Assembly: GCF_000504205.1 (NCBI RefSeq)
Contig: NZ_AZAJ01000001.1
Span: 2,640,879-2,704,878, forward strand
DNA: 64,000 nucleotides
Direction of reading: 5' to 3'
Source of the DNA: Methanolobus tindarius DSM 2278
GTDB lineage: Archaea > Halobacteriota > Methanosarcinia > Methanosarcinales > Methanosarcinaceae
Part shown: positions 1 to 64,000 of the stretch, piece by piece
Layout: the number at the start of each line of letters is the position of its first letter
Position numbering within the stretch: position 1 is the stretch's first letter
Position numbers and translations under genes: made by a program
The notes under the pieces: generated by a model
What the model was told of the DNA's origin: nothing
What the model saw: only the letters and a program-made list of their open reading frames with translations
Database searches by the model: none

Positions 1-192
1 GTCCTTCAGTATTTCTCCGTCTTTGTAAGCAGCCTGTGCAGGAGGTGTCTTATCTTCATGGCCGCCGCAAAATACACAACTGCCTGCTTTCATATCCTCG
101 CCACAGGCTTTCGGTGCGGATGGCCTTTTGGCTCTTCCGGTTGCTATTATGCAGTACTCATCAAGGAAATAGTGTTTACGTATTTCGGACAT
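1..192 (-). CDS. galT: Galactose-1-phosphate (hexose-1-phosphate) uridylyltransferase, N-terminal part
   Basis: Only the first 64 codons lie in the window; the gene runs off the left edge. The visible N-terminus reads MSEIRKHYFLDEY followed by IIATGRAKRP, a CVFCGGHE zinc-type cysteine cluster and a TPP motif, the pattern of the GalT/HIT-superfamily uridylyltransferases that exchange UMP between UDP-glucose and hexose 1-phosphate. The ATG (192-190) is preceded by GGAGTGA, which overlaps the end of the glycogen synthase gene; only 3 bp separate the two genes, so they are very probably co-transcribed and translationally coupled. The pairing points to sugar-nucleotide supply for glycogen or surface glycans. 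The C-terminal catalytic His-Pro-His cannot be checked here. Confidence 0.85.
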   Translation of the reverse strand, partial: MSEIRKHYFLDEYCIIATGRAKRPSAPKACGEDMKAGSCVFCGGHEDKTPPAQAAYKDGEILKD

Positions 193-195
193 GTC

Positions 196-2001
196 TCACT
201 CCATTCTTGTTCCGGTTAAAAGCTCATAATACGTCTTTATTGGTTCTTCCCAGTTCATGTCCTTTGCAAGGAGATTTGCTTCCTGGCAAAGAAGGTTGTA
301 CTTTACTTTATCATCTGTAAATGTGTCAATGAAATAATCCATTGCAAGAGCGTAATCTGCAATTGATTCCAGGTACGGGATATTGATGTTGTCAACAACG
401 ATGACTCCTCCCATTCCCATGACAAGTCTTTTTAAGGTCTTGAGAGCATCACTGAATCCGCATATCTTACTTACGATACTAGGGGTTGCTTCTTTTCCTG
501 CTTCAAGTCCTGTAAGAAGGAAAGGTTCGTATTTTGACGGGAAAACACCGGCAATACATCCTGCCATGAGTTCATCAGATCTCATGTTAAGTCCGCCGTC
601 ATGATCAGATATCCACTGCGGATACAGGACAGCTGAGACGTGCCTGCTGCCATCTGTCAGTCTTGAACATTCCAGACCCCTGGCTTTGATCATCTGCTGG
701 AGGCGTATTTCTTCACCCACAAGCGCTTCTTCAGGAAGGTTAATAGGGAAATTCTCCGGTGGATTTGTTTTCGGACCGTGTGCTGCTATTATGAAGCATA
801 CCACACGGTATTTATCATCTAAATGTCCTGCATCAATCTCAACCTTGACCATCCTGTCAAGCAGGACAAGTGAATCCAGCAGGTCAGGATAACCTTTGTT
901 CTCGATCTCAATACGCGATATTGAAAAAATAGGTATTATCTTTTCAGGTGGTATTACCTTACCATTGTATACAGCGTACAACTTATCAGAAAGGAAGTTT
1001 TGGATTCTGTCCCGGCAATCTGTTTTTTTCCCCCATTCAATATCTTCTTCCTCATCATTATCAATTCCATTGCGGACAACGATAGAATCAATTCCATAGA
1101 AGAGTTTTATTTCCTTGCGTGTTGAATCCCCAACAGCAGTGACAACATCAGCAAATCCTGATAATGATTCCAGTTTGGCAAAGTTTACCGGCACGCCACT
1201 GTCCCAGGAGCTGTCATTTTCCCTGATCTTCTGTATGGATTTGTGTCCTGAAGATCTTCCCGGAAGTGTTGCATGGTATGTTGCAACGCTTTTGACACTG
1301 ATTCCAAGTTTTTTAAGCCTTGCAAGTGCATAGAATACACCAAACTCATGACAATGAAGTGAAACGTGTACTTCCGGCATAAGAGATGCAGCAAATTCGG
1401 AAATTGCCTTGTCTCCATATTCTTCGGAACTGGAGTCCTTTGATGTTACAAGTTCTTTTACAAATTCAGAGATGGCATAGGATAAATTAACATAATGACT
1501 GTATTCCATGCCGTTGCCCATATTCTCATAAGCCATAGAATCCAGGCCAATCAGATCAAATGCTTCTCCTTTGATGGCATTTGCAAGGCATGTTTCTTCT
1601 CCTTTGTATTCCACACTGAAACGGCAAAAATCATTTGTCTTGAACATCAGGTGAATTATTCTCACATCATGGACAACTTCAACACCCGGAAATACTTCAA
1701 TACCTTTTGTTTTCAGGTTTTCGATAGCTTCAAAGATAGGACCTTCAGGTTCCAGTTCTTCCATATAACTCATATCTGTGATACGGTTAAGCCCTTTGTT
1801 CCAGTCCGAGCCACTATGACCATAGTAAGGTCCGGCAACAATTATTGTAGGAGCCGGTTTTTCTTCAATGACTCCTTTTGATATCAGACTTGCAAGACTC
1901 TTTGCTTCGGCATCAATAACATTCCAGATGCCGCCCATCTTATTGGACTTTGGACCTGCTTCTTCTCCTGCGATAATTATACATTTGCTTTCCAGCATCA
2001 T
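196..2001 (-). CDS. Glycogen synthase, GT3-like family
   Basis: 601-residue cytoplasmic glycosyltransferase. The N-terminal KMGGIWNVIDAEAK motif matches the KVGGIxTVI nucleotide-sugar loop of GT3 (eukaryote/archaeal-type) glycogen synthases. A central SLHCHEFG segment and the C-terminal FPSKYEPFLLTGLEAG segment (around residues 480-495, two glutamates) correspond to the GT-B donor site. Length fits archaeal GT3 enzymes. It would transfer glucose from UDP- or ADP-glucose to a growing alpha-1,4-glucan. First gene of a unit with galT. The ATG at 2001 follows GGGAGACGGG. The upstream intergenic region is shared with a divergent sensor kinase. Substrate specificity is inferred from family only. 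Confidence 0.8.
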   Translation of the reverse strand: MMLESKCIIIAGEEAGPKSNKMGGIWNVIDAEAKSLASLISKGVIEEKPAPTIIVAGPYYGHSGSDWNKGLNRITDMSYMEELEPEGPIFEAIENLKTKGIEVFPGVEVVHDVRIIHLMFKTNDFCRFSVEYKGEETCLANAIKGEAFDLIGLDSMAYENMGNGMEYSHYVNLSYAISEFVKELVTSKDSSSEEYGDKAISEFAASLMPEVHVSLHCHEFGVFYALARLKKLGISVKSVATYHATLPGRSSGHKSIQKIRENDSSWDSGVPVNFAKLESLSGFADVVTAVGDSTRKEIKLFYGIDSIVVRNGIDNDEEEDIEWGKKTDCRDRIQNFLSDKLYAVYNGKVIPPEKIIPIFSISRIEIENKGYPDLLDSLVLLDRMVKVEIDAGHLDDKYRVVCFIIAAHGPKTNPPENFPINLPEEALVGEEIRLQQMIKARGLECSRLTDGSRHVSAVLYPQWISDHDGGLNMRSDELMAGCIAGVFPSKYEPFLLTGLEAGKEATPSIVSKICGFSDALKTLKRLVMGMGGVIVVDNINIPYLESIADYALAMDYFIDTFTDDKVKYNLLCQEANLLAKDMNWEEPIKTYYELLTGTRME

Positions 2002-2073
2002 TCCCGTCTCCCTTAATTATCTTATGTTCTAAATAGAGTTTCGATTATATATGAAAATAACTGAAAATCTATG

Positions 2074-2110
2074 ATTGTTAACTGTTCTTTTATTTTTAGA
2101 AGTTAACAAT
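2074..2110. promoter_or_regulatory. 10-bp perfect inverted repeat between divergent genes (operator-like)
   Basis: ATTGTTAACT at 2074-2083 is the exact reverse complement of AGTTAACAAT at 2101-2110, with a 17-bp spacer. Each arm contains the palindrome GTTAAC. It sits in the 242-bp region between the glycogen synthase (leftward) and the hybrid kinase (rightward), about one helical turn upstream of AT-rich TATA-like tracts at 2110-2155. It could be an operator for either promoter or a hairpin in the leader of the leftward transcript. No regulator is identified. Confidence 0.4.
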
Positions 2111-2243
2111 TATATATTATTATTCATACTATTATATTTATAGTATATACTGAAGCAATTCCTTGGATACTTAAATTATCTCCATAATCATCACAGTTAT
2201 TCAATATCAAATTCAGATAGAATTAGATATTCTGGCAGGAAAA

Positions 2244-5200
2244 ATGGTCATACGGAATAACAATAATACTCTCCCTGATACGCATCAGAAAAATGATGAA
2301 GGTTACAGGTCATTATTTGACAATAACCATGCAGTAATGGTGCTGTTTGATCCCGAAACTGCAAACATAGTTGACGCAAACAATGCAGCTTGCAGTTTTT
2401 ACGGATGGAAGCATGATGAACTGGTTACGAAAAAAATATTCGATATAGCCATGCTACCCGAGCAGGAAATTATTTCTTCAATTGAAATGGCCGTAAACGA
2501 GGAACAAAACAGATTTGTTTCTAAAGATAAACTTGCAAATGGTGATGTTCGGGATGTAGAAATCTATGCAATACCAGTTAATATCGGAGGAAAAAACCTT
2601 TTATGTGCAATCGTCAATGATGTAACTGAGGATATTAAAGTACACGAAGAGCTGACAAGAAGCCAGATTAAATATCGTTTGCTTGCAGACACAACTTTTG
2701 AAGGCATAGTAATTCATGATAATGGAATTACACTGGATGCCAATAGTGCAGTTTCACGTGTAACAGGATATGGATTAGATGAAGTTATTGGTAAGAATAT
2801 CCTGAAACTTCTGATTCATCCTGATGACCTGAATATAGTTTTTGTGAACATAGCTAATGATAATACTAAGCCTTATGAAGTCCGTTCCATAAAAAAAGAC
2901 GGAACTGTTTTTCCAATTGAAATCGAAGCACACAGTATGATGCATAATGGCAAGCAGATTCGTGTGGCTGCAGTTCGTGATATTACCGAACGTAAACTCA
3001 CTGAAGCAAAACTGGAAAATGAACGTATTCTGCTTAAAGGTCTTCTGGATTCCATTCCTGATATGATCTTCTTTAAAAACACCGAAGGAGAATATCTGGG
3101 ATGCAATCCTGAATTTTCGAAGTTTACAGGCAAAGACAGGGAAGAAATTATCGGGCTAACTTCGTATGACATATTCAGCAAGGAAAAAGCTGATATTTTC
3201 ACTAAAAATGATGAATTGGCTATCAGGGAAGGAAAAGTAAGATCCGATAAGCTGTGGGAAAAATATCCTGATGGTACAGATATTCTGCTTGATCTGATTA
3301 AAGCTCCTCTTATTGATCATTCAGGAAAGATAATCGGTATTGTTGGTGTTGGACATGACATTACTGATAACTGGAAGGCTGAGCAAACCATCAAAGAGAT
3401 AAATTATCTGAATCAGTCGACCCTTGATTCACTTGATGCAAATGTCTGTGTCCTTGATGAAAAAGGTATCATTATTAAAACAAATTCATCCTGGAAGAAA
3501 TTTGCCGGCATCAATGAAGAGCTGAGTAATAAATTCAGCGAAGGAAAAAATATTCTTCATTCACTCAGGGAATCCAATGAAGTGTTTTATGGTGGTACCC
3601 TGGATTTTGCCAATGGTATTGAAAGTGTGATGCAGGGATATGAGGATTATTTTGAAGTCGAGTTCCTCTGTCCTTTTGTAGATTATGAACAGTGGTTTGT
3701 AACAAAAGTCCGTCCATTTGCCAGCATAGAAGTTTTTCCACGCAAAGTTGTAATTTCCCGCCTGGATATAACGGATATCAAAATTGCAGAGAAGAAATTA
3801 AAGGAATACAACGAAAAGCTGAAACTTAAGAACAAGGAACTTGATGAGGCTTTAATGATTGCGGAAGAAGCCACAAGGGCAAAAAGTGAGTTCCTGGCCA
3901 ATATGTCTCATGAGATCCGCACACCAATGAATGGTGTAATCGGAATGACGACACTCCTCCTCAGTACTGATCTGGATGAAGAGCAGAAACATTATGTTGA
4001 TACTGTTCAGAAAAGCGGTGATGCCCTGCTTGAGCTTATCAACGATATTCTTGATATTTCAAAGATAGAAGCAAGAAAATTTGAAATTGAGGAGCTGCCG
4101 ATTGAGCTGAATGATGTTCTTGAGGAAGTTGCTTCACTTTTAGCTGTTAAAGCTCATGACAAAAACCTTGAATTCATATGTGCAGCTGATCCGGATGTTC
4201 CTGGCAATATAATTGCAGATCCGGTCAGATTAAAGCAAATTCTTATAAATCTTGGTGGAAATGCCATTAAGTTTACGCATGAGGGGGAAGTTGTAATCAA
4301 TGTTTCTCTTGTATCAGAGAATGATTCGCAAACAACATTACTTTTCTCTGTAAAAGATACAGGAATTGGTATTCCTGAAGATAAAACAGGTGTCCTTTTT
4401 ACAAAATTCAGTCAGGTAGATGCTTCCACTACCAGAAATTACGGTGGCACAGGTCTTGGACTTGCCATTTCAAAAGAGCTTGTTGAAATGATGAACGGGA
4501 CAATCGGAGTGAACAGTGAACCGGAGAAAGGTTCGCAATTCTGGTTTAAAATCTCATTCACCAAACATTCAAAAGTAAAGACCAGGCCAAAGAACTGCAA
4601 CAGCATGAAAAACAGCCGTGTTCTTGTTGTTGATGATAATGCTACAAATCGTGAGTATCTTGTAAAATTACTGGGATCATGGGGAATGATTGCAGAGGAA
4701 GCAGCAGATGGGCCGGAAGCACTTCTTGCACTATTAAAATCCAGTCAGAAAGATATGTCTTTCCGGCTAATACTGCTGGATATGAATATGCCTGAAATGG
4801 ATGGTCTGTCTCTTGGGAAAATAATCAAGTCTGAAGAGAAACTTCGTGACATTTCGCTGGTAATACTTAGTTCCCTGGGAAAACCTGAAGAATCATGGGC
4901 GGAACTTAAAGAGACTTTTGATGCATATATTACAAAACCTGTGAAGGCTTCTGAACTTTATAATAAATTGTGTGCAATCTATGGTGATGGTTATGAGTTG
5001 CAGGAGTCAATCTCATCTAATATGGATTCTTCATCTTCATCCGGAAAATTGCCTGACATTAACGCCAGCATACTTCTTGTAGAGGACAATGTGGTAAACC
5101 AGCATGTTGCGCAAAGTATGTTACAAAAACTCGGACTGGATGTGGAAATTGCAGATAATGGTATGGAAGCCATTGAAGCTCTCAAAAAGAAAAAATATGA

Positions 5201-5810
5201 TCTTATATTCATGGATGTCCAGATGCCTGTAATGGACGGCCCGGAAGCAACAAGAAACATAAGAAAGATGCAGGGAGCCAGTGGAAAACATACCACTATT
5301 ATTGCCATGACTGCTCATGCAATGAAGGATGACCGTCAGCGTTGTCTGAAAGCAGGTATGGATGACTATATATCAAAACCAATAAAGATCCAGTCACTTA
5401 TTGATACTCTTGATTACTGGCTCATAAAAAAACATCCGGAATTACAACAGGATGGTTCTTTATCTGTAAAGCCGGAAAATTCAGAACTTATTTTTGATGA
5501 TAAATTACTTCTGGAAAACACAATGGACGATATTCAACTAGCAAGAAAAGTAATCTCTATTTTTATGAATAATGCAAACCGGCAATTAGAATCTCTGAAA
5601 ACTGCCATTCTTACCGGGAATGATGACATTGAAAATCTTGCTCACACATTTAAAGGCGCCAGTGCAAGTGTAGGCGGGATGTCGCTCAGCAATTTTGTTG
5701 CAGATATAGAAGCTGAAGCCAAATCCGGTAATGGTTCAGGCATGCAGGATATGATTCCTGAACTTGACCGAAGATATGAGGAATTGCTGGATAAGCTGAA
5801 ACAACTTTAA
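2244..5810 (+). CDS. Hybrid histidine kinase, four PAS domains, two receivers and HPt
   Basis: 1188 residues, no membrane segment, so a soluble sensor. Order: PAS at about 20-130, 140-255, 265-385 and 395-520; coiled coil 520-550; HisKA with phospho-acceptor His556 in NMSHEIRTP; HATPase about 660-780 with DTGIGI and GGTGLGL motifs; receiver 1 with Asp797/798, Asp846 and Lys898; receiver 2 with Glu947/Asp948, Asp991 and Lys1045; C-terminal HPt with His1134 in AHTFKGA. The whole His-Asp-His relay is in one chain, with no separate output protein next door. AGGAAAA precedes the ATG. It is a paralogue of the next gene, which lacks the two middle PAS domains. The signal is unknown; methanogen PAS kinases are often redox sensors, which is only a possibility here. 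Confidence 0.9.
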
Positions 5811-6002
5811 TAGATGTGGCTCAGCATACATTTTCATTGATAATTATATTTAATTAGATACTTTTATTTACTATTTTATTAATATATTATATGCTTGAAT
5901 ATAATCAGATTTCTATGTGAAATTATACCTGTACTTTTGTATTTATAGTAACTTCATGGTTTCTGATTAGTTTTACAGGTACGATGTATAGTAGGTATTG
6001 GT

Positions 6003-8765
6003 ATGCACACTGAAGATGGGCAAAAAGAGTCCAAAACAGATTACAGGTCATTGTTTGAAAACGACTATATTATCATGTTTTTACTTGACCCGGAAACAGC
6101 AGATATTGTTGATGCTAATAGTGCTGCATGCAACTTTTACGGATACTCTCGTGACGAGTTTCTCAGTAAAAAGATACTTGATATCAGTGCATCGTCCCCT
6201 GAAGAATTGATTGATGACTTGAATAAAGCAAAACATGAAACTAAAAATCATTTTTTTTATGAACATAAACTTGCCAATGGTAATTTACATCATGTTGAAG
6301 TTCACTTATTCCCTGTTTTAGTAGATTCCAAATATTTGCTTTATTCTGTAGTCCGCAGTATAGTTGAGCGTAATAGAAACTGTAGCAACCTACTTCAAAG
6401 CCAGATGAAGTATCGCATGCTTGCAGATGCAACTTTTGAGGCTATACTTATTCATGATAACGGTGTCATACTGGAGTCTAATAAAGCAATAAAAAAGATT
6501 CTAGGTTATGATTCCAGAACTATTATTGGAAAAAACCTCTTAAAAATGGTAATTCACCCGGATTGTGTTGAAAAGGTGATGAGTAACATTTCATCCGGCT
6601 ATTCAAAACCTTATGAAGTTTATTGCATTAAAAAGGATGAAACCATAGTTCCTGTAGAAATTCTGGCTCACAATATTGCATATAATGGTAAAAATGTTCG
6701 GGTAGCTGCCATTCGGGATATCAGTGACCGCAAGCTTGCAGAAAAAAAGATAAAAGAATATTATGAAAAACTGGAACTAAAAAATCAGGAACTAGATGAA
6801 GCTCTAATCAAGGCTGAAGTGGCAACCAGGACAAAAAGTGAGTTTCTGGCAAATATGTCACATGAGATACGCACACCGATGAATGGTGTAATCGGAATGA
6901 CAACCCTGCTTATTGAAACGGAGCTCAGTGAAGAACAGCAGCAATATGTAAATACCATTCAAACAAGCGGTGAAGCCCTGCTTGAACTTATAAACGATAT
7001 ACTTGACATTTCAAAGATAGAAGCTGGAAAACTGGAGTTTGAGCATCTGGCTATAAATCTGAATGACATCTTTGAGGAACTCGGTTTGCTTCTGGGTGTG
7101 AAAGCTAATGATAACGGTATTGAACTGATATGTTCACCTGAACCCGATGTGCCAACTAATATAGTTGCAGATCCTTCCCGGTTAAAACAGATACTGATAA
7201 ATCTTGCAGGGAATGCTATTAAGTTCACCCACAATGGCGAAGTTGTGGTAACCGCTTCCATAATTTCAGAATCTGATTCAGATGTAACTCTGCGTTTTTC
7301 GGTAAAAGATACTGGCATTGGTATCCCAGAAGATAAACTCAATCTTCTCTTCGATAAGTTCAGTCAGGTGGACACTTCCACCACACGTAACTATGGAGGT
7401 ACAGGCCTTGGACTTGCAATATCCAGGGAACTTGTTGAGCAAATGGATGGTACAATTGGTGTTAACAGTGAAGCAGGAAAAGGTTCTGAATTCTGGTTCC
7501 AGATTCGGTTTGATAAACATTCCGAAATTAAGAGTGTGAGGAAACACTGTTCAAGGATCGAAGATGTTCGTGTGCTTATAGTTGATGACAATAAATCAAG
7601 TCGCAGCTTACTTACAAAAACACTTAGTTCGTGGGGCCTGGATGTGGAAGAGGCTGAAGACGGACCTGCAGCAGTTATTGCTCTTTCTGAGGCGCACGAA
7701 TCACAGAAACCTTTTACAGTCGCTTTAATTGATATGGATATGCCAAAAATGGATGGTGAATATCTTGCACGCATTATCAAATCAGATTCAAGAAACAGTG
7801 AAATATCCCTTGTAGTCTTAAGCTCTGCAATTCCACATTCTGATTCATGGTCTGTACTCAATTCTTATTTTGAAACATATATTACAAAGCCGGTAAGAAC
7901 TTCCGATCTTTGCTCCAAACTGTATTCAGTAGTTCATGAAGGTGCTCAGCTACCTGAACAACAGTCACAGGATGATGATTCTGATATTAATAAATTCAAA
8001 AATACCGGTGCAAAGATCCTGCTTGTAGAGGACAATGTGGTAAATCAGCAGGTAGCACTTGGAATGATTAAAAAACTGGGTTTAAATGCTGACATTGTTA
8101 ATAATGGCCTGGAAGCAATAGAGGCTTTCAAATCACCAGAATATGATCTTGTGTTTATGGATGTTCAAATGCCGAAAATGAACGGTATGGAAGCAACTAA
8201 GAAGATTCGAATAATAGAAGCTTCCACTTCTAGTCATATCCCGATAATAGCCATGACTGCCCATGCAATGAAAGATGACCGGAAGCACTGCCTAGAAGCA
8301 GGTATGGATGATTATATATCTAAACCGATAAAGATCCAGTCACTTATTCATACACTTGATTACTGGCTGATAAAAAAGCAGGATATGGCCGAAAAAGATA
8401 CTTCATCATCTGTTAAAGAAAAAGAAACAGATCTTATTTTCGATAGCAAACTGCTTATGGATAACACAATGAATGACCTGGAACTTTCCAGGCGTGTGAT
8501 TTCTATTTTCTTAAATAATGCCCCGCGCCAGCTGGAAAATCTTAAAAATTCAATTCAGAACCAATCAGAGGATATCGTTGAAAAGGCTCACACTTTCAAG
8601 GGAGCTACTGCAAGTGTCGGGGGTATGTCACTGAGTAAATATGTTGCAGAAATAGAAGCTGAAGCCAGATCAGGTAATTCTGTAAATATTGGATCTCTGA
8701 GAAAAAAAGTTCCTGAACTTGAAAGGCGATACGAAACTCTGGTGGAAGAATTGAAAAAACTGTGA
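6003..8765 (+). CDS. Hybrid histidine kinase, two PAS domains, two receivers and HPt
   Basis: 920-residue soluble paralogue of the preceding gene, 192 bp downstream in the same direction. Order: PAS about 12-125 and 130-245; coiled coil 245-280; HisKA with His287 in NMSHEIRTP; HATPase about 390-510; receiver 1 with Asp528/529, Asp577 and Lys629; receiver 2 with Glu676/Asp677, Asp720 and Lys774; HPt with His863 in AHTFKGA. All phosphorelay residues are intact. Identity with the neighbour is highest over the kinase core and HPt and lower over the PAS part. The ATG at 6003 has only a weak Shine-Dalgarno; the AT-rich gap contains TATA-like tracts (5845-5900), so it may have its own promoter. Confidence 0.9.
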   Translation: MHTEDGQKESKTDYRSLFENDYIIMFLLDPETADIVDANSAACNFYGYSRDEFLSKKILDISASSPEELIDDLNKAKHETKNHFFYEHKLANGNLHHVEVHLFPVLVDSKYLLYSVVRSIVERNRNCSNLLQSQMKYRMLADATFEAILIHDNGVILESNKAIKKILGYDSRTIIGKNLLKMVIHPDCVEKVMSNISSGYSKPYEVYCIKKDETIVPVEILAHNIAYNGKNVRVAAIRDISDRKLAEKKIKEYYEKLELKNQELDEALIKAEVATRTKSEFLANMSHEIRTPMNGVIGMTTLLIETELSEEQQQYVNTIQTSGEALLELINDILDISKIEAGKLEFEHLAINLNDIFEELGLLLGVKANDNGIELICSPEPDVPTNIVADPSRLKQILINLAGNAIKFTHNGEVVVTASIISESDSDVTLRFSVKDTGIGIPEDKLNLLFDKFSQVDTSTTRNYGGTGLGLAISRELVEQMDGTIGVNSEAGKGSEFWFQIRFDKHSEIKSVRKHCSRIEDVRVLIVDDNKSSRSLLTKTLSSWGLDVEEAEDGPAAVIALSEAHESQKPFTVALIDMDMPKMDGEYLARIIKSDSRNSEISLVVLSSAIPHSDSWSVLNSYFETYITKPVRTSDLCSKLYSVVHEGAQLPEQQSQDDDSDINKFKNTGAKILLVEDNVVNQQVALGMIKKLGLNADIVNNGLEAIEAFKSPEYDLVFMDVQMPKMNGMEATKKIRIIEASTSSHIPIIAMTAHAMKDDRKHCLEAGMDDYISKPIKIQSLIHTLDYWLIKKQDMAEKDTSSSVKEKETDLIFDSKLLMDNTMNDLELSRRVISIFLNNAPRQLENLKNSIQNQSEDIVEKAHTFKGATASVGGMSLSKYVAEIEAEARSGNSVNIGSLRKKVPELERRYETLVEELKKL

Positions 8766-8878
8766 GTTAAATCAGTTAACTGAAACTTCCTTTTAATTAA
8801 AATTATCAGAAAAGCTTTTTATTAACCTTGAAACCATTATTTAACAATACTTTTGAAACTGCATTAGCGGAATAAAAC

Positions 8879-9904
8879 ATGAATGAACTAATTGTATGGT
8901 TTTTGATATTTTTATGTCTGATTCAGTCCGGTGTTTTTTCCGGTCTGACCATTGGAATGTTTGGGCTCAGTCGTCTTCGTCTTGAAATAGAAGCAGAGGC
9001 TAAAAATGAGAACGCCAGAAAAGTCCTTGCCCTGAGGCACAATTCCCACCTGTTACTTTCAACGCTTTTGTGGGGTAACGTGGGAATAAACGTACTCCTG
9101 GCACTGCTCACAAATTCAGTACTAACAGGAGCTTCAGCTTTTGCTTTCTCTACTGTCTTTATTACACTGTTTGGTGAAATAGCTCCGCAAGCATATTTTA
9201 CAAGAAACTCTCTGCGTCTGGGTGCTAAACTTTCACCCCTTGTGAAATTTTATACACTATTATTGTATCCAGTTGCAAAACCATCTGCAATGCTACTTGA
9301 TATGTGGCTTGGAAAAGAGAAACTGGAATACTTCAAGGAACGCTCCCTTGGAATAATGCTTAAAAAACACATCGTCTCTGAAAGCAGTGATATCGATCAC
9401 CTTGAAGGTCTTGGAGCTCTGAATTTCCTGTCAATTGATGACCTTTACATAAAACAGGAAGGTTCTGTTGTAGATCCTTTGAGTATCATATCCATGCCTA
9501 CTTTTAACGGCCTTGTGGTTTTTCCTGCAAGGGAAAGCCAGGAATTTGAGACTCTTCTTGGACAGATGGCTTCCAGTTCTAAAAAGTGGACTATAATTCT
9601 GGATGAGACAGGTGAACCTGTAATGGCAGTGGATTCGGGATCATTTCTCAGGGATGCTATTTACAAAAAGGATAATTTCAATCCCTACAAATACTGTCAT
9701 CATCCAATAGTTGTCCGCAACCCGGAAGAAAAACTGGGAAGCGTGCTCCATCGACTTACAGTTTATCCTGTAAATGCAGAGGATGACGTTATTGATGACG
9801 ATCTTATACTTTACTGGAACAGGGATGACCCTGAAAAGATGATAATAACCGGTTCTGATATACTGGGAAGACTTCTCAGGGGTATTGTGGTAAGGGTCGA
9901 GTGA
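8879..9904 (+). CDS. CNNM/DUF21 transmembrane-domain protein (CorC-like cation transporter)
   Basis: 341 residues. The first about 150 residues form the CNNM (DUF21) membrane domain with three to four hydrophobic segments, starting with FSGLTIGMFGLS and including the conserved GEIAPQA motif. The rest (about 185-341) occupies the place of the CBS-pair region of the CNNM/CorC family, which handles Mg2+/Co2+ export in bacteria and has archaeal members. The CBS repeats are not clearly recognisable by eye, so the cytosolic half may be divergent. Located in a block of membrane-transport genes with mscS and a P-type ATPase. Substrate is inferred from family. Confidence 0.75.
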   Translation: MNELIVWFLIFLCLIQSGVFSGLTIGMFGLSRLRLEIEAEAKNENARKVLALRHNSHLLLSTLLWGNVGINVLLALLTNSVLTGASAFAFSTVFITLFGEIAPQAYFTRNSLRLGAKLSPLVKFYTLLLYPVAKPSAMLLDMWLGKEKLEYFKERSLGIMLKKHIVSESSDIDHLEGLGALNFLSIDDLYIKQEGSVVDPLSIISMPTFNGLVVFPARESQEFETLLGQMASSSKKWTIILDETGEPVMAVDSGSFLRDAIYKKDNFNPYKYCHHPIVVRNPEEKLGSVLHRLTVYPVNAEDDVIDDDLILYWNRDDPEKMIITGSDILGRLLRGIVVRVE

Positions 9905-10022
9905 ACTGCTGTAATGTAAGAATGTATATAGGCAGAAGATATAATATTATTTCAGGAAGGATAGTATCAAATACATGAATAACTGACATTCATATGGATT
10001 TGTTTTGCAAAAGGGTGGTTAA

Positions 10023-10877
10023 GTGGCAGTGATACAGGATATTTTAGATAATGTTGGTCTCTGGGTAGATGCCGGAATAAATGTCCTGATAGTGCTCTTC
10101 ATCCTTTTGCTTATCAATGTATTTTTCACAATTCTCAGAACCAATCTGATGAAAAAAGCAAAGACCAAAAAACAACGTTCCAATATCAGGATATTTGGTC
10201 AGCTTTCAAGATATACCCTGTCACTTCTTGTTATCATATTGGCCATTCTTTCATCTTCAGGTGCCTGGTCCAGTTTTGGTGTGTTCCTTGGGTTGCTTTC
10301 AGCAGCCATCGGTTTTGCACTCCAGCAGCCGATTACAGGTATTGCTGCCTGGATAATGGTGGTTACAAAAAGACCTTTTGATATTGGTGACAGGATTATT
10401 ATAGGCGACGTAAAAGGAGATGTCGTTGACTTCAACCTGACACATGTGCATGTAATGGAGATCGGGGGTCTGATAACCGATGAAGAAAATTCCGGCAGGA
10501 CTATTATGGTTCCTAACTGGATGTTATTTGAGAAAAACATCATCAACTATACTTCAAATAACGATTTTGTGTTGCACAGTGTTATCGTGAATGTTACCTA
10601 TGAAAGCAACCTTGACCGTGCAATAGAGATAGCAGATCTTTCTGCAAGAAAATTCCTTGCAGGAACTATCAGTACCAGTCCGGGAGCCCCGAAAGTCAGG
10701 GTTGATTTCCAGGCAAGTGGTATTGATGTCCAGGTAAAGTATTTTTCACCTGCAAGGCAATTGCACGAATATTCCTCAAAGATTACAAAAGAGATCTTTG
10801 ACAGGATAAATGACGCTGAAGATGTTGAAATAGCCTATCCTCATACAGAGGTTGTCTTCAGGAAAAAGGCAATGTAG
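10023..10877 (+). CDS. MscS-family mechanosensitive channel
   Basis: 284 residues. Three hydrophobic segments (about 12-37, 60-82, 86-110), the last being a Gly/Ala-rich pore helix (LGLLSAAIGFALQQP) as in MscS TM3, then the beta domain (RPFDIGDRIIIGDVKGDVVDF) and an alpha-beta C-terminal domain. Starts at GTG 10023 behind AAAGGGTGG. MscS channels open under membrane tension and release solutes during hypo-osmotic shock. Stands 118 bp downstream of the CNNM gene and converges on the P-type ATPase gene (78-bp gap). Confidence 0.88.
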   Translation: MAVIQDILDNVGLWVDAGINVLIVLFILLLINVFFTILRTNLMKKAKTKKQRSNIRIFGQLSRYTLSLLVIILAILSSSGAWSSFGVFLGLLSAAIGFALQQPITGIAAWIMVVTKRPFDIGDRIIIGDVKGDVVDFNLTHVHVMEIGGLITDEENSGRTIMVPNWMLFEKNIINYTSNNDFVLHSVIVNVTYESNLDRAIEIADLSARKFLAGTISTSPGAPKVRVDFQASGIDVQVKYFSPARQLHEYSSKITKEIFDRINDAEDVEIAYPHTEVVFRKKAM

Positions 10878-10955
10878 GTATAACCATAAGTTTGCCCATT
10901 ATTTTACTTTAAGTTCAAACTGCAAATTTGGATTTACATACAATTATCCTGCAAA

Positions 10956-13709
10956 TTACCATCTGAAGAACCGGTTCACAAATGCCGAATCTTTTCTGAT
11001 GCCATATTTCCTTAGCTCATCCACTGTAAGCAAGAGTATTGCAAATGGCACTGCAATAAGCACATATTTCATTGAGATTGCAGCGGTGTTGAATACCAGG
11101 TTTACAAGTGGGTTGAATATGATGAATGCTAGTATGGCAAGTTCACTTGCAATTCCCACAAGCACCATTTTGTTGCTGAAGAATCCTTTTGTTAGTACGG
11201 ACTGTCTTCTTGTCCGTGATGTGAACACGTTTGCTATCTGGCAGATGATAACTGCTGCAAAGAAAGCAGTGATTGCCTGCATGTAAAGAGTGTCTGTAAA
11301 CGGCAGGCTTTGTCCCCATGTCCATCCACCGTCAAAGAGTACGGCAAAGTAACATGCAAATCCTGCTGCGGCTTCTATGGGACCCTTGATGCCGTAGGAA
11401 GTTAGCAATACCTGTGGCGTCAAGAGCTTTTCATCACTTGAACGTGGCGGACGTTTCATTATGTCTCCTTCTCCCTTCTCAACGGCAAGCGACAGGGCAG
11501 GAAGAATATCCGTACCCAGGTCTATGGCAAGAATCAGCTGTACATTCATTGGCAGCGGGAGTGCCAGCAAAACAAATGCGATAAACGGTAAAATTTCAGG
11601 AACATTACTTGTAAGGATGTAAGCAATGAACTTCTTGATGTTATCAAAGACAGTCCTGCCTTCTTCAATTGCATTGACTATGGTTGCAAAGTTGTCATCC
11701 AGCAAAACCATGTCTGCTGCTTCTCTTGCAACATCAGTTCCGCTTCCCATGGCAACTCCCATATCAGCATTTTTCATGGCAGGTGCATCATTTACACCGT
11801 CTCCGGTCATTGTGACTATCTCTCCGGCTTCCTGGAAAGCCTGCACTATTTTGAGTTTCTGCACAGGGGAAGTTCGGGCAAATACAATGCTTGGTGCTTT
11901 TAATCTATGTGATAGTTCATCTGTTGAAAGCTCTTCCAGTTCCGCACCTGTTATAAGAACGGGATCTTCATGGTCACTGGTAAGTCCAACAGTTGCAGCA
12001 ATGGAGCGGGCAGTTACAGGATGGTCTCCTGTTATCATAACTACTTTGATGCCTGCAAGATGACATTTCTTTATAGCTTCCGTGGCTTCAGGTCTTGGAG
12101 GATCAACAGCACCTGCAAATCCGAGGAAGACAAATCCGTCTTCGTATTCTTTAACACTGTCAGCTTTCCTGTATGCAAATGAAAGAACTCTTTCTCCCCT
12201 CTTTGCCATCTCAAGATGTTCAGCCGCAAGTTCCTTTTTCTCATTCTCGTCAAATGTTTCTTCTTTTCCATTAACAAGAACATGACTGCACATATCGAGA
12301 ATTACTTCGGGAGCACCTTTCATGTAGGCTTCCATAGTTCCTTCAGGTGTCTTGCAGACAACCTGCATCCTCTGCTTTTTGGAATCGAATGGATATTCAG
12401 CTGCTCTTGGGTAATCATCTTTTAATTTATCAATATTAGTGAATTCACTTGAATAGACCAGCAGTGAACCTTCGGTAGGGTCTCCTTTGTATCCCGGTTT
12501 TTCATCAGTAAGTCTTGAATTATTACATATGGTAGCAACCCTTAGAAGCATTTCAGGCGGCTTCTCTTTGTTCTGCACATCAAGCATTCCTGAGCCTGTG
12601 TAAACAGAATGGATTGCCATTTTGTTCTGGGTAAGCGTACCTGTCTTATCAGTACATATTACCGTAGTGGAGCCCAGAGTTTCAACGGATTCAAGTTGTT
12701 TGATAAGGGCATTTCTCTTTGCCATTCTTTTTGAAGCAAGACTCAGCGCTAATGTGACCGTTGGAAGCAGTCCTTCAGGTACGTTTGCAACAATGATGCC
12801 TATGGCAAAGATGAGGTTTGCAAGGAAAGTATCCTGTATCAGGAATCCAACAATAAAGAAGGATATTCCAAGGAAAATAGCAATTGCTGAAATAATCTTG
12901 ATAAAATCATTAAGCTCTTTGCGTATGGGTGTGTCAACGGAAGCAGTTTGTTCGGTCAAAGCTGCAAGTTTACCTATCTGGGTATCAGAGCCTGTACCGA
13001 ATATGATAGCTTTTCCATTTCCTGTCTGAACAAGGGTTCCTGAGAAAACCATGTTTCTGCATTCAAGTATATTCGGATGGGTGCAGTCCAGTGATCGGAG
13101 TTGTGGTTCAGCTTCTCCTGTTATTGGTGAGTTGTCAACTTTCAGGGAATTCTCTTCTATAAGCCTTCCGTCAGCCGGTACTTTATCTCCTTCTTCAAGG
13201 AATATTATGTCACCAACAACAAGGTCTGTGGCAACTATTTCAGTAATTTCTCCATCCCTTAACACCTTTGTTTTCGGAGGTATCAGGTTCTTGAAGCTAG
13301 CCATTATCCTTTCGGCCTGATATTCCTGGACAAATGTGAAGGTACCGTTCAGGATTACTACTCCAAGCAGTGCTATGGCAATGAAAATATTGCCCTGTCC
13401 CGGGTCAAGCCATTCGGCTATGAATGATAAAATTGAACCAAATAATAGTAGAAGTGAAAAGAAATTCTTGTATTGTTTGAAGTACCTGACTAAGATACTT
13501 TGTTTTCCCGTTTCTTCAAAAACGTTCTTTCCGCAAAGCTCGATTCTGTGGTTTGCTTCTTCTGTAGACAAACCTCCAGTTGTCGTATTAAGTCTCTTCA
13601 GAATTTCTTCTAAGGACACTCTGTGCTCATCGCCACTGGATTTACACTGGATTTTATTATCGCTAGTCAATCCTATCCCACACTCTTTTATTATTATGGG
13701 ATTATGCAA
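10956..13709 (-). CDS. Cation-translocating P-type ATPase (P2 type)
   Basis: 917 residues from the TTG at 13709. Contains the N-terminal cation-ATPase domain (EEILKRLNTTTGGLSTEEA), actuator motif TGEAEP, phosphorylation site DKTGTLT with Asp354, nucleotide-binding KGAPE, hinge TGDGVNDAPA, and about ten membrane segments with a PEG motif in TM4 (VANVPEGLLPT), all features of P2 ATPases (Ca2+, Na+ or Na/K type). The ion cannot be fixed from sequence alone. No ATG lies near the domain start; TTG 13709 or a second TTG 13 codons downstream are the candidates, the latter behind GGGATAGGA. Only 39 bp after the marC-like gene, so likely one transcript. Confidence 0.88.
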   Translation of the reverse strand: MHNPIIIKECGIGLTSDNKIQCKSSGDEHRVSLEEILKRLNTTTGGLSTEEANHRIELCGKNVFEETGKQSILVRYFKQYKNFFSLLLLFGSILSFIAEWLDPGQGNIFIAIALLGVVILNGTFTFVQEYQAERIMASFKNLIPPKTKVLRDGEITEIVATDLVVGDIIFLEEGDKVPADGRLIEENSLKVDNSPITGEAEPQLRSLDCTHPNILECRNMVFSGTLVQTGNGKAIIFGTGSDTQIGKLAALTEQTASVDTPIRKELNDFIKIISAIAIFLGISFFIVGFLIQDTFLANLIFAIGIIVANVPEGLLPTVTLALSLASKRMAKRNALIKQLESVETLGSTTVICTDKTGTLTQNKMAIHSVYTGSGMLDVQNKEKPPEMLLRVATICNNSRLTDEKPGYKGDPTEGSLLVYSSEFTNIDKLKDDYPRAAEYPFDSKKQRMQVVCKTPEGTMEAYMKGAPEVILDMCSHVLVNGKEETFDENEKKELAAEHLEMAKRGERVLSFAYRKADSVKEYEDGFVFLGFAGAVDPPRPEATEAIKKCHLAGIKVVMITGDHPVTARSIAATVGLTSDHEDPVLITGAELEELSTDELSHRLKAPSIVFARTSPVQKLKIVQAFQEAGEIVTMTGDGVNDAPAMKNADMGVAMGSGTDVAREAADMVLLDDNFATIVNAIEEGRTVFDNIKKFIAYILTSNVPEILPFIAFVLLALPLPMNVQLILAIDLGTDILPALSLAVEKGEGDIMKRPPRSSDEKLLTPQVLLTSYGIKGPIEAAAGFACYFAVLFDGGWTWGQSLPFTDTLYMQAITAFFAAVIICQIANVFTSRTRRQSVLTKGFFSNKMVLVGIASELAILAFIIFNPLVNLVFNTAAISMKYVLIAVPFAILLLTVDELRKYGIRKDSAFVNRFFRW

Positions 13710-13748
13710 TAAAATGATTGTGATTGTTAATCTGGTATTGCAGATGGA

Positions 13749-14381
13749 TTACTGGAATGACATGTAAATATTCCAGATGCCTATAGCTACAAAATTCACA
13801 GCCATAGCTGCCAGCAAAAGTCCCATCAGCCTTGTAAAAACAAGCATTCCGGTATAACCAAGGAGTTTGTATATTCTTCTTGAGAAATGGAAGAATATCC
13901 ATGTGATTGCAAAAGTAAGTATGATAGAGATCATAACGATTGCATTCTGGAATATTGAAAGTGCACTTCCCATGAGGACGATTATTGTCGTTATTGTTCC
14001 CGGCCCGGTTAAAAGCGGAAGTGCTATAGGGAATATCCAGACATCACTGCGGTCCATTGATTTGTCTATTTCTTTTTCCGTAATACTTTCACGGGAAACT
14101 TTTGCCAGTATCATATCAAATGCTACGACAAAAAGGAGTATTCCACCGGCAACTCTAAGTGAGTCAATGCTGACTCCAAAGAAGTTGAGTATCATTTTTC
14201 CTGTTACTGCAAAAAACAGAGCAATTGTACAGGCAAGGATAACTGATTTTGTGGCAAGTATGTTTTTTTCTTCCAGTGTTATATCACTGGTCAATGAAAC
14301 AAATGTGATGACACCGCCTACAGGACTGACTATTGCAAATAAAGTACTGAATGAATAAATGAGGAATGCAATGTTGTCCAT
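13749..14381 (-). CDS. MarC/UPF0056 family integral membrane protein
   Basis: 210 residues with six predicted membrane helices. The N-terminus (FSTLFAIVSPVGGVITFVSLT) and the middle FPIALPLLTGPGTITTIIVL carry the signature repeated Pro-Gly motif of the MarC family, whose transport function is still undefined; links to antibiotic resistance were not upheld in E. coli. Encoded directly upstream of the P-type ATPase on the same strand. The ATG is preceded by GGAGAAC. Confidence 0.85.
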   Translation of the reverse strand: MDNIAFLIYSFSTLFAIVSPVGGVITFVSLTSDITLEEKNILATKSVILACTIALFFAVTGKMILNFFGVSIDSLRVAGGILLFVVAFDMILAKVSRESITEKEIDKSMDRSDVWIFPIALPLLTGPGTITTIIVLMGSALSIFQNAIVMISIILTFAITWIFFHFSRRIYKLLGYTGMLVFTRLMGLLLAAMAVNFVAIGIWNIYMSFQ

Positions 14382-14639
14382 TTCTGTTAGTTCTCCTGTA
14401 CGTCTAAACTCCTTTTCCCAGATTTATAAGATTTATGGTGTCATAGATTACATAGTTTATATTTTCATAAAGTGCGTAACTCTATTGTTAACCTACAATT
14501 TTCTCTGTTTTTTGGATAAACGAAGTTTCATTTATATGCTGGTTTACAATATATGTATCTATTTTGTTACACAATTGTAAAATATGCATGGGGTATTTAT
14601 ATTTTCTCGATACATATATATACTAGTTTCCAGAAAAAT
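14382..14639. other. Intergenic region with divergent promoters
   Basis: AT-rich spacer between the marC-like gene and the candidate small RNA. It contains no plausible reading frame. The left part must hold the promoter of the marC-ATPase unit; TATA-like tracts lie near 14455-14470 and 14525-14560. The right part holds the TATA box listed separately for the small RNA. Confidence 0.4.
14614..14622 (+). promoter_or_regulatory. TATA box of candidate small RNA
   Basis: ATATATATA centred about 25 bp upstream of the first predicted hairpin (from 14649). This is the archaeal TATA-to-start spacing and supports a rightward transcript beginning near 14640-14645, where no protein can be encoded. Confidence 0.5.
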
Positions 14640-14775
14640 ATAATTTGTCAGAGAATACCTACTCTGGCGTATTTACGGATGTGGGTCATTTGAAATCCAT
14701 CTAACTACCTCCTTCAAACTTACCACATCCACTTCCATAGTTGCCCTGGCTTGCCAGGGTCACTTCCTTTTATGG
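14640..14775 (+). ncRNA. Candidate structured small RNA with anti-Shine-Dalgarno-like loop
   Basis: Non-coding stretch with three consecutive perfect hairpins: CAGAG/CTCTG (14649-14653, 14662-14666); a two-part stem GGATGTGG/CCACATCC (14677-14684, 14723-14730) enclosing TTTGAA/TTCAAA (14689-14694, 14713-14718); and CCCTGGC-TT-GCCAGGG (14744-14759). The inner loop of the second stem (14695-14712) displays ACTACCTCC, which as RNA resembles the 16S 3' end CACCUCC. A TATA box lies upstream. The last stem plus the pyrimidine-rich tail may be the terminator. Not a known class that I recognise; expression is untested. Confidence 0.5.
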
Positions 14776-14939
14776 CTCCTATCTTAGTGAATATATTTTT
14801 AGTGAATATGGACGTTTACAATAAGTGGTTTACATTTGTGGTTTGCAGTTTGTAAAATGGGACATAAATATGGAAAAAAGTCCATTATGAACTGAAAAAA
14901 GAGTATACAAAAAAATCATCCATATTTTTGAGTAATGAT

Positions 14940-17900
14940 TTATTCATCAGTTTTGATTGGGAGCCTAAATGAGAATGTACTACCTTTTCCTGCTTCACTC
15001 TCAACCCAGATCCTTCCACCATGCAGTTCAATGAGTTCTTTTACAAGTGCAAGTCCAAGGCCTGTGCCTTCAAACCTTCTGGAAATAGAAGTATCAATCT
15101 GGCTAAACGGCTTGAAAAGTTTGTTCTGATCTTCCGGTGAAATACCTATGCCTGTATCAGTAATGGACATAATAACATTTTCATCATCGTTACTGAGATT
15201 TATATATACATTTCCACCATTATCTGTGAACTTGATAGCGTTTCCAAGGATATTATACATTATCTGTTTTATTTTGGATTTATCAGCAGAAATGAGCGGC
15301 ATATCGTCCGGCATATCAATATCAACAGCTATGTTCTTGCGGGATGCAAGGCTTTCAGTCATCGTTACAATTTCACTGACAGACTTTCTGATGTCTACTA
15401 TTTCCGGGTATAGTTCCATTTTTCCTGCTTCTATCTTGGATATGTCAAGAATATCATTTATCAGGTTAAGCAGATGCCGTCCACTCTGGGAAATATGCTG
15501 TAAATAATGTTCCTGTTTATCTTCAAGGTTTCCTGCCAGTCCATCCAGAATAATGTCTGAAAATCCAATTATGGAATTGAGAGGTGTACGAAGTTCATGA
15601 CTCATAGTGGCCAGGAAGTCACTCTTTGAACGACTTGCAGTTTCAGCCTCTATTTTTGCCTGCATCATCTCTTCTTCCGCTTTAATCCTTTCTGTGATAT
15701 CCCTGCCAACCGCTTGAATGATCTTTCCTTGCGCTTCTATCAGTGAACCATTGACATCAAGGTGGATTATACTTCCATCTGATCTAAACATTCGTGTTTC
15801 ATTACGCCAGCTTTTATTTTCTTTTATTTTTCCTATTGCTAAGGTAGTTTTTTCGATATCTTCCGGAAAAATAAGGTCTATAATATTGATTTTTATCAAT
15901 TCTTCTTTTGAGTATCCAAACATTTCACAGGTTTTATCATTTACATCAATAACTTTTCCACTCATATCATGAATAAGAACTGCATCATTAGATTTTTCAA
16001 AAAGCGCCCTGTATTTCATCTCGCTTCGAATAATTTCTTCTTCTGCCTTTTTACGTTCACTAATATCTCTGATGATACCCTGTGCAAGATCTCCTTCACC
16101 TTCTATTATCTTTGCATTGACTTCTGCATCAAATATTTCTCCATTAGCTTTTTGATATTGGGTATATATGGAGACAACTCCGTTTTTTCTGAATTTATCC
16201 ATGCCTGCCGACCCAAATTTTCTGTGAACAGGTGCCAAAAGTTCAACTACATTTTTAGTTTTAAATTGATCTCTGGTATAGCCGAATATCTCACAGGCCT
16301 TCTCGTTAACATCAACTATTGTACCATCAACACGGTTAAGGAAAATTGCATCATTAGACTGCTCAAAAAGTGCCCTGTATTTTTCCTCATTGCGTTTTAA
16401 TTTTTCAACTGCTTTTTTCCGTGTTGTGATATCCCTGATAACTAACTGTGATACGTCTTCCTGTCCCTCCAGTACTTTAGCACTGACCTCCACGTCCAGC
16501 ACATTTTTTTTGAAGGTAACTGCTTTAAAGGTAAATTTGTTAAGTTCACCCTTGCGGAACAATTTGAGATATTCAAGGGCTTTATCTTTCATTTCAGGCG
16601 GAACCAGATCAATAACGTTTATACCATAAAGATCTTCTTCAGTACACTCAAAAACCTCAAGAGCTTTACTATTAAGTTCCTGAATAATACCGCCATATCT
16701 CAATAGTAATATTGCATCATTTGATTGCTCGAAAAGTGCCCTGTATTTTTCTTCATTTCGTTTTATTTCCTCTTTACTTTTCTTGCGTTCTGTGATGTTC
16801 TCTGCAAAGAGTACTATACCACCAATTTGTCCCTCTGCAGTTTTCCAGGGTCTTGCTTCCCAGTGTATCCAGTGTCCGCCACTGTTTGGTGGTTTAAAAA
16901 AGTCTTCCTCACGGACAATGATTTCTCCTTGTAGGGCACGTTGGTGTAATTCTTTGATTTCATCCTCCATTTCAGGAATCACATCATAATGACACTTGCC
17001 AATTATGTCTTTTTCAAGCCCCAGGTCACTAAGCCAGCGATTGCTTACAGAAATATATCTCATATTTTTGTCAAACATTGCCAGTGAAGCGGGCGCATGT
17101 TCAATGAAAAGTCTCATAAGTTCTTCATTTTCAATCAGTTTGTTTTCAGCTTCTTTAAGCTCGGTAATGTCCTGGAGTGTACCATATAATTTAACAACTT
17201 TATTTTCCTCAATTACAGGTTTTCCGATGCTCCTGATCCACTTTTGTTTCCCACTTTCAGAGATAAATTCAAGTTCGATGTCATATGGCTCATATTTATT
17301 AATTGCATCTTCCATGGCGCTTTTGAGTTTTTCCCTGTATTTGGGAGGATAACGATTCATAGCTTTTTCCAGGGAATCCACCTGATCAGTTTCATGTATT
17401 GTAAATAGTTCACTTGTCCACGTGGCTTTATTGGATCTCAGATCTAATTCCCATCCTCCAATTTTCCCCATTCTACTGACTTCACTCAGAAGATTACTAC
17501 TTGCTATCAATTTGTTTTCAGTATTCTTACGAACGGTTATGTCCTGGTATGATCCGGTTATCTTTACAACTTTTCCGTCTCTTAATGTTGGTACACAGCT
17601 TGTCCTGACCCACTTATGGGTTCCATTTGGGGTAATTAATTCCAGTTCCAGATCGTATGGTTTAGCTTCATTTATGGCATCATTAAACGCCTTTTCAATT
17701 ACTTTTCTTGAATCAGGAGTGTAATATCTAAGTGATTCTTGAACACTGACATGCGATCTGGGTTCAATTTCATGGATTTTGTATATTTCAGATGTCCAGT
17801 TACCAATATTTGTTTTAACATCATATTCCCATCCACCGATTTTTCCGATTCTGCTAACTTCACTTAAAAGTGCTTCACTTTCTTTGAGTTTAAGTTCAGC

Positions 17901-19601
17901 TTCTTTTCTATCAGTAATATCCTGAAGAGTACCCTGTAGCTTCACAGTTCTGCCATCTTCTATCACAGGGTATCCAATTGTCCTGACCCACTTGCGGGTT
18001 CCATTTGGAGTAAATAATTCAACTTCATGATCATAAGATTCATGTTTTTCAATAGCTTCATTGATTGCCTTTTTCAATATTTTTCTGGATTCCGGTGCAA
18101 ATCTTTTCAATCCATTTTCAATGCCACCAACATTATCATCTTCATATATTTCCAAAATCTCATCAGTTAAGGTAGCTTTTCCTGATTTGATGTCAATTAT
18201 CCACCCACCAATTTTTCCAAGACGGCTTACTTCACTTAAAAGTTCTTGATTTTTACGTAATTTCTCTTCTGCTAGTTTACGCTCTGAAATATTAGAAGTA
18301 GTTCCTGAAAGCAGATAATTTCCATTTTCAAGGGGTTGTGCAGATCCAAGCGAATTCATCCATATGATGCTTCCATCATTGGACACCATTCTGTAATCTA
18401 TAGAAATCGGGATATCTGGATTCATGAAGGCTTTTTTTATACCTTCCTGTACTCTGGGTAAATCATCTTTGTGAATATGTTCAAAATAACTATTCCAATC
18501 ATTTCCAATGCTTCCGCTTTCAAATCCGGCCAGAGTTGCAAGAGATTGGGATATATATGAATTGATTGAATTTCCTTCTGAATCAAACGTGGCTTTCCAT
18601 ATGACTGTATCCAGGGAATAGATTATATCCTCGTAGTCTTTTTCTTTTTCATGCAGAAGTTCTTCAGTTTTCTTCCTTTCCAGGATGTTAATTAACATAT
18701 CCCCTGCAATTTTGAGAAGATAAAGTTCCTTTTCTTTCCAGACATGTGCTTTACTTTTCGAATCCATTCCCAAAAAACCTTTAAAAATGCCATATCGGGA
18801 AAGGGGGATCAATGCAAGAGCCTTTATTCCAAGACCCCGGAATGTATGTTGTAAAAGGTCCTGTTCTTTTGGAATATCATCAATATCTGAGACACTAATT
18901 ATCTCTAAGTTGCGCAGTTTATCGGGTACTAACTTTTTCGCATCTATTTTATCATGGAGTGGTATTTTAGATATTATTCCGTCAATATACCATTCGTGTG
19001 TTTTTACAATCTGGTCTGCCTCATCAAGAGCGATGAACAAAACAACACGTTCCGCACCTATGAATATTCCAATGTCTTTAAGCGTCCTGTTGATATTTTT
19101 GTCAATATCCTCAAAATTGCTGGTTACCAACCGATTCGATATCTTTGAGATAAGTTCATCCTTACGTCTGTCATACTCTATCTCGGATGACGTATCTTTT
19201 TCAGTTGTAAGGTCTTCAATTATTGCATGGCATCCATTAACATTTCCATTAGCATCTTTTCGTGGAAATGCCCTGAAACTTAAGAACAGTTCTTTATTCC
19301 ACTTTGACCTGTAAGTTGTCTCTATAAAAGTGTTCCTGCCTGTTCTGATTGCTTCTTCTACAATTGCAGATATTCCTGATTCCGCAAGAGGCGGGAAGTT
19401 TAGAATATTAATTTTCATTGTAGCTTTAGCTGAAGGCGATCCAAGTATTTCTAAAAGAAAATCATTTACAGAAGTAATATTACCTTTCGTATCACACGAA
19501 AGTATTCCAAGGGGCAATTCATCAACAAGGTTCTTGAAGTCTTCATTACTACAATTGGGGATTGAGGAATTATTAGTGCCCTTATCATTGCTGTCTGTCA
19601 T
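14940..19601 (-). CDS. Multi-PAS/GAF sensor histidine kinase
   Basis: 1553 residues, no membrane helix. Order: PAS about 22-140; GAF about 160-315; PAS about 325-440; three very similar PAS-PAC units about 450-575, 575-705 and 705-830, each opening with LLSEVSRxGKIGGW; PAS about 835-960 (EHAPASLAMFD); three related PAS units about 965-1085, 1085-1205 and 1205-1325, each opening with YRALFExSNDA; HisKA with His1335 in TMSHELRTP; HATPase about 1440-1550 ending DTGIGIS and GTGLGLALVKEL. There is no receiver domain, so an unlinked response regulator must take the phosphate. The ATG at 19601 fits the first PAS. A monocistronic unit; the ligands are unknown. Confidence 0.9.
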   Translation of the reverse strand: MTDSNDKGTNNSSIPNCSNEDFKNLVDELPLGILSCDTKGNITSVNDFLLEILGSPSAKATMKINILNFPPLAESGISAIVEEAIRTGRNTFIETTYRSKWNKELFLSFRAFPRKDANGNVNGCHAIIEDLTTEKDTSSEIEYDRRKDELISKISNRLVTSNFEDIDKNINRTLKDIGIFIGAERVVLFIALDEADQIVKTHEWYIDGIISKIPLHDKIDAKKLVPDKLRNLEIISVSDIDDIPKEQDLLQHTFRGLGIKALALIPLSRYGIFKGFLGMDSKSKAHVWKEKELYLLKIAGDMLINILERKKTEELLHEKEKDYEDIIYSLDTVIWKATFDSEGNSINSYISQSLATLAGFESGSIGNDWNSYFEHIHKDDLPRVQEGIKKAFMNPDIPISIDYRMVSNDGSIIWMNSLGSAQPLENGNYLLSGTTSNISERKLAEEKLRKNQELLSEVSRLGKIGGWIIDIKSGKATLTDEILEIYEDDNVGGIENGLKRFAPESRKILKKAINEAIEKHESYDHEVELFTPNGTRKWVRTIGYPVIEDGRTVKLQGTLQDITDRKEAELKLKESEALLSEVSRIGKIGGWEYDVKTNIGNWTSEIYKIHEIEPRSHVSVQESLRYYTPDSRKVIEKAFNDAINEAKPYDLELELITPNGTHKWVRTSCVPTLRDGKVVKITGSYQDITVRKNTENKLIASSNLLSEVSRMGKIGGWELDLRSNKATWTSELFTIHETDQVDSLEKAMNRYPPKYREKLKSAMEDAINKYEPYDIELEFISESGKQKWIRSIGKPVIEENKVVKLYGTLQDITELKEAENKLIENEELMRLFIEHAPASLAMFDKNMRYISVSNRWLSDLGLEKDIIGKCHYDVIPEMEDEIKELHQRALQGEIIVREEDFFKPPNSGGHWIHWEARPWKTAEGQIGGIVLFAENITERKKSKEEIKRNEEKYRALFEQSNDAILLLRYGGIIQELNSKALEVFECTEEDLYGINVIDLVPPEMKDKALEYLKLFRKGELNKFTFKAVTFKKNVLDVEVSAKVLEGQEDVSQLVIRDITTRKKAVEKLKRNEEKYRALFEQSNDAIFLNRVDGTIVDVNEKACEIFGYTRDQFKTKNVVELLAPVHRKFGSAGMDKFRKNGVVSIYTQYQKANGEIFDAEVNAKIIEGEGDLAQGIIRDISERKKAEEEIIRSEMKYRALFEKSNDAVLIHDMSGKVIDVNDKTCEMFGYSKEELIKINIIDLIFPEDIEKTTLAIGKIKENKSWRNETRMFRSDGSIIHLDVNGSLIEAQGKIIQAVGRDITERIKAEEEMMQAKIEAETASRSKSDFLATMSHELRTPLNSIIGFSDIILDGLAGNLEDKQEHYLQHISQSGRHLLNLINDILDISKIEAGKMELYPEIVDIRKSVSEIVTMTESLASRKNIAVDIDMPDDMPLISADKSKIKQIMYNILGNAIKFTDNGGNVYINLSNDDENVIMSITDTGIGISPEDQNKLFKPFSQIDTSISRRFEGTGLGLALVKELIELHGGRIWVESEAGKGSTFSFRLPIKTDE

Positions 19602-19851
19602 TTTTCATAAAACGGTGTCTTTAAGTCAGTCTTTTTTGAGAGCTTTCACTTTCTATTTGTATAAGTCAGTATTTATATTTTGTTGAACAATATTCGATTT
19701 TGCACAGGACTGTCTTAATATTAATCGTGTGACAATCAAGTTCTTATGCATGGAATCCATAATAAATAATAGAGTGCGGGCAGATTTGTTCTTTTTGATT
19801 CTGTCCTTTAGTTCATACTCTCAGAGAATGCACTTCTTAAAGGTGAAGTAT

Positions 19852-20712
19852 ATGGATGAGAAAAAAGACATGAAAAAGCATCTTGAAGATCAGTTCAAGG
19901 ATATGAAAGACTATATTTCCAGAAACATTAAGGATCTGGAACTGGAAAAGGAATTTGATAAACAGGCAAAAGAGATTAATGAATATCTTGACAGCAGCAT
20001 GAAGAAATTAAAAGCAAGTGTGGGGGAGAAGCACATGTCAGATGGAGAAACTATCAATATGCCTCTTATAGGCGACAGCGCACCGTCATTTACAGCTGTG
20101 ACAACAGCAGGTGAAATACATTTCCCGAAAGACTACAAGGGTAAGTGGGTTATACTTTTCAGTCACCCTGCTGACTTTACTCCTGTCTGCACTACAGAAT
20201 TCATGACATTTTCCAGCATGCAGGGTGAATTCAGTGAACTGAACGCTGAACTTCTGGGTCTTTCAATTGACAGTATCTATGCGCATATTGCATGGCTGCG
20301 TACCATCAAGGAAAAAATCGAATACAAGGGTATGAAAGATATGGAAATCAATTTCCCTGTAATTGCCGACCTTAAGATGGAAGTAGCAAAGAAATTCGGC
20401 ATGGTACAGCCAAATGCATCTGATACCCAGGCTGTCAGGGCTGTATTTATGATTGATCCGAAAGCAAAGATCAGAGCAATTGTTTACTATCCATTATCCA
20501 ACGGAAGAAACATGGATGAGATCAAAAGGCTGTTGCTTGCAATGCAGAAATCTGATGCAGAGGGAGTTGCTACACCTGCCAACTGGCAGCCAGGAGACGA
20601 TGTGATAATACCACCACCGGGATCCTGTGGAACTGCAAAGGAAAGAGTTGAATCAAAAGAAGAAGGCAAGTATTGTCTTGACTGGTTCATGTGCTTTAAG
20701 AAACAATCCTGA
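19852..20712 (+). CDS. Peroxiredoxin (1-Cys/AhpC-TSA family) with N-terminal helical extension
   Basis: The catalytic part begins at MSDGETINMPLIGD (ATG 20035, strong GGGGGAG upstream) and gives a 225-residue Prx with peroxidatic cysteine in DFTPVCTTEF and a C-terminal arm ending in GSCGTAK and CLDWFMCF; it reduces peroxides with thiol electrons. The same frame continues without a stop to ATG 19852, behind AAAGGTGA, adding 61 residues that are charged, helical and coiled-coil-like (KKHLEDQFKDMKDYISRN). I chose 19852 because the extension looks coded and has its own ribosome site, but 20035 is the conventional family start. The first visible ATG in frame (19750) is unlikely. A terminator follows. 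Confidence 0.85.
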   Translation: MDEKKDMKKHLEDQFKDMKDYISRNIKDLELEKEFDKQAKEINEYLDSSMKKLKASVGEKHMSDGETINMPLIGDSAPSFTAVTTAGEIHFPKDYKGKWVILFSHPADFTPVCTTEFMTFSSMQGEFSELNAELLGLSIDSIYAHIAWLRTIKEKIEYKGMKDMEINFPVIADLKMEVAKKFGMVQPNASDTQAVRAVFMIDPKAKIRAIVYYPLSNGRNMDEIKRLLLAMQKSDAEGVATPANWQPGDDVIIPPPGSCGTAKERVESKEEGKYCLDWFMCFKKQS

Positions 20713-20723
20713 TATAAATGTAG

Positions 20724-20746
20724 AGGACTCAATGAGTCCTTTTTTA
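20724..20746 (+). terminator. Stem-loop terminator of the peroxiredoxin gene
   Basis: Perfect 7-bp stem AGGACTC (20724-20730) and GAGTCCT (20734-20740) with loop AAT, followed directly by TTTTTATTATTT. It lies in the 34-bp gap between convergent genes and ends the rightward transcript. Confidence 0.8.
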
Positions 20747-21586
20747 TTATTTATATTCAAGCTGAAGGCCGCAACCAACTTCTTTCAGGTTACAAACTCC
20801 GGCTAGTGCTATTTTTGAGTTCAGGTCTGTACAGTGGCATGCATGGACTTCCTTTGCGTTAAGATTGCGGAAATAGTCAACGGTTCCTTTCATCTTTTTT
20901 TCAGGTGGAGTCTGCAAATGGAAACCTCCGATGACATCAATTACTCTGTTGTCACTGCAGACTTTTTTTGCATATTCTATCATGTTGCAGATTCCTGAAT
21001 GAGAACACCCTGTTACAATAACAAGACCTTGTTGCGTTTTTATTGCAAGTGCCGTGTCGTCAAGAAGTTCATCATCACTTTCTTTTCCATCGATTATTAT
21101 CTTGCTTTCAGGCGAGTCATTCTCAAAGTCAAATTTCCGTGGAATCTGTCCAAGGAAAACAACATTCTCAGTAATCCATAGTGGCTCGCTGCTTACTCTT
21201 AATTTAAATATTCTTGCAATCTTTTCCTCAGAAACAAGTGTCCCGATTTCCTGAACTCCAGAATATGTTCTGCTATTGAATACTAAAGGATGTGCAATCA
21301 GGTCCGGCTCCAGATGTTCCAGGCCTTCTATCTGCGCTTCGGTGTAAAGTTTGATAAGAGGATCAAGTCCCCATGTGTGATCCAGATGTGCATGTGACAG
21401 TACAATATGGTCAATATCCAGAAGATCGATATTCATTTTTCGTGCATTTAGGATAAATGCATCTGAATAGCCTGTGTCAAAGAGAATCTTTTTCCTGTCA
21501 GCTTCAATTAAATAGGAAACTCCCGGTTCGCCCAGTAAGTAACGGTCAATCAGGGTGTTGTTATCTATGAGTACGGTTAGTTTCAT
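20747..21586 (-). CDS. Metallo-beta-lactamase-fold hydrolase, MJ0301/DHPS-like (methanopterin-type)
   Basis: 279 residues. The zinc motif SHAHLDHTWG (about residues 62-71) is the HxHxDH site of MBL enzymes; VTGCSHSGICN (about 195) and the late His in GGFHLQTP (about 222) match the family that includes the archaeal 7,8-dihydropterin-6-methyl-4-(ribofuranosyl)aminobenzene-5'-phosphate synthase-like proteins of the methanopterin pathway. Those assignments come from the family; the actual substrate is not shown here. Encoded 59 bp downstream of... reading leftward, it lies beyond thiC's unrelated terminator side, so its own promoter near 21590-21640 would have to overlap the thiC 3' end. Confidence 0.65.
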   Translation of the reverse strand: MKLTVLIDNNTLIDRYLLGEPGVSYLIEADRKKILFDTGYSDAFILNARKMNIDLLDIDHIVLSHAHLDHTWGLDPLIKLYTEAQIEGLEHLEPDLIAHPLVFNSRTYSGVQEIGTLVSEEKIARIFKLRVSSEPLWITENVVFLGQIPRKFDFENDSPESKIIIDGKESDDELLDDTALAIKTQQGLVIVTGCSHSGICNMIEYAKKVCSDNRVIDVIGGFHLQTPPEKKMKGTVDYFRNLNAKEVHACHCTDLNSKIALAGVCNLKEVGCGLQLEYK

Positions 21587-21633
21587 AGACTAAAATAAGA
21601 TTGAAAGGTTAAAAAAGTTATATTTTAAGAGGA

Positions 21634-21650
21634 AGTGACAAAATGTCACT
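21634..21650 (-). terminator. Stem-loop at the thiC stop codon
   Basis: AGTGACA (21634-21640) and TGTCACT (21644-21650) pair perfectly around a 3-nt loop and include the thiC TGA (21648-21646). On the minus strand the stem is followed by TTCCTCTTAAAAT, a modest pyrimidine tail, so it may be a weak terminator or partial read-through point into the MBL gene. Confidence 0.4.
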
Positions 21651-22929
21651 TTTTCTTCTCTTCTTCAAGCGCCTTACTGACAATTTTCATAGCACAGAGA
21701 TCACCGCACATGGAACAGGCTTCACTGCCCGTATTCCTGCTGTCTCTGATCTTCTTTGCCTTCTCACCATCAATTGCAAGTTTAAACTGAGCATCCCAAT
21801 CGAGATTTTTGCGTGCATGTGCCATTTTGTTATCAATTGCTCTTGCACGTTCTTTCTGTCCTTCTTTTGTAAGGTCGGCAGCATGGGCTGCAATTTTTGT
21901 AACGATGGTTCCTTCACGGATATCGTCGTTTGTTGGCAATGCAAGATGTTCTGCCGGTGTTGTCATACACAGGAAATCTGTACCACACATGCCAGCAAGT
22001 GTACCACCGATTGCTCCGGTTATGTGGTCATATCCCGGTGCAATGTCTGTGACAAGCGGGCCAAGAAGGTAAAGTGGTGCATTGTGACATAGATTCTTCA
22101 TTCCTTTGACACTTAATTCCACTTCATCTAACGGAACATGTCCGGGACCTTCAACAAAGCACTGGATATTCTCTTCCCTTGTTCTCTTGACAAGCTCACC
22201 AAGAGTTATGAATTCCATAAATGAAGGTCCGTCAGATGCATCATGGATACATCCCGGTCTCATGCCATCGCCAAGGCTGATAGCCATATCGTATTCATAG
22301 GCAATTTCCATGAGATAATCGTATTCTGCATAGAATGGATTATCTTCTCCGTTATGCAACATCCATGCAAGTGTGAATGATCCTCCACGGCTGACGATAT
22401 CAGTTATACGGTCTGCGTTTTTTATTCTCTTCAGGGCATCCTGATTAACAGCAGCATGAATTGTGACAAAATCAATTCCATCCTTTGCATGTTTGCGTAC
22501 TGCATTGAACATATCATCGGATGTCATGTCAACAACAGCTTTCTGTGAAGATGCTGCCTGGTAAATCGGAACCGAACCAATTGGGATGTTCACTGCATCC
22601 ATTATCTTTTTCCTGATAAGGTCAAGATCTCCTCCGGTTGAGAGATCCATGAGTGCATCGGCACCAAAGGTTTCTGCGGTCTTTGCCTTCTCAACTTCCT
22701 CTTCGATATTGATGTAATCCCTTGAAGTTCCAATATTGGCATTTACTTTAGTACTGAGGTATTTTCCTATACCTACGACCCTGCAGTCCCTTACAGGGTT
22801 GTTCGGGATACTTATGGTCCCGTTGGCAACACATGAACAGATGGTCTTAGCATCAATGCCCTCGTCTCTGGCAACGGCTTCCATCTGTGGTGTTATTTTG
22901 CCCTTTTTAGCATCTTCCATTTGTGTCAT
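21646..22929 (-). CDS. thiC: Phosphomethylpyrimidine synthase ThiC
   Basis: 427 residues. ThiC is a radical-SAM-type enzyme that rearranges aminoimidazole ribotide to hydroxymethylpyrimidine phosphate for thiamine. Seen: [25 protein letters not shown], the metal-site region [13 protein letters not shown], and the C-terminal cluster motif CSMCGDLC (Cys-x2-Cys-x3-Cys; E. coli ThiC has x4 in the second gap). Length is that of short archaeal ThiC proteins, which lack the bacterial N-terminal domain. ATG 22929 follows GGAGATACT. A TATA box ATATATATG (22979-22987) leaves a leader of only about 25 nt, and no TPP-riboswitch core is visible. Confidence 0.95.
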
Positions 22930-22978
22930 AGTATCTCCTGCATGCAGTGTCTTTTAGGTGCAGATACATTGTAGGGAC

Positions 22979-22987
22979 ATATATATG
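22979..22987 (-). promoter_or_regulatory. TATA box of thiC
   Basis: CATATATATG on the minus strand, about 50 bp upstream of the thiC ATG; the expected start would be near 22955. The short leader leaves no space for a riboswitch. Confidence 0.5.
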
Positions 22988-23055
22988 TTTCACAGGACTT
23001 ATGTAATATTTGAACTTGTTCAGATATTATGTTATGCTTTCTTGAGGGAAAAAGA

Positions 23056-23439
23056 ATGAAACAGCATCCAATAGAATTACTTATCAACAAAGCTGATACT
23101 GCTATTAACCAGGAAGATTTCAATACTTTAACAGATATATATGCAGATGATGCTGTTTTAGTTATTCAACCAGGGATGAATGCAGTCGGAAAAGAGCAAA
23201 TAAGAAAGGCGTTTGAGGGTATTGCCTCTCACTTCGAACATACTCTGGATGTCAGGCAGACAGGAATGAAAATTCTGGAGACGGGGGATACTGCATTGGT
23301 TTTGGCAAAAACTCTCGTTTCAGCTAAAGGGCACCCTCTTCAGGAGCGTAAGGCTACATATGTTTTCAGAAAGGATGCAAACGGTGTCTGGTTTTGTGTA
23401 ATTGATAATTCATATGGGCATGATCTTCTTGATGCCTGA
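23056..23439 (+). CDS. SnoaL-like/DUF4440 small protein
   Basis: 127 residues from ATG 23056, which has GAGGGAAAAAG upstream (an earlier TTG/ATG in frame at 23029 lacks a ribosome site). The sequence INKADTAINQEDFNTLTDIYADDAVLVIQPG, then GKEQIRKAFEGI and ERKATYVFRKDANGVWFCVIDNS, is the cone-shaped NTF2/SnoaL-like fold of the SgcJ/EcaC group. Members act as small ligand-binding or stress proteins; no reaction can be assigned. Transcribed divergently from thiC. Confidence 0.7.
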   Translation: MKQHPIELLINKADTAINQEDFNTLTDIYADDAVLVIQPGMNAVGKEQIRKAFEGIASHFEHTLDVRQTGMKILETGDTALVLAKTLVSAKGHPLQERKATYVFRKDANGVWFCVIDNSYGHDLLDA

Positions 23440-23521
23440 ACACAACAAATCATCAGTATATGCTGTTGATTTGTGTTTTTCATTTATGAATCTGATTGAG
23501 ATTATCCTATACTGCTTCCTA

Positions 23522-24319
23522 TTATTCATCGTAAAATCTTACGCCATGAGATATTGTCGTAGTATAAAATCCTTTTTTTGTATCCTCTTCTTTTGTACTT
23601 TCTTGTATGTGCATTGAGTAGAGTTCACCTTTGTAGAATGCTGTTTCTATCGTCAAATGACCATTTTCATCATTCATGTTTATATCCATAATGATGTAAG
23701 GTTTCTCTTTGTCGACAGGAAGAGGTTGCTGCACAGAGGCATATTTGGAGTTAATTTCATCCGCAATTGTGTCTGCTTTATTAGCATCCTGATTGACTGT
23801 ATAGTTCGATAGAATAAACATGACTTTGTTTGTTTCAGGATCTGCCAGTTCTATGGAGTTGTTCTGTATATTATAGCTACAATCTTTTCCCTGTCCATAT
23901 ATCCCAGACATTGTTACTCCATCTTTATTGTATATTCTTCCATTCTCCGGTTGTGTAGAATACGTATGGATATCATATCTGTCAAGATCTGCTGCAAAAA
24001 ACGTAATTTTTTCATCTTCACCAAAGTCTGCATTGGAATAGACCTCAGCACCGGAATAACTTCTGGAACCACTAAATGTTAATGTTATGGTGCCCGATGA
24101 TTTCTGAACAAGATTTCCGGAGTGCAGGTATCTTGTATCAATACCTTCCTCCTCAATGGCTTTTTCTGCAATTGCAGTCAATTCTTTTCCATATTCTGAT
24201 TGAGGGTCTATAATGACATTTTTGCGGGCTTCTGCCATCTCATAATGCACCGCAGCAAAGGAAATTAAAATTATTACAATGCTGATTAATATTATTTTGT
24301 AATTTTCTTTAAAGTTCAT
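23522..24319 (-). CDS. Membrane-anchored hypothetical protein (paralogue pair, second copy)
   Basis: 265 residues: one N-terminal membrane helix (about 8-27, ILISIVIILISFAAVHY) and an extracellular domain beginning with DPQSEYGKELTAIAEKAIEEE. No lipobox or sorting signal. It is a paralogue of the gene immediately upstream, sharing the DPQSEYG block, a SRSYSGAEVYS segment, KDCSYNIQNNSIELADPETNKVMFIL and the C-terminal SHGVRFYDE. I do not recognise the family. The genes are 50 bp apart on the same strand, so probably one transcript; function unknown. Confidence 0.65.
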   Translation of the reverse strand: MNFKENYKIILISIVIILISFAAVHYEMAEARKNVIIDPQSEYGKELTAIAEKAIEEEGIDTRYLHSGNLVQKSSGTITLTFSGSRSYSGAEVYSNADFGEDEKITFFAADLDRYDIHTYSTQPENGRIYNKDGVTMSGIYGQGKDCSYNIQNNSIELADPETNKVMFILSNYTVNQDANKADTIADEINSKYASVQQPLPVDKEKPYIIMDINMNDENGHLTIETAFYKGELYSMHIQESTKEEDTKKGFYTTTISHGVRFYDE

Positions 24320-24369
24320 ATTTAGCCCTCAGCATGGTCATTATAGTTTGAAGCATAAGTCAATTGAAA

Positions 24370-25221
24370 TTAGTCCTGCGCTGTTTCTTCCTCATTGTAA
24401 TACTTTACAGTATGCGAGATCACTACATTGTAAATATCCTGTGTTATTTCTTCTGTATGCAATAAGTATAGTTCCTCTTTATCAAAAAAGACATCAAGGA
24501 CTATCCAGCTTTCTTTTGTTTCCTGCGTTAAATCTATTACTGCATAAGGCTTCTCTTCACTAACAGAAAGTAGTTGCCTGGCAAAAGGATATTCAGAATT
24601 AATCTTTTCTGTTATTGTATCATTCCTGTCTTCATACAGGTTTACTTTGTAATCTGGCAATATGAACACGATATTATCTGTTGCCGGGTCGATAAGTTCT
24701 ATGGAATCGCCATTTATCCTGTAGTTGTAATCTTTTCCCCATCCTGATTTTTGAATTGTGCCTGAAAAGCTCTTGCTATACTTTCTCCTGTTTTCCGGCA
24801 AATGATTTCCGTAGATTCCCATATGATAATTGTAAACGTCATATACGTCAAGATCAGGTTCGAAAAACGTAATGGTTCCCGTATCGGCAAATTCTCCGCA
24901 TGCGTAGACCTGAGAACTGGAAAAACTCTTTGAACTCTGGAATTTCAGCCTGACAGCATTTGGAGCATACTGAACAATATTTTGAATTGAAGTGTAGTTA
25001 TTGTCAAAATCTTCGTCCTCGATTGCTTTTTCTGCTATGGATGTCAGTTCCATACCATATTCTGACTGGGGATCTATTATCTGCCATGGTCTGATTGGAG
25101 GCTCAATATTATAGCCAGGAGTTCTGTGATAGTCAGAGATGGCACAAAACATTGCTACAAGCAAAATAGAAAATATCACGAGAATTATCAATATATGCTT
25201 GTAGTTCTTTTTTAAGTTCAT
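24370..25221 (-). CDS. Membrane-anchored hypothetical protein (paralogue pair, first copy)
   Basis: 283 residues with an N-terminal membrane helix (about 9-29, ILIILVIFSILLVAMFCAI) and an extracellular domain starting at IIDPQSEYGMELTSIAEKAIEDE. Aligns along its whole length with the downstream gene (KSFSSSQVYACGEFADTGTITFFEPDLDVYD against the matching stretch there), showing a tandem duplication with strong divergence. No catalytic motif seen. ATG 25221. Lies back-to-back with topoisomerase I. Confidence 0.65.
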   Translation of the reverse strand: MNLKKNYKHILIILVIFSILLVAMFCAISDYHRTPGYNIEPPIRPWQIIDPQSEYGMELTSIAEKAIEDEDFDNNYTSIQNIVQYAPNAVRLKFQSSKSFSSSQVYACGEFADTGTITFFEPDLDVYDVYNYHMGIYGNHLPENRRKYSKSFSGTIQKSGWGKDYNYRINGDSIELIDPATDNIVFILPDYKVNLYEDRNDTITEKINSEYPFARQLLSVSEEKPYAVIDLTQETKESWIVLDVFFDKEELYLLHTEEITQDIYNVVISHTVKYYNEEETAQD

Positions 25222-25381
25222 GCACTGACCACTAATTTATTTTATTTTTTATTTTATTATATTTTGATATATAATTAATTCGGTAGAAATTATGTGGTCA
25301 CATCATGTAACTATAACTTCAATTATCACTTTCACCCTGCAAGCTCAATTTTTATCTACAATCAGGACATAGGGTTGCAGC

Positions 25382-27697
25382 ATGTCTATAGTCGTATTCA
25401 CGGAAAAGAACAAAGCAGCTTCCCAGATAGCAAGTATTCTCAGCGGAGGGCACTTTAACCGGGCTTCGGTGGAAAGTATTCCTGTATATGACTTCAAGAT
25501 GAACGGCAAAGAATGGAGGATAATGGGACTTGCCGGTCACATCATGGGTTATGATTTTCCTGAGCAGTTTAACAACTGGCGTGAATGCGATCCGGCTGTT
25601 CTTCTGGACACTCCTCCTGTAAAAAACGTAACTAAAAAACCATATGCTGCTGCAATATCACTTCTTGCAAGCGGGGCTGAAGAAGTTGTCCTTGCATGCG
25701 ACTTTGACAGGGAAGGGGAGAATATTGGTTTTGAAGCAAAAGAGATTGCTGAAAGAGTGGCTTCCCTGCCGGTTAAAAGAGCACGCTTTTCATCACTTTC
25801 TTCCAGTGAAATCAAAAAAGCATTTTCAAATCTTGTTGAGCCGGATTACAATATGGCAATGTCCGCAGAAGCCCGTCAGATTCTAGATCTTAAAATGGGT
25901 GCGGCTTTTACCCGCTTTATGACATTGTCCGTAAGGGAGAAAGCCCGGACAAAAGGTGTTATTTCCATTGGCCCGTGCCAGACACCTACCTGTGGATTTG
26001 TCTATGAAAGGGAGAAGCTCATAAAGAACTTTAAACCAAAAGACTTCTGGAAAATAGAGGCAATTTTCAATTCTAACGGTTCAGATTTTACCGGTGTTCA
26101 CAGGGCCGGAAACATTCATGAAAAAGAAAAAGCAGATGAGATTTTCGCTCGCATAAAAGATTGCAAGACTGGTCTTGTTGACAAGAAAAGTGTAAAGGAA
26201 GCTCGCACCAATCCTCCTTATCCGTTGAATACAACTGAGTTCCTGAAACGCTCTTCTAAATTCCTGGGTGTGAGTCCGGAGGAGGCACTTGAAACCGCAG
26301 AACAGCTTTATCTTTCCGGTTTTACCAGTTATCCCAGGACTGAGACCAATAAGTATGCAGATGATTTTGATTTCAAATCAAAACTGGTGGCTTTTTCATC
26401 AGGAATTTATCAGAAATATGCCCTGGAAGTAATCTCTGCAGGAGAGATTAGCTGCAGGAATGGCACAAAGGACGGACACGACCACCCTCCTATCCATCCT
26501 ATCAAGGCCGCTTCAAAAGATGATGTCGAAAGAAGTGTCAGAATGCCCAATGCATGGAAGGTTTATGACCTGATAGTGAGGCATTTTCTTGCAAACCTGA
26601 TGCAGCCTGCCATTTTTGAGAAAACAAGAATGGAAATACTTGTTGGCGGGGAAATTTTTGATGTAAAAGGTTCAATTCTTAAAAGTGCAGGTTGGCTTGC
26701 TGTTTATCCATTTGAAACTAAAAATGACAAACTTCTTCCATTCATCGAGGAAAAAGATGAGGTTGACGTAAAGAAGCTAAAAAATACAAAATCCGAGACA
26801 ACTCCTCCAAAACGCCTGACTGAGGCTGAACTTCTGACTCTGATGGACAAGCATGGTATCGGTACCAAGGCCACAGCTCCAAGTCATATTGAAACCAATA
26901 AGAAAAGAGGATATTTTGAAACAAAAGGTAAAACAATAGCCATTCTGGATACTGGCTTTACCCTGATGGATACTCTGGATGCTACGGTTCCTATTCTGGT
27001 ACAGCCTGAGATTCGGGCACGTATTGAATCTCTTATCCAGGATGTTGAAGATGGCAAAAAATCTCTTGAAAGTGCCCTTGAAGAAGGGACTCTGCTGATC
27101 AAAAAAATGTATTCCCAGCTAACATCGAGCAAGGAAGCCATTGCTGCCAGAATGGCAGGTACCATTGTTGATGAACAGGTTGCAACCGATAAGAAAAACT
27201 TTGTTGGAACCTGTCCTGAATGTGGAAGGATGCTGCACATGATCAAGACTGACAAGGGACGCTTTGTAGGTTGTACTGGATATCCTGAATGCAAGAATAC
27301 TTATCCTCTGCCAAAGGCAGGTGCACTTACTGTTCTGCGCTCACAGCAATGTGAAAAAGGTGGTGTTGCGGTAATGAAAGTGGGTAACAAGTATAACTGG
27401 GCAGTGGGGATTGGTCCATGTTTTACCTGCGATCTGGAAAAGAAATGTTTCCCTCCTGAAATTGTAGGTCCGTGTCCGGCATGCGATGGTTCGATGTTCC
27501 TGATAACCACAAAAGATTCCCGATTCCTTGCTTGTACCAACAGATGCGGGCACACGCAATCTGTGCCTAAATCAGGTAGACTTACTATTCTTGACAGGCT
27601 ATGTGAGCATTGTGGATGGCATATACTCCGTGTAAAAGAGCAAAAACAGGATGCTAAGGAGTTTTGTGGTAACAGGAAATGTCCAGGTAAAAGGTAG
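25382..27697 (+). CDS. topA: DNA topoisomerase I (type IA)
   Basis: 771 residues. Toprim domain at 1-150 with the acidic DFDREGE motif, then the central domains with nucleophile Tyr317 in TSYPRTETNKY, and GTKATAPSHI in domain IV. The C-terminal about 170 residues hold three to four Cys4-type zinc ribbons (CPECG...CTGYPEC; CPACDGS...CTNRCG; CEHCG...CGNRKCPG). Type IA enzymes relax negative supercoils by a transient 5'-phosphotyrosine break. ATG 25382 starts exactly at the Toprim strand (MSIVVFTEK). Monocistronic, with a candidate small RNA downstream. Confidence 0.93.
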   Translation: MSIVVFTEKNKAASQIASILSGGHFNRASVESIPVYDFKMNGKEWRIMGLAGHIMGYDFPEQFNNWRECDPAVLLDTPPVKNVTKKPYAAAISLLASGAEEVVLACDFDREGENIGFEAKEIAERVASLPVKRARFSSLSSSEIKKAFSNLVEPDYNMAMSAEARQILDLKMGAAFTRFMTLSVREKARTKGVISIGPCQTPTCGFVYEREKLIKNFKPKDFWKIEAIFNSNGSDFTGVHRAGNIHEKEKADEIFARIKDCKTGLVDKKSVKEARTNPPYPLNTTEFLKRSSKFLGVSPEEALETAEQLYLSGFTSYPRTETNKYADDFDFKSKLVAFSSGIYQKYALEVISAGEISCRNGTKDGHDHPPIHPIKAASKDDVERSVRMPNAWKVYDLIVRHFLANLMQPAIFEKTRMEILVGGEIFDVKGSILKSAGWLAVYPFETKNDKLLPFIEEKDEVDVKKLKNTKSETTPPKRLTEAELLTLMDKHGIGTKATAPSHIETNKKRGYFETKGKTIAILDTGFTLMDTLDATVPILVQPEIRARIESLIQDVEDGKKSLESALEEGTLLIKKMYSQLTSSKEAIAARMAGTIVDEQVATDKKNFVGTCPECGRMLHMIKTDKGRFVGCTGYPECKNTYPLPKAGALTVLRSQQCEKGGVAVMKVGNKYNWAVGIGPCFTCDLEKKCFPPEIVGPCPACDGSMFLITTKDSRFLACTNRCGHTQSVPKSGRLTILDRLCEHCGWHILRVKEQKQDAKEFCGNRKCPGKR

Positions 27698-27732
27698 TCT
27701 TTAATGATTAATCAATCAAATTTGAGTTCTTG

Positions 27733-27756
27733 TTAAATCAGTTTTTCTTGATTTAA
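27733..27756 (+). terminator. Possible topA terminator hairpin
   Basis: TTAAATCA (27733-27740) and TGATTTAA (27749-27756) form a perfect 8-bp stem with a T-rich loop GTTTTTCT. There is no T-run after the stem, but the loop itself has five T residues. It lies 35 bp past the topA stop. Confidence 0.35.
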
Positions 27757-27775
27757 TGCCAAATTTGAAAAAGCC

Positions 27776-27784
27776 TTATATATG
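27776..27784 (+). promoter_or_regulatory. TATA box of candidate small RNA
   Basis: TTATATATG lies about 25 bp upstream of GGACTAGAGACG, where the long closing stem of the predicted RNA begins. No coding region follows on this strand. Confidence 0.55.
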
Positions 27785-27801
27785 ATAAAATCCCTTTTAA
27801 G

Positions 27802-27926
27802 GACTAGAGACGAATTGTAGACCTATTTCCTGATCATGTCTACTAAAAAATGGGTCAAGCCGATCTACTACCTCCAATATACCTCCAATTTATCACAATT
27901 CGTCTCTGCCTCCAACATTTTTTCTT
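27802..27926 (+). ncRNA. Candidate small RNA with 13-bp closing stem and two ACCTCC loops
   Basis: AGAGACGAATTGT (27806-27818) is the exact reverse complement of ACAATTCGTCTCT (27895-27907), a 13-bp perfect closing stem. Inside, TAGAC/GTCTA (27818-27822, 27838-27842) forms a second hairpin, and the rest is single-stranded and contains CTACTACCTCC (27865-27875) and ACCTCC (27881-27886). A TATA box precedes it at the right distance, and TTTTTTCTTATTTT (27917-27930) follows the stem as a terminator tail. This fits a free-standing about 125-nt RNA. Possible translational regulator by pairing with Shine-Dalgarno sites; not experimentally known to me. Confidence 0.6.
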
Positions 27927-27951
27927 ATTTTCTGATGGGTAGAATATCCAG

Positions 27952-28473
27952 TTAAATTTTGTTTCCGTATTTTTCACTGAAAACTATGTCTTCAAGTTCT
28001 TTTCGTGATGGGCTTTTGCCATTATCTGCGGGTTTGCCTATTGCAAGTACTGCCATAAGCTCCAGAGAAGCAGGACAGTTGAGAATCAAGTTAACTTTAT
28101 CTGACTGGTTTAGTATCTCACCCAGCCATACTGCACCCAGTCCAAGGTCACAGCAGGCAAGCAGCATGTTCTGAATGGCTGCACCGATGGCCTGTATGTC
28201 TTTTGTTTTGTTGTACATTGTTTCGGTGTCAAGGTATACTGCTATTAACAAGGGTGCATCCTGAACTATTTGAGAATAATGCGTGCAGCCTGCGATTTCT
28301 TCCATGGTTTCTTTATCTTTAATAACTATGAATTTCCATGGCTGGTTGTTAAGGCCGGATGGTGCCCATCTTGCTGTCTCCAGTATTATCATGATTTTTT
28401 CATCGCTTATTGATTCGTCTGTGTATTTTCTGATACTTCTTCTTGAAAGGATTGTGTCAATTACTTCTGGCAC
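27952..28473 (-). CDS. Nitroreductase-family FMN oxidoreductase
   Basis: 173 residues. The N-terminal SRRSIRKYTDE and ARWAPSGLNNQPWKFIVI motifs are the FMN-binding signature of the nitroreductase superfamily; GAVWLGEIL and LAIGKPAD occur near the C-terminus. Uses NAD(P)H or F420H2-type electrons to reduce small substrates; the real substrate is unknown. Last gene of the leftward stretch after ilvC but separated from it by a strong terminator, so probably transcribed on its own. ATG at 28473 behind GGAGGTATAG. Confidence 0.82.
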   Translation of the reverse strand: MPEVIDTILSRRSIRKYTDESISDEKIMIILETARWAPSGLNNQPWKFIVIKDKETMEEIAGCTHYSQIVQDAPLLIAVYLDTETMYNKTKDIQAIGAAIQNMLLACCDLGLGAVWLGEILNQSDKVNLILNCPASLELMAVLAIGKPADNGKSPSRKELEDIVFSEKYGNKI

Positions 28474-28540
28474 ATCTATACCTCCGGTTAAAGGGAAATT
28501 ATTGTAAGATTATTTGTAGTAAAGAATAAAAAAAGGTTGT

Positions 28541-28558
28541 GTAGACCAATTGGTCTAC
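28541..28558 (-). terminator. Terminator palindrome overlapping the ilvC stop codon
   Basis: GTAGACCAATTGGTCTAC is a perfect 18-bp palindrome that contains the ilvC TAG (28557-28555). On the minus strand it is followed by ACAACCTTTTTTTATT. This is the end of the branched-chain amino-acid operon. Confidence 0.75.
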
Positions 28559-29562
28559 TTTTCGTTAAGCTCACTGTTAAGCCATGGCATCTTAGCTCTT
28601 ATTTCTTTACCAATGACTTCCAGTGGGTGTTCTCTGTCCTGTCTCTCCATTGCGGTGAGTACCGGTCTGTTTGCCTTGCCTTCAAGTACGAACTCACGGG
28701 CAAATTCTCCGTTCTGGATCCTGTCAAGAGCTTCATACATAGCTTCTCTTGAGAGCTCGTTGATGACCTTTGGACCTACTGTCATTCCACCGTATTCTGC
28801 GGTGTTAGATACAGAGTACCACATCTTGTCAAGACCACCCTCGTGGATAAGGTCGACAATGAGCTTAAGCTCGTGGCATGTCTCGAAGTATGCCATCTCT
28901 GGCTGGTAACCTGCTTCAACAAGTACTTCGAAGGAAGTCTTGATGAGTGATGCAACACCACCACAAAGGTCTACCTGCTCACCAAAGAGGTCAGTCTCGG
29001 TTTCCTCGCGGAAGGATGTCTTGTAGACTCCTGCACGGGTACATCCGACACCTTTTGCGTGTGCAAGTGCCATTTCCATTGCCTTACCGGTTGCGTCCTG
29101 ATAGACTGCTACAAGACCTGGAACACCAGCTCCATCTACGTAGGTTCTTCTTACAAGGTGTCCCGGGCTCTTTGGAGCTACCATATAGACATCGATGTCT
29201 TTCTGTGGAATTATCTGGTTGTAGTGGATGTTGAATCCGTGTGAGAATACTATTGCGTTACCTGCTTCAAGTCCTGGCTCGATCTCGTTGTAGTATACCT
29301 GTGACTGTACTTCATCAGGGAGGAGAATCTGGATGACATCTGCCATCTTTGCTGCATCTGCAACTGTCATGACCTTAAGGCCATCTTCTTCTGCCTGCTT
29401 CCAGCGTCTGCTTCCTTCTCTGAGGCCTACTGTTACGTCAAGTCCTGAGTCATGAAGGTTCTGTGCCTGTGCATGTCCCTGGCTTCCGTAACCCATTACT
29501 GCGATCTTTTTACCTTTAAGCAAGTTAAGGTCTGCATCGTTATCATAATACATTTGTGCCAT
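28555..29562 (-). CDS. ilvC: Ketol-acid reductoisomerase
   Basis: 335 residues, class I length. N-terminal Rossmann domain with [17 protein letters not shown] for NADPH, followed by [10 protein letters not shown] and [11 protein letters not shown], and the C-terminal knotted domain with [10 protein letters not shown] and the Mg2+-binding acidic residues (also [15 protein letters not shown]). Converts acetolactate or acetohydroxybutyrate to the dihydroxy acid in valine/leucine/isoleucine synthesis. 62 bp after ilvN in the same direction; ATG 29562 has GAGGAAC upstream. Confidence 0.96.
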
Positions 29563-29624
29563 TGTATGTTCCTCTAATCAAAATATATCATTTATAATTA
29601 AAACACCTATAAGTGCCTGAATAA

Positions 29625-30110
29625 TTAAGAACTCTTCTGTCCTCTCTTGAGGGCTACTTTTCCGGTTCTTACCATTTCCTTTATTCCAAAGGGTCTGAGT
29701 AACTGTTCGATTGCAGTGATCTTGCCGTCATCACCTGTCACTTCAATAATCATTGATTTTGAAGCAACGTCGATGATGCGGGCTCGGAATATGTCTGCTA
29801 TCTGCATTATTTCGGAACGGTTAGTCACATCTGAATTGACTTTTATTAAAGCCAGTTCTCTATCAACCGATTCTTCAGATTTGAGATCTGTAACTCTGAT
29901 GACATCGATAAGCTTGTTAAGCTGCTTTGTGACCTGTTCCAGTACTTCATCATCTCCCATGACAACAATGGTCATACGGGAAATTGTAGGGTCATCGGTG
30001 ACTCCCACCGTAAGGCTGTCAATGTTATAACCTCTTCTGGAGAACATGCCTGCGACTCTTGAGAGTACTCCGTATTTGTTCTCGACCAGAACTGCAAGTG
30101 TATGTCTCAT
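29625..30110 (-). CDS. ilvN: Acetolactate synthase small (regulatory) subunit
   Basis: 161 residues. N-terminal ACT domain ([26 protein letters not shown] is split by the NKxGVLxRV consensus) that binds the feedback valine, and a C-terminal domain present in IlvN/IlvH proteins ([18 protein letters not shown]). The start overlaps the ilvB stop by 4 bp (ATGA), so the two subunits are translationally coupled. Confidence 0.94.
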
Positions 30111-31804
30111 TCTTTCCTCTCCAGATCAAGTATTTCGTTGATCGCAGCACCTGCCGGTACCATTGGTGATACGTTTTCTTCCTCTTCAACTATAAAGTCA
30201 ATGACTGTCGGTCTGCCAGATGCAATAGCTTCTTCGATTACAGGGCGTACTTCGTCACGCTTGGTGGCTCTAAGTCCCAGTGCACCGTATGCTTCTGCAA
30301 GTTTAACAAAATCGACACTGTTCTGGATGCATGTTGCAGAATATCTCCTGTTGTGGAAAAGCTCCTGCCATTGTCTTACCATTCCAAGGTATCCATTGTT
30401 GAAAACAGCAACAATAACCGGTACGTTTTCCTGAACTGCTGTTGCAAGTTCCTGTGAGTTCATCTGAAATGACCCGTCACCTGCGATATCAAAAACAACT
30501 TTATCAGGTTTTGCAATCTTTGCTCCAATGGATGCAGGGAATCCATAACCCATTGTTCCAAGTCCACCTGATGTGATAAATGTTCTTGGTTCACTGAATC
30601 TGAAGTACTGTGCAGCCCACATCTGGTGCTGTCCTACTTCAGTAACTATTATTGCGTCTTTGCATGCTTCGGTTATCTGCTCGATAATGTACTGTGGTTT
30701 GATTCCGTCACCTGTTGCCGGTTCAACATAATGAAGTGGATGCACTTTCTTCCAGTGTGTTATCCTGTCAAGCCATTTCTCAGATTGTGCGGGTTCGGCA
30801 TATTTCAGCAATTTCTGAAGTATCCATTTTGCGTCTCCTACTATTGGAACATCAACCTTTACATTCTTTGAAATCTCTGCAGGGTCAATGTCGATGTGGA
30901 TGATCTTTGCGTTTGAAGCAAAAGCCTTGAGTTTACCGGTTACCCTGTCATCAAACCTTGCACCTACTGCAATAAGAAGGTCAGATTCCTGTATGGCATA
31001 GTTTGCATACTTTGCACCGTGCATACCTGGCATTCCAAGGAACAACTCATGTTCTACAGGGAATCCACCCATGCCGGTAAGGGTTGTTGTCACAGGTGCT
31101 TTTATTTTCTCTGCAAGCTCAAGAAGTTCTTTGCTGGCATTGGAACTTATGACACCGCCACCTGCATAGATCACAGGGTTCTTTGATTCTTTAATTGCAG
31201 AAGCTGCTCTTTTTACCTGCTGCAGATTTCCTTGGTATGTTGGTTTGTAACCTTTAAGGTCAACTTTTTCAGGGTAATAGAAGTCGATCTCCTGTACTGT
31301 GACATCCTTTGGGAGATCTACCAGTACAGGTCCGGGTCTGCCTGTGGATGCAATATGGAATGCTTCCTTGATTACTTGTGGAAGCTCATTTGCATCCTGC
31401 ACAAGGTAGTTGTGCTTTGTAATTGGCATTGTTATGCCGGTGATATTTGCTTCCTGGAATGCATCATTGCCCAAAAGACTGCTTGGTACCTGTCCGGTGA
31501 AAACCACCATTGGTATAGAGTCCATGTATGCGTTTGCAATTCCTGTCACAAGATTTGTCGCACCAGGTCCTGAAGTTGCAATACATACTCCGGTCTTTCC
31601 TGTTGCTCTTGCATATCCTTCTGCTGCGTGGGCAGCAGCCTGTTCGTGGCGGACAAGTATGTGACGGATGTCCGCATCATAAAGTTCGTCGTATATGGGG
31701 AGCAGTACGCCACCGGGATATCCGAAGATGGTGTCTACACCTTCCCTATACAGGCACTCGATGAGGGCTCGGGCACCTGTCATTTTCTCCGTCGATTCAG
31801 TCAT
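30107..31804 (-). CDS. ilvB: Acetolactate synthase large (catalytic) subunit
   Basis: 565 residues. Catalytic Glu54 in [16 protein letters not shown] activates thiamine diphosphate; [12 protein letters not shown] near 440-451 is the ThDP/Mg2+ motif; central FAD/NAD-like domain with [11 protein letters not shown]. Condenses pyruvate to acetolactate or with 2-oxobutyrate to acetohydroxybutyrate. Second gene of the leuA/cimA-ilvB-ilvN-ilvC unit; 66 bp after the synthase gene. ATG 31804 has GAGGTTTC upstream. Confidence 0.96.
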
Positions 31805-31870
31805 ATGAAACCTCTGAAATGTAAATTCTCTGCGTAAATTGATAGTATCTGCCTTATATGTTTCTAAAAT

Positions 31871-33349
31871 TTAGATAAGACGGTTAATTCCGTTAAGAAC
31901 GGCCTCCACGGACGCCATAACAATATCTGTCCTTGAACCTCTGGCTGTAACCATTTTTCCATCCTTTGAAAGCTTTACAAGAACTTCTACAAGAGCATCA
32001 GTTCCGCCACTTATAGCATCGACATGATATTCTTCAAGCTGGACATCAGCAATTCCTGATACTCCTTTTTTGATGCTTGCAAAGGCTGCATCAACAGGCC
32101 CGTCTCCTATACCTGCCTCTACAACATCCTGGCCTTCAACTTTAAGCTTGACTGATGCTGTTGGAGTAACTTTGTTACCTGATACAACAGTGTATTCTTC
32201 AAGAATAACTTTTGCTTCTCTTTCGATGCTGAGGACTGTTTCAGCTATTGTCTGCAGGTCTGCGTCGGTTACTTTTTTGCCATGATCTCCAAGCTCCTTG
32301 ACACGGTTAAGTATCTCATGCAGCTGAGAATCATCAACATCAAATCCCATTTCTTTAACGGCAAGGGTTACAGAACTCTTACCTGCATGTTTTCCAAGAA
32401 CGATCTTCCTTTCCCTTCCGAGTATTTCCGGCTTTATCGGTTCATATGTTTCCGTGTCAGCCAGTAAACCGTGTACGTGGATACCTGCCTCATGGGTAAA
32501 TGCATTACCACCGGTGAGTGATTTGTTAGGTGCCACAGGTATGCCTGTGAGCCTGCTTACAAGTCTTGAGGTCTTGAAGATCTCTTTTGTATTAATTCCG
32601 GTCTTGTGTTTGTATAACCATTCAATGGTCATCACAACTTCTTCCAGTGCAGTATTTCCAGCTCTTTCACCTATTCCATTAATGGTTACATGGGCCTGCT
32701 GCGCTCCTCCTCTCAAGGCTGCTATTGTGTTAGCGGTTCCCATGCCAAAGTCATTGTGGCAATGGATACTCACGGGCGCTTTTACTGCTGAGCAGATATC
32801 ACTGAAAACAAGTTCTGCCTTCTCAGGTACAAGTAAACCTACAGTATCACAATAACATAATCTATCTGCGCCTGCGTCGACTCCGTCATTATATAATGAC
32901 TTAAGGAAATCAACGTCTGCCCTGGAGGCATCTTCACCGCTGAGTTCTACAATAAGGCCATGTTCTTTTGCATATTCTGTGGTCTCAATGGCCATTTTCC
33001 TGACGGCTTCCCTGTCTTTTTTCAGCTTCACGTTGATATGCAAGTCTGATACAGGTGCCACCAGGTGAATTGAATCGACATCACATGCCAGTGCATAATC
33101 CACATCTGGTTTCATGATTCTACAGTAGCTGCAGATCTCTGCATTTAGCCCTTCAGCAACTACGGCCCTTATGGATTCGCGTTCACCTTCTGAGGTGATT
33201 GCTGAGCCTGCCTCGATGACATCAACGCCAAGCTCATCAAGCTTAGTGGCAATGTCTACCTTGTCCTTGCTGGTAAGCGCTACGCCTGGTGTCTGTTCGC
33301 CGTCTCTAAGAGTTGTGTCTAAAAACCGGACATTTTCGAATAATATAAT
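31871..33349 (-). CDS. 2-isopropylmalate synthase / (R)-citramalate synthase family, non-canonical start
   Basis: The conserved N-terminus [18 protein letters not shown] (catalytic Arg, metal Asp) is read in frame from about 33328, upstream of the first in-frame ATG (33115). The frame is open back to a TGA at 33355-33353 and contains no ATG, GTG or TTG in this stretch. An ATT (33349) or ATA (33346) behind GTGAGGG is the likely start, giving about 492 residues, close to the length of Methanocaldococcus CimA (about 491). Other motifs: [33 protein letters not shown], and a C-terminal LeuA dimer/regulatory domain. Condenses acetyl-CoA with 2-oxoisovalerate or pyruvate; gene position before ilvBNC fits both. 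LeuA or CimA cannot be separated by eye. Confidence 0.88.
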
Positions 33350-33454
33350 CCCTCACGATATTTGTCTGTCACTGAGTAGCAACAGCTTAGAGGGATACAC
33401 TGAAGTGCTATATATGTATAACGATTAATTTATCATGATTCATCACGAAAAAGA

Positions 33455-33475
33455 GCGGGGGATAGATATCCCCGC
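33455..33475 (-). terminator. Terminator of the M42 aminopeptidase gene
   Basis: GCGGGG (33455-33460) and CCCCGC (33470-33475) pair around a 9-nt loop; on the minus strand the stem is followed by TCTTTTTCG. Lies 23 bp beyond the peptidase stop. Confidence 0.7.
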
Positions 33476-33497
33476 AAAAAAGTTGTACTAATTAATT

Positions 33498-34553
33498 CTA
33501 AAAATAGTCATTCACACTAAGAACTGCTTTTGCTATAAGATCTGAGCAGCTCTGCAGGTCTGCAAGGTCAAGGACTTCCACAGGGGAGTGGATATATCTT
33601 GTTGCAACACTGATTACAGTAGATGGAATTCCATCTCTAGTAAGATGGATTGCTGTTGCATCAGTAGTACCGCCATCACCAACATCCGTCTGATAATCTA
33701 TTTCATTCTTTTCTGCGGTTTCAACAAGCCATTTGATGACCTGTGGTGCTGCAATTATGCCTCTTCCTGCTGCATCAGCAATTGTAATAACTCCTCCTTT
33801 TCCTGTGTCAAGTGAGGATTCATTCTTGCTCATGCCTGGGTGGTCTCCTGGGATTGTAGTGTCAATTGCTATTGCTATATCAGGATCAAGTCCGAACGCA
33901 GAGGTACGTGCTCCTTTAAGTCCGACCTCTTCCTGAACGGTTCCTACAGCATAAATGGTTGCTTTTATGTCAAGTTCAGCAATCTGTCTCATGGCATCGA
34001 TCATTATTGCACAGCCTGCCCTGTTGTCGAATGCTTTGCCTGTTATTTTTCCGTTTGCAAGTTTTCTCACTTCACGGTCCATGGATACCGGTGTTCCGAC
34101 TATTATGCCCATGTTCGCAGCATCTTCTTTGTCCTTTGCACCGATGTCGATGAACATATCTTTTGCTTCAGGAGGTTTTTTCCTGTCTTCTGGCTTCATA
34201 ACGTGTGGTGGTTTTGATCCAATTACGCCTGGTATTGGTCCTTTTGTAGTATGGACAATGACTCTCTGGCTATGGAGGGTTGGGTCATACCACCCTCCTA
34301 TTTTTACAAACTTGAGGAAACCATTGTCATCTATGTATTTGACCATCAGGCCAATTTCATCCATGTGTGCAGCAAGCATTATTGAAGGCCCTTCACCTTT
34401 TCTGGTTGCGATGAGATTTCCCATTTTGTCGGTTCTCATTTCATCAACATAAGGTTTGAGCTCTTCTTCAAGAATGGTTTTTATGTTTCCTTCACTACCG
34501 GATATCCCATGAGCATTAGATAATTTTGTGATTAATTCTTCCATGATTATCAT
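33498..34553 (-). CDS. M42-family metallo-aminopeptidase (TET/FrvX type)
   Basis: 351 residues. Two-zinc peptidase ligands are all visible: His in LAAHMDEIGLM (about 61-71), Asp in FDNRAGC (about 176-182), the Glu-Glu pair in VGTVQEEVGLKGAR (about 210), Asp in IAIDTT and His in RYIHSPVEVLD near the end. Family members form dodecameric tetrahedral particles that trim peptides released by the proteasome. ATG 34553; the second Met (34544) is an alternative start. Single gene with its own terminator. Confidence 0.92.
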   Translation of the reverse strand: MIIMEELITKLSNAHGISGSEGNIKTILEEELKPYVDEMRTDKMGNLIATRKGEGPSIMLAAHMDEIGLMVKYIDDNGFLKFVKIGGWYDPTLHSQRVIVHTTKGPIPGVIGSKPPHVMKPEDRKKPPEAKDMFIDIGAKDKEDAANMGIIVGTPVSMDREVRKLANGKITGKAFDNRAGCAIMIDAMRQIAELDIKATIYAVGTVQEEVGLKGARTSAFGLDPDIAIAIDTTIPGDHPGMSKNESSLDTGKGGVITIADAAGRGIIAAPQVIKWLVETAEKNEIDYQTDVGDGGTTDATAIHLTRDGIPSTVISVATRYIHSPVEVLDLADLQSCSDLIAKAVLSVNDYF

Positions 34554-34642
34554 CTTCTGATGTTATTCAGGGAAGTATGGGTTTAAAAGAATATAAGTTT
34601 TAGAGTAGATGAATTAAAACTAGAATAAAAAAGAGAAAAAAG

Positions 34643-34664
34643 GAGTAAGTTAATTTACTTACTC
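34643..34664 (-). terminator. Terminator overlapping the stop of the PEF-CTERM gene
   Basis: GAGTAAGT (34643-34650) and ACTTACTC (34657-34664) form a perfect 8-bp stem that includes the TAA stop (34661-34659); on the minus strand CCTTTTTTCTCTTTTTTATT follows, a strong U-tract. Confidence 0.75.
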
Positions 34665-35189
34665 TTCCTTGCGGCGCTGCATGAAGAATGCGAGACCGAT
34701 GATTGCAGCTACTGGGAGTGCAATTGTTGGGAATTCCGGAATAGTTTCAATAGTTCTTGAAGCTGTCTGGAATTCTACGGTTTCTCCACCTGCACCTACT
34801 TCTATGTAGTAACGTGCTCCTTCTGGTGCATCTTCATCAAGTGAGACTGTTATTACACCTTCATCCATGTAACTGGCTCCACCTGGAATAAATCCATCTG
34901 GATTGTATGCAGTATTGAACTCAATAGTCACGTCACTTGCATCTGCTGTTGCTGGTGATCCTGCTCTTACACTTACTTCTTCAATTGTATACTCGAAAAA
35001 TTGATTGTATTCAGCTGGAATTATTGATGAAGCGTAATAACTGAGTACTATTGATTCTCCTGGCTTCAGAAGTACTGGGTTTGCTGCAACGTTGTTTCCT
35101 GCTGCATCATACAAAACTGCCTGGTAGGCAGATGCAGTTCCTGCCATAGCTATTATAGCTATAAAAAGCATTACTAATATTTTCTTCAT
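34659..35189 (-). CDS. PEF-CTERM sorting-signal surface protein
   Basis: 176 residues. Signal peptide MKKILVMLFIAIIAMAGTASA, a beta-rich about 120-residue domain of low complexity, then the tripartite PEF-CTERM tail: IPEFPTIALPVA, a hydrophobic helix and QRRKEE. PEF-CTERM tails are recognised by archaeosortase C, which removes the helix and attaches the protein to the membrane or cell wall. A candidate enzyme is encoded 4.1 kb to the right. The mature domain has no family I recognise. GAGGTGGT precedes ATG 35189, with a TATA box 60 bp upstream: probably well expressed, monocistronic. Confidence 0.85.
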   Translation of the reverse strand: MKKILVMLFIAIIAMAGTASAYQAVLYDAAGNNVAANPVLLKPGESIVLSYYASSIIPAEYNQFFEYTIEEVSVRAGSPATADASDVTIEFNTAYNPDGFIPGGASYMDEGVITVSLDEDAPEGARYYIEVGAGGETVEFQTASRTIETIPEFPTIALPVAAIIGLAFFMQRRKEE

Positions 35190-35249
35190 TTTCGTACCAC
35201 CTCTTATATTTCAAAGATTTTTACTGTTATGCTTCCTTTGTATTTTTTC

Positions 35250-35258
35250 TATATATAT
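35250..35258 (-). promoter_or_regulatory. TATA box of the PEF-CTERM gene
   Basis: ATATATATA on the minus strand, followed about 25 bp later by the expected transcription start near 35226 and then GAGGTGGT and ATG; leader about 37 nt. Confidence 0.55.
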
Positions 35259-35313
35259 GTTTGCAATCCCTATCTGATGTCATACTCATCATTATGATGA
35301 TATTGCTTTTTTA

Positions 35314-38016
35314 TTATGATACATAAAATGTCCACTCTTCTTTTATTGAATTACCTGCCTGATCAACCACAGTTAATTCTACAGTATTTTCACCATCCAA
35401 CAAGTCATTGGCCAGATAGAACAGTGAACTATATCCAATTTCGGTATCAGATGTTACATCTACACCATTCACCTTCAAGACTAATAGTGTCTTGTCAATG
35501 CCTGTTCTATCGTCAGTGTATGATGCGGTTATTGTGTAGGTACCTGTTGAAATTGTTTCTCCGTCTTCAGGTGAATAACTTTCGATTTCAGGTTCCTCTC
35601 TGTCAATTACAAAAGTATCTTCTTCGTAAAGCTGCTCATCATTAACAGTCTTTGCTTTTGCAATAATCCTCGCAACACCATCATGAGTATCATCGTCAAT
35701 TTCTATACTATATATATATTCATCATCGTCTTTGCTTTCATAGGTTGTCTCTATTACATACCCATATCTATCAATTATAGTTACTGTTGGTTCTTTTTCT
35801 AAAGCTGTAGATGCTGATATACGCAGTTCTGCATCCTCTGAAGTCTTTTCAGGGATTACAGTAATTGTCAGTTCTTCTAATGATTCATCAGTATATAATG
35901 TGCCAAATGTATATGCTGTATTGTTGGAGTAGTCTGTTGCTATTACTTCAATATCGAATGTATCCTGAACATCTATTGTGTATTTACTGCTCCATGTTAT
36001 GTAATCCTCTGTATCAAGAATTATTGTTTCTGCGGAACCGAAGTTTTGTGGGGTTACTATGCATGTTACCTCAGATAACTCCTTATTAGACTCTACTGTC
36101 AGGTATGTTGTCTCTGTTGCAGGATTTGGTGTTATGTCCAGTTCAATTTCCGGTGCAGAACTATCAATAGTTGTGCTTGAATCCGGATTAGAGTCTGCTA
36201 TTTCTTTATTCAATGCATTATCAACAGCTATAGATCTGAAATAGTACGTTGTTCCTTGTTCTCCTTCAAACTCTGCTGAAGTCATTGTTGTTTTTGTAAT
36301 CCAGTTCTTCCAGGTAGTACCATCAGTGGAGTACTGTATGTCATAGTAGTAAATTCCGGATCCCGAATCAGTTCCATTCCACTCTACAACGAACTTTGAA
36401 TTACTAGTTTTTGGAAGTGCCAGTATTTTTGAATCGGGAAGTTCAAATTCTACTGTGTTATCTTCCTTTATGTATGGTGATAATGCTGATTCAGGTATGA
36501 ACGTAACTTCATCTATTATCATTTCAACAGGATAAAGTTGCTGTAATCTTCCTTGCAGAAGTATAAAGGAAAGTGTATTGTTTCCTTCCTGTAATTGAAC
36601 AGGAACCTCAATATGCTGCCATCCTTCATCACCGTTAACACCGTCAATCCAGACAAGTTCCCTGTTAAACACAATTCTCTTTGACTGTGTTTCATCTTTG
36701 TCTTCAGTGCCTTTGGTGTATGTGTCCTTCAGATAACAGGAAAGGATTACATCGGCAGATTCCTCGCTGTATATTATTTGTTCCAGTGTGTGTGTAGCAT
36801 ACTGATCAATTATTCCCTCATAACTTGCATTAATGACATAGGCCTGTGATGCATATATTCCAGATTCATTCAAGTAGTAACCTGTGCCTATTGTGTCATT
36901 TGTGGTAGTAAATTCCCATCCGTCTTCAGATTCCATAGATGGGTTTATTATTTCTACGAAATCTATTACTTCATGTTCTTTTGTTGTGACAGGCTCAGTG
37001 CTTAATACCTGATTTACCCAGAGATGCACTGTTCTATATGCACGACCTTCTGAATCTTCTTTATATAGTGCAAGTTCCAGTTTCTGCTTTCCCTGCTTTG
37101 ATTTTGCAGGGGTTATTGTAAGTTCTTCTTCCCACTTTTCCTCGTGGTCCAAGGTTATTTCAATAGTATTGACTGTAGTATCGTCCAGAGTTATTTCAAG
37201 CGTGTAATTTTCTTTCGCATATTCAAAATTCTCGATACCTGCAATAATTTGTATAGGATCACTGGTTGAGAAATTCTCCGGGTAGTTTTCAGCCTTGCCA
37301 TCCGGACCCAATATGTATAATGTTGTGAACGTTTCTTTTTCCCTGGTGGCTTTTGCGTAGGCAAACATTGAACCGGCAACGATAATTGAAAGCACCATTG
37401 CTATTATAAGTGTTTTTGTTATCTCGGGGGATAACTTTTCACTGGTTTGTAATGCAGGTTTGCTTTTATCTCTGGATGGCTTGCGCATAGATGATATCTT
37501 TTTCCTATTCCTGGCAGCAAAACGCTTGTCTTCGACAGTTTCATCGTAACAAATTTCTCCTTCTTTCATATCATCATTGCATGTTTCAGGTTCTGTAAGA
37601 GAGCGGATAAAATCTTTATAAGAAAAGCTAAACTGCTCCTCCACAGGAAGACGTTTCCTTGCCAGATAAGCTATAATTCCAAATATGAAAGTAAGTAATA
37701 CAAGTGAAAAGGTAATTGAGTTTGGCCTGAATTTCCATACAGTAAGGCTGATAAGGAATCCATCAAAAACCATGATGACAATACTAAAACCAACACTTAA
37801 TGTGAATCTTTCAATTCCAGAGATTTCCCGGTTTCCGGGGAACATGGCGGAAATAAAAGCATACCCTGGTACAAAAAATATCAATATCAATGCAAAAGGT
37901 ATCCTTAATGGGGTTTCACTGAAAGGCGGAACCAGGATAAACACGATTGATAGTAATGATATCAGATATATGATTTTCAGATCCTGGGTGTATCTGCATT
38001 TATTTTTGCCAAACAT
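35314..38016 (-). CDS. DUF1616 membrane protein with extracellular Ig-like domains
   Basis: 900 residues. N-terminal DUF1616 region: four membrane helices (about 14-33, 38-60, 70-95, 100-120), a charged cytoplasmic loop, a fifth helix (about 203-222) and the TLYILGPDGKAENYP block that typically follows it. The remaining 650 residues are extracellular: a jelly-roll-like segment (about 360-490), a fibronectin-type segment (YYDIQYSTDGTTWKNW, about 560-600) and several Ig-like repeats ending with TGIDKTLLVLKVNG. DUF1616 proteins are common next to archaeosortase and S-layer genes in methanogens; role unproven. No sorting tail. Divergent from the M48-like gene. Confidence 0.75.
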   Translation of the reverse strand: MFGKNKCRYTQDLKIIYLISLLSIVFILVPPFSETPLRIPFALILIFFVPGYAFISAMFPGNREISGIERFTLSVGFSIVIMVFDGFLISLTVWKFRPNSITFSLVLLTFIFGIIAYLARKRLPVEEQFSFSYKDFIRSLTEPETCNDDMKEGEICYDETVEDKRFAARNRKKISSMRKPSRDKSKPALQTSEKLSPEITKTLIIAMVLSIIVAGSMFAYAKATREKETFTTLYILGPDGKAENYPENFSTSDPIQIIAGIENFEYAKENYTLEITLDDTTVNTIEITLDHEEKWEEELTITPAKSKQGKQKLELALYKEDSEGRAYRTVHLWVNQVLSTEPVTTKEHEVIDFVEIINPSMESEDGWEFTTTNDTIGTGYYLNESGIYASQAYVINASYEGIIDQYATHTLEQIIYSEESADVILSCYLKDTYTKGTEDKDETQSKRIVFNRELVWIDGVNGDEGWQHIEVPVQLQEGNNTLSFILLQGRLQQLYPVEMIIDEVTFIPESALSPYIKEDNTVEFELPDSKILALPKTSNSKFVVEWNGTDSGSGIYYYDIQYSTDGTTWKNWITKTTMTSAEFEGEQGTTYYFRSIAVDNALNKEIADSNPDSSTTIDSSAPEIELDITPNPATETTYLTVESNKELSEVTCIVTPQNFGSAETIILDTEDYITWSSKYTIDVQDTFDIEVIATDYSNNTAYTFGTLYTDESLEELTITVIPEKTSEDAELRISASTALEKEPTVTIIDRYGYVIETTYESKDDDEYIYSIEIDDDTHDGVARIIAKAKTVNDEQLYEEDTFVIDREEPEIESYSPEDGETISTGTYTITASYTDDRTGIDKTLLVLKVNGVDVTSDTEIGYSSLFYLANDLLDGENTVELTVVDQAGNSIKEEWTFYVS

Positions 38017-38171
38017 TTATTCACTTGTTCCTGTAAGTTATTCTGGTTATGAAATATGAATGAAATATTTATGGGTTGAATGTAATTATTTGCTAAAATA
38101 TATAAGTATAGGGTGCCATTGTATATCAACTTTGGAATAAAACAGCTTTAATATAAAAATGAGGGATCACC

Positions 38172-39077
38172 ATTAGGAATAATGTATGGATATATCTTCT
38201 GCTTATTATAATTACCCTTCCTGTAGTATCAATTTCATTCTACTTAGGAGGCCTGGTGCCGGGAATTTTGAGTTTTTTTATCGTCCTCATATTGTGCAGA
38301 GTTATCTATCTCTTTTCATCACGTTTTATTTTGAAGTGGTATGGATGTCATGATTTTCCATCCGGAGAATTTGGGAATATCTCTGAAATGTTAGATGCTC
38401 TTTGTAGTATATTCTCTGTAAAAAAGCCAAAAATTCATTTATTTGAATCATCCGTTCCTGTAATTTTCACAGTTGGTTCAAAGAGAAAATCTCATATTAT
38501 TGTTTCCCGTAAGTTGCTGGTTCTTCTGGAAACGGATGAATTGGAAATGGTCTTTGCAAGGGAACTATCCCGCATAAAAGAAGGAAAGGTGGATCAAAAC
38601 ACTTTTGTAGCACTTGTAGCAGGTATCATTGCTTCATTTTCAACCACTGCCTTATGGATGGCTATGCTGGCTGGCTTTGGCCAGGAGAACGATCCAGCTC
38701 CGAAATTCATACGATTTGTCGTTATGGGGGTCATTATGCTGCCATGTTCATTGATTGTTTACGCTGGAGCTTCTGATTCCACTTCAAAAGCTGATACTGA
38801 TGCAGTTAGAATGATGGGTAAAAAAGTCGAATTATCATCTGCATTAAAAAGACTATATAATGACATACTGCTTAATTCCATGGAGTATTTTAACCCCGGG
38901 CATGTACATCTGTATGCTATGAACCCTGTCAAGGTCAATTCATTTTTTGATATTCATCTCTCTCTCTTTGATATGAAGCCTGATCTTTCTTCACGTTTGA
39001 AAGCCATTGATGCCATAGGGACTGGTGTAAGTCAGGAAAAGATTATTAGAAAAAGAACGGATGGAGTTGAGGTTTGA
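38172..39077 (+). CDS. M48 (HtpX)-like membrane protein lacking zinc ligands, non-canonical start
   Basis: From GTG 38256 (TTAGGAGG upstream) it gives 273 residues, but the same frame runs upstream through a convincing membrane helix (NNVWIYLLLIIITLPVVSI) to a TGA at 38160-38162 with no ATG/GTG/TTG. ATT 38172, 6 nt after GAGGG, is a possible start, giving 301 residues. Layout is HtpX-like: N-terminal helices, then LETDELEMVFARELSRIKEGKVD, two more helices (about 118-140 and 150-170 of the short form) and SKADTDAV. The HExxH motif is RELSR here and the third-ligand glutamate is absent, so it should not be a zinc protease. Overlaps the start region of the following small membrane protein. Confidence 0.7.
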   Translation: MRNNVWIYLLLIIITLPVVSISFYLGGLVPGILSFFIVLILCRVIYLFSSRFILKWYGCHDFPSGEFGNISEMLDALCSIFSVKKPKIHLFESSVPVIFTVGSKRKSHIIVSRKLLVLLETDELEMVFARELSRIKEGKVDQNTFVALVAGIIASFSTTALWMAMLAGFGQENDPAPKFIRFVVMGVIMLPCSLIVYAGASDSTSKADTDAVRMMGKKVELSSALKRLYNDILLNSMEYFNPGHVHLYAMNPVKVNSFFDIHLSLFDMKPDLSSRLKAIDAIGTGVSQEKIIRKRTDGVEV

Positions 39078-39079
39078 AC

Positions 39080-39316
39080 ATGTTTACAGAGATCAATTAT
39101 TTTTATACAAGCCTTAAAGACTGGCAAAAAGCAATGATGTTCAGTTTTATTTCTTATTCAATCATTCTTTTTGGTCTTATTGTGGCTATTACTTTTATAT
39201 TAAAAGATTTTAAGTTCCTGCTTGTATTGGGACTTAGTTTTGTTTATATGGGCACTGTTATAGTTATGATGTTCATCTTAATCAGGATATTCAAAAAGAG
39301 ATTAATAGAACGCTGA
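39080..39316 (+). CDS. Small two-helix membrane protein
   Basis: 78 residues from ATG 39080 (a TTG two codons earlier overlaps the previous stop). GAGGTTTGA just upstream is the ribosome site. Two hydrophobic segments (about 21-43 and 48-70) and a basic C-terminus IRIFKKRLIER. No family recognised. Directly coupled to the M48-like gene, so the pair probably acts together in the membrane. Converges on the archaeosortase gene (14-bp gap). Confidence 0.65.
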   Translation: MFTEINYFYTSLKDWQKAMMFSFISYSIILFGLIVAITFILKDFKFLLVLGLSFVYMGTVIVMMFILIRIFKKRLIER

Positions 39317-39330
39317 ATGCATTCTATTTT

Positions 39331-40155
39331 TTATTTTCTGTTTATAATGTACATGATACCACCTGCAGTGACTGCAAATATCATCCAGCCTATATGTGTG
39401 TGGACTACCATCATAACGTCCATTCCATAGAGGTATGCAGTGATATACAAAATAAGTACTCTGATAAGATTTGCAATATATGCGATAAGAACTGCAAAAC
39501 CCAATAAGCCAAATGTCTTTTTCATGTCCATTTTTTCTATTCTTGAATAACCGGCAACAATGCCTATCAACAGGAACATTGAATAAAGTCCGGAACAAGG
39601 GCCACCTATCACTATAGTCATGGGTTCAGCACCATACAGGATGACAGTTTCTGTGGCTATTATTTCTATGGGGATTCCAAACATTTTTATGAATGCCACA
39701 GTTGGCATAAGGACAAAATAATGGTCAAACAGGTGCAGGAAATCAATGTTGAAATGTCCGAAGAATGAATAGAATATTAAGTATAATCCGGTAAACACAG
39801 AGGATATATAAAATCCAAATTCTCCAAGTTGCTTAAGGTCCTTTTTCCCTGTACCCATTGCTATCAATGAAATTCCAAGGAAAAAAACCATTGAATCAAG
39901 TGTTCCCAGTTCGCTGCTGTTTACATAGTTAAATATAAGGTCTGCAGCTACAATGAACCCACCTATGAGCATGAAGTTCCTTGAACTCTGTAATCCTTCT
40001 GTTCCTTTTAATTTCATTCTGGAAATCAGGATTGCAGCTATAATAAAAAGTATTACACCCATTATGGTAGAACCTTCACTGAGTTCTATTGTTGCCCCCG
40101 TGAAAAGTGCAAGTACTAATAGGATAATTACTAAGTTTTTGTTTTCATCTTGCAT
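39331..40155 (-). CDS. artC: Archaeosortase (exosortase/archaeosortase family), probably ArtC
   Basis: 274 residues with about eight membrane helices. The family's catalytic set is visible: Cys187 in GGPCSGLYS, Arg232 in NLIRVL and a His pair at 252/254 in VHTHIGW. Archaeosortases are transpeptidase-like membrane enzymes that cut C-terminal sorting tails; archaeosortase C is paired with PEF-CTERM tails in Methanosarcina relatives, and a PEF-CTERM protein is encoded at 34659-35189. The ArtC subtype is inferred from that pairing. No obvious operon partner. Confidence 0.85.
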   Translation of the reverse strand: MQDENKNLVIILLVLALFTGATIELSEGSTIMGVILFIIAAILISRMKLKGTEGLQSSRNFMLIGGFIVAADLIFNYVNSSELGTLDSMVFFLGISLIAMGTGKKDLKQLGEFGFYISSVFTGLYLIFYSFFGHFNIDFLHLFDHYFVLMPTVAFIKMFGIPIEIIATETVILYGAEPMTIVIGGPCSGLYSMFLLIGIVAGYSRIEKMDMKKTFGLLGFAVLIAYIANLIRVLILYITAYLYGMDVMMVVHTHIGWMIFAVTAGGIMYIINRK

Positions 40156-40422
40156 TTTTTGTACCCATTTACAGAATCATTAAAATGATATATATATTTG
40201 ACTGAAGTCCTCATCATCATCATTTTTTGAGCAGGTGCTAACTTTATATAGTTTATAATTTATATTTTGTCTCTGTTTAGTAATCCGTCTAAATAACAGG
40301 GTGATATTGTAATATACTATGGGAGTTCCTGTTTCAATAATACTTAATGCACATCAGTTGAATTTGATTACTTAAACACTAAAATGTACATATTGATTAT
40401 CATCTAACACTGAGGTTCTGTC
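40156..40422. other. Divergent promoter region before the glycan cluster
   Basis: 267 bp without a gene. TTTATATAG at 40243-40251 is a good rightward TATA box, implying a long (about 150 nt) leader before the TTG start at 40423. A short TCATCATCATCATT run sits at 40211-40224. The leftward promoter of the archaeosortase must lie in 40160-40210 (ATATATATTTG region). Confidence 0.4.
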
Positions 40423-41211
40423 TTGAGAGATTTCACATTATCCAAATATGAAGAACTTATTAAAGCAATAGGGTCTACGGAATATAAACCTCTGCCAGTC
40501 CTTGATTATCTGTCATCACCAGAAGGAAAGTGCATCATACTACGTCATGATGTGGACCGTGCAGTTGACAGGAATCTTGATATGGCAAGGCTGGAAGCAG
40601 AATATGGTGTCAGATCAACTTATTATTTCAGACATGTGAAAGATGTTTTTATCCCTTCAGCTATTGAAGAAGTAGCCGACCTTGGACATGAAGTTGGTTT
40701 CCATTATGAGGTAATGGACAAAGCACAGGGTGATAAGGAAAAGGCTCTGGAAATATTCAAAGCAGAACTGGAAGATCTCCGTAAATATGCAGAGGTTACA
40801 ACTGCATGCATGCATGGAAATCCTTTTGCTTCGTGGTCCAACAGGGATCTCTGGAAGGATCATAATCATACAGATTTTGGTATTGTAGGTGAACCTTATT
40901 TTTCTATTGATTACAGCAAGGTGCTTTATCTCACAGATACCGGAAGAACCTGGGCGGATCGCAATATACGTGTAAAGGATGTTCTTGAAAGTCCTGATAA
41001 TGAACTGAGTGTCAGGTATGGGAAAACCATAAAATCTACAGATGATGTTATTAATCTTGTGAAGCGTGAAGAGGTTGAGCAGATGTGTATCCTTGCACAT
41101 CCTAACAGGTGGTGTGATGGAATGCTGGGTTGGACCAAAGAGCTTGTCTTCCAGAATCTCAAGAATGTTGGCAAGGCCGGGATTATTCAATACAGGAAAA
41201 TAACTCAGTAG
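40423..41211 (+). CDS. Polysaccharide deacetylase-like (NodB fold) protein
   Basis: 262 residues from TTG 40423 behind GAGGTTCTGTC. LRHDVDRAVDRNLDMARLE carries the NodB metal/catalytic Asp-Asp motif, followed by TYYFR and EVGFHYE, then ACMHGNPFASWSN and LAHPNRWC near the C-terminus (catalytic histidine region). Such enzymes remove N-acetyl groups from glycan precursors. First gene of a rightward cluster of glycan genes; 14 bp before the next start. Confidence 0.75.
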   Translation: MRDFTLSKYEELIKAIGSTEYKPLPVLDYLSSPEGKCIILRHDVDRAVDRNLDMARLEAEYGVRSTYYFRHVKDVFIPSAIEEVADLGHEVGFHYEVMDKAQGDKEKALEIFKAELEDLRKYAEVTTACMHGNPFASWSNRDLWKDHNHTDFGIVGEPYFSIDYSKVLYLTDTGRTWADRNIRVKDVLESPDNELSVRYGKTIKSTDDVINLVKREEVEQMCILAHPNRWCDGMLGWTKELVFQNLKNVGKAGIIQYRKITQ

Positions 41212-41225
41212 TTCAGGAGAAGTTC

Positions 41226-42230
41226 ATGGCATTGATTACTGATATTTTTGATGACACAGAGTGGGATAAGTTTGTTCTTGAGAATCCTCATGGGAATATT
41301 TTTCAAACTTCTTATATGTCAAAGATTTATGAGAAGGCCAACAAGTATGAACCTGTACGCCTTGTAGCAAGAGATGAAGATTCTGGGAATATCCTCGCTT
41401 TAATTCAAGGTTCGGTTATTTGTGAGATGAAAGGGTTGCTTTCGTCTTTTTCATCACGTTCTGTAATACATGGTGCTCCTTTATTTGTTGACTCTGTTCT
41501 TGGCAGGAAAGCGGTTCAAGAGCTTATTGTTCATTATAATGGTTTAATTAAAAATAAGATTGTTTATACCCAGATTCGAAATATGTGGGATACAAGTGAT
41601 TACCACGATATATTGTCCGGCTTAGGTTATGAATATGAGGAACATCTGGATTTTCTTATTGATCTTGACCGAAATGAAGAGGAAATATGGTCAGATATTC
41701 AAAAATCACGCAGAAAAGGTATCAATAGAGCTGAAAGGGATGGAATCACAGTTAAAAATGTAGAATCGATGGAAGAATTGGGGCTGTGTTATGATTTAGT
41801 TCTTGAAACATATAAACGATTTAAAATTCCCATAGCAGATTTTTCCCTATTTGAAGCGGTATTCAATGATCTTTCAGGTACTACATATGCAGATTTCTTT
41901 ATTGCTTACAAAGATGATGAGGCTGTAGGTACAAGAATTACTCTTAATTATAAAGAAATGGTATATGATTGGTATGCTGGTTCACGTATGGGTGTGGATT
42001 ATGTTGATGAGGCTCTTGTGTGGCATATTCTCAAAACAAATGCTGGCAAATATAAAGTATTTGATTTTGGTGGTGCTGGTCATCCTGATAAACCGTATGG
42101 TGTCAGGGAGTTTAAGAGAAGGTTTGGTGGGGAAATGGTGAATTATGGTAGGTATGAGAAGGTACATTCTACTTTAAGGAAGAAGATTGCATTTATTGGT
42201 CTTTCATTTTACAACAAAATAAAGGTGTGA
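41226..42230 (+). CDS. FemAB-like GNAT acyltransferase
   Basis: 334 residues from ATG 41226 (GGAGAAGTTC upstream; the open frame reaches back into the previous gene but that part is its overlap). HGNIFQTSYMSKIYEKAN near the N-terminus, then the double GNAT fold with WSDIQKSRRKGINRAERDGI and the C-terminal FDFGGAGHPDKPYGVREFKRRFGG, which is the FemAB/peptidoglycan-bridge-like signature. In archaea without murein these proteins most likely acylate sugars or peptides of surface glycans. Acceptor and donor unknown. Confidence 0.75.
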   Translation: MALITDIFDDTEWDKFVLENPHGNIFQTSYMSKIYEKANKYEPVRLVARDEDSGNILALIQGSVICEMKGLLSSFSSRSVIHGAPLFVDSVLGRKAVQELIVHYNGLIKNKIVYTQIRNMWDTSDYHDILSGLGYEYEEHLDFLIDLDRNEEEIWSDIQKSRRKGINRAERDGITVKNVESMEELGLCYDLVLETYKRFKIPIADFSLFEAVFNDLSGTTYADFFIAYKDDEAVGTRITLNYKEMVYDWYAGSRMGVDYVDEALVWHILKTNAGKYKVFDFGGAGHPDKPYGVREFKRRFGGEMVNYGRYEKVHSTLRKKIAFIGLSFYNKIKV

Positions 42231-42236
42231 GTTCCT

Positions 42237-42680
42237 ATGCTATGGCGTTTAAGAAAAAAGATATTTAAATTCATAGCAAAAAATATGCCTTTTTATCCTC
42301 TCAGACTTTTTTTGTACTCAAAATGTGGATATGTTATAGGAAAAGATTCTTACATTGCAGAAGGTCTTGTCATAGCTGAGAAACTGGAAGATAAAGGCAA
42401 TGTTATTATTGGTGATAGGGTTGCTATTGGTCCAAATGTTATTTTGTTGTCATCATCTGATCCTAATAATTCAAAAATAAATCCCTATGTAAAGATCCAG
42501 CGTGGAAAAGTTACTATAAAGGATGATGCGTGGATAGGAGCTGGGTCAATTATTATGCCGGATATTATAGTAGGTGAAGGTTCGGTTGTCGGTGCTGGAG
42601 CTGTTGTTACTAAAAATGTAGCTGATTATTCTATTGTTGCAGGTGTTCCTGCAAAAAAAATAGGGGTTGTAGAAAAATGA
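42237..42680 (+). CDS. Hexapeptide-repeat (left-handed beta-helix) acyltransferase
   Basis: 147 residues. Imperfect hexapeptide repeats run from about residue 33 to 140, ending in IGAGSIIMPDIIVGEGSVVGAGAVVTKNVAD in short stretches and then VAGVPAKKIG, the typical C-terminus of WbbJ/MaT-type O-acetyltransferases. N-terminal basic helix (MLWRLRKKIFKFIAK). Would acetylate a sugar residue of the glycan. 6 bp after the FemAB-like gene and overlapping the next start by 4 bp. Confidence 0.85.
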   Translation: MLWRLRKKIFKFIAKNMPFYPLRLFLYSKCGYVIGKDSYIAEGLVIAEKLEDKGNVIIGDRVAIGPNVILLSSSDPNNSKINPYVKIQRGKVTIKDDAWIGAGSIIMPDIIVGEGSVVGAGAVVTKNVADYSIVAGVPAKKIGVVEK

Positions 42681-43699
42681 AAGTGCTTTTTGATGTAGGA
42701 CATCCTAAAGATATAAATGTTTTTAAAGATGTAATTTATGGTCTGCAGTCAAAGGGACATGAAATACAGATCTTTGCACGGGCTAAAGAAAATACAAGAA
42801 AAATGCTTGATGATCTAAAAATGGATTATCATCTTTGCCCTTACTATTCTAATATTGGTGGGAAAGCTTTAGGTATACTTGTAAATGATTTTCGCTTATA
42901 TAAATTTGCAAAAAAAGTTAAGCCGGATATATTTGTAAGTCCGGGTTCTCCTTATTCAGCGCATGTAAGCAGATTACTAGGAAAATCTCACATTGCGTTT
43001 CCGGATACTGAAATAGCCGGAATAGTAATGAAGTTGACATTTCCTTTTACTGATAAAATCTATACTTCTACAAGTTTTTATTTAGATTTAGGTCCAAAGC
43101 AAGAGAGGTTTGAAGGCTACTATGAACTGGCTTATCTTCATCCTGATTACTTTAAGCCGGATGTAAGTGTTCTTGAAAAATATGGACTTGAAGAATGTAA
43201 TTATATTGTAGTAAGATTGTCTGCTCTGTCGTCTCATCATGATATTGGTGCTCATGGATTCAGCTTTGAATCAGAAAGTGAATTAGGTGCGTTCATTGCA
43301 AAGTTTGAGAAATATGCAAGGATTGTGATATTTTCTGAAACTGATCAATGGTCACTGATTGAAAAATATAGTTTGGATATGGATCCTGCGGATTTGCATC
43401 ATATTTTGTACTTTGCTAAAATGTATATCGGTGAGGGAGCAACAATGGCTTCAGAATCAGCCGTTTTGGGTGTACCTTCGATATATGTTTCTAATACCAG
43501 ACGTGGGTATTTAAATGAACTTGAAAGTAAGTACGATCTAGTTTATACTATTGAACACAAAGAAAAAGCGCTAATAAAAGCTGAGCTTCTTTTAGAAGAC
43601 TCTGGTTTAAATAGAAAATGGAGAGAAAAGAGTTATTATTTATATAATAATTCTATAGATGTAGTTGCATTCATAATGGATGCAATTGAAAAAAAGTAA
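42677..43699 (+). CDS. DUF354 family glycosyltransferase-like protein
   Basis: 340 residues. MKVLFDVGHPKDINVFKDVIYGL and IFARAKENTRKMLDDL at the N-terminus, PDIFVSPGSPYSAHVSRLLG in the middle and MYIGEGATMASESAVLGVPSIYVS at the C-terminus are the DUF354 pattern, a GT-B-like fold common in archaeal surface-glycan loci. ATG overlaps the previous stop (ATGA), so translation is coupled. Sugar specificity unknown. Confidence 0.82.
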   Translation: MKVLFDVGHPKDINVFKDVIYGLQSKGHEIQIFARAKENTRKMLDDLKMDYHLCPYYSNIGGKALGILVNDFRLYKFAKKVKPDIFVSPGSPYSAHVSRLLGKSHIAFPDTEIAGIVMKLTFPFTDKIYTSTSFYLDLGPKQERFEGYYELAYLHPDYFKPDVSVLEKYGLEECNYIVVRLSALSSHHDIGAHGFSFESESELGAFIAKFEKYARIVIFSETDQWSLIEKYSLDMDPADLHHILYFAKMYIGEGATMASESAVLGVPSIYVSNTRRGYLNELESKYDLVYTIEHKEKALIKAELLLEDSGLNRKWREKSYYLYNNSIDVVAFIMDAIEKK

Positions 43700-43738
43700 T
43701 AAGTTTATTAATGATATATTATCCCGAGTTGACATTTT

Positions 43739-44599
43739 ATGGATGATTACAATTATATCATTGTTACACCTTGCAAAAATGAAGAAGTTTCTTTACCAGG
43801 TCTTATTGATTCTATAATAAGTAATACAATAAAACCTAAACTATGGGTTATTGTGGATGATGGAAGCACAGATTCAACACCACTTATTTTAAACCAGCTA
43901 AAAGAGGAAAATGATTTTGTTCAGATTATAAAGAATCAACACTCTAAAAGAGATTTAAGTTTTCATTATGCAGAAATAGTTAATGATGCAATTAATTATT
44001 CCATAAAATATTGTGATGACAGCAGTATTCCATGCGACTTTATCGCATTAATTGATGCTGATATGGTGTTACATTCAGACTTCTTTGAGACTATCATTGG
44101 ACGTTTACATTCTGATCCTGATTTAGGTGTATGTAGTGGATCAGCAGCATATTACGTAGGAGATAAACTGGTAAATGAAAGTGGGCGTTCTCAAAATCCC
44201 ATTGGGGGCTTGCGTGTCTGGAGAAAAAAATGCTTTATCGAATCAGGTGGTTTCCCCCGTAGTTATTCTGCAGATTCAGTTTCAAACGTATTAGCTATTC
44301 TTGCTGGGTGGAAAATCAAAAAATATGATGACATTATTGGAATAACCGTGCGTCCTACTACAAGCACAGAAGGATTTTGGAAAGGCTATAAAATGAGAGG
44401 AGTCTCTGACTATTACAGAGACTATCATCCCATTTATGTGGTAATGAAGGCATTTAAATATTTCACTAAATCTCCCTTTTATATTGGGGTCGCTTATTTA
44501 TACGGTTATGTATATGGAATTATAAAAGTAAAAGAAAAAATAGAAATTCCAGAAGTTCGTCATTATTACAGGCACAAATACAAGGAATTTTTCGATTAA
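43739..44599 (+). CDS. Glycosyltransferase family 2
   Basis: 286 residues, GT-A fold. VTPCKNEEVSLPGLIDSI, then the nucleotide-binding VDDGSTDSTP and the metal-binding DADMVLHSDF, followed by ESGGFPRSYSADSVSN. A C-terminal amphipathic region (YRDYHPIYVVMKAFKYFTK) may touch the membrane. Likely transfers an activated sugar to the lipid-linked glycan. Next gene starts 1 bp after its stop. Confidence 0.88.
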   Translation: MDDYNYIIVTPCKNEEVSLPGLIDSIISNTIKPKLWVIVDDGSTDSTPLILNQLKEENDFVQIIKNQHSKRDLSFHYAEIVNDAINYSIKYCDDSSIPCDFIALIDADMVLHSDFFETIIGRLHSDPDLGVCSGSAAYYVGDKLVNESGRSQNPIGGLRVWRKKCFIESGGFPRSYSADSVSNVLAILAGWKIKKYDDIIGITVRPTTSTEGFWKGYKMRGVSDYYRDYHPIYVVMKAFKYFTKSPFYIGVAYLYGYVYGIIKVKEKIEIPEVRHYYRHKYKEFFD

Positions 44600-44600
44600 T

Positions 44601-46193
44601 ATGAAGCAGAAAACAATATCTCAATTGCAAACATTCTTGTACGAAGGTCAAAGTTCGAAGTTAATTTTATTTTTACTTTTAATTCTTACTAATTTTATTG
44701 TTCGCATACCAAGTATTCCGCACGAAAAAGGATATGACTCCTTTTTTATTCATTCTGTTGCAAATTCAGTTACAAATTTTGGTATTGCTAAATGGTGGAT
44801 CAATTGGATGTCCGTATTTGGATTATATCCGTATTCTTACGCAAGCGCTGTTCCATTTTCACTTTCTGGTTTATCTCAATTGACAGGAATTAGTATGGAA
44901 TATACAATTTTAATCTTTTGTATCATGCTCGGTTTTTTTAGTATATTTTCAGCTTATATGTTGGCAACTATATTTTTTGATAAATTTATATATCGGTTTA
45001 TATTTTCCGTTGTTTTCTCTTTATCTGCAAGTACAGTTGAACTAACAACATGGAACATCACCACAAGAGCACAATTTCTTGTATTTTTACCTTTATTTTT
45101 ATATATGCTTTTTAAAGCCATCTATGGTTCAAAAAAGCATCTATTTTCTTATTTAGTAGTTGCATTATTTTTGCTGGCAACTCATCACTATGTATATCTT
45201 GCTTTATTTTATTCAGCAATTGTTATTTTTACATATGCTATTTTTTGGTTAATTAGTTTAAAGCCCATATTTACTGAAAAAGCAAGAAATATAAATTTCT
45301 ATTATTTTATGGTATTTGTTAGTTGCATTATCATTATGTTTTTGTTTGGTAGTAAAATTGGTTTTATAACAGCAGGTTCTAGATATCAATGGATCATTGA
45401 CATTGTTCTTATTAGTATTAGAAACGCGGGATTTATTTTCCCTATATTTATTGGGGCTTTTATATATTTAATTTTTAAGAAAAACAAAGATATTAATGAA
45501 TGGTTCTTATTGATATCTTTCATTCCTACTTTTTTCTTATCTTTCAATCAAACATATGGGTACATAGTAACATATTTATTTATTACTATAATAGGAACAT
45601 TTGGTTTCTCTAATATCATTAAAATATATCCTACGAATAAAAAGTATATTCGTCAATTCCTGATCTTAGTTTTGATTCTCAATGTTGCATTTTCATCCTT
45701 TTTTACCCATTACAAAACAGGAATCGTAGGGGGATATTATGATTGGTATATGGGAGAGGAAACGTATGTTACTGGTAATTGGATACAAGAATATATTAGT
45801 CCAGATGAGTATGCAATAGGAAATGGATTTGAAACAACTCGTTTATTTGCTTCTTATGGTGGTTTGCCTGCTATGTACTCAGATGATGTAAATAATTACA
45901 TAAATGGATTTCTAGTTCCAAACGAAAGCAATTACCGAAAAAATTCAGTAACAAGCACCGATTTTTATTTTGACAATCCATATGTACTGAAGAGTGGAAC
46001 GACTTCTTCCGGTCTTTTAAATTGGATGCTTCAATTTCCAATAACAAACAAAAACGCTATTACCTTTGTTGAAGGTCTAAACGTATCCTATTTTTTTGAT
46101 GATAACTATAGATCTGAACCGTTGTTCCAGTCACTTCCAGCAAATAAACCATTGATATATGACAGTGGAAGGCTAAGCATCTTTGTTTATTAA
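44601..46193 (+). CDS. Multipass membrane protein, possible GT-C-type glycosyltransferase
   Basis: 530 residues with about eleven to twelve hydrophobic helices followed by a soluble C-terminal part. Between the first and second helix the loop holds HEKGYDSFFIHSVANS, placed like the acidic catalytic loop of GT-C enzymes (STT3, PMT), and ATHHYVYLALFYSA occurs later. I infer a lipid-linked sugar transferase or oligosaccharyl transferase-like role from topology and context; O-unit polymerase is an alternative. Codon use is strongly AT-rich, like the following genes. Confidence 0.6.
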   Translation: MKQKTISQLQTFLYEGQSSKLILFLLLILTNFIVRIPSIPHEKGYDSFFIHSVANSVTNFGIAKWWINWMSVFGLYPYSYASAVPFSLSGLSQLTGISMEYTILIFCIMLGFFSIFSAYMLATIFFDKFIYRFIFSVVFSLSASTVELTTWNITTRAQFLVFLPLFLYMLFKAIYGSKKHLFSYLVVALFLLATHHYVYLALFYSAIVIFTYAIFWLISLKPIFTEKARNINFYYFMVFVSCIIIMFLFGSKIGFITAGSRYQWIIDIVLISIRNAGFIFPIFIGAFIYLIFKKNKDINEWFLLISFIPTFFLSFNQTYGYIVTYLFITIIGTFGFSNIIKIYPTNKKYIRQFLILVLILNVAFSSFFTHYKTGIVGGYYDWYMGEETYVTGNWIQEYISPDEYAIGNGFETTRLFASYGGLPAMYSDDVNNYINGFLVPNESNYRKNSVTSTDFYFDNPYVLKSGTTSSGLLNWMLQFPITNKNAITFVEGLNVSYFFDDNYRSEPLFQSLPANKPLIYDSGRLSIFVY

Positions 46194-46203
46194 GGTAGTT
46201 AAA

Positions 46204-47325
46204 ATGAACTTATTATTTTATTATCCAATAGGTGGTGGTGCTCCATCAAAAGTATCAAGAGATATATTTAAGAAGCTGTTCATCAATCAAAAACAGGTAA
46301 ACATAGATGAAATTAGTATATTCTCTAAAAGAAAATATGTAAGTTCTCTAAAAGAAGAATTTCCTGATATTAATATATTATGCTGGAGCAATTTAATATC
46401 TCTCTCTTCTAACTATATAGTGCACATACCAGTTTTACCGACAATTTTGCCTAACAGCAAATTCTTGCTCTATCTTTTTTGCAAAATTAGAGGTTCTAAA
46501 TTAATATTGCAATATCATGGTGATGTAAGAAGTGAATTAAAAAGTAGTTATAAAGATATTGTTTCTCTGTTGCATATTCTTACTTATATTTTTCTTCCCT
46601 TTTTACTTAAAAGTGCTGATACTATCATTACTCATTCCTATTTCATGAATAACAAACTTATAAAATATGGTGTATCCAAAAGCATAGTTATACCAAATGC
46701 TATTGGTAATGAGTGGTTTCGGGATGCTAATTATTGTGAACCATCATATTCTATAATGGATAAAAGTATGACTAGTATATTCTATCATGGTAGATTATCA
46801 TGGGAAAAAGGAATTGATTTGTTAATTGAAGCAATAGCATCTGAAAAATTAAATAGAAAATATACTTTATACATTGCTGGAGAAGGACCTCAAAAAAAAG
46901 AACTTGAAAAGATATGTATTGAAAAAAATATTAAGCAGTATGTGTTTTTTTTGGGTTCACTTAATGTTATGGAAATTAAGTCATACCTTAAGAGTGCAGA
47001 CATTGCTATTTACCCATCTAGATTTGACAATTTTCCACTAGCTGTCCTAGAAGCTTTGTCCGTAGCTGATTGTCCTGTTCATTTCTCTAGAAACATAGGT
47101 ATTTGTGATTTTATTCAGAAAGAATCTAATTCATTGAATACTTTTGATTTATCGATAGAATCTATTGTGGAATTATTAAACAATTTTAATTTGCTCAATG
47201 AGTATGATAAAAAAGAAATGATTGATAATCAAAAAGAATTTGCAAAACAATATACTTGGGATGAAGTCATCTTAAAATATATCCATGTATATAATATGTT
47301 GGTGCATGATACGACTGTTGAGTAA
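46204..47325 (+). CDS. Glycosyltransferase family 4 (GT-B)
   Basis: 373 residues from ATG 46204 (AAGGTAG upstream; seven further in-frame codons upstream overlap the previous gene). N-terminal GGGAPSKVSRDIFKKL acceptor domain; C-terminal donor domain with FYHGRLSWEKGIDLLIEA and YPSRFDNFPLAVLEALS, the E-x7-E type GT4 motif. Works in the cytosol on nucleotide sugars. Shares cluster and AT-rich composition with its neighbours. Confidence 0.85.
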   Translation: MNLLFYYPIGGGAPSKVSRDIFKKLFINQKQVNIDEISIFSKRKYVSSLKEEFPDINILCWSNLISLSSNYIVHIPVLPTILPNSKFLLYLFCKIRGSKLILQYHGDVRSELKSSYKDIVSLLHILTYIFLPFLLKSADTIITHSYFMNNKLIKYGVSKSIVIPNAIGNEWFRDANYCEPSYSIMDKSMTSIFYHGRLSWEKGIDLLIEAIASEKLNRKYTLYIAGEGPQKKELEKICIEKNIKQYVFFLGSLNVMEIKSYLKSADIAIYPSRFDNFPLAVLEALSVADCPVHFSRNIGICDFIQKESNSLNTFDLSIESIVELLNNFNLLNEYDKKEMIDNQKEFAKQYTWDEVILKYIHVYNMLVHDTTVE

Positions 47326-47359
47326 CTATTTATATTCATGTAACTATGCTGTGATTGAT

Positions 47360-48499
47360 ATGAAGTTAACTCTGATACATCCTGCTCATATGGATTATAG
47401 GAAAGATTTGTTTGAAAAATTAAATCAAGAGTATGATGTAACTTTTGTTTTCACCAAACAAGGTAGAGGGCAAAAGAATGTGTTTGAAGAACAAGAAAGA
47501 ATACCAGAGAATTGGAACTACAGTGTTATAAAAACAAATACAATCTTTTTAGGCAAAGATGTTGGAATGTATATTCAGCTAATTCAGGAATTATTTAATG
47601 ATAAAAGTGATATTATCATCACTTCCACAAGTTGGCATTTGTGTTGGTTAATTAGTAAAATTAAAAATAAAAAATTTATATTGATGACTGAATTTTGGCA
47701 CTGGAATAATTCATCATTTTACAGAAAAATTATAAATTTATCAATACGAATGATTGCAAAAAGATCCGATGCTATTTTTGCAATGGGGACTAAAAGCTAC
47801 AGTGCCTATTCTTCAATGGATGTTTCTTCTGACAAATTATTTGTTCATCCTCAATGCGCAGTTGACTATAGTAATAATCCAGTAAAAAATCTAAAATTTG
47901 ATATTGAATTAGATAATAAAATTATTTTTTTATTTATAGGACGCCTAGTGGAATCAAAAGGTGTAGATGTATTATTACGAGCATTTAGTAAATTGGAGCA
48001 GGAAGATTCTGATGTAGTTCTAATAGTTGGTGGTGATGGTCATAGTAAGACAAAGCTTGAAGTATTATCTAGGCAATTAGGAATAAAAAATATACAGTTC
48101 ACAGGAAGGATTGAAAAAAAAGATATTTCTTCTTATTATTCAATGTGTGATGTTTTTGTTCTTCCTTCTATATTCATAAATGAATCTTATGAGCCTTGGG
48201 GCTTAGTTGTAAATGAAGCTATGGCTTTTGGCAAAGCTATAATTGCTAGTTCTGCAGTAGGTTCAGCATATGATCTAATATCACCAAATCAAAATGGGTA
48301 TATTGTTAGAGAAAATTCGTCAAATGATCTCTACTCTGCAATGAAACAAATTTCTCATGATAAACAAAGGTTGCTTGAAATGGGAAATAAATCTCGTATA
48401 ATTTTTGATAACAAAAATAATTTTGAATCATTTTTCTTAAAGTTAAATGAATGTATTGAGTTTGTAGCAAATTCGAGTGCTAAAAAAAGGAGTAATTAG
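47360..48499 (+). CDS. Glycosyltransferase family 4 (GT-B)
   Basis: 379 residues from ATG 47360, with GTGATTGAT as ribosome site (25 in-frame codons farther upstream overlap the previous gene and look non-coding). MKLTLIHPAHMDYRKDLFEKL opens the acceptor domain; FIGRLVESKGVDVLLRAF and INESYEPWGLVVNEAMAFGK form the donor site with the GT4 glutamates. Adjacent to two other GT4 genes, so the glycan probably has several different linkages. Confidence 0.85.
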   Translation: MKLTLIHPAHMDYRKDLFEKLNQEYDVTFVFTKQGRGQKNVFEEQERIPENWNYSVIKTNTIFLGKDVGMYIQLIQELFNDKSDIIITSTSWHLCWLISKIKNKKFILMTEFWHWNNSSFYRKIINLSIRMIAKRSDAIFAMGTKSYSAYSSMDVSSDKLFVHPQCAVDYSNNPVKNLKFDIELDNKIIFLFIGRLVESKGVDVLLRAFSKLEQEDSDVVLIVGGDGHSKTKLEVLSRQLGIKNIQFTGRIEKKDISSYYSMCDVFVLPSIFINESYEPWGLVVNEAMAFGKAIIASSAVGSAYDLISPNQNGYIVRENSSNDLYSAMKQISHDKQRLLEMGNKSRIIFDNKNNFESFFLKLNECIEFVANSSAKKRSN

Positions 48500-48500
48500 T

Positions 48501-49625
48501 ATGGAAGGCGAATACTCAACTAAAAAAAAATTAATTTCTATATGTGATATACATTCAAATAAAGAGGGTTCATTTGAAGAGTTTTTGATTGCTATCACAA
48601 AAAAGTTAACTGCAAATGGCTATGAACATTTAATAGTATTCCGTGACTATCCTATTAGGTCAGTAGAAGAGCCTTTAATTGAAGCAGGTGCAAAAATTGA
48701 AGTAATCAAACTTACTAGGTTTGGTTTCTACAATTTCTTATTGCTTTTTACAAATATTAGAAAGCATAAGCCATTTTTAATTCATCTTCATTTCTTTCCC
48801 ACATACTCAGCAATTAATTTACTTAAGTATGTGTTGAATACAAAAGTTGTTTGTACTGATCACATGGGTGGACGAAAGCCTCATAGTAACATAAAGAAAT
48901 TATTCAGGAAATATTATTATTATTTTTCTTTCATTCTATTTGGTAGTGGAATTTCTAAAATCATCTGTGTTTCCAATTTTGTAAAACAAAAATATTCAAA
49001 AGATTATGGAATTCAGTCTGATAAATTACAGGTCATATACAATGGTATCAATATGGCTAAATTCCAAAGAAAAGAAAATATTATAGAGCTAAAAGAAAAG
49101 TTCGGTCTTGGCGATGAGTATATTGTTAGCTGCATAGGATTGCGTAAAGACAAGGGTCCTCATTGTCTACTGAAGGCAGCACCGCTAATAGTTGATAATA
49201 TAGAAAATGTTAAGTTTCTTTTTGTGGGTAGTGGTGACTGCAAAGATTATCTCTATAGTGAAGCGAAAAAAAATAATTTGTTAAATCATTGTGATTTTAC
49301 AGGAAAGGTATCGGATCTTTCTGATATATATAGCATTTCGGATTGCGTGGTTATTCCTTCTTTATTTGAGGAAGCATTTTGTTTTGTGGCTGCAGAGGCA
49401 ATAGCATGTGGGAGTGAAGTAATTGCATTTGATTCTGGTGCTATCAAGGAAGTTTTGAATAACTCTCAGCGTGTGATTTCGCGCGATTATAATGAATTAT
49501 ACAAGAATATAATAAGTTTATACCACTCTGAATCCTCGCCCTATGAGTTAAGAGAATATATCATGAAAAATTTCTCATTAGAGACAAATGTTGATACGCA
49601 TTTGAACTTATATAATTCCTTATAA
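48501..49625 (+). CDS. Glycosyltransferase family 4 (GT-B)
   Basis: 374 residues from ATG 48501, 1 bp after the previous stop, with AAAGGAGT upstream (an in-frame GTG at 48477 overlaps the neighbour). EGSFEEFLIAITKKL acceptor side, TDHMGGRKPHSNIKK loop, then CIGLRKDKGPHCLLKAA and PSLFEEAFCFVAAEAIACG with the GT4 E-x7-E pattern. Third GT4 of the cluster. Confidence 0.85.
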   Translation: MEGEYSTKKKLISICDIHSNKEGSFEEFLIAITKKLTANGYEHLIVFRDYPIRSVEEPLIEAGAKIEVIKLTRFGFYNFLLLFTNIRKHKPFLIHLHFFPTYSAINLLKYVLNTKVVCTDHMGGRKPHSNIKKLFRKYYYYFSFILFGSGISKIICVSNFVKQKYSKDYGIQSDKLQVIYNGINMAKFQRKENIIELKEKFGLGDEYIVSCIGLRKDKGPHCLLKAAPLIVDNIENVKFLFVGSGDCKDYLYSEAKKNNLLNHCDFTGKVSDLSDIYSISDCVVIPSLFEEAFCFVAAEAIACGSEVIAFDSGAIKEVLNNSQRVISRDYNELYKNIISLYHSESSPYELREYIMKNFSLETNVDTHLNLYNSL

Positions 49626-49665
49626 CTTATTTCTTGAAAATCCTATAATATACTTCTGTGATAAA

Positions 49666-51084
49666 ATGAGTCTTGCCAAAAAGATTGCGTATAATTCTGG
49701 CTTTTTATTAGTTGGTCGAGTAGTAACCAAAGTAATAAGCCTTTTAATTGTTGTATACATGGCACGTTATTTAGGCAGTGAGGACTTTGGAACATATAAT
49801 TTTGCACTTTCATTTGTGTCTTTGTTTACAATAATATCTGAATTGGGTCTACACGGCATAGTGATTAGAGAATCATCAAGGAATGAGGATAAATCAGGAA
49901 GCATATTAGGTAATTCATTCATATTGTCATCATTTTTATCAATAATTGCTTTTTTTTGTTCTGTTTTAGCTATTGGATTATTGGATTATTCATACGATAC
50001 TCAGATTATTGTTATTGTTATATCCTTTGGTTTGTTGCTTGGTGCATCCTTACCATATGGAATAATTTATGAAATTAGTTTTAAGATGAAATATTCTGTC
50101 TTTTTTAGTATTGCTAGTAGAGTGGTTTTTTTGCTAGCTATCTTTTTCGTAATGTTTAAAGATTATGGGTTAATGGGGGTTGCTATTGCCTCTGTTCTTG
50201 CTGACACTGTCCATAAGTTATTGATGTATTTATTTTCTTTTAGGATACTACGGTTGAATATAAAATTTGATTATGATATTTGTAAGAGGTTGCTTCGAGA
50301 GTCATTACCATTGGCATTTGCATCGCTATTTGGTGCTATTTATTTTAGAATTGATATAGTAATGTTATCTCTTATTTCAGGAAATAGTGATGTGGGTATT
50401 TATAGTGGTGCATACAGACTTACAGAAGCTTTTCTATTTATTCCTAGTTCTTTGATGGTTTCTTTATTCCCTTTAATGTCTAAATACTACAAAGTATCAA
50501 GTGAATCTCTGATATTCACTTATCTACGATCAACAAAGTATATTCTAATAATTGCACTTTTAATAGCTATTTTATCATCATTTTATGCAGATTTTGTTAT
50601 ATTGACTATTTATGGGGTTCAATATTTAGAATCAATCCGAGTTTTGCAGATATTAATATTTGCAAGTCTCATAATTGCACTAAATTTTCCTTCAAGAGAA
50701 TTGCTTGTTTCTATAGACAAGCAGAAATATGTAACTTTAATTACTATTATATGTGCAATTATAAATATTTGCTTAAACTACATGTGGATTATAAAATACA
50801 GCTATATAGGGGCTGCTGTTGCTACACTGGTTACTGAAATAGTATATTGGGTTTTTGCATTTTACTATATAGATTTTGTCCCCTTGAAATCAATCTTCAA
50901 GATATTCTATGGTACTGTTATTCCTGGGGTAATAGTATCTGCATTTTTATATGTATTACTTCAAATCTTTAATTCTATATTGTGGGTTCCTATTGTTTTA
51001 ATTTGTTATTTACTATTGATTTATTTATTTGGTGGAATTGATAATGACGATGTTAATATTTTCAAAAAAGTATTAGGTCGGTAG
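49666..51084 (+). CDS. Oligosaccharide flippase (Wzx/MATE-like, MOP superfamily)
   Basis: 472 residues and about fourteen membrane helices. AYNSGFLLVGRVVTKVISLLIVVYMARYLG is the classic N-terminus of Wzx-type flippases when read in two parts, and LGLHGIVIRESSRN follows the second helix. It would turn the lipid-linked glycan from the cytosolic to the outer face. Last gene of the rightward cluster; the AT-rich DNA after it leads to an insertion sequence. Confidence 0.88.
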   Translation: MSLAKKIAYNSGFLLVGRVVTKVISLLIVVYMARYLGSEDFGTYNFALSFVSLFTIISELGLHGIVIRESSRNEDKSGSILGNSFILSSFLSIIAFFCSVLAIGLLDYSYDTQIIVIVISFGLLLGASLPYGIIYEISFKMKYSVFFSIASRVVFLLAIFFVMFKDYGLMGVAIASVLADTVHKLLMYLFSFRILRLNIKFDYDICKRLLRESLPLAFASLFGAIYFRIDIVMLSLISGNSDVGIYSGAYRLTEAFLFIPSSLMVSLFPLMSKYYKVSSESLIFTYLRSTKYILIIALLIAILSSFYADFVILTIYGVQYLESIRVLQILIFASLIIALNFPSRELLVSIDKQKYVTLITIICAIINICLNYMWIIKYSYIGAAVATLVTEIVYWVFAFYYIDFVPLKSIFKIFYGTVIPGVIVSAFLYVLLQIFNSILWVPIVLICYLLLIYLFGGIDNDDVNIFKKVLGR

Positions 51085-51376
51085 TTTCTATTTAGTAAAC
51101 TAGTTAAAACATTATTTTTTTTTATTAAGAAAAGAAAATGATTGGCGTTATTAATGCTATTAGCTTATTACTAAGGCTATCGTCATTCTTGTACATATTA
51201 AATATAAGAGAATATTTATTAAGTCACAATTGATTAGTTGACAAGGGTAATTATAGTATATCATTCAATATTTGATGTAATTTGTATGAATTAAATATGT
51301 ATGTTATTGTTGAAATCGCGTTCTTATAATAGGATATGTAGAAATATTTTAAACACACAGACGGGTTTTAGAGCAT
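51085..51376. other. AT-rich intergenic region before the insertion sequence
   Basis: About 290 bp with no plausible reading frame, very AT-rich, holding T-runs just after the flippase gene (51112-51125) that may end its transcript and one TTGTACATATT element (51189-51199) that recurs beyond the insertion sequence. Nothing else recognised. Confidence 0.35.
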
Positions 51377-51384
51377 ATCTTTTT

Positions 51385-52659
51385 GGATCTCCTCAATATT
51401 GAGTGGGTAATTTAATATTCTGTTCAATGCAATCCATATTTGATGGATGATAAACTCTTGATTCAAATGGCTCTGGGAATAAACCCTCCTTGGTATGTTA
51501 AAGACATTAATCTTGATATTTCTAAGAAGAGAATGGATATCTATCTTGATTTTACAAGGGGAACGAAGTTCCCTTGTCCTGTTTGCAGCAAACTGTGTGA
51601 TCTCCATGATACTAAAGAAAAAGTATGGAGACACCTTGATTTCTTCCATCATGAAACATACATTCATGCACGAGTTCCCCGAACAAAGTGTGATGGAGAT
51701 GATGTAAAACTTGTTGAAGTTCCATGGACAAGGCAAAACACTGGATTCACATTATTTTTTGAAGCATTGATCGTTGCTATGTCTAAAGAAATGAGTGTTT
51801 CTTCAATTGCTGAATTTGTCAATATTCATGAAAATTCAGTCTGGATTATTCTAGCTCATTATGTTGAAGAAGCAAGAGCAAAGATGGATCTCTCTGAACT
51901 AGATACTATCGGGGTAGATGAAATCTCTATCAAAAAAGGTCACAGCTATGTGACCTTGTTCTATGACCTGAAAGGATCAAGAGTAATTCATATTGAAAAT
52001 GGGAAGAAAAAAAGTGTTTTCAAGAACTTCAGGGAAATTCTTTCCAGGAAGATAGATCATGATAATATCAAGTATATTTCAATGGATATGTATCCTGCTT
52101 TTAAAGGTGGAGCAAGAGACTATTTCCCGAATGCTAAGATTGTTTACGATAAGTTCCATATTGTCAAAATGATGAACGATGCAATCGATAAGGTTCGAAG
52201 AAAGGAGTATCAAACAAATAAGGAACTGGGTAAAACCAGATTCATGTGGTTGAAAAATCCTGAAAATCTATCAGATAGGGAAATAGCTAAGATTCGATCA
52301 ATCAAAGACCTGGATACTGAAACGGCGAAAGCTTACAGATTTAAGCTTGGACTTCAACGTTTGTGGGATATAAAAAATGTAGAAGTAGCAAGAGAATATC
52401 TCGACAAATGGCATTATTGGGGAACACATAGCAATATCAAGGAAATTATCACATTGGCTAAGATGATTAAAAGAAATTCTCATGGGATATTGGAATCAAT
52501 TAAACAAGGTATCAGTAATGGTGTTGTTGAAGGATTGAATAATAAGATAAAGACTGCTTTTAAGAGATCATATGGATTAAAGACGGAGAAGTGTAGGAAT
52601 ACTATGATATTCTTGATGGCGGGTAAACTCCGTTTACCCACACGATGTTAAAGAGATCC
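51385..52659 (+). mobile_element. ISL3-family insertion sequence, copy 1, with 8-bp target duplication
   Basis: 1275 bp. The left end GGATCTCCTCAA and the reverse complement of the right end, GGATCTCTTTAA, are matching terminal inverted repeats. The element is bounded by a perfect 8-bp direct repeat ATCTTTTT at 51377-51384 and 52660-52667, the size made by ISL3 elements. One transposase gene fills it. A subterminal GGGTAAAC/GTTTACCC palindrome (52621-52639) lies within the last codons. Intact ends, intact gene and an intact duplication suggest recent insertion. Confidence 0.88.
51443..52651 (+). CDS. ISL3-family transposase (copy 1)
   Basis: 402 residues from ATG 51443. N-terminal zinc-binding region FPCPVCSKLCDLHDTKEKVWRHLDF, a helix-turn-helix part (SSIAEFVNIHENSVW) and the DDE nuclease domain with Asp159 (GVDEISI), Asp215 (SMDMYPAF) and Glu363 (GVVEGLNNKIK). 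Full length, so likely active. Nearly identical to the copy at 56902-58110. Confidence 0.92.
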   Translation: MDDKLLIQMALGINPPWYVKDINLDISKKRMDIYLDFTRGTKFPCPVCSKLCDLHDTKEKVWRHLDFFHHETYIHARVPRTKCDGDDVKLVEVPWTRQNTGFTLFFEALIVAMSKEMSVSSIAEFVNIHENSVWIILAHYVEEARAKMDLSELDTIGVDEISIKKGHSYVTLFYDLKGSRVIHIENGKKKSVFKNFREILSRKIDHDNIKYISMDMYPAFKGGARDYFPNAKIVYDKFHIVKMMNDAIDKVRRKEYQTNKELGKTRFMWLKNPENLSDREIAKIRSIKDLDTETAKAYRFKLGLQRLWDIKNVEVAREYLDKWHYWGTHSNIKEIITLAKMIKRNSHGILESIKQGISNGVVEGLNNKIKTAFKRSYGLKTEKCRNTMIFLMAGKLRLPTRC

Positions 52660-52667
52660 ATCTTTTT

Positions 52668-53025
52668 TAAATACGATTAATCGGCAAGATATATTTTACA
52701 TATTTTAAAAACGTATATTCTCTTGTTAAAAAGAAGAATCAAAGCAGTTTGCAATATTTCTCTGTTGATTGATCAGTTTATGTACATATTTTAATAAAAT
52801 AGAAACACATTATGAAAATGATGTACATTAATATTTTGATTTGAATGTTTTCTCTATTTTTACTTTAAGATGAACTGTATTCCTCAATCTGATTATGAAA
52901 TTAGTAATGATTTTTTTATTAGGTTTAACATTAGAAGATTACTTTTATTCATTTCCTTTTATGTACATATATTGTATAATTTATGTTCGTAATAATGTAT
53001 TATTTCTCATTTTGTGAACATGGTC
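52668..53025. other. AT-rich region with repeated TGTACAT palindromes
   Basis: About 360 bp without a credible gene. It contains TATGTACATA (52779-52788), ATGTACAT (52821-52828) and TATGTACATAT (52960-52970), evenly placed upstream of the cohesin/dockerin gene, plus an ATGTTC/GAACAT inverted pair (52983-52988, 53016-53021) close to its TATA box. These may be binding sites for a regulator. Confidence 0.4.
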
Positions 53026-53036
53026 TTTATATATAT
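53026..53036 (+). promoter_or_regulatory. TATA box of the cohesin/dockerin gene
   Basis: TTTATATATAT centred near 53031. The expected start is about 26 bp on, at 53057, which is the second ATG of the frame; this suggests a leaderless mRNA starting there rather than at ATG 53039, which would lie before the transcription start. Confidence 0.5.
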
Positions 53037-53056
53037 CAATGAATAATTTGACACAT

Positions 53057-56000
53057 ATGGCATCCAAAACTACCATAATAAAAAACTTGTTTATAATTTT
53101 TTTAACTTTATCAGTTTTAACTGAAGTAACAGCAGCAGCAACTATAGGTGGATATTATTATCCAGATGCATATTCAGGTTCAGGTCAATTAAGAATTCTT
53201 TACGGGCCTATTACTCCATCTCAATTACATGATAGTATTTTTGTAGATGGAATAATGGATACAGATCAAACATTAATTACCAAAAATTCAAATAATAATT
53301 TTACTGTCCACGATGTAGGATATATTTCTACAGGTAGCAGTGGAAAAATCTTATTTGAGAATAACACAGTTATTTTTGATAGAATTGGGGACACTCGTTT
53401 CTACGGTGGTACTTGGGATTTGTCCAATTCAGTCATCGTTGGAACAAATGGAGACATAATATGTCAGATAGATGAGGTCACAGAAGATCTTTCTAATTTA
53501 ACATTTTATAATTTGGGTAGATATCAATTGCAAAGATATCCTAGTATGGGATCATTCAATATATCTGACGTTTCTGTGTACAATGGAGATATTGGTATCA
53601 AAATAGATGCTGGAATTACCGACAGTACTATTGAAAATATCTATATGGAAAACATGACTGATGCCCATTTCTCTATGCTCAATGGAACTAATGTGACGGT
53701 AAGAAATTTCACTGTAAAGAATGGTGGAATGAGATGGGGAACAGGTGTAAGTTTCCTTTTTGGTGGTGTAAATGAACCTTATTGGGATTCATGGGACGGA
53801 GGTCATGATAACCATGCTGAAAATATTTATATAGAAGGTTCTGGATGGTCTGGATTAGATATGACTATGTACGAACATGACAGTTCATTTACCAACGTTA
53901 CTGTTCTTAATGCAGGGCATAATGGAATTGATTTGCATGGTCAATGGAATGTAACTGTAAAAGATGCAAAAGTGTATAATTCACATGATGAAAACTTTTT
54001 GATAACCTCACCATTTGCAACATCAGGTGATTCGCATATTCATGATGAATCAGGTGCTGTTCCAGTAAGGGCAAAAACCACAGTATCTCATAATATTAAT
54101 GTAATCAACTATGAATCATTCAACGCATCTGGAGCAGGAATGTCTCCTAATCGTGTTGTAAATTTGTTCGTAGCAAATATGACATCTTATAATGACTCCA
54201 TGGCTATTAATGCAAATTATGCTAAGAACGTGACTTTCTTAAATGTTACAGCATCTAATGTGAGAAGCAATTCTGCAGCTAACTTTGGAACGGGATTGGA
54301 ATATGGTTATGTAGAGGATTTATATGTAATTGATTCCAAATTTTTAACTGTAGGTTCTCCTGTTTATTTCTATGATACGGAAAATGCACGCCTTTTAAAT
54401 GTCAAATCAGTTTCAGGCTATGCATTCGCTGGAGGGCATAATGCAGAATATATGGATTGTAATTATATTGATATTAATGTAATTACAGATTCTGGAGAGC
54501 CAGTATCAAATGCAAAGGTACAATTTGCATCAAAGGATGCTTCCATCTCAAGTGTAAACTCATGGGCCAAGGATCAGAGTGAATTTATAACCGGTTACAA
54601 TGGCCATACCGCACTTCCAAGTGAAAGTAGAGAGAATTCTCCTGCATTGGCCAGCTATTATAAAAATTATCCTGAACGTAATGATTTAGAATTTACTTAT
54701 GTATCATCAATCACATCCCCATCAGGTGACGTAGTAACTCTCACAGACATCACACCAGACTCAACCTGGTATCGTGAGAATCCAAACATTCCAACATATA
54801 CAATCACTGCAATCATCCCTGATGAGAGTAGCACAGAACCACAGATTACTGGATTTGCACCAAGCTCTGACAATCCATTTACAGCAGGTGAATCCAAGAA
54901 GTTCCAGGTATGGGCTGATGAGGAATTGACAACCATGAAATGGTATGTAAACGGAAACCTCGTTTCATCAGGTTCAATGGACTATACATGGAAAGTAGAA
55001 TCTGGTTCAACTACAATTATGTTCTCCGGATTTAATTCAAACGGAGCTGTAGTGCAGACATGGGAAATAACTGAAGGCGAGATTGTTGAAGAAGCACCAG
55101 TTTCCTCTGGAACAGGTCTTTCATTCACACCATCAGCAAGCTCACTGACAGCAACAACAGGTGAATCCACAACATTCTCTGTAGAAACAACTCAGGAATT
55201 CACAAGTGCAGTCTGGTCTGTTGACGGTACAGAGGTCGAGACCGGTACAACAGGACATGTAGAAGCATGGACAACAGCAGGCACACATACAGTAACCTTT
55301 GACGGAACTGCAGCAGCAGGAACTATCTCAAGGTCATGGACAGTAGTCGTGTCTGCAGCAGCAGAATCTGAATACTCATCCATCTCAATATCCCCATCAA
55401 CTACAACAGTAGCTCCGGGAGAATCATTCAGTCTGGATGTGTATATTGATCCAACCCAGGCTCTCACAGGCTCACAATTTGACCTGCAGTACAGCCAGCT
55501 TGCAAGTATCTCTACAGTAGATGAAGGTGACCTGTTCACAACAGGTGATCTTGCAACAACGTTCCAGTATGACAGTATTGACAATGCAGCAGGACTTCTG
55601 GACAATGTCTATACAGCCATAGTTGGCAGCGGAACTATTAGTTCCCCTGGTGTTATGGCTACAATTGAGATGGTAGCAGGCAGCAGCTCCGGTATACTTG
55701 ACCTTGGACTTTCCGATGTGATACTTAGTGATGCAAACTCCAATCCTGCAGGATACACAGTATCTAATGCAACAGTTCTGATTGACACAGCTCCACAGTT
55801 CACATCTGTCTCTGCACAGACAGTAGAAGAAAAGCAGAGCCTGAGTTTCACAGTAACTGCAAACGATGCAGATGGTGATGACCTTAGCTACTCGTCCACA
55901 TCACTCCCATCCGGTGCAACATTCAACGACGGAAGTTTCAGCTGGACACCATCACAGGGAGATGCAGGTTCATATGTAGCAACATTTGAGGTTACAGACG

Positions 56001-56497
56001 GATATCTTACAGATACAGTAAGCGTGAGCATAACTGTGACACCACTGAACAACTTACCTGAGATAACTCTCTTTGAACCAGCAGATGGTTCTACATTTGA
56101 AGAAGGTTCAATCATTGGTGTGAATGTAGCTGCAACCGATGCAGATGGAGATTCATTGAGTTACATCATTGAAATAGACAGTGTGAAGGTCAGTACAGCT
56201 ACCAGTTACACATGGACAACAGACTACGAATCCGCAGGAACACATACCATTAAGGTAACAGTAAGCGACGGTACTGATGAAGTCAGTTCATCAGGTACAA
56301 TAACCATAACAGACGTTCAGCCAAGATGGGATGTAAATGAGGATGGAACTGTCAATGTACTTGACATTACTCTTGTTGGTCAGAACTACGGTCAGACCTA
56401 CACAGAAAACCTGCCTCGCTGGGATGTAAACCAGGATGGTACTGTAAACATTCAGGACCTTTCAATAGTCTCCGGTCACTTCGGTGAAACAATTTAA
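53057..56497 (+). CDS. Secreted beta-helix protein with Ig-like, cohesin and dockerin domains
   Basis: 1146 residues from ATG 53057 (1152 from 53039). Signal peptide near the N-terminus (NLFIIFLTLSVLTEVTAAA). Residues about 40-480: right-handed parallel beta-helix with many short repeats and N-glycosylation sequons. About 590-770: two Ig-like modules. About 775-910: cohesin-type domain (VAPGESFSLDVYID, GSQFDLQYS). About 915-1095: two more Ig/cadherin-like modules. About 1095-1152: type I dockerin with two Ca2+ repeats, DVNEDGTVNVLD and DVNQDGTVNIQD. Carrying both partners of the cohesin-dockerin pair suggests self-assembly or cross-linking on the surface. Substrate unknown. The first half is more AT-rich than the second. 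Confidence 0.85.
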   Translation: MASKTTIIKNLFIIFLTLSVLTEVTAAATIGGYYYPDAYSGSGQLRILYGPITPSQLHDSIFVDGIMDTDQTLITKNSNNNFTVHDVGYISTGSSGKILFENNTVIFDRIGDTRFYGGTWDLSNSVIVGTNGDIICQIDEVTEDLSNLTFYNLGRYQLQRYPSMGSFNISDVSVYNGDIGIKIDAGITDSTIENIYMENMTDAHFSMLNGTNVTVRNFTVKNGGMRWGTGVSFLFGGVNEPYWDSWDGGHDNHAENIYIEGSGWSGLDMTMYEHDSSFTNVTVLNAGHNGIDLHGQWNVTVKDAKVYNSHDENFLITSPFATSGDSHIHDESGAVPVRAKTTVSHNINVINYESFNASGAGMSPNRVVNLFVANMTSYNDSMAINANYAKNVTFLNVTASNVRSNSAANFGTGLEYGYVEDLYVIDSKFLTVGSPVYFYDTENARLLNVKSVSGYAFAGGHNAEYMDCNYIDINVITDSGEPVSNAKVQFASKDASISSVNSWAKDQSEFITGYNGHTALPSESRENSPALASYYKNYPERNDLEFTYVSSITSPSGDVVTLTDITPDSTWYRENPNIPTYTITAIIPDESSTEPQITGFAPSSDNPFTAGESKKFQVWADEELTTMKWYVNGNLVSSGSMDYTWKVESGSTTIMFSGFNSNGAVVQTWEITEGEIVEEAPVSSGTGLSFTPSASSLTATTGESTTFSVETTQEFTSAVWSVDGTEVETGTTGHVEAWTTAGTHTVTFDGTAAAGTISRSWTVVVSAAAESEYSSISISPSTTTVAPGESFSLDVYIDPTQALTGSQFDLQYSQLASISTVDEGDLFTTGDLATTFQYDSIDNAAGLLDNVYTAIVGSGTISSPGVMATIEMVAGSSSGILDLGLSDVILSDANSNPAGYTVSNATVLIDTAPQFTSVSAQTVEEKQSLSFTVTANDADGDDLSYSSTSLPSGATFNDGSFSWTPSQGDAGSYVATFEVTDGYLTDTVSVSITVTPLNNLPEITLFEPADGSTFEEGSIIGVNVAATDADGDSLSYIIEIDSVKVSTATSYTWTTDYESAGTHTIKVTVSDGTDEVSSSGTITITDVQPRWDVNEDGTVNVLDITLVGQNYGQTYTENLPRWDVNQDGTVNIQDLSIVSGHFGETI

Positions 56498-56512
56498 GCA
56501 AAATTAATTAAC

Positions 56513-56541
56513 TGCCCCTTTCGGGGCACACTTCTTTTTTA
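56513..56541 (+). terminator. Terminator of the cohesin/dockerin gene
   Basis: TGCCCC (56513-56518) and GGGGCA (56523-56528) with loop TTTC, followed by CACTTCTTTTTTATT. Lies 16 bp after the stop. Confidence 0.8.
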
Positions 56542-56844
56542 TTAGTCTTATTCTCTTTTCAGATTACTGCTTGCCAATTTTCTTTTGTTCAATTGCTGTT
56601 GTGCAGAATACAAAAATTTGCTCTGTAAAATTCCTATTGATATAAGTAACATAACTTTGCTGTTTTCTATTTTCACAAAAACAATCTCAAATATAATAAC
56701 AAAGTAGCCATCCGCCGAAGGCGGCACATTGCGATGTCTATGCACAGAAGATTGTCCTAAAAATTATGCCGTTTATGCTGATAATTCCATAGAGGTCTTG
56801 CGAAGAAAACATTCTGTGATATTCTGCAGGATATTTGTTTTGCT
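56542..56844. other. Intergenic region before insertion-sequence copy 2
   Basis: About 300 bp with no credible gene. The only marked structure is the GC-rich hairpin CCGCC-GAA-GGCGG (56712-56724) in otherwise AT-rich DNA. The sequence from 56740 to 56844 does not match the left flank of copy 1. Confidence 0.35.
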
Positions 56845-58118
56845 GGATCTCCTCAAGATTGAGTGGGTAATTTAATATTCTGTTCATCCAATCCATATTG
56901 GATGGACGATAAACTCTTGATTCAAATGGCTCTGGGAATAACCCCTCCATGGTATGTGAAAGACATTGATCTTAATGTTTCTAAGAAAAGAATGGATATT
57001 TATCTAGATTTTACCAAGGGAACGAAGTTCCCTTGCCCAGTTTGCAACAAACTGTGTGATCTCCATGATACCAAAGAAAAAGTATGGAGACACCTTGATT
57101 TCTTCCATCATGAAACATACATTCATGCACGAGTTCCCCGAACAAAGTGTGATGGAGATGATGTAAAACTTGTTGAAGTTCCATGGACAAGACAAAATAC
57201 TGGATTTACATTATTTTTCGAAGCACTAATCGTTGCAATGTCCAAAGAAATGAGTGTTTCTTCAATTGCTGAATTGATCAATATTCATGAAAATTCTGTA
57301 TGGATAATTCTAGCTCATTATGTTGAAGAAGCCAGAGCAAAGATGGATCTCTCTGAGTTAGATACTATTGGAGTAGATGAAATATCTGTCAAAAAAGGTC
57401 ACAGCTATGTGACCTTGTTCTATGATCTACATCAATCAAGAGTAATTCATATTGAAAATGGAAAGAAAAGAAGTGTTTTCAAGAACTTCAGGGAAGTTCT
57501 TTCCAGAAAAATAGACCCTGATAATATCAAGTATATTTCAATGGACATGTATCCTGCTTTTAGGGGTGGAGCAAGGGAATATTTCCCAAATGCTAAGATC
57601 GTTTACGATAAGTTCCATATTGTCAAAATGATGAATGATGCAATTGATAAGGTTCGAAGAAAGGAGTATCAAACAAATAAAGATCTGGGTAAAACGAGAT
57701 TCATGTGGTTGAAAAATCCTGAAAATCTATCGGATAGGGAAATAGCTAAGATTCGATCAATCAAAGATTTGGATACTAAAACAGCAAAAGCTTACAGATT
57801 TAAGCTTGGACTTCAACGTCTGTGGGATATAAAAAATATAGAGGTAGCGAGGGAATATCTTGACAAATGGCATTATTGGGGAACACATAGCAACATCAAG
57901 GAAATTATCACATTGGCCAAGATGATTAAAAGAAATTCTCATGGGATATTGGAATCAATCAAACAAGGTATCAGCAACGGTGTTGTTGAAGGATTGAACA
58001 ACAAAATTAAAACTGCTTTTAAGAGATCATATGGATTGAAGACTGAGAAGTGTAGGAATACAATGATATTCTTGATGGCGGGTAAACTTCGTTTACCCAC
58101 ACGATGTTAAAGAGAACC
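56845..58118 (+). mobile_element. ISL3-family insertion sequence, copy 2, no target duplication seen
   Basis: 1274 bp, same orientation as copy 1 and nearly identical to it. Left end GGATCTCCTCAA; right end reverse complement GGTTCTCTTTAA (one change from copy 1). Flanking octamers are GTTTTGCT on the left and AAAAAGAG on the right, so no direct repeat remains. The transposase gene is intact. Loss of the repeat points to an older insertion, or to a rearrangement between copies. Confidence 0.85.
56902..58110 (+). CDS. ISL3-family transposase (copy 2)
   Basis: 402 residues from ATG 56902 (the open frame reaches 13 codons further up to 56863, but this part lies in the terminal region). Same layout as copy 1: zinc-binding CPVCNKLCDLHDTKEK, DDE residues Asp159, Asp215 and Glu363. 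Differs from copy 1 at a small number of conservative positions (for example HQSRV for KGSRV, RKIDPDN for RKIDHDN). Full length and probably functional. Confidence 0.92.
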   Translation: MDDKLLIQMALGITPPWYVKDIDLNVSKKRMDIYLDFTKGTKFPCPVCNKLCDLHDTKEKVWRHLDFFHHETYIHARVPRTKCDGDDVKLVEVPWTRQNTGFTLFFEALIVAMSKEMSVSSIAELINIHENSVWIILAHYVEEARAKMDLSELDTIGVDEISVKKGHSYVTLFYDLHQSRVIHIENGKKRSVFKNFREVLSRKIDPDNIKYISMDMYPAFRGGAREYFPNAKIVYDKFHIVKMMNDAIDKVRRKEYQTNKDLGKTRFMWLKNPENLSDREIAKIRSIKDLDTKTAKAYRFKLGLQRLWDIKNIEVAREYLDKWHYWGTHSNIKEIITLAKMIKRNSHGILESIKQGISNGVVEGLNNKIKTAFKRSYGLKTEKCRNTMIFLMAGKLRLPTRC

Positions 58119-58282
58119 AAAAAGAGATAATTTTGAAATATTTAGGATTTATTTTTTTAGAGTTTTCATTTGAGAAAATCAAAACTGCTACAAATATTGC
58201 ATAGATTGCACCAATTGATTGTATAATTGATGAAGGAAAAACACTTGGATCGGTCATATTCACTTTTAAAAAAAGATATATA
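58119..58282. other. AT-rich spacer after insertion-sequence copy 2
   Basis: About 160 bp with no gene. Nothing recognised apart from the TATA-rich tract that becomes the promoter of the candidate small RNA. Confidence 0.3.
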
Positions 58283-58293
58283 TCTATATATAC
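58283..58293 (+). promoter_or_regulatory. TATA box of candidate small RNA
   Basis: TCTATATATAC about 25 bp upstream of 58312, where a chain of hairpins begins and no credible start codon with ribosome site follows. Confidence 0.45.
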
Positions 58294-58311
58294 TTAATGA
58301 AACTCTACGCT

Positions 58312-58392
58312 TTAAATCGGGAAATAGATTCCCTCTAATGCACCCATTTGCCCACCTACCTTCCTCATCTTAGAGAACAAAATATTCTCCCT
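58312..58392 (+). ncRNA. Candidate small RNA with C-rich loop and overlapping hairpins
   Basis: Three adjoining stems: GGGAA/TTCCC (58319-58323, 58329-58333); CTCTAA/TTAGAG (58333-58338, 58370-58375); GAGAA/TTCTC (58373-58377, 58385-58389). The second and third share GAG at 58373-58375, so they exclude each other. The 31-nt loop of the second stem carries CCCACCTACCTTCCTC, a pyrimidine-rich anti-Shine-Dalgarno-like sequence. A TATA box lies upstream. Weaker than the other two loci because the stems are short and no T-run terminator is evident. Confidence 0.4.
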
Positions 58393-58414
58393 CATATATC
58401 AATATCCGGCAACG

Positions 58415-58669
58415 ACTTTTAATCCTACCCCGGAAGTCACCCCGGAAGTTATTCTGGTTAATACTATTGTTGGTGAAATGACTAGAAAAGAACTTCAGGA
58501 TGCTCTGAGCTTAAAAGACGACGAACACTTTAGAAAGCACTACCTTTTACCTTCACTGGAAACTAAAATTATTGAAATGACGATTCCGGATAAGCCAAGA
58601 AGTAGCAAGCAAAAATACAGACTCACCAAAAAAGGTCAGCTATTAAAAACAAAAAGCAAAAAACAATAG
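58415..58669 (+). pseudogene. C-terminal remnant of a Fic/RecG-like (winged-helix tail) protein
   Basis: From ATG 58478 only 63 residues are left: MTRKELQDALSLKDDEHFRKHYL, LPSLETKIIEMTIPDKPRSSKQKYRLTKKG in two parts. This is the typical winged-helix C-terminus of Fic-family and AlbA_2/RecG-like DNA-binding proteins, normally preceded by several hundred residues. In frame upstream, TPEVTPEVILV still matches that family's linker, back to about 58415, and then homology stops near the small-RNA locus and the insertion sequence. Probably a deletion scar; a free-standing small DNA-binding protein is possible. Confidence 0.55.
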
Positions 58670-58689
58670 AGGAGAATCTTCCCCTCTAT
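58666..58689 (-). terminator. Terminator of the lipoprotein gene
   Basis: ATAGAGG (58666-58672) and CCTCTAT (58683-58689) pair; on the minus strand the stem is followed by TGTTTTTTGCTTTTTG. It lies 11 bp past the stop of the leftward gene. Confidence 0.65.
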
Positions 58690-58700
58690 CCCTAAAAAAC

Positions 58701-60104
58701 TTACTCGAAAGCAACGCCATCTACATACAGTGTGTAACCGTTCAGATCTATGTTATCTGTGGTTCCACTGAGTTCTGTAACGTAGCTGTCACCGGTAAGT
58801 GTCCATGTGCTTGTATCATCGAGTGTAACTGAAAGCACTGAAGCTGTTGTTCCATCTGAGTTTATTGCACCGGTATATGTTGAACCGTCTGATATTGACA
58901 GGGTCATTTCAGATATTGAATCAACCATTATGTCACCTGTTGCAGTTTGCTCATTGAAGTTGACTTCGCATATACCGCCATTGGAACCTTCAGATCCCCA
59001 GCCATTTGAACCATCGTTACCGGCTATGACCATAAGGTAGGTGTCATCAGCAAGTGTCAGGTCAACATTTGTCAGAGTGATGACACTTTCAGTATTGGTG
59101 ACGTAGAACATATCTCCATTGTTGGAAACAAGGGATCCATCGGTCATTGTGAATGAGCTGGTTCCGACTTCTGCATCACCGGACATACTCTGGTATAGCA
59201 TCACATTGTGGATGTTCTCTGAACTGTCAGCGCCATATACACCTTCCATGCTTCCTGTTACATCACAATTGTTGATTACAACGGAATTCAATCCTTCAAC
59301 AACAACTGCTTCAGAAGTTTCTGCTATAAGTGTTGCATTGCTTACTGTAACATCTGCTGTGCTGTAAACTGCAGGTGCACCTGAGCTTCCGCTGGTTGTG
59401 TATGTTCCGCCATCAACAACCATTGTTCCGCCGCCACGGTCACTGCGTATTGCAGCTTTTACTGTTGAAAAGACATTGAGGTTAGTTGCGTACATTGTTC
59501 CGCCACCGGCAACTTCTATACCACCGGCATTTCCTCCGGAAACATCGATCTCAGTATCTTCTATGTATATTGTTGCACCATCATATGCGAAAACACCATT
59601 CGAACCTTCAGTTGTAGCTGTAACTGAACCGCCATTGATGTAAAGGACCGCATTATCCAGTGCAAGGATTGCAGAATTCAGACCATAGAAACTTGAAGCA
59701 TCACTACTTGATGCAGAACCATCTGTCTTCTCTACGGTAACATCGGTAAGTGTTGCAGTGGTTTCATCTTCAGCCCTGATTGCATTTTCATCGTCATTTA
59801 TAGATGTATATGTCCCTCCATCCAGCTCTTCACCGTCAGTTAAAACATATGCTCCAGTTCCGGTATCTACACTGGTAGAACCTCCACTGCCTCCGGGGGG
59901 TGTACCCATTTCACCTTCTGGCATTCCATCTGGCGGTGTCATATTCCCGTCCATTCCTGCTGGTGCTTCCCCCATTTCCTCCATTTGAACATCAGATGAA
60001 TTTGAATCACTTGATGTTTGTTCTTCCTGTGTAGTGGTACAACCTGAGGTCAGAACCACTAATACAAGAAAAACCATTAGTGTATAAAGTTTAAAATTTT
60101 TCAT
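58701..60104 (-). CDS. Secreted lipoprotein with beta-helix repeats (adhesin-like)
   Basis: 467 residues. N-terminal signal with lipobox LTSGC (Cys about 22), a Met/Pro/Gly-rich linker (GMDGNMTPPDGMPEGEMG) and from about residue 75 a beta-helix of short Gly/Ser/Thr repeats (GGTMVVDGGTYTTSG, VVVEGLNSVVINNCDVTG). This type is common among surface polysaccharide-binding or adhesin-like proteins; no catalytic motif seen. Strongly acidic with few Lys or Arg residues. The promoter region upstream holds TTTAATATAATT on the minus strand near 60155-60172. ATG 60104 follows GGAAGGTACT. Confidence 0.75.
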   Translation of the reverse strand: MKNFKLYTLMVFLVLVVLTSGCTTTQEEQTSSDSNSSDVQMEEMGEAPAGMDGNMTPPDGMPEGEMGTPPGGSGGSTSVDTGTGAYVLTDGEELDGGTYTSINDDENAIRAEDETTATLTDVTVEKTDGSASSSDASSFYGLNSAILALDNAVLYINGGSVTATTEGSNGVFAYDGATIYIEDTEIDVSGGNAGGIEVAGGGTMYATNLNVFSTVKAAIRSDRGGGTMVVDGGTYTTSGSSGAPAVYSTADVTVSNATLIAETSEAVVVEGLNSVVINNCDVTGSMEGVYGADSSENIHNVMLYQSMSGDAEVGTSSFTMTDGSLVSNNGDMFYVTNTESVITLTNVDLTLADDTYLMVIAGNDGSNGWGSEGSNGGICEVNFNEQTATGDIMVDSISEMTLSISDGSTYTGAINSDGTTASVLSVTLDDTSTWTLTGDSYVTELSGTTDNIDLNGYTLYVDGVAFE

Positions 60105-60238
60105 AAAAGTACCTTCCTATTCTTTTATCCTATTTTCTTATTTTTTATCCATAATTCCATAATTATATTAAATTAATTTGTGTACATCTTTTAAACTGAA
60201 ATAATTAGAATCATTTCTTAAAATTAATGAAAAGGTGG

Positions 60239-60266
60239 TTGAGATAGGATTTAAACCCTATCTCAA
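60239..60266 (-). terminator. 10-bp hairpin, probable terminator of the tiny-gene operon
   Basis: TTGAGATAGG (60239-60248) and CCTATCTCAA (60257-60266) are perfect reverse complements around loop ATTTAAAC; on the minus strand CCACCTTTTCATTAATTTT follows. It lies about 50 bp beyond the stop of the 32-residue gene. Confidence 0.55.
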
Positions 60267-60315
60267 ATTGGTGGTATTGTGGATAGTTTACAACAATCGT
60301 TTTTTTATCTTACAA

Positions 60316-60414
60316 TTATTCTTCGTCTTTAACGTGCTTTTTAGGTAACACAGCCTTGAGCACAACGGCTGTTGCAGCCACACAGGCCATACCTTTCAGG
60401 ATCTTGTGTTTCAT
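60316..60414 (-). CDS. 32-residue membrane protein, translationally coupled
   Basis: ATG 60414 opens MKHKILKGMACVAATAVVLK then a basic/acidic tail ending HVKDEE; one hydrophobic segment (about residues 8-24). Its ribosome site AAAGGAGGATATGA is a near-perfect Shine-Dalgarno placed inside the preceding small gene, and its ATG overlaps that gene's TGA (ATGA). No family recognised. The strong site, the coupling and the membrane-like sequence argue for a real gene. Confidence 0.6.
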   Translation of the reverse strand: MKHKILKGMACVAATAVVLKAVLPKKHVKDEE

Positions 60415-60545
60415 TCATATCCTCCTTTCAGTGATTTTTTCCTATTGTTGATTGGTAACTCAGGCAACAACACCTGCAGCAAAGCCCTGAACATTGCAAA
60501 CAATAGCAATATCGGACCCACAAATGTCATCCATGTATCTCTCAT
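60411..60545 (-). CDS. 44-residue membrane protein
   Basis: ATG 60545 begins MRDTWMTFVGPILLLFAMF, followed by RALLQVLLPELPINNRKK; one hydrophobic helix (about 6-28) and a basic tail. GGAGG lies 7 nt upstream. The last codons encode KGGYE, where GGA GGA also forms the Shine-Dalgarno of the next gene. Family unknown; together with the 32-residue protein it forms a two-gene operon with its own TATA box (60661-60670) and terminator. Confidence 0.6.
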   Translation of the reverse strand: MRDTWMTFVGPILLLFAMFRALLQVLLPELPINNRKKSLKGGYE

Positions 60546-60660
60546 TACATTTCCTCCATCGCCGTTTTGTAACTTTAGTGCTTTTTTGTCAGATTTCTTC
60601 AGGACTCTAGAATCTTAGTCCGAGTCACTGTTCTGCCGACAAATCCCTGATTAGCTGGCT

Positions 60661-60670
60661 TTAATATAAG
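60661..60670 (-). promoter_or_regulatory. TATA box of the tiny-gene operon
   Basis: CTTATATTAA on the minus strand, giving a start near 60640 and a leader of about 95 nt that contains the GGACT/AGTCC stem (60602-60606, 60617-60621). Confidence 0.45.
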
Positions 60671-60978
60671 CATACTTTACAGGAAAAAGATAAATTATAG
60701 TGTTAAAATGGAAAATAAAGCTTTATAAAAGCTTCATTTCCGGAGATATTCTTTTTAAAGTATGAAAAAGATAAAAAGAATTTACAGGTTCTTTATCACC
60801 TTTCAGCCTAACATTTCTATATACATAAGAATAAAAGATATAAAGTAAAAACGTGTAATACTTCTCCGTTTGTTTGGTACAATTAAAATGGCTAAAATAG
60901 TATATTCATGCAATTGGGGTTTGCATGAATTGAATAGTCTGAAATTTAAAGATCACATGCATAAAAGCAGGTGAACAA
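60671..60978. other. Divergent promoter region of the tiny-gene and moxR operons
   Basis: 308 bp without a gene. AGATATAAAGT near 60836-60846 is a possible rightward TATA box. The leader then holds the perfect hairpin ATTCATGCAA/TTGCATGAAT (60904-60930) and the GCAGGTGA ribosome site right before ATG 60979. Confidence 0.4.
60904..60930 (+). promoter_or_regulatory. Perfect 10-bp hairpin in the moxR leader
   Basis: ATTCATGCAA (60904-60913) pairs with TTGCATGAAT (60921-60930) around loop TTGGGGT, 48 bp upstream of the moxR ATG. No U-tract follows, so it is not a terminator; it may be an RNA element or an operator. Confidence 0.4.
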
Positions 60979-61965
60979 ATGGACGAGAATATTCAAAAAC
61001 TGAACGAAAAGGCAATCCATTATTCGGAACAGATTGAGAAACTAAGAACAGAGATTAAAAATACAATAATCGGACAGGATGAAATTATTGACAGCCTTCT
61101 GATAGCACTCATGTCACAGGGACATGTGCTTCTTGAAGGAGTACCTGGTCTTGCAAAGACCCTTATGGTCAGGACAATCTCAGAATGTCTCGAATGTGAT
61201 TTTGTGCGACTGCAATTCACACCGGACCTTTTGCCTGCAGATATCACAGGTACCAAGATATACAACCACAATGAAAGCTCATTTTCAACACTTAAAGGTC
61301 CTATATTTTCTAACTTCATTCTTGCTGATGAAATAAACCGTGCCCCTCCTAAAGTACAGTCTGCACTTCTGGAAGCAATGCAGGAAAGACAGGTCAGCAT
61401 CCAGGGAGACACGTTCCATCTTCAGCGGCCTTTTCTTGTAATGGCAACACAGAACCCTATAGAATCCGAAGGAACCTACAAACTTCCTGAAGCCCAGGTT
61501 GACAGGTTCATGTCAAAACTTCTCATCGATTATCCAACAAAGGATGAAGAGATTGAGATTATCGAAAGGTTCACCCAGGGAGTCAAAACCAGCGTTTCAA
61601 AGATGCTCACATCAACCGAAATAATTGAGATACAGGATTTCATCCCACAGGTATACGCCGACAGGAAGATTATGGACTATGTAGCCCGGATAGTTGATGC
61701 AACACGTCATCCGCAGAATTATTCCGTTGATACGGAGGGGCATATAGAATACGGAGCCTCTCCCCGTGCATCCCTCTGGCTCATACTTGCTGCCAAATCA
61801 CATGCAGTCCTCAGCGGCAGGGGATATGTGATACCTGAGGACGTAAAAGCAGTGGCATATCACGTGCTTCGCCACCGCGTGCTTCTCAACTATGAAGCAG
61901 AGGTTGAGGAGATTAGCAGCGACCACGTGATAACTGAGATACTCGAAAAAGTAAAAGTCCCTTAA
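60979..61965 (+). CDS. MoxR-family AAA+ ATPase
   Basis: 328 residues. Walker A LEGVPGLAKT (about 52-61), Walker B FILADEINRAPPK (about 113-125), sensor I ATQNPIESEGTY and the C-terminal lid with GASPRASLWL. MoxR ATPases work as chaperones together with vWA-domain partners, which are encoded next (DUF58 and vWA). AGGTGA 6 nt before ATG 60979. First gene of a rightward operon. Confidence 0.93.
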   Translation: MDENIQKLNEKAIHYSEQIEKLRTEIKNTIIGQDEIIDSLLIALMSQGHVLLEGVPGLAKTLMVRTISECLECDFVRLQFTPDLLPADITGTKIYNHNESSFSTLKGPIFSNFILADEINRAPPKVQSALLEAMQERQVSIQGDTFHLQRPFLVMATQNPIESEGTYKLPEAQVDRFMSKLLIDYPTKDEEIEIIERFTQGVKTSVSKMLTSTEIIEIQDFIPQVYADRKIMDYVARIVDATRHPQNYSVDTEGHIEYGASPRASLWLILAAKSHAVLSGRGYVIPEDVKAVAYHVLRHRVLLNYEAEVEEISSDHVITEILEKVKVP

Positions 61966-62010
61966 GCCTCCGGTTTAATCCGAAGACGATAATAACCTGA
62001 GGTATGTGCC

Positions 62011-62892
62011 ATGCAACATGCAAAAGAGATTATCAGACAGGTAAGAAAAATAGAGATCAGTACAAAACAACAGGTTGACGGACTGATAGCCGGAAACTAC
62101 CACTCAGTATTCAAAGGTCAGGGTATCGATTTTTCAGAGATACGTGAATACCGGGCCGGAGATGATGTCCGTGCCATCGACTGGAAAGTAACTGCAAGGT
62201 TTAACCATCCTTTCATAAAAGAGTTTGTTGAGGAAAGAGACCTGCGTGTCTATTTTGCTATAGACGTATCAGCCTCAGGAAGCTTTGGGAGCAATATCAG
62301 CAAAATGCAAAAAGCGACTGAAATTGCTGCAAGCCTGATGTTTTCGGCCATGAAGAACAATGATAACGTTGGTCTGTTCCTTTTTACAAACGATGTCGAG
62401 AAACACATCCCTGCAAGAAAAGGCAGGAAACATGTCCTGAAATTGCTTGGAAACATGGTTTCTTACGAGCCACTTGAAAAAAGAACTGACATCATGAAGA
62501 GCATGGAATCCATATCTAAAATGCTCAAAAGAAGAAGCATTGTTTTTGTTATTTCAGATTTCATCTCCGAGGATTTCTCCAGACCCCTGAACATCATGAA
62601 AAGCAGACATGATATCGTGGCTTTAAGGGTCATGGATGCACGTGAACAGGAACTTCCTGATGTTGGTCTCATAGAACTTGAGGACGAAGAAACCGGTGAG
62701 CAACTACTTGTAGACACTTCTGATGAGGAAATAAGAATGCGCTACGCAGAACTTGTCAAAGAGCATAATGAAAGTTTGCAGAAGCTTTTCAGGAAACTGA
62801 AAATTGATATGGTAGATCTGGTAACAGATGAACCTTATGAAGCTGCACTAAATAAGTTCTTTAAAACCAGAAAAATAAAGGAGATACGATAA
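62011..62892 (+). CDS. DUF58 family protein (vWA-related)
   Basis: 293 residues. Contains the DUF58 signature EYRAGDDVRAIDWKVTAR (about 49-66) and then a vWA-like core with DVSASGSFG (about 89-97, MIDAS-type DxSxS), and VFVISDFISEDF. Always found with MoxR; it is thought to be the adaptor or substrate of the ATPase. Follows moxR by 45 bp and overlaps the next start by 1 bp (TAATG). Confidence 0.9.
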   Translation: MQHAKEIIRQVRKIEISTKQQVDGLIAGNYHSVFKGQGIDFSEIREYRAGDDVRAIDWKVTARFNHPFIKEFVEERDLRVYFAIDVSASGSFGSNISKMQKATEIAASLMFSAMKNNDNVGLFLFTNDVEKHIPARKGRKHVLKLLGNMVSYEPLEKRTDIMKSMESISKMLKRRSIVFVISDFISEDFSRPLNIMKSRHDIVALRVMDAREQELPDVGLIELEDEETGEQLLVDTSDEEIRMRYAELVKEHNESLQKLFRKLKIDMVDLVTDEPYEAALNKFFKTRKIKEIR

Positions 62893-63842
62893 TGGCAGGT
62901 TTTGATTCTCCTTACATTCTGCTATTCCTGCTTTTAATTCCTCTGATCTATTATCTTCAGAAAAAAGCAAGAACACAGAAAAAGAATGAAGCTATAAAGT
63001 TCAGTAACCTTGCGTTCCTTAAATCCGCAATCGGAGATAGCAGGAAATCAAAAAGGGATATGCACCTCTTTTACCTCTCACTGCTTACCATCGGACTTAT
63101 GGTAATCGGTTTTGCAAATCCCCACATTCCTCTGGAACAAACCAAGGAAGGAGTTAACGTTGTGCTTGTAATGGATAATTCCGGAAGTATGCAGGCACAG
63201 GATTACCAGCCGACAAGACTTGAAGCGGCAAAATCATCTGCAGAGATTCTGATTAAATCTCTCAAAGATAAAGACTATGCAGGAGTGGTGGTCTTTGAAT
63301 CCGGAGCAACCACCGCTGCTTATCTTAGTCCTGATAAGGACAAAGTGATAGATAAACTGCAGGACATTACAGCAAAAGAGGGAGCTACTGCCATAGGAGA
63401 CGGACTGAGTCTTGGAATTGACATGGCATCATCCATACCTAACAAGAAAAAAGTTGTGATTTTACTTAGTGACGGAGTTAACAATGCAGGATATATCAGC
63501 CCGGATGAGGCCATACAGTTTGCAAAAGCCAATGACATTCAGGTATACACAATAGGAATGGGATCCACAGGCCAGGTTTTGCTAGGATATGACTGGTTTG
63601 GAAACCCGCAGTATGCGGAACTCGATGAGGCCACGCTTCAAAGTATCGCAGAAGAGACGGGTGGTAAATATTTCAAATCCGTTGATGACGACACACTGGA
63701 TGAAATCTACAAGAACATCGGAGAGAACATAAGCAGGGAAACTGAAGAAACAAACATCAAGGACTGGTTCTTTTTTGCAGCATTTGTGACCTCACTTGTC
63801 CAGCTCTATTACAGGTACGGAAAAGGGAGGATATTACAATGA
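62892..63842 (+). CDS. vWA-domain membrane protein (BatA-like)
   Basis: 316 residues. Membrane helices at the N-terminus (about 8-24 and 57-75) and near the C-terminus (about 294-310), with an extracellular vWA domain between. MIDAS motif VMDNSGSMQAQD (about 94-105) plus LSDGVNNAG (about 193-201) make a metal-dependent adhesion site. Organisation matches BatA of the MoxR-Bat operons. Overlaps the DUF58 stop and the next gene's start (ATGA). Confidence 0.9.
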   Translation: MAGFDSPYILLFLLLIPLIYYLQKKARTQKKNEAIKFSNLAFLKSAIGDSRKSKRDMHLFYLSLLTIGLMVIGFANPHIPLEQTKEGVNVVLVMDNSGSMQAQDYQPTRLEAAKSSAEILIKSLKDKDYAGVVVFESGATTAAYLSPDKDKVIDKLQDITAKEGATAIGDGLSLGIDMASSIPNKKKVVILLSDGVNNAGYISPDEAIQFAKANDIQVYTIGMGSTGQVLLGYDWFGNPQYAELDEATLQSIAEETGGKYFKSVDDDTLDEIYKNIGENISRETEETNIKDWFFFAAFVTSLVQLYYRYGKGRILQ

Positions 63843-64000
63843 GCAGGAAAAACATTGCATTAGATCTTTTTGTTTTTGTATCCCTGTTGATGATAATGCC
63901 TGTGGTATCCGCACAGGATATCACTTTCACATTACCACAGGATGAATACTATTTCCTGACAGGCGAACAGGCCTCTGTTCCTCTCTATATGAACAACTCT
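63839..64000 (+). CDS. Secreted or membrane protein of the MoxR operon, N-terminal part
   Basis: Runs off the right edge; 54 codons visible. ATG 63839 overlaps the previous stop (ATGA) and follows GGGAGGATATTACA. The signal peptide MSRKNIALDLFVFVSLLMIM then PVVSAQDI leads into a beta-rich FTLPQDEYYFLTGEQASVPLYM region, which resembles an extracellular Ig-like or BatD-type N-terminus. The position after BatA supports a Bat-type partner, but the family cannot be confirmed from this part. Confidence 0.7.
   Translation, partial: MSRKNIALDLFVFVSLLMIMPVVSAQDITFTLPQDEYYFLTGEQASVPLYMNNS

Follow-up and report, generated by a model that had tools for sequence, protein, structure and literature searches.

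A real, conserved, non-coding RNA gene almost certainly lies on the plus strand between topA and the convergent nitroreductase–ilvC pair, from position 27803 to about 27926 of the window, as the whole 64-kb stretch of DNA analysed here is called (Table 1). What the sequences show directly is its conservation, strand, structure, conserved promoter sequence and exposed motifs; the gene is presumably transcribed. An earlier note on this DNA had read the region as a free-standing archaeal transcript, and this reading gained support, since the promoter, the stem, the unpaired ACCUCC and the U-run are all conserved, the DNA past the U-run is not, and the locus is kept in several genera. The gene is present in a single copy in this genome, where its own locus scored 136 and 130 bits with two successive covariance models (R1 and R2, respectively), and matches at the same locus include those of M. 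vulcani, M. bombayensis, M. profundi and M. psychrotolerans.

Table 1. Positions in the window of the small RNA (sRNA) gene, its elements and its neighbours
Feature	Coordinates	Strand	Remarks
topA	25382-27697	+	upstream neighbour of the sRNA
Upstream DNA palindrome, TTAAATCA-N8-TGATTTAA	27733-27756	.	probably binds a regulator; alternatively a 3' hairpin of topA
TATA box, TTATATAT	27776-27783	+	conserved in all aligned Methanolobus loci
sRNA gene, predicted transcript of ~120 nt	27803-27926 (3' end approximate)	+	covariance models R1/R2; predicted ends
P1 closing stem, 5' strand, AGAGACGAATTGT	27806-27818	+	pairs with 27895-27907
P2 inner hairpin, 5' strand, GACCTATTT	27820-27828	+	covariation
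P2 inner hairpin, 3' strand, AAATGGGTC	27848-27856	+	covariation
ACCUCC motif 1, main conserved anti-Shine-Dalgarno site	27870-27875	+	mean CCUCC unpaired probability 0.94; in nearly all homologues
ACCUCC motif 2, clade-specific	27881-27886	+	unpaired 0.98; lost in several Methanolobus (L009, L011, L012, L013)
P1 closing stem, 3' strand, ACAATTCGTCTCT	27895-27907	+	pairs with 27806-27818
GCCUCC motif 3, after the stem and before the U-run	27908-27913	+	unpaired 1.00; CCTCC there in most Methanolobus and g21 homologues
T-run, probable terminator	27918-27923	+	conserved in the Methanolobus alignment
Nitroreductase gene	27952-28473	-	Pfam PF00881; convergent with the sRNA
ilvC	28555-29562	-	next after the nitroreductase gene

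The secondary structure of the RNA is, judging from sequence comparison, under selection. The perfect 13-bp closing stem (P1) that had been pointed out was confirmed, its two strands matching exactly, and it proved to be the sole perfect inverted repeat of at least 13 bp that the window contains when the gap is limited to 110; the same search in ten Markov-resampled windows gave 0, 0, 0, 0, 0, 0, 0, 1, 0 and 0 such repeats. The minimum free energy of the fold was -24.7 kcal/mol, against -13.7 +/- 3.0 for shuffled sequences (z -3.6), and for positions 27803-27926 the z value was -4.3 on the plus strand and only -2.15 on the minus strand. An inner TAGAC/GTCTA hairpin, also proposed, had to be abandoned: its letters are present, but the hairpin is not conserved, and the calculated folds contain in its place GACCTATTT/AAATGGGTC (P2), with which it cannot coexist and which is the conserved inner hairpin.

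Compensatory changes across relatives, suggested earlier as a way of checking the stem, were found in abundance. In a set of 24 sequences, 13 of the 20 pairs, and 57 cells, had changed on both sides, counts that are biased upward because the alignment (A2) was fitted to the structure of R1; 96.5% of the cells were paired and none of 500 shuffles scored as high. The stricter set of close relatives displayed two-sided changes in four pairs, a result equalled by 0/500 shuffles. Two-sided changes affected 7 of the 12 modelled pairs of P1 and 6 of the 8 of P2 (98.8% of P2 cells being paired), and sliding the register in the 24-sequence set lowered the pairing to 36-49%. The inner half of P1 has been rewritten wholesale, from AAUUGU/ACAAUU to AAGAGA/UCUCUU or AAGAUA/UAUCUU, P2 varies from GACCUAUUU/AAAUGGGUC to UGCUUGAA/UUCAGGCA, and the syntenic copies, when folded one by one, likewise form the closing stem. 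Each of the two helices repeatedly contains U-G and G-U pairs; because these would be mismatches on the other strand, they identify the plus strand as the functional one.

The claim that the region holds no coding frame required some qualification. A frame of 30 codons opens at the ATG at 27850 (MGQADLLPPIYLQ...), and its first dozen residues can be read in most close relatives; however, it has no ribosome site, its start is buried in P2, the frame is shifted in one relative (L043), and the start is absent from the distant homologues examined, which keep the RNA fold. A small protein encoded here is, therefore, hardly credible.

The predicted ends of the gene were also as anticipated. The TATA box, which the earlier note had placed at the right distance, lies about 19-22 nt ahead of the predicted start near 27802-27806, in agreement with the TATA-to-start spacing of 19-22 nt reported for a Methanolobus (PMC5378194). 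The T-run tail was equally confirmed, and conservation in the Methanolobus alignment ends right after it, where the downstream intergenic DNA diverges. The RNA begins about 105 bp past the stop of topA, and its end falls about 26 bp short of the nitroreductase stop, distances that would also suit a 3' UTR element belonging to topA or to the nitroreductase transcript that runs towards it, with no separate gene. However, the strand is wrong for nitroreductase, the RNA has its own conserved TATA box at the right distance, another gene intervenes between topA and the RNA in a member of genus g24 (L068), and two tandem, diverged copies stand beside nitroreductase–ilvC in one genome of that genus (L055, genome G184; G184:C32:83141-83266 and 83618-83744). 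The 3' UTR explanation is consequently very improbable, and the own TATA box, the intervening gene and the tandem copies led us to consider the sRNA an independent gene.

Upstream of the TATA box, the palindrome is probably a regulator site, although this assignment stays putative. In the Methanolobus loci aligned first (n=14), TAAATCAGTTTT-CTTGATTTA is nearly invariant, and the element TAAATCAGTTTTNCTTGATTTA, some 20 bp further upstream than the TATA box, hardly varies among the aligned loci of Methanolobus; the R15-like clade has it in degenerate form, and it can still be recognised in genus g21. The palindrome has a single exact copy in the whole genome. It is able to fold as an RNA hairpin, but no T-run stands behind it, and for this reason a regulator site would be preferred over a topA terminator. 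A different arrangement was observed in g24, g22 and g19 (L068, L069, L074, L076 and L152, L074 being presumably Methanosalsum zhilinae), where TTCGT-(ATAGAG or ATAAAG)-ACGAA just upstream of the RNA makes a short but perfect palindrome that spans the likely start site; it might serve as an operator, or else form an alternative hairpin in competition with P1.

The distribution of the gene was established stepwise. A BLAST search over 40 genomes gave matches in 15 of them, among which were the window's own and G027, whose weak DNA matches (L015/L016) correspond to the complement of a gene start and were discarded as non-homologous. Covariance model R1, built from 14 sequences, reached more Methanolobus genomes and another genus, and R2 reached further still. 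The sRNA was found at the topA/nitroreductase–ilvC locus in 26 of the 27 Methanolobus genomes (23 of the 27 matching R2 at E <=0.05, and G003, G006 and G011 yielding syntenic copies with laxer settings), including L075, which we take to be Methanolobus psychrophilus R15; in the 27th (G014) the contig breaks off within nitroreductase. Strongly diverged homologues were recovered in five other genera of the family (g12, g19, g21, g22 and g24), adjoining nitroreductase–ilvC; in many cases topA flanks the RNA on its opposite side or is separated from it by one gene. Synteny, inspected for all matches except those of G023 and G146, provides an independent check on those of the covariance models, and weak matches devoid of it (L078, L079, L081, L082 and L085) were taken as chance. 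No such RNA was found at the locus in the sampled members of g13, g14, g15, g16, g17, g20 and g23 (the last of which we assume to be Methanosarcina), nor was there any match in the plasmid collection.

Several peculiarities emerged from this survey. A tRNA-Arg(ccg) occupies the place of the sRNA beside nitroreductase in some g23 and g14 loci (L141, L142, L146 and L149). Upstream of nitroreductase in G180 (L151) only the 3' half of the RNA is left (ACCTCC, CTCTTCGTCTC), adjoining a GC-rich inverted-repeat sequence that resembles an insertion. Finally, a non-syntenic possible paralogue (L049 1501-1604, that is, G184:C76:7909-8012; R2 E 5.8e-8) displays a closing stem (GCGAACGGG/CCCGTTCGC), a TATA box, a T-run and an ACC-rich loop.

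Both of the exposed ACCTCC segments previously described are present and unpaired, but the second is not conserved across the genus, and a third CCTCC, within GCCTCC at 27908-27913, had been overlooked. At least one CCUCC occurs in nearly every homologue, and two or three in many species, when composition predicts about 0.1-0.3 per molecule; their unpaired probability is 0.66-1.00 across homologues and 0.94-1.00 in the window's RNA. The loop between P2 and the 3' strand of the stem drifts in length and sequence, with CCUCC (usually ACCUCC) nearly always kept; the motif is weakened in two or three homologues (ACCTTC in L046, and only the tail CCTCC in L077 and L084). The 16S genes of the genome end in GGCTGGATCACCTCCT, and the exposed ACCUCC is identical to this 3'-end sequence, from which it follows that the sRNA most likely pairs with Shine-Dalgarno sites.

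On this basis, we regard as reasonably probable a trans-acting sRNA that masks the Shine-Dalgarno sites of selected mRNAs, target pairing and repression being inferred. Its own TATA promoter would drive transcription of an RNA of about 120 nt, possibly controlled by a regulator that sits on the palindrome located 45-70 bp before the start. Closed by the 13-bp stem, the molecule would, together with the inner hairpin, keep a loop of about 35 nt open, with ACCUCC on display and a further CCUCC exposed in the 3' tail, and these would pair with the Shine-Dalgarno sites of selected mRNAs, blocking ribosome entry.

As to the selectivity of such pairing, TAC(T/C)ACCTCCAAT is almost invariant within most Methanolobus, and only the UACCUCC core is kept across genera, so that outside one clade the pairing would be short and generic. 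The drifting flanks of this bare core, together with the multiple CCUCC copies, would agree with a global translation brake or 16S mimic, occupying Shine-Dalgarno sequences generally or titrating whatever factor reads the 3' end of 16S. The near-invariance of the longer Methanolobus stretch suggests specific partners instead, and a very high abundance would be needed from one RNA gene per genome, so that this alternative appears unlikely. Slightly less likely still is a bolder version of it, in which an ancient archaeal RNA copies the message-reading tail of the ribosome in a locked loop and acts as a general brake on Shine-Dalgarno translation, switched by a dedicated regulator, and not as an antisense to a few mRNAs. 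Action through a bound protein was considered as well: CGAA/UUCG in the middle of P1 hardly changes, in contrast to the rewritten remainder of the stem, and the GACGAA/UUCGUC stem with the C-rich loop could make a protein site, the likeness to 16S being incidental. Such a site would have no obvious need for the exact letters of the 16S tail unpaired at two separate places, and we judge this possibility improbable.

A search for targets of the proposed masking sRNA gave 23 TTGGAGGT-ATG sites, against 8 for a reversed control. Extended complementarity to ATCTACTACCTCCAAT, with 12 matches against 42 for the reversed pattern, provided no convincing targets. Two of the TTGGAGGT-ATG genes are, as we take them, mttB-like and mttP-like (trimethylamine use), and their ribosome sites are complementary to the sRNA over 11-13 nt, that of the mttP-like gene (AAATTGGAGGTAT) being a candidate with long complementarity. 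The latter, the sole target candidate followed up, is conserved, but across 24 genomes it showed no co-variation with the sRNA flank. Since any strong Shine-Dalgarno sequence matches and the mttP-like sites do not follow the changes in the sRNA, both were treated as generic matches. A separate observation concerns L099 (G000:C1:1891275-1891292, minus strand), an ORF of 61 codons. Its leader TTGGAGGTAGTA shows perfect complementarity across 12 nt with the sRNA's conserved UACUACCUCCAA, and this was the longest start-site match seen with the conserved motif.

To our knowledge, targets are known for just a few archaeal sRNAs, and few have structures backed by covariation across several genera. 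The RNA described here occupies a single locus, gives a strong covariance model and carries a clear motif that lends itself to testing. It is thus a good subject for the study of translation control by sRNAs in methanogens, and for asking if this part of the Methanosarcinaceae inherited anti-Shine-Dalgarno regulation from its ancestors.

In terms of known RNAs, the sRNA is a new family, not in Rfam, of a kind that is already known; Rfam 15 gave no gathering match in the window and no match up to E 1 for 27730-27960. Within the same genus, cold-induced sRNAs of M. psychrophilus R15 carry a conserved box, the 'cold box', upstream of the promoter (PMC5378194). The upstream element of the sRNA described here being single in this genome, it would not be a box common to nine sRNAs, and its reading as a shared cold box was discarded, given that the remaining near-matches to CAGTTTTNCTTGATTTA in the genome have no TATA box with a similar RNA behind them. 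Unpaired C-rich sites complementary to Shine-Dalgarno sequences are also found in bacterial RNAs of the Listeria LhrC and staphylococcal RsaE type, in which unpaired UCCC or CU-rich sites, several and redundant in LhrC, bind these sequences (PMC4132741). No homology is claimed with these bacterial RNAs, and in LhrC the sites are placed in hairpin loops and a linker, not in one loop closed by a long end-to-end stem.

The closest parallels are the M. mazei sRNAs invoked by the earlier note, and this likeness stands as an analogy, as no descent from sRNA41, sRNA154 or sRNA162 was found as far as could be tested: the g23 genomes searched held no syntenic R2 homologue, and one weak match (E 0.03) had no synteny. 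Masking of ribosome binding sites by archaeal sRNAs has been reported from experiments for these three (PMC3510493, PMC5867862). The primary transcript of sRNA162 has 191 nt and three stem-loops; the RNA lies beside MM2441/MM2442, and the homologues reported for it are confined to M. acetivorans and M. barkeri (PMC3510493). It shares with the window's RNA its intergenic position and the family of the host, and its unpaired linker masks a ribosome binding site, but the RNA described here is distinct from it, with one closing stem and an inner hairpin at the topA/nitroreductase–ilvC locus. In turn, sRNA41 and sRNA154 act in trans, and their anti-RBS sequences repress translation (ACDS mRNAs; glnA2; PMC5867862), so that, compared by description, they display the same trans-acting anti-RBS mode proposed for the RNA of the window.
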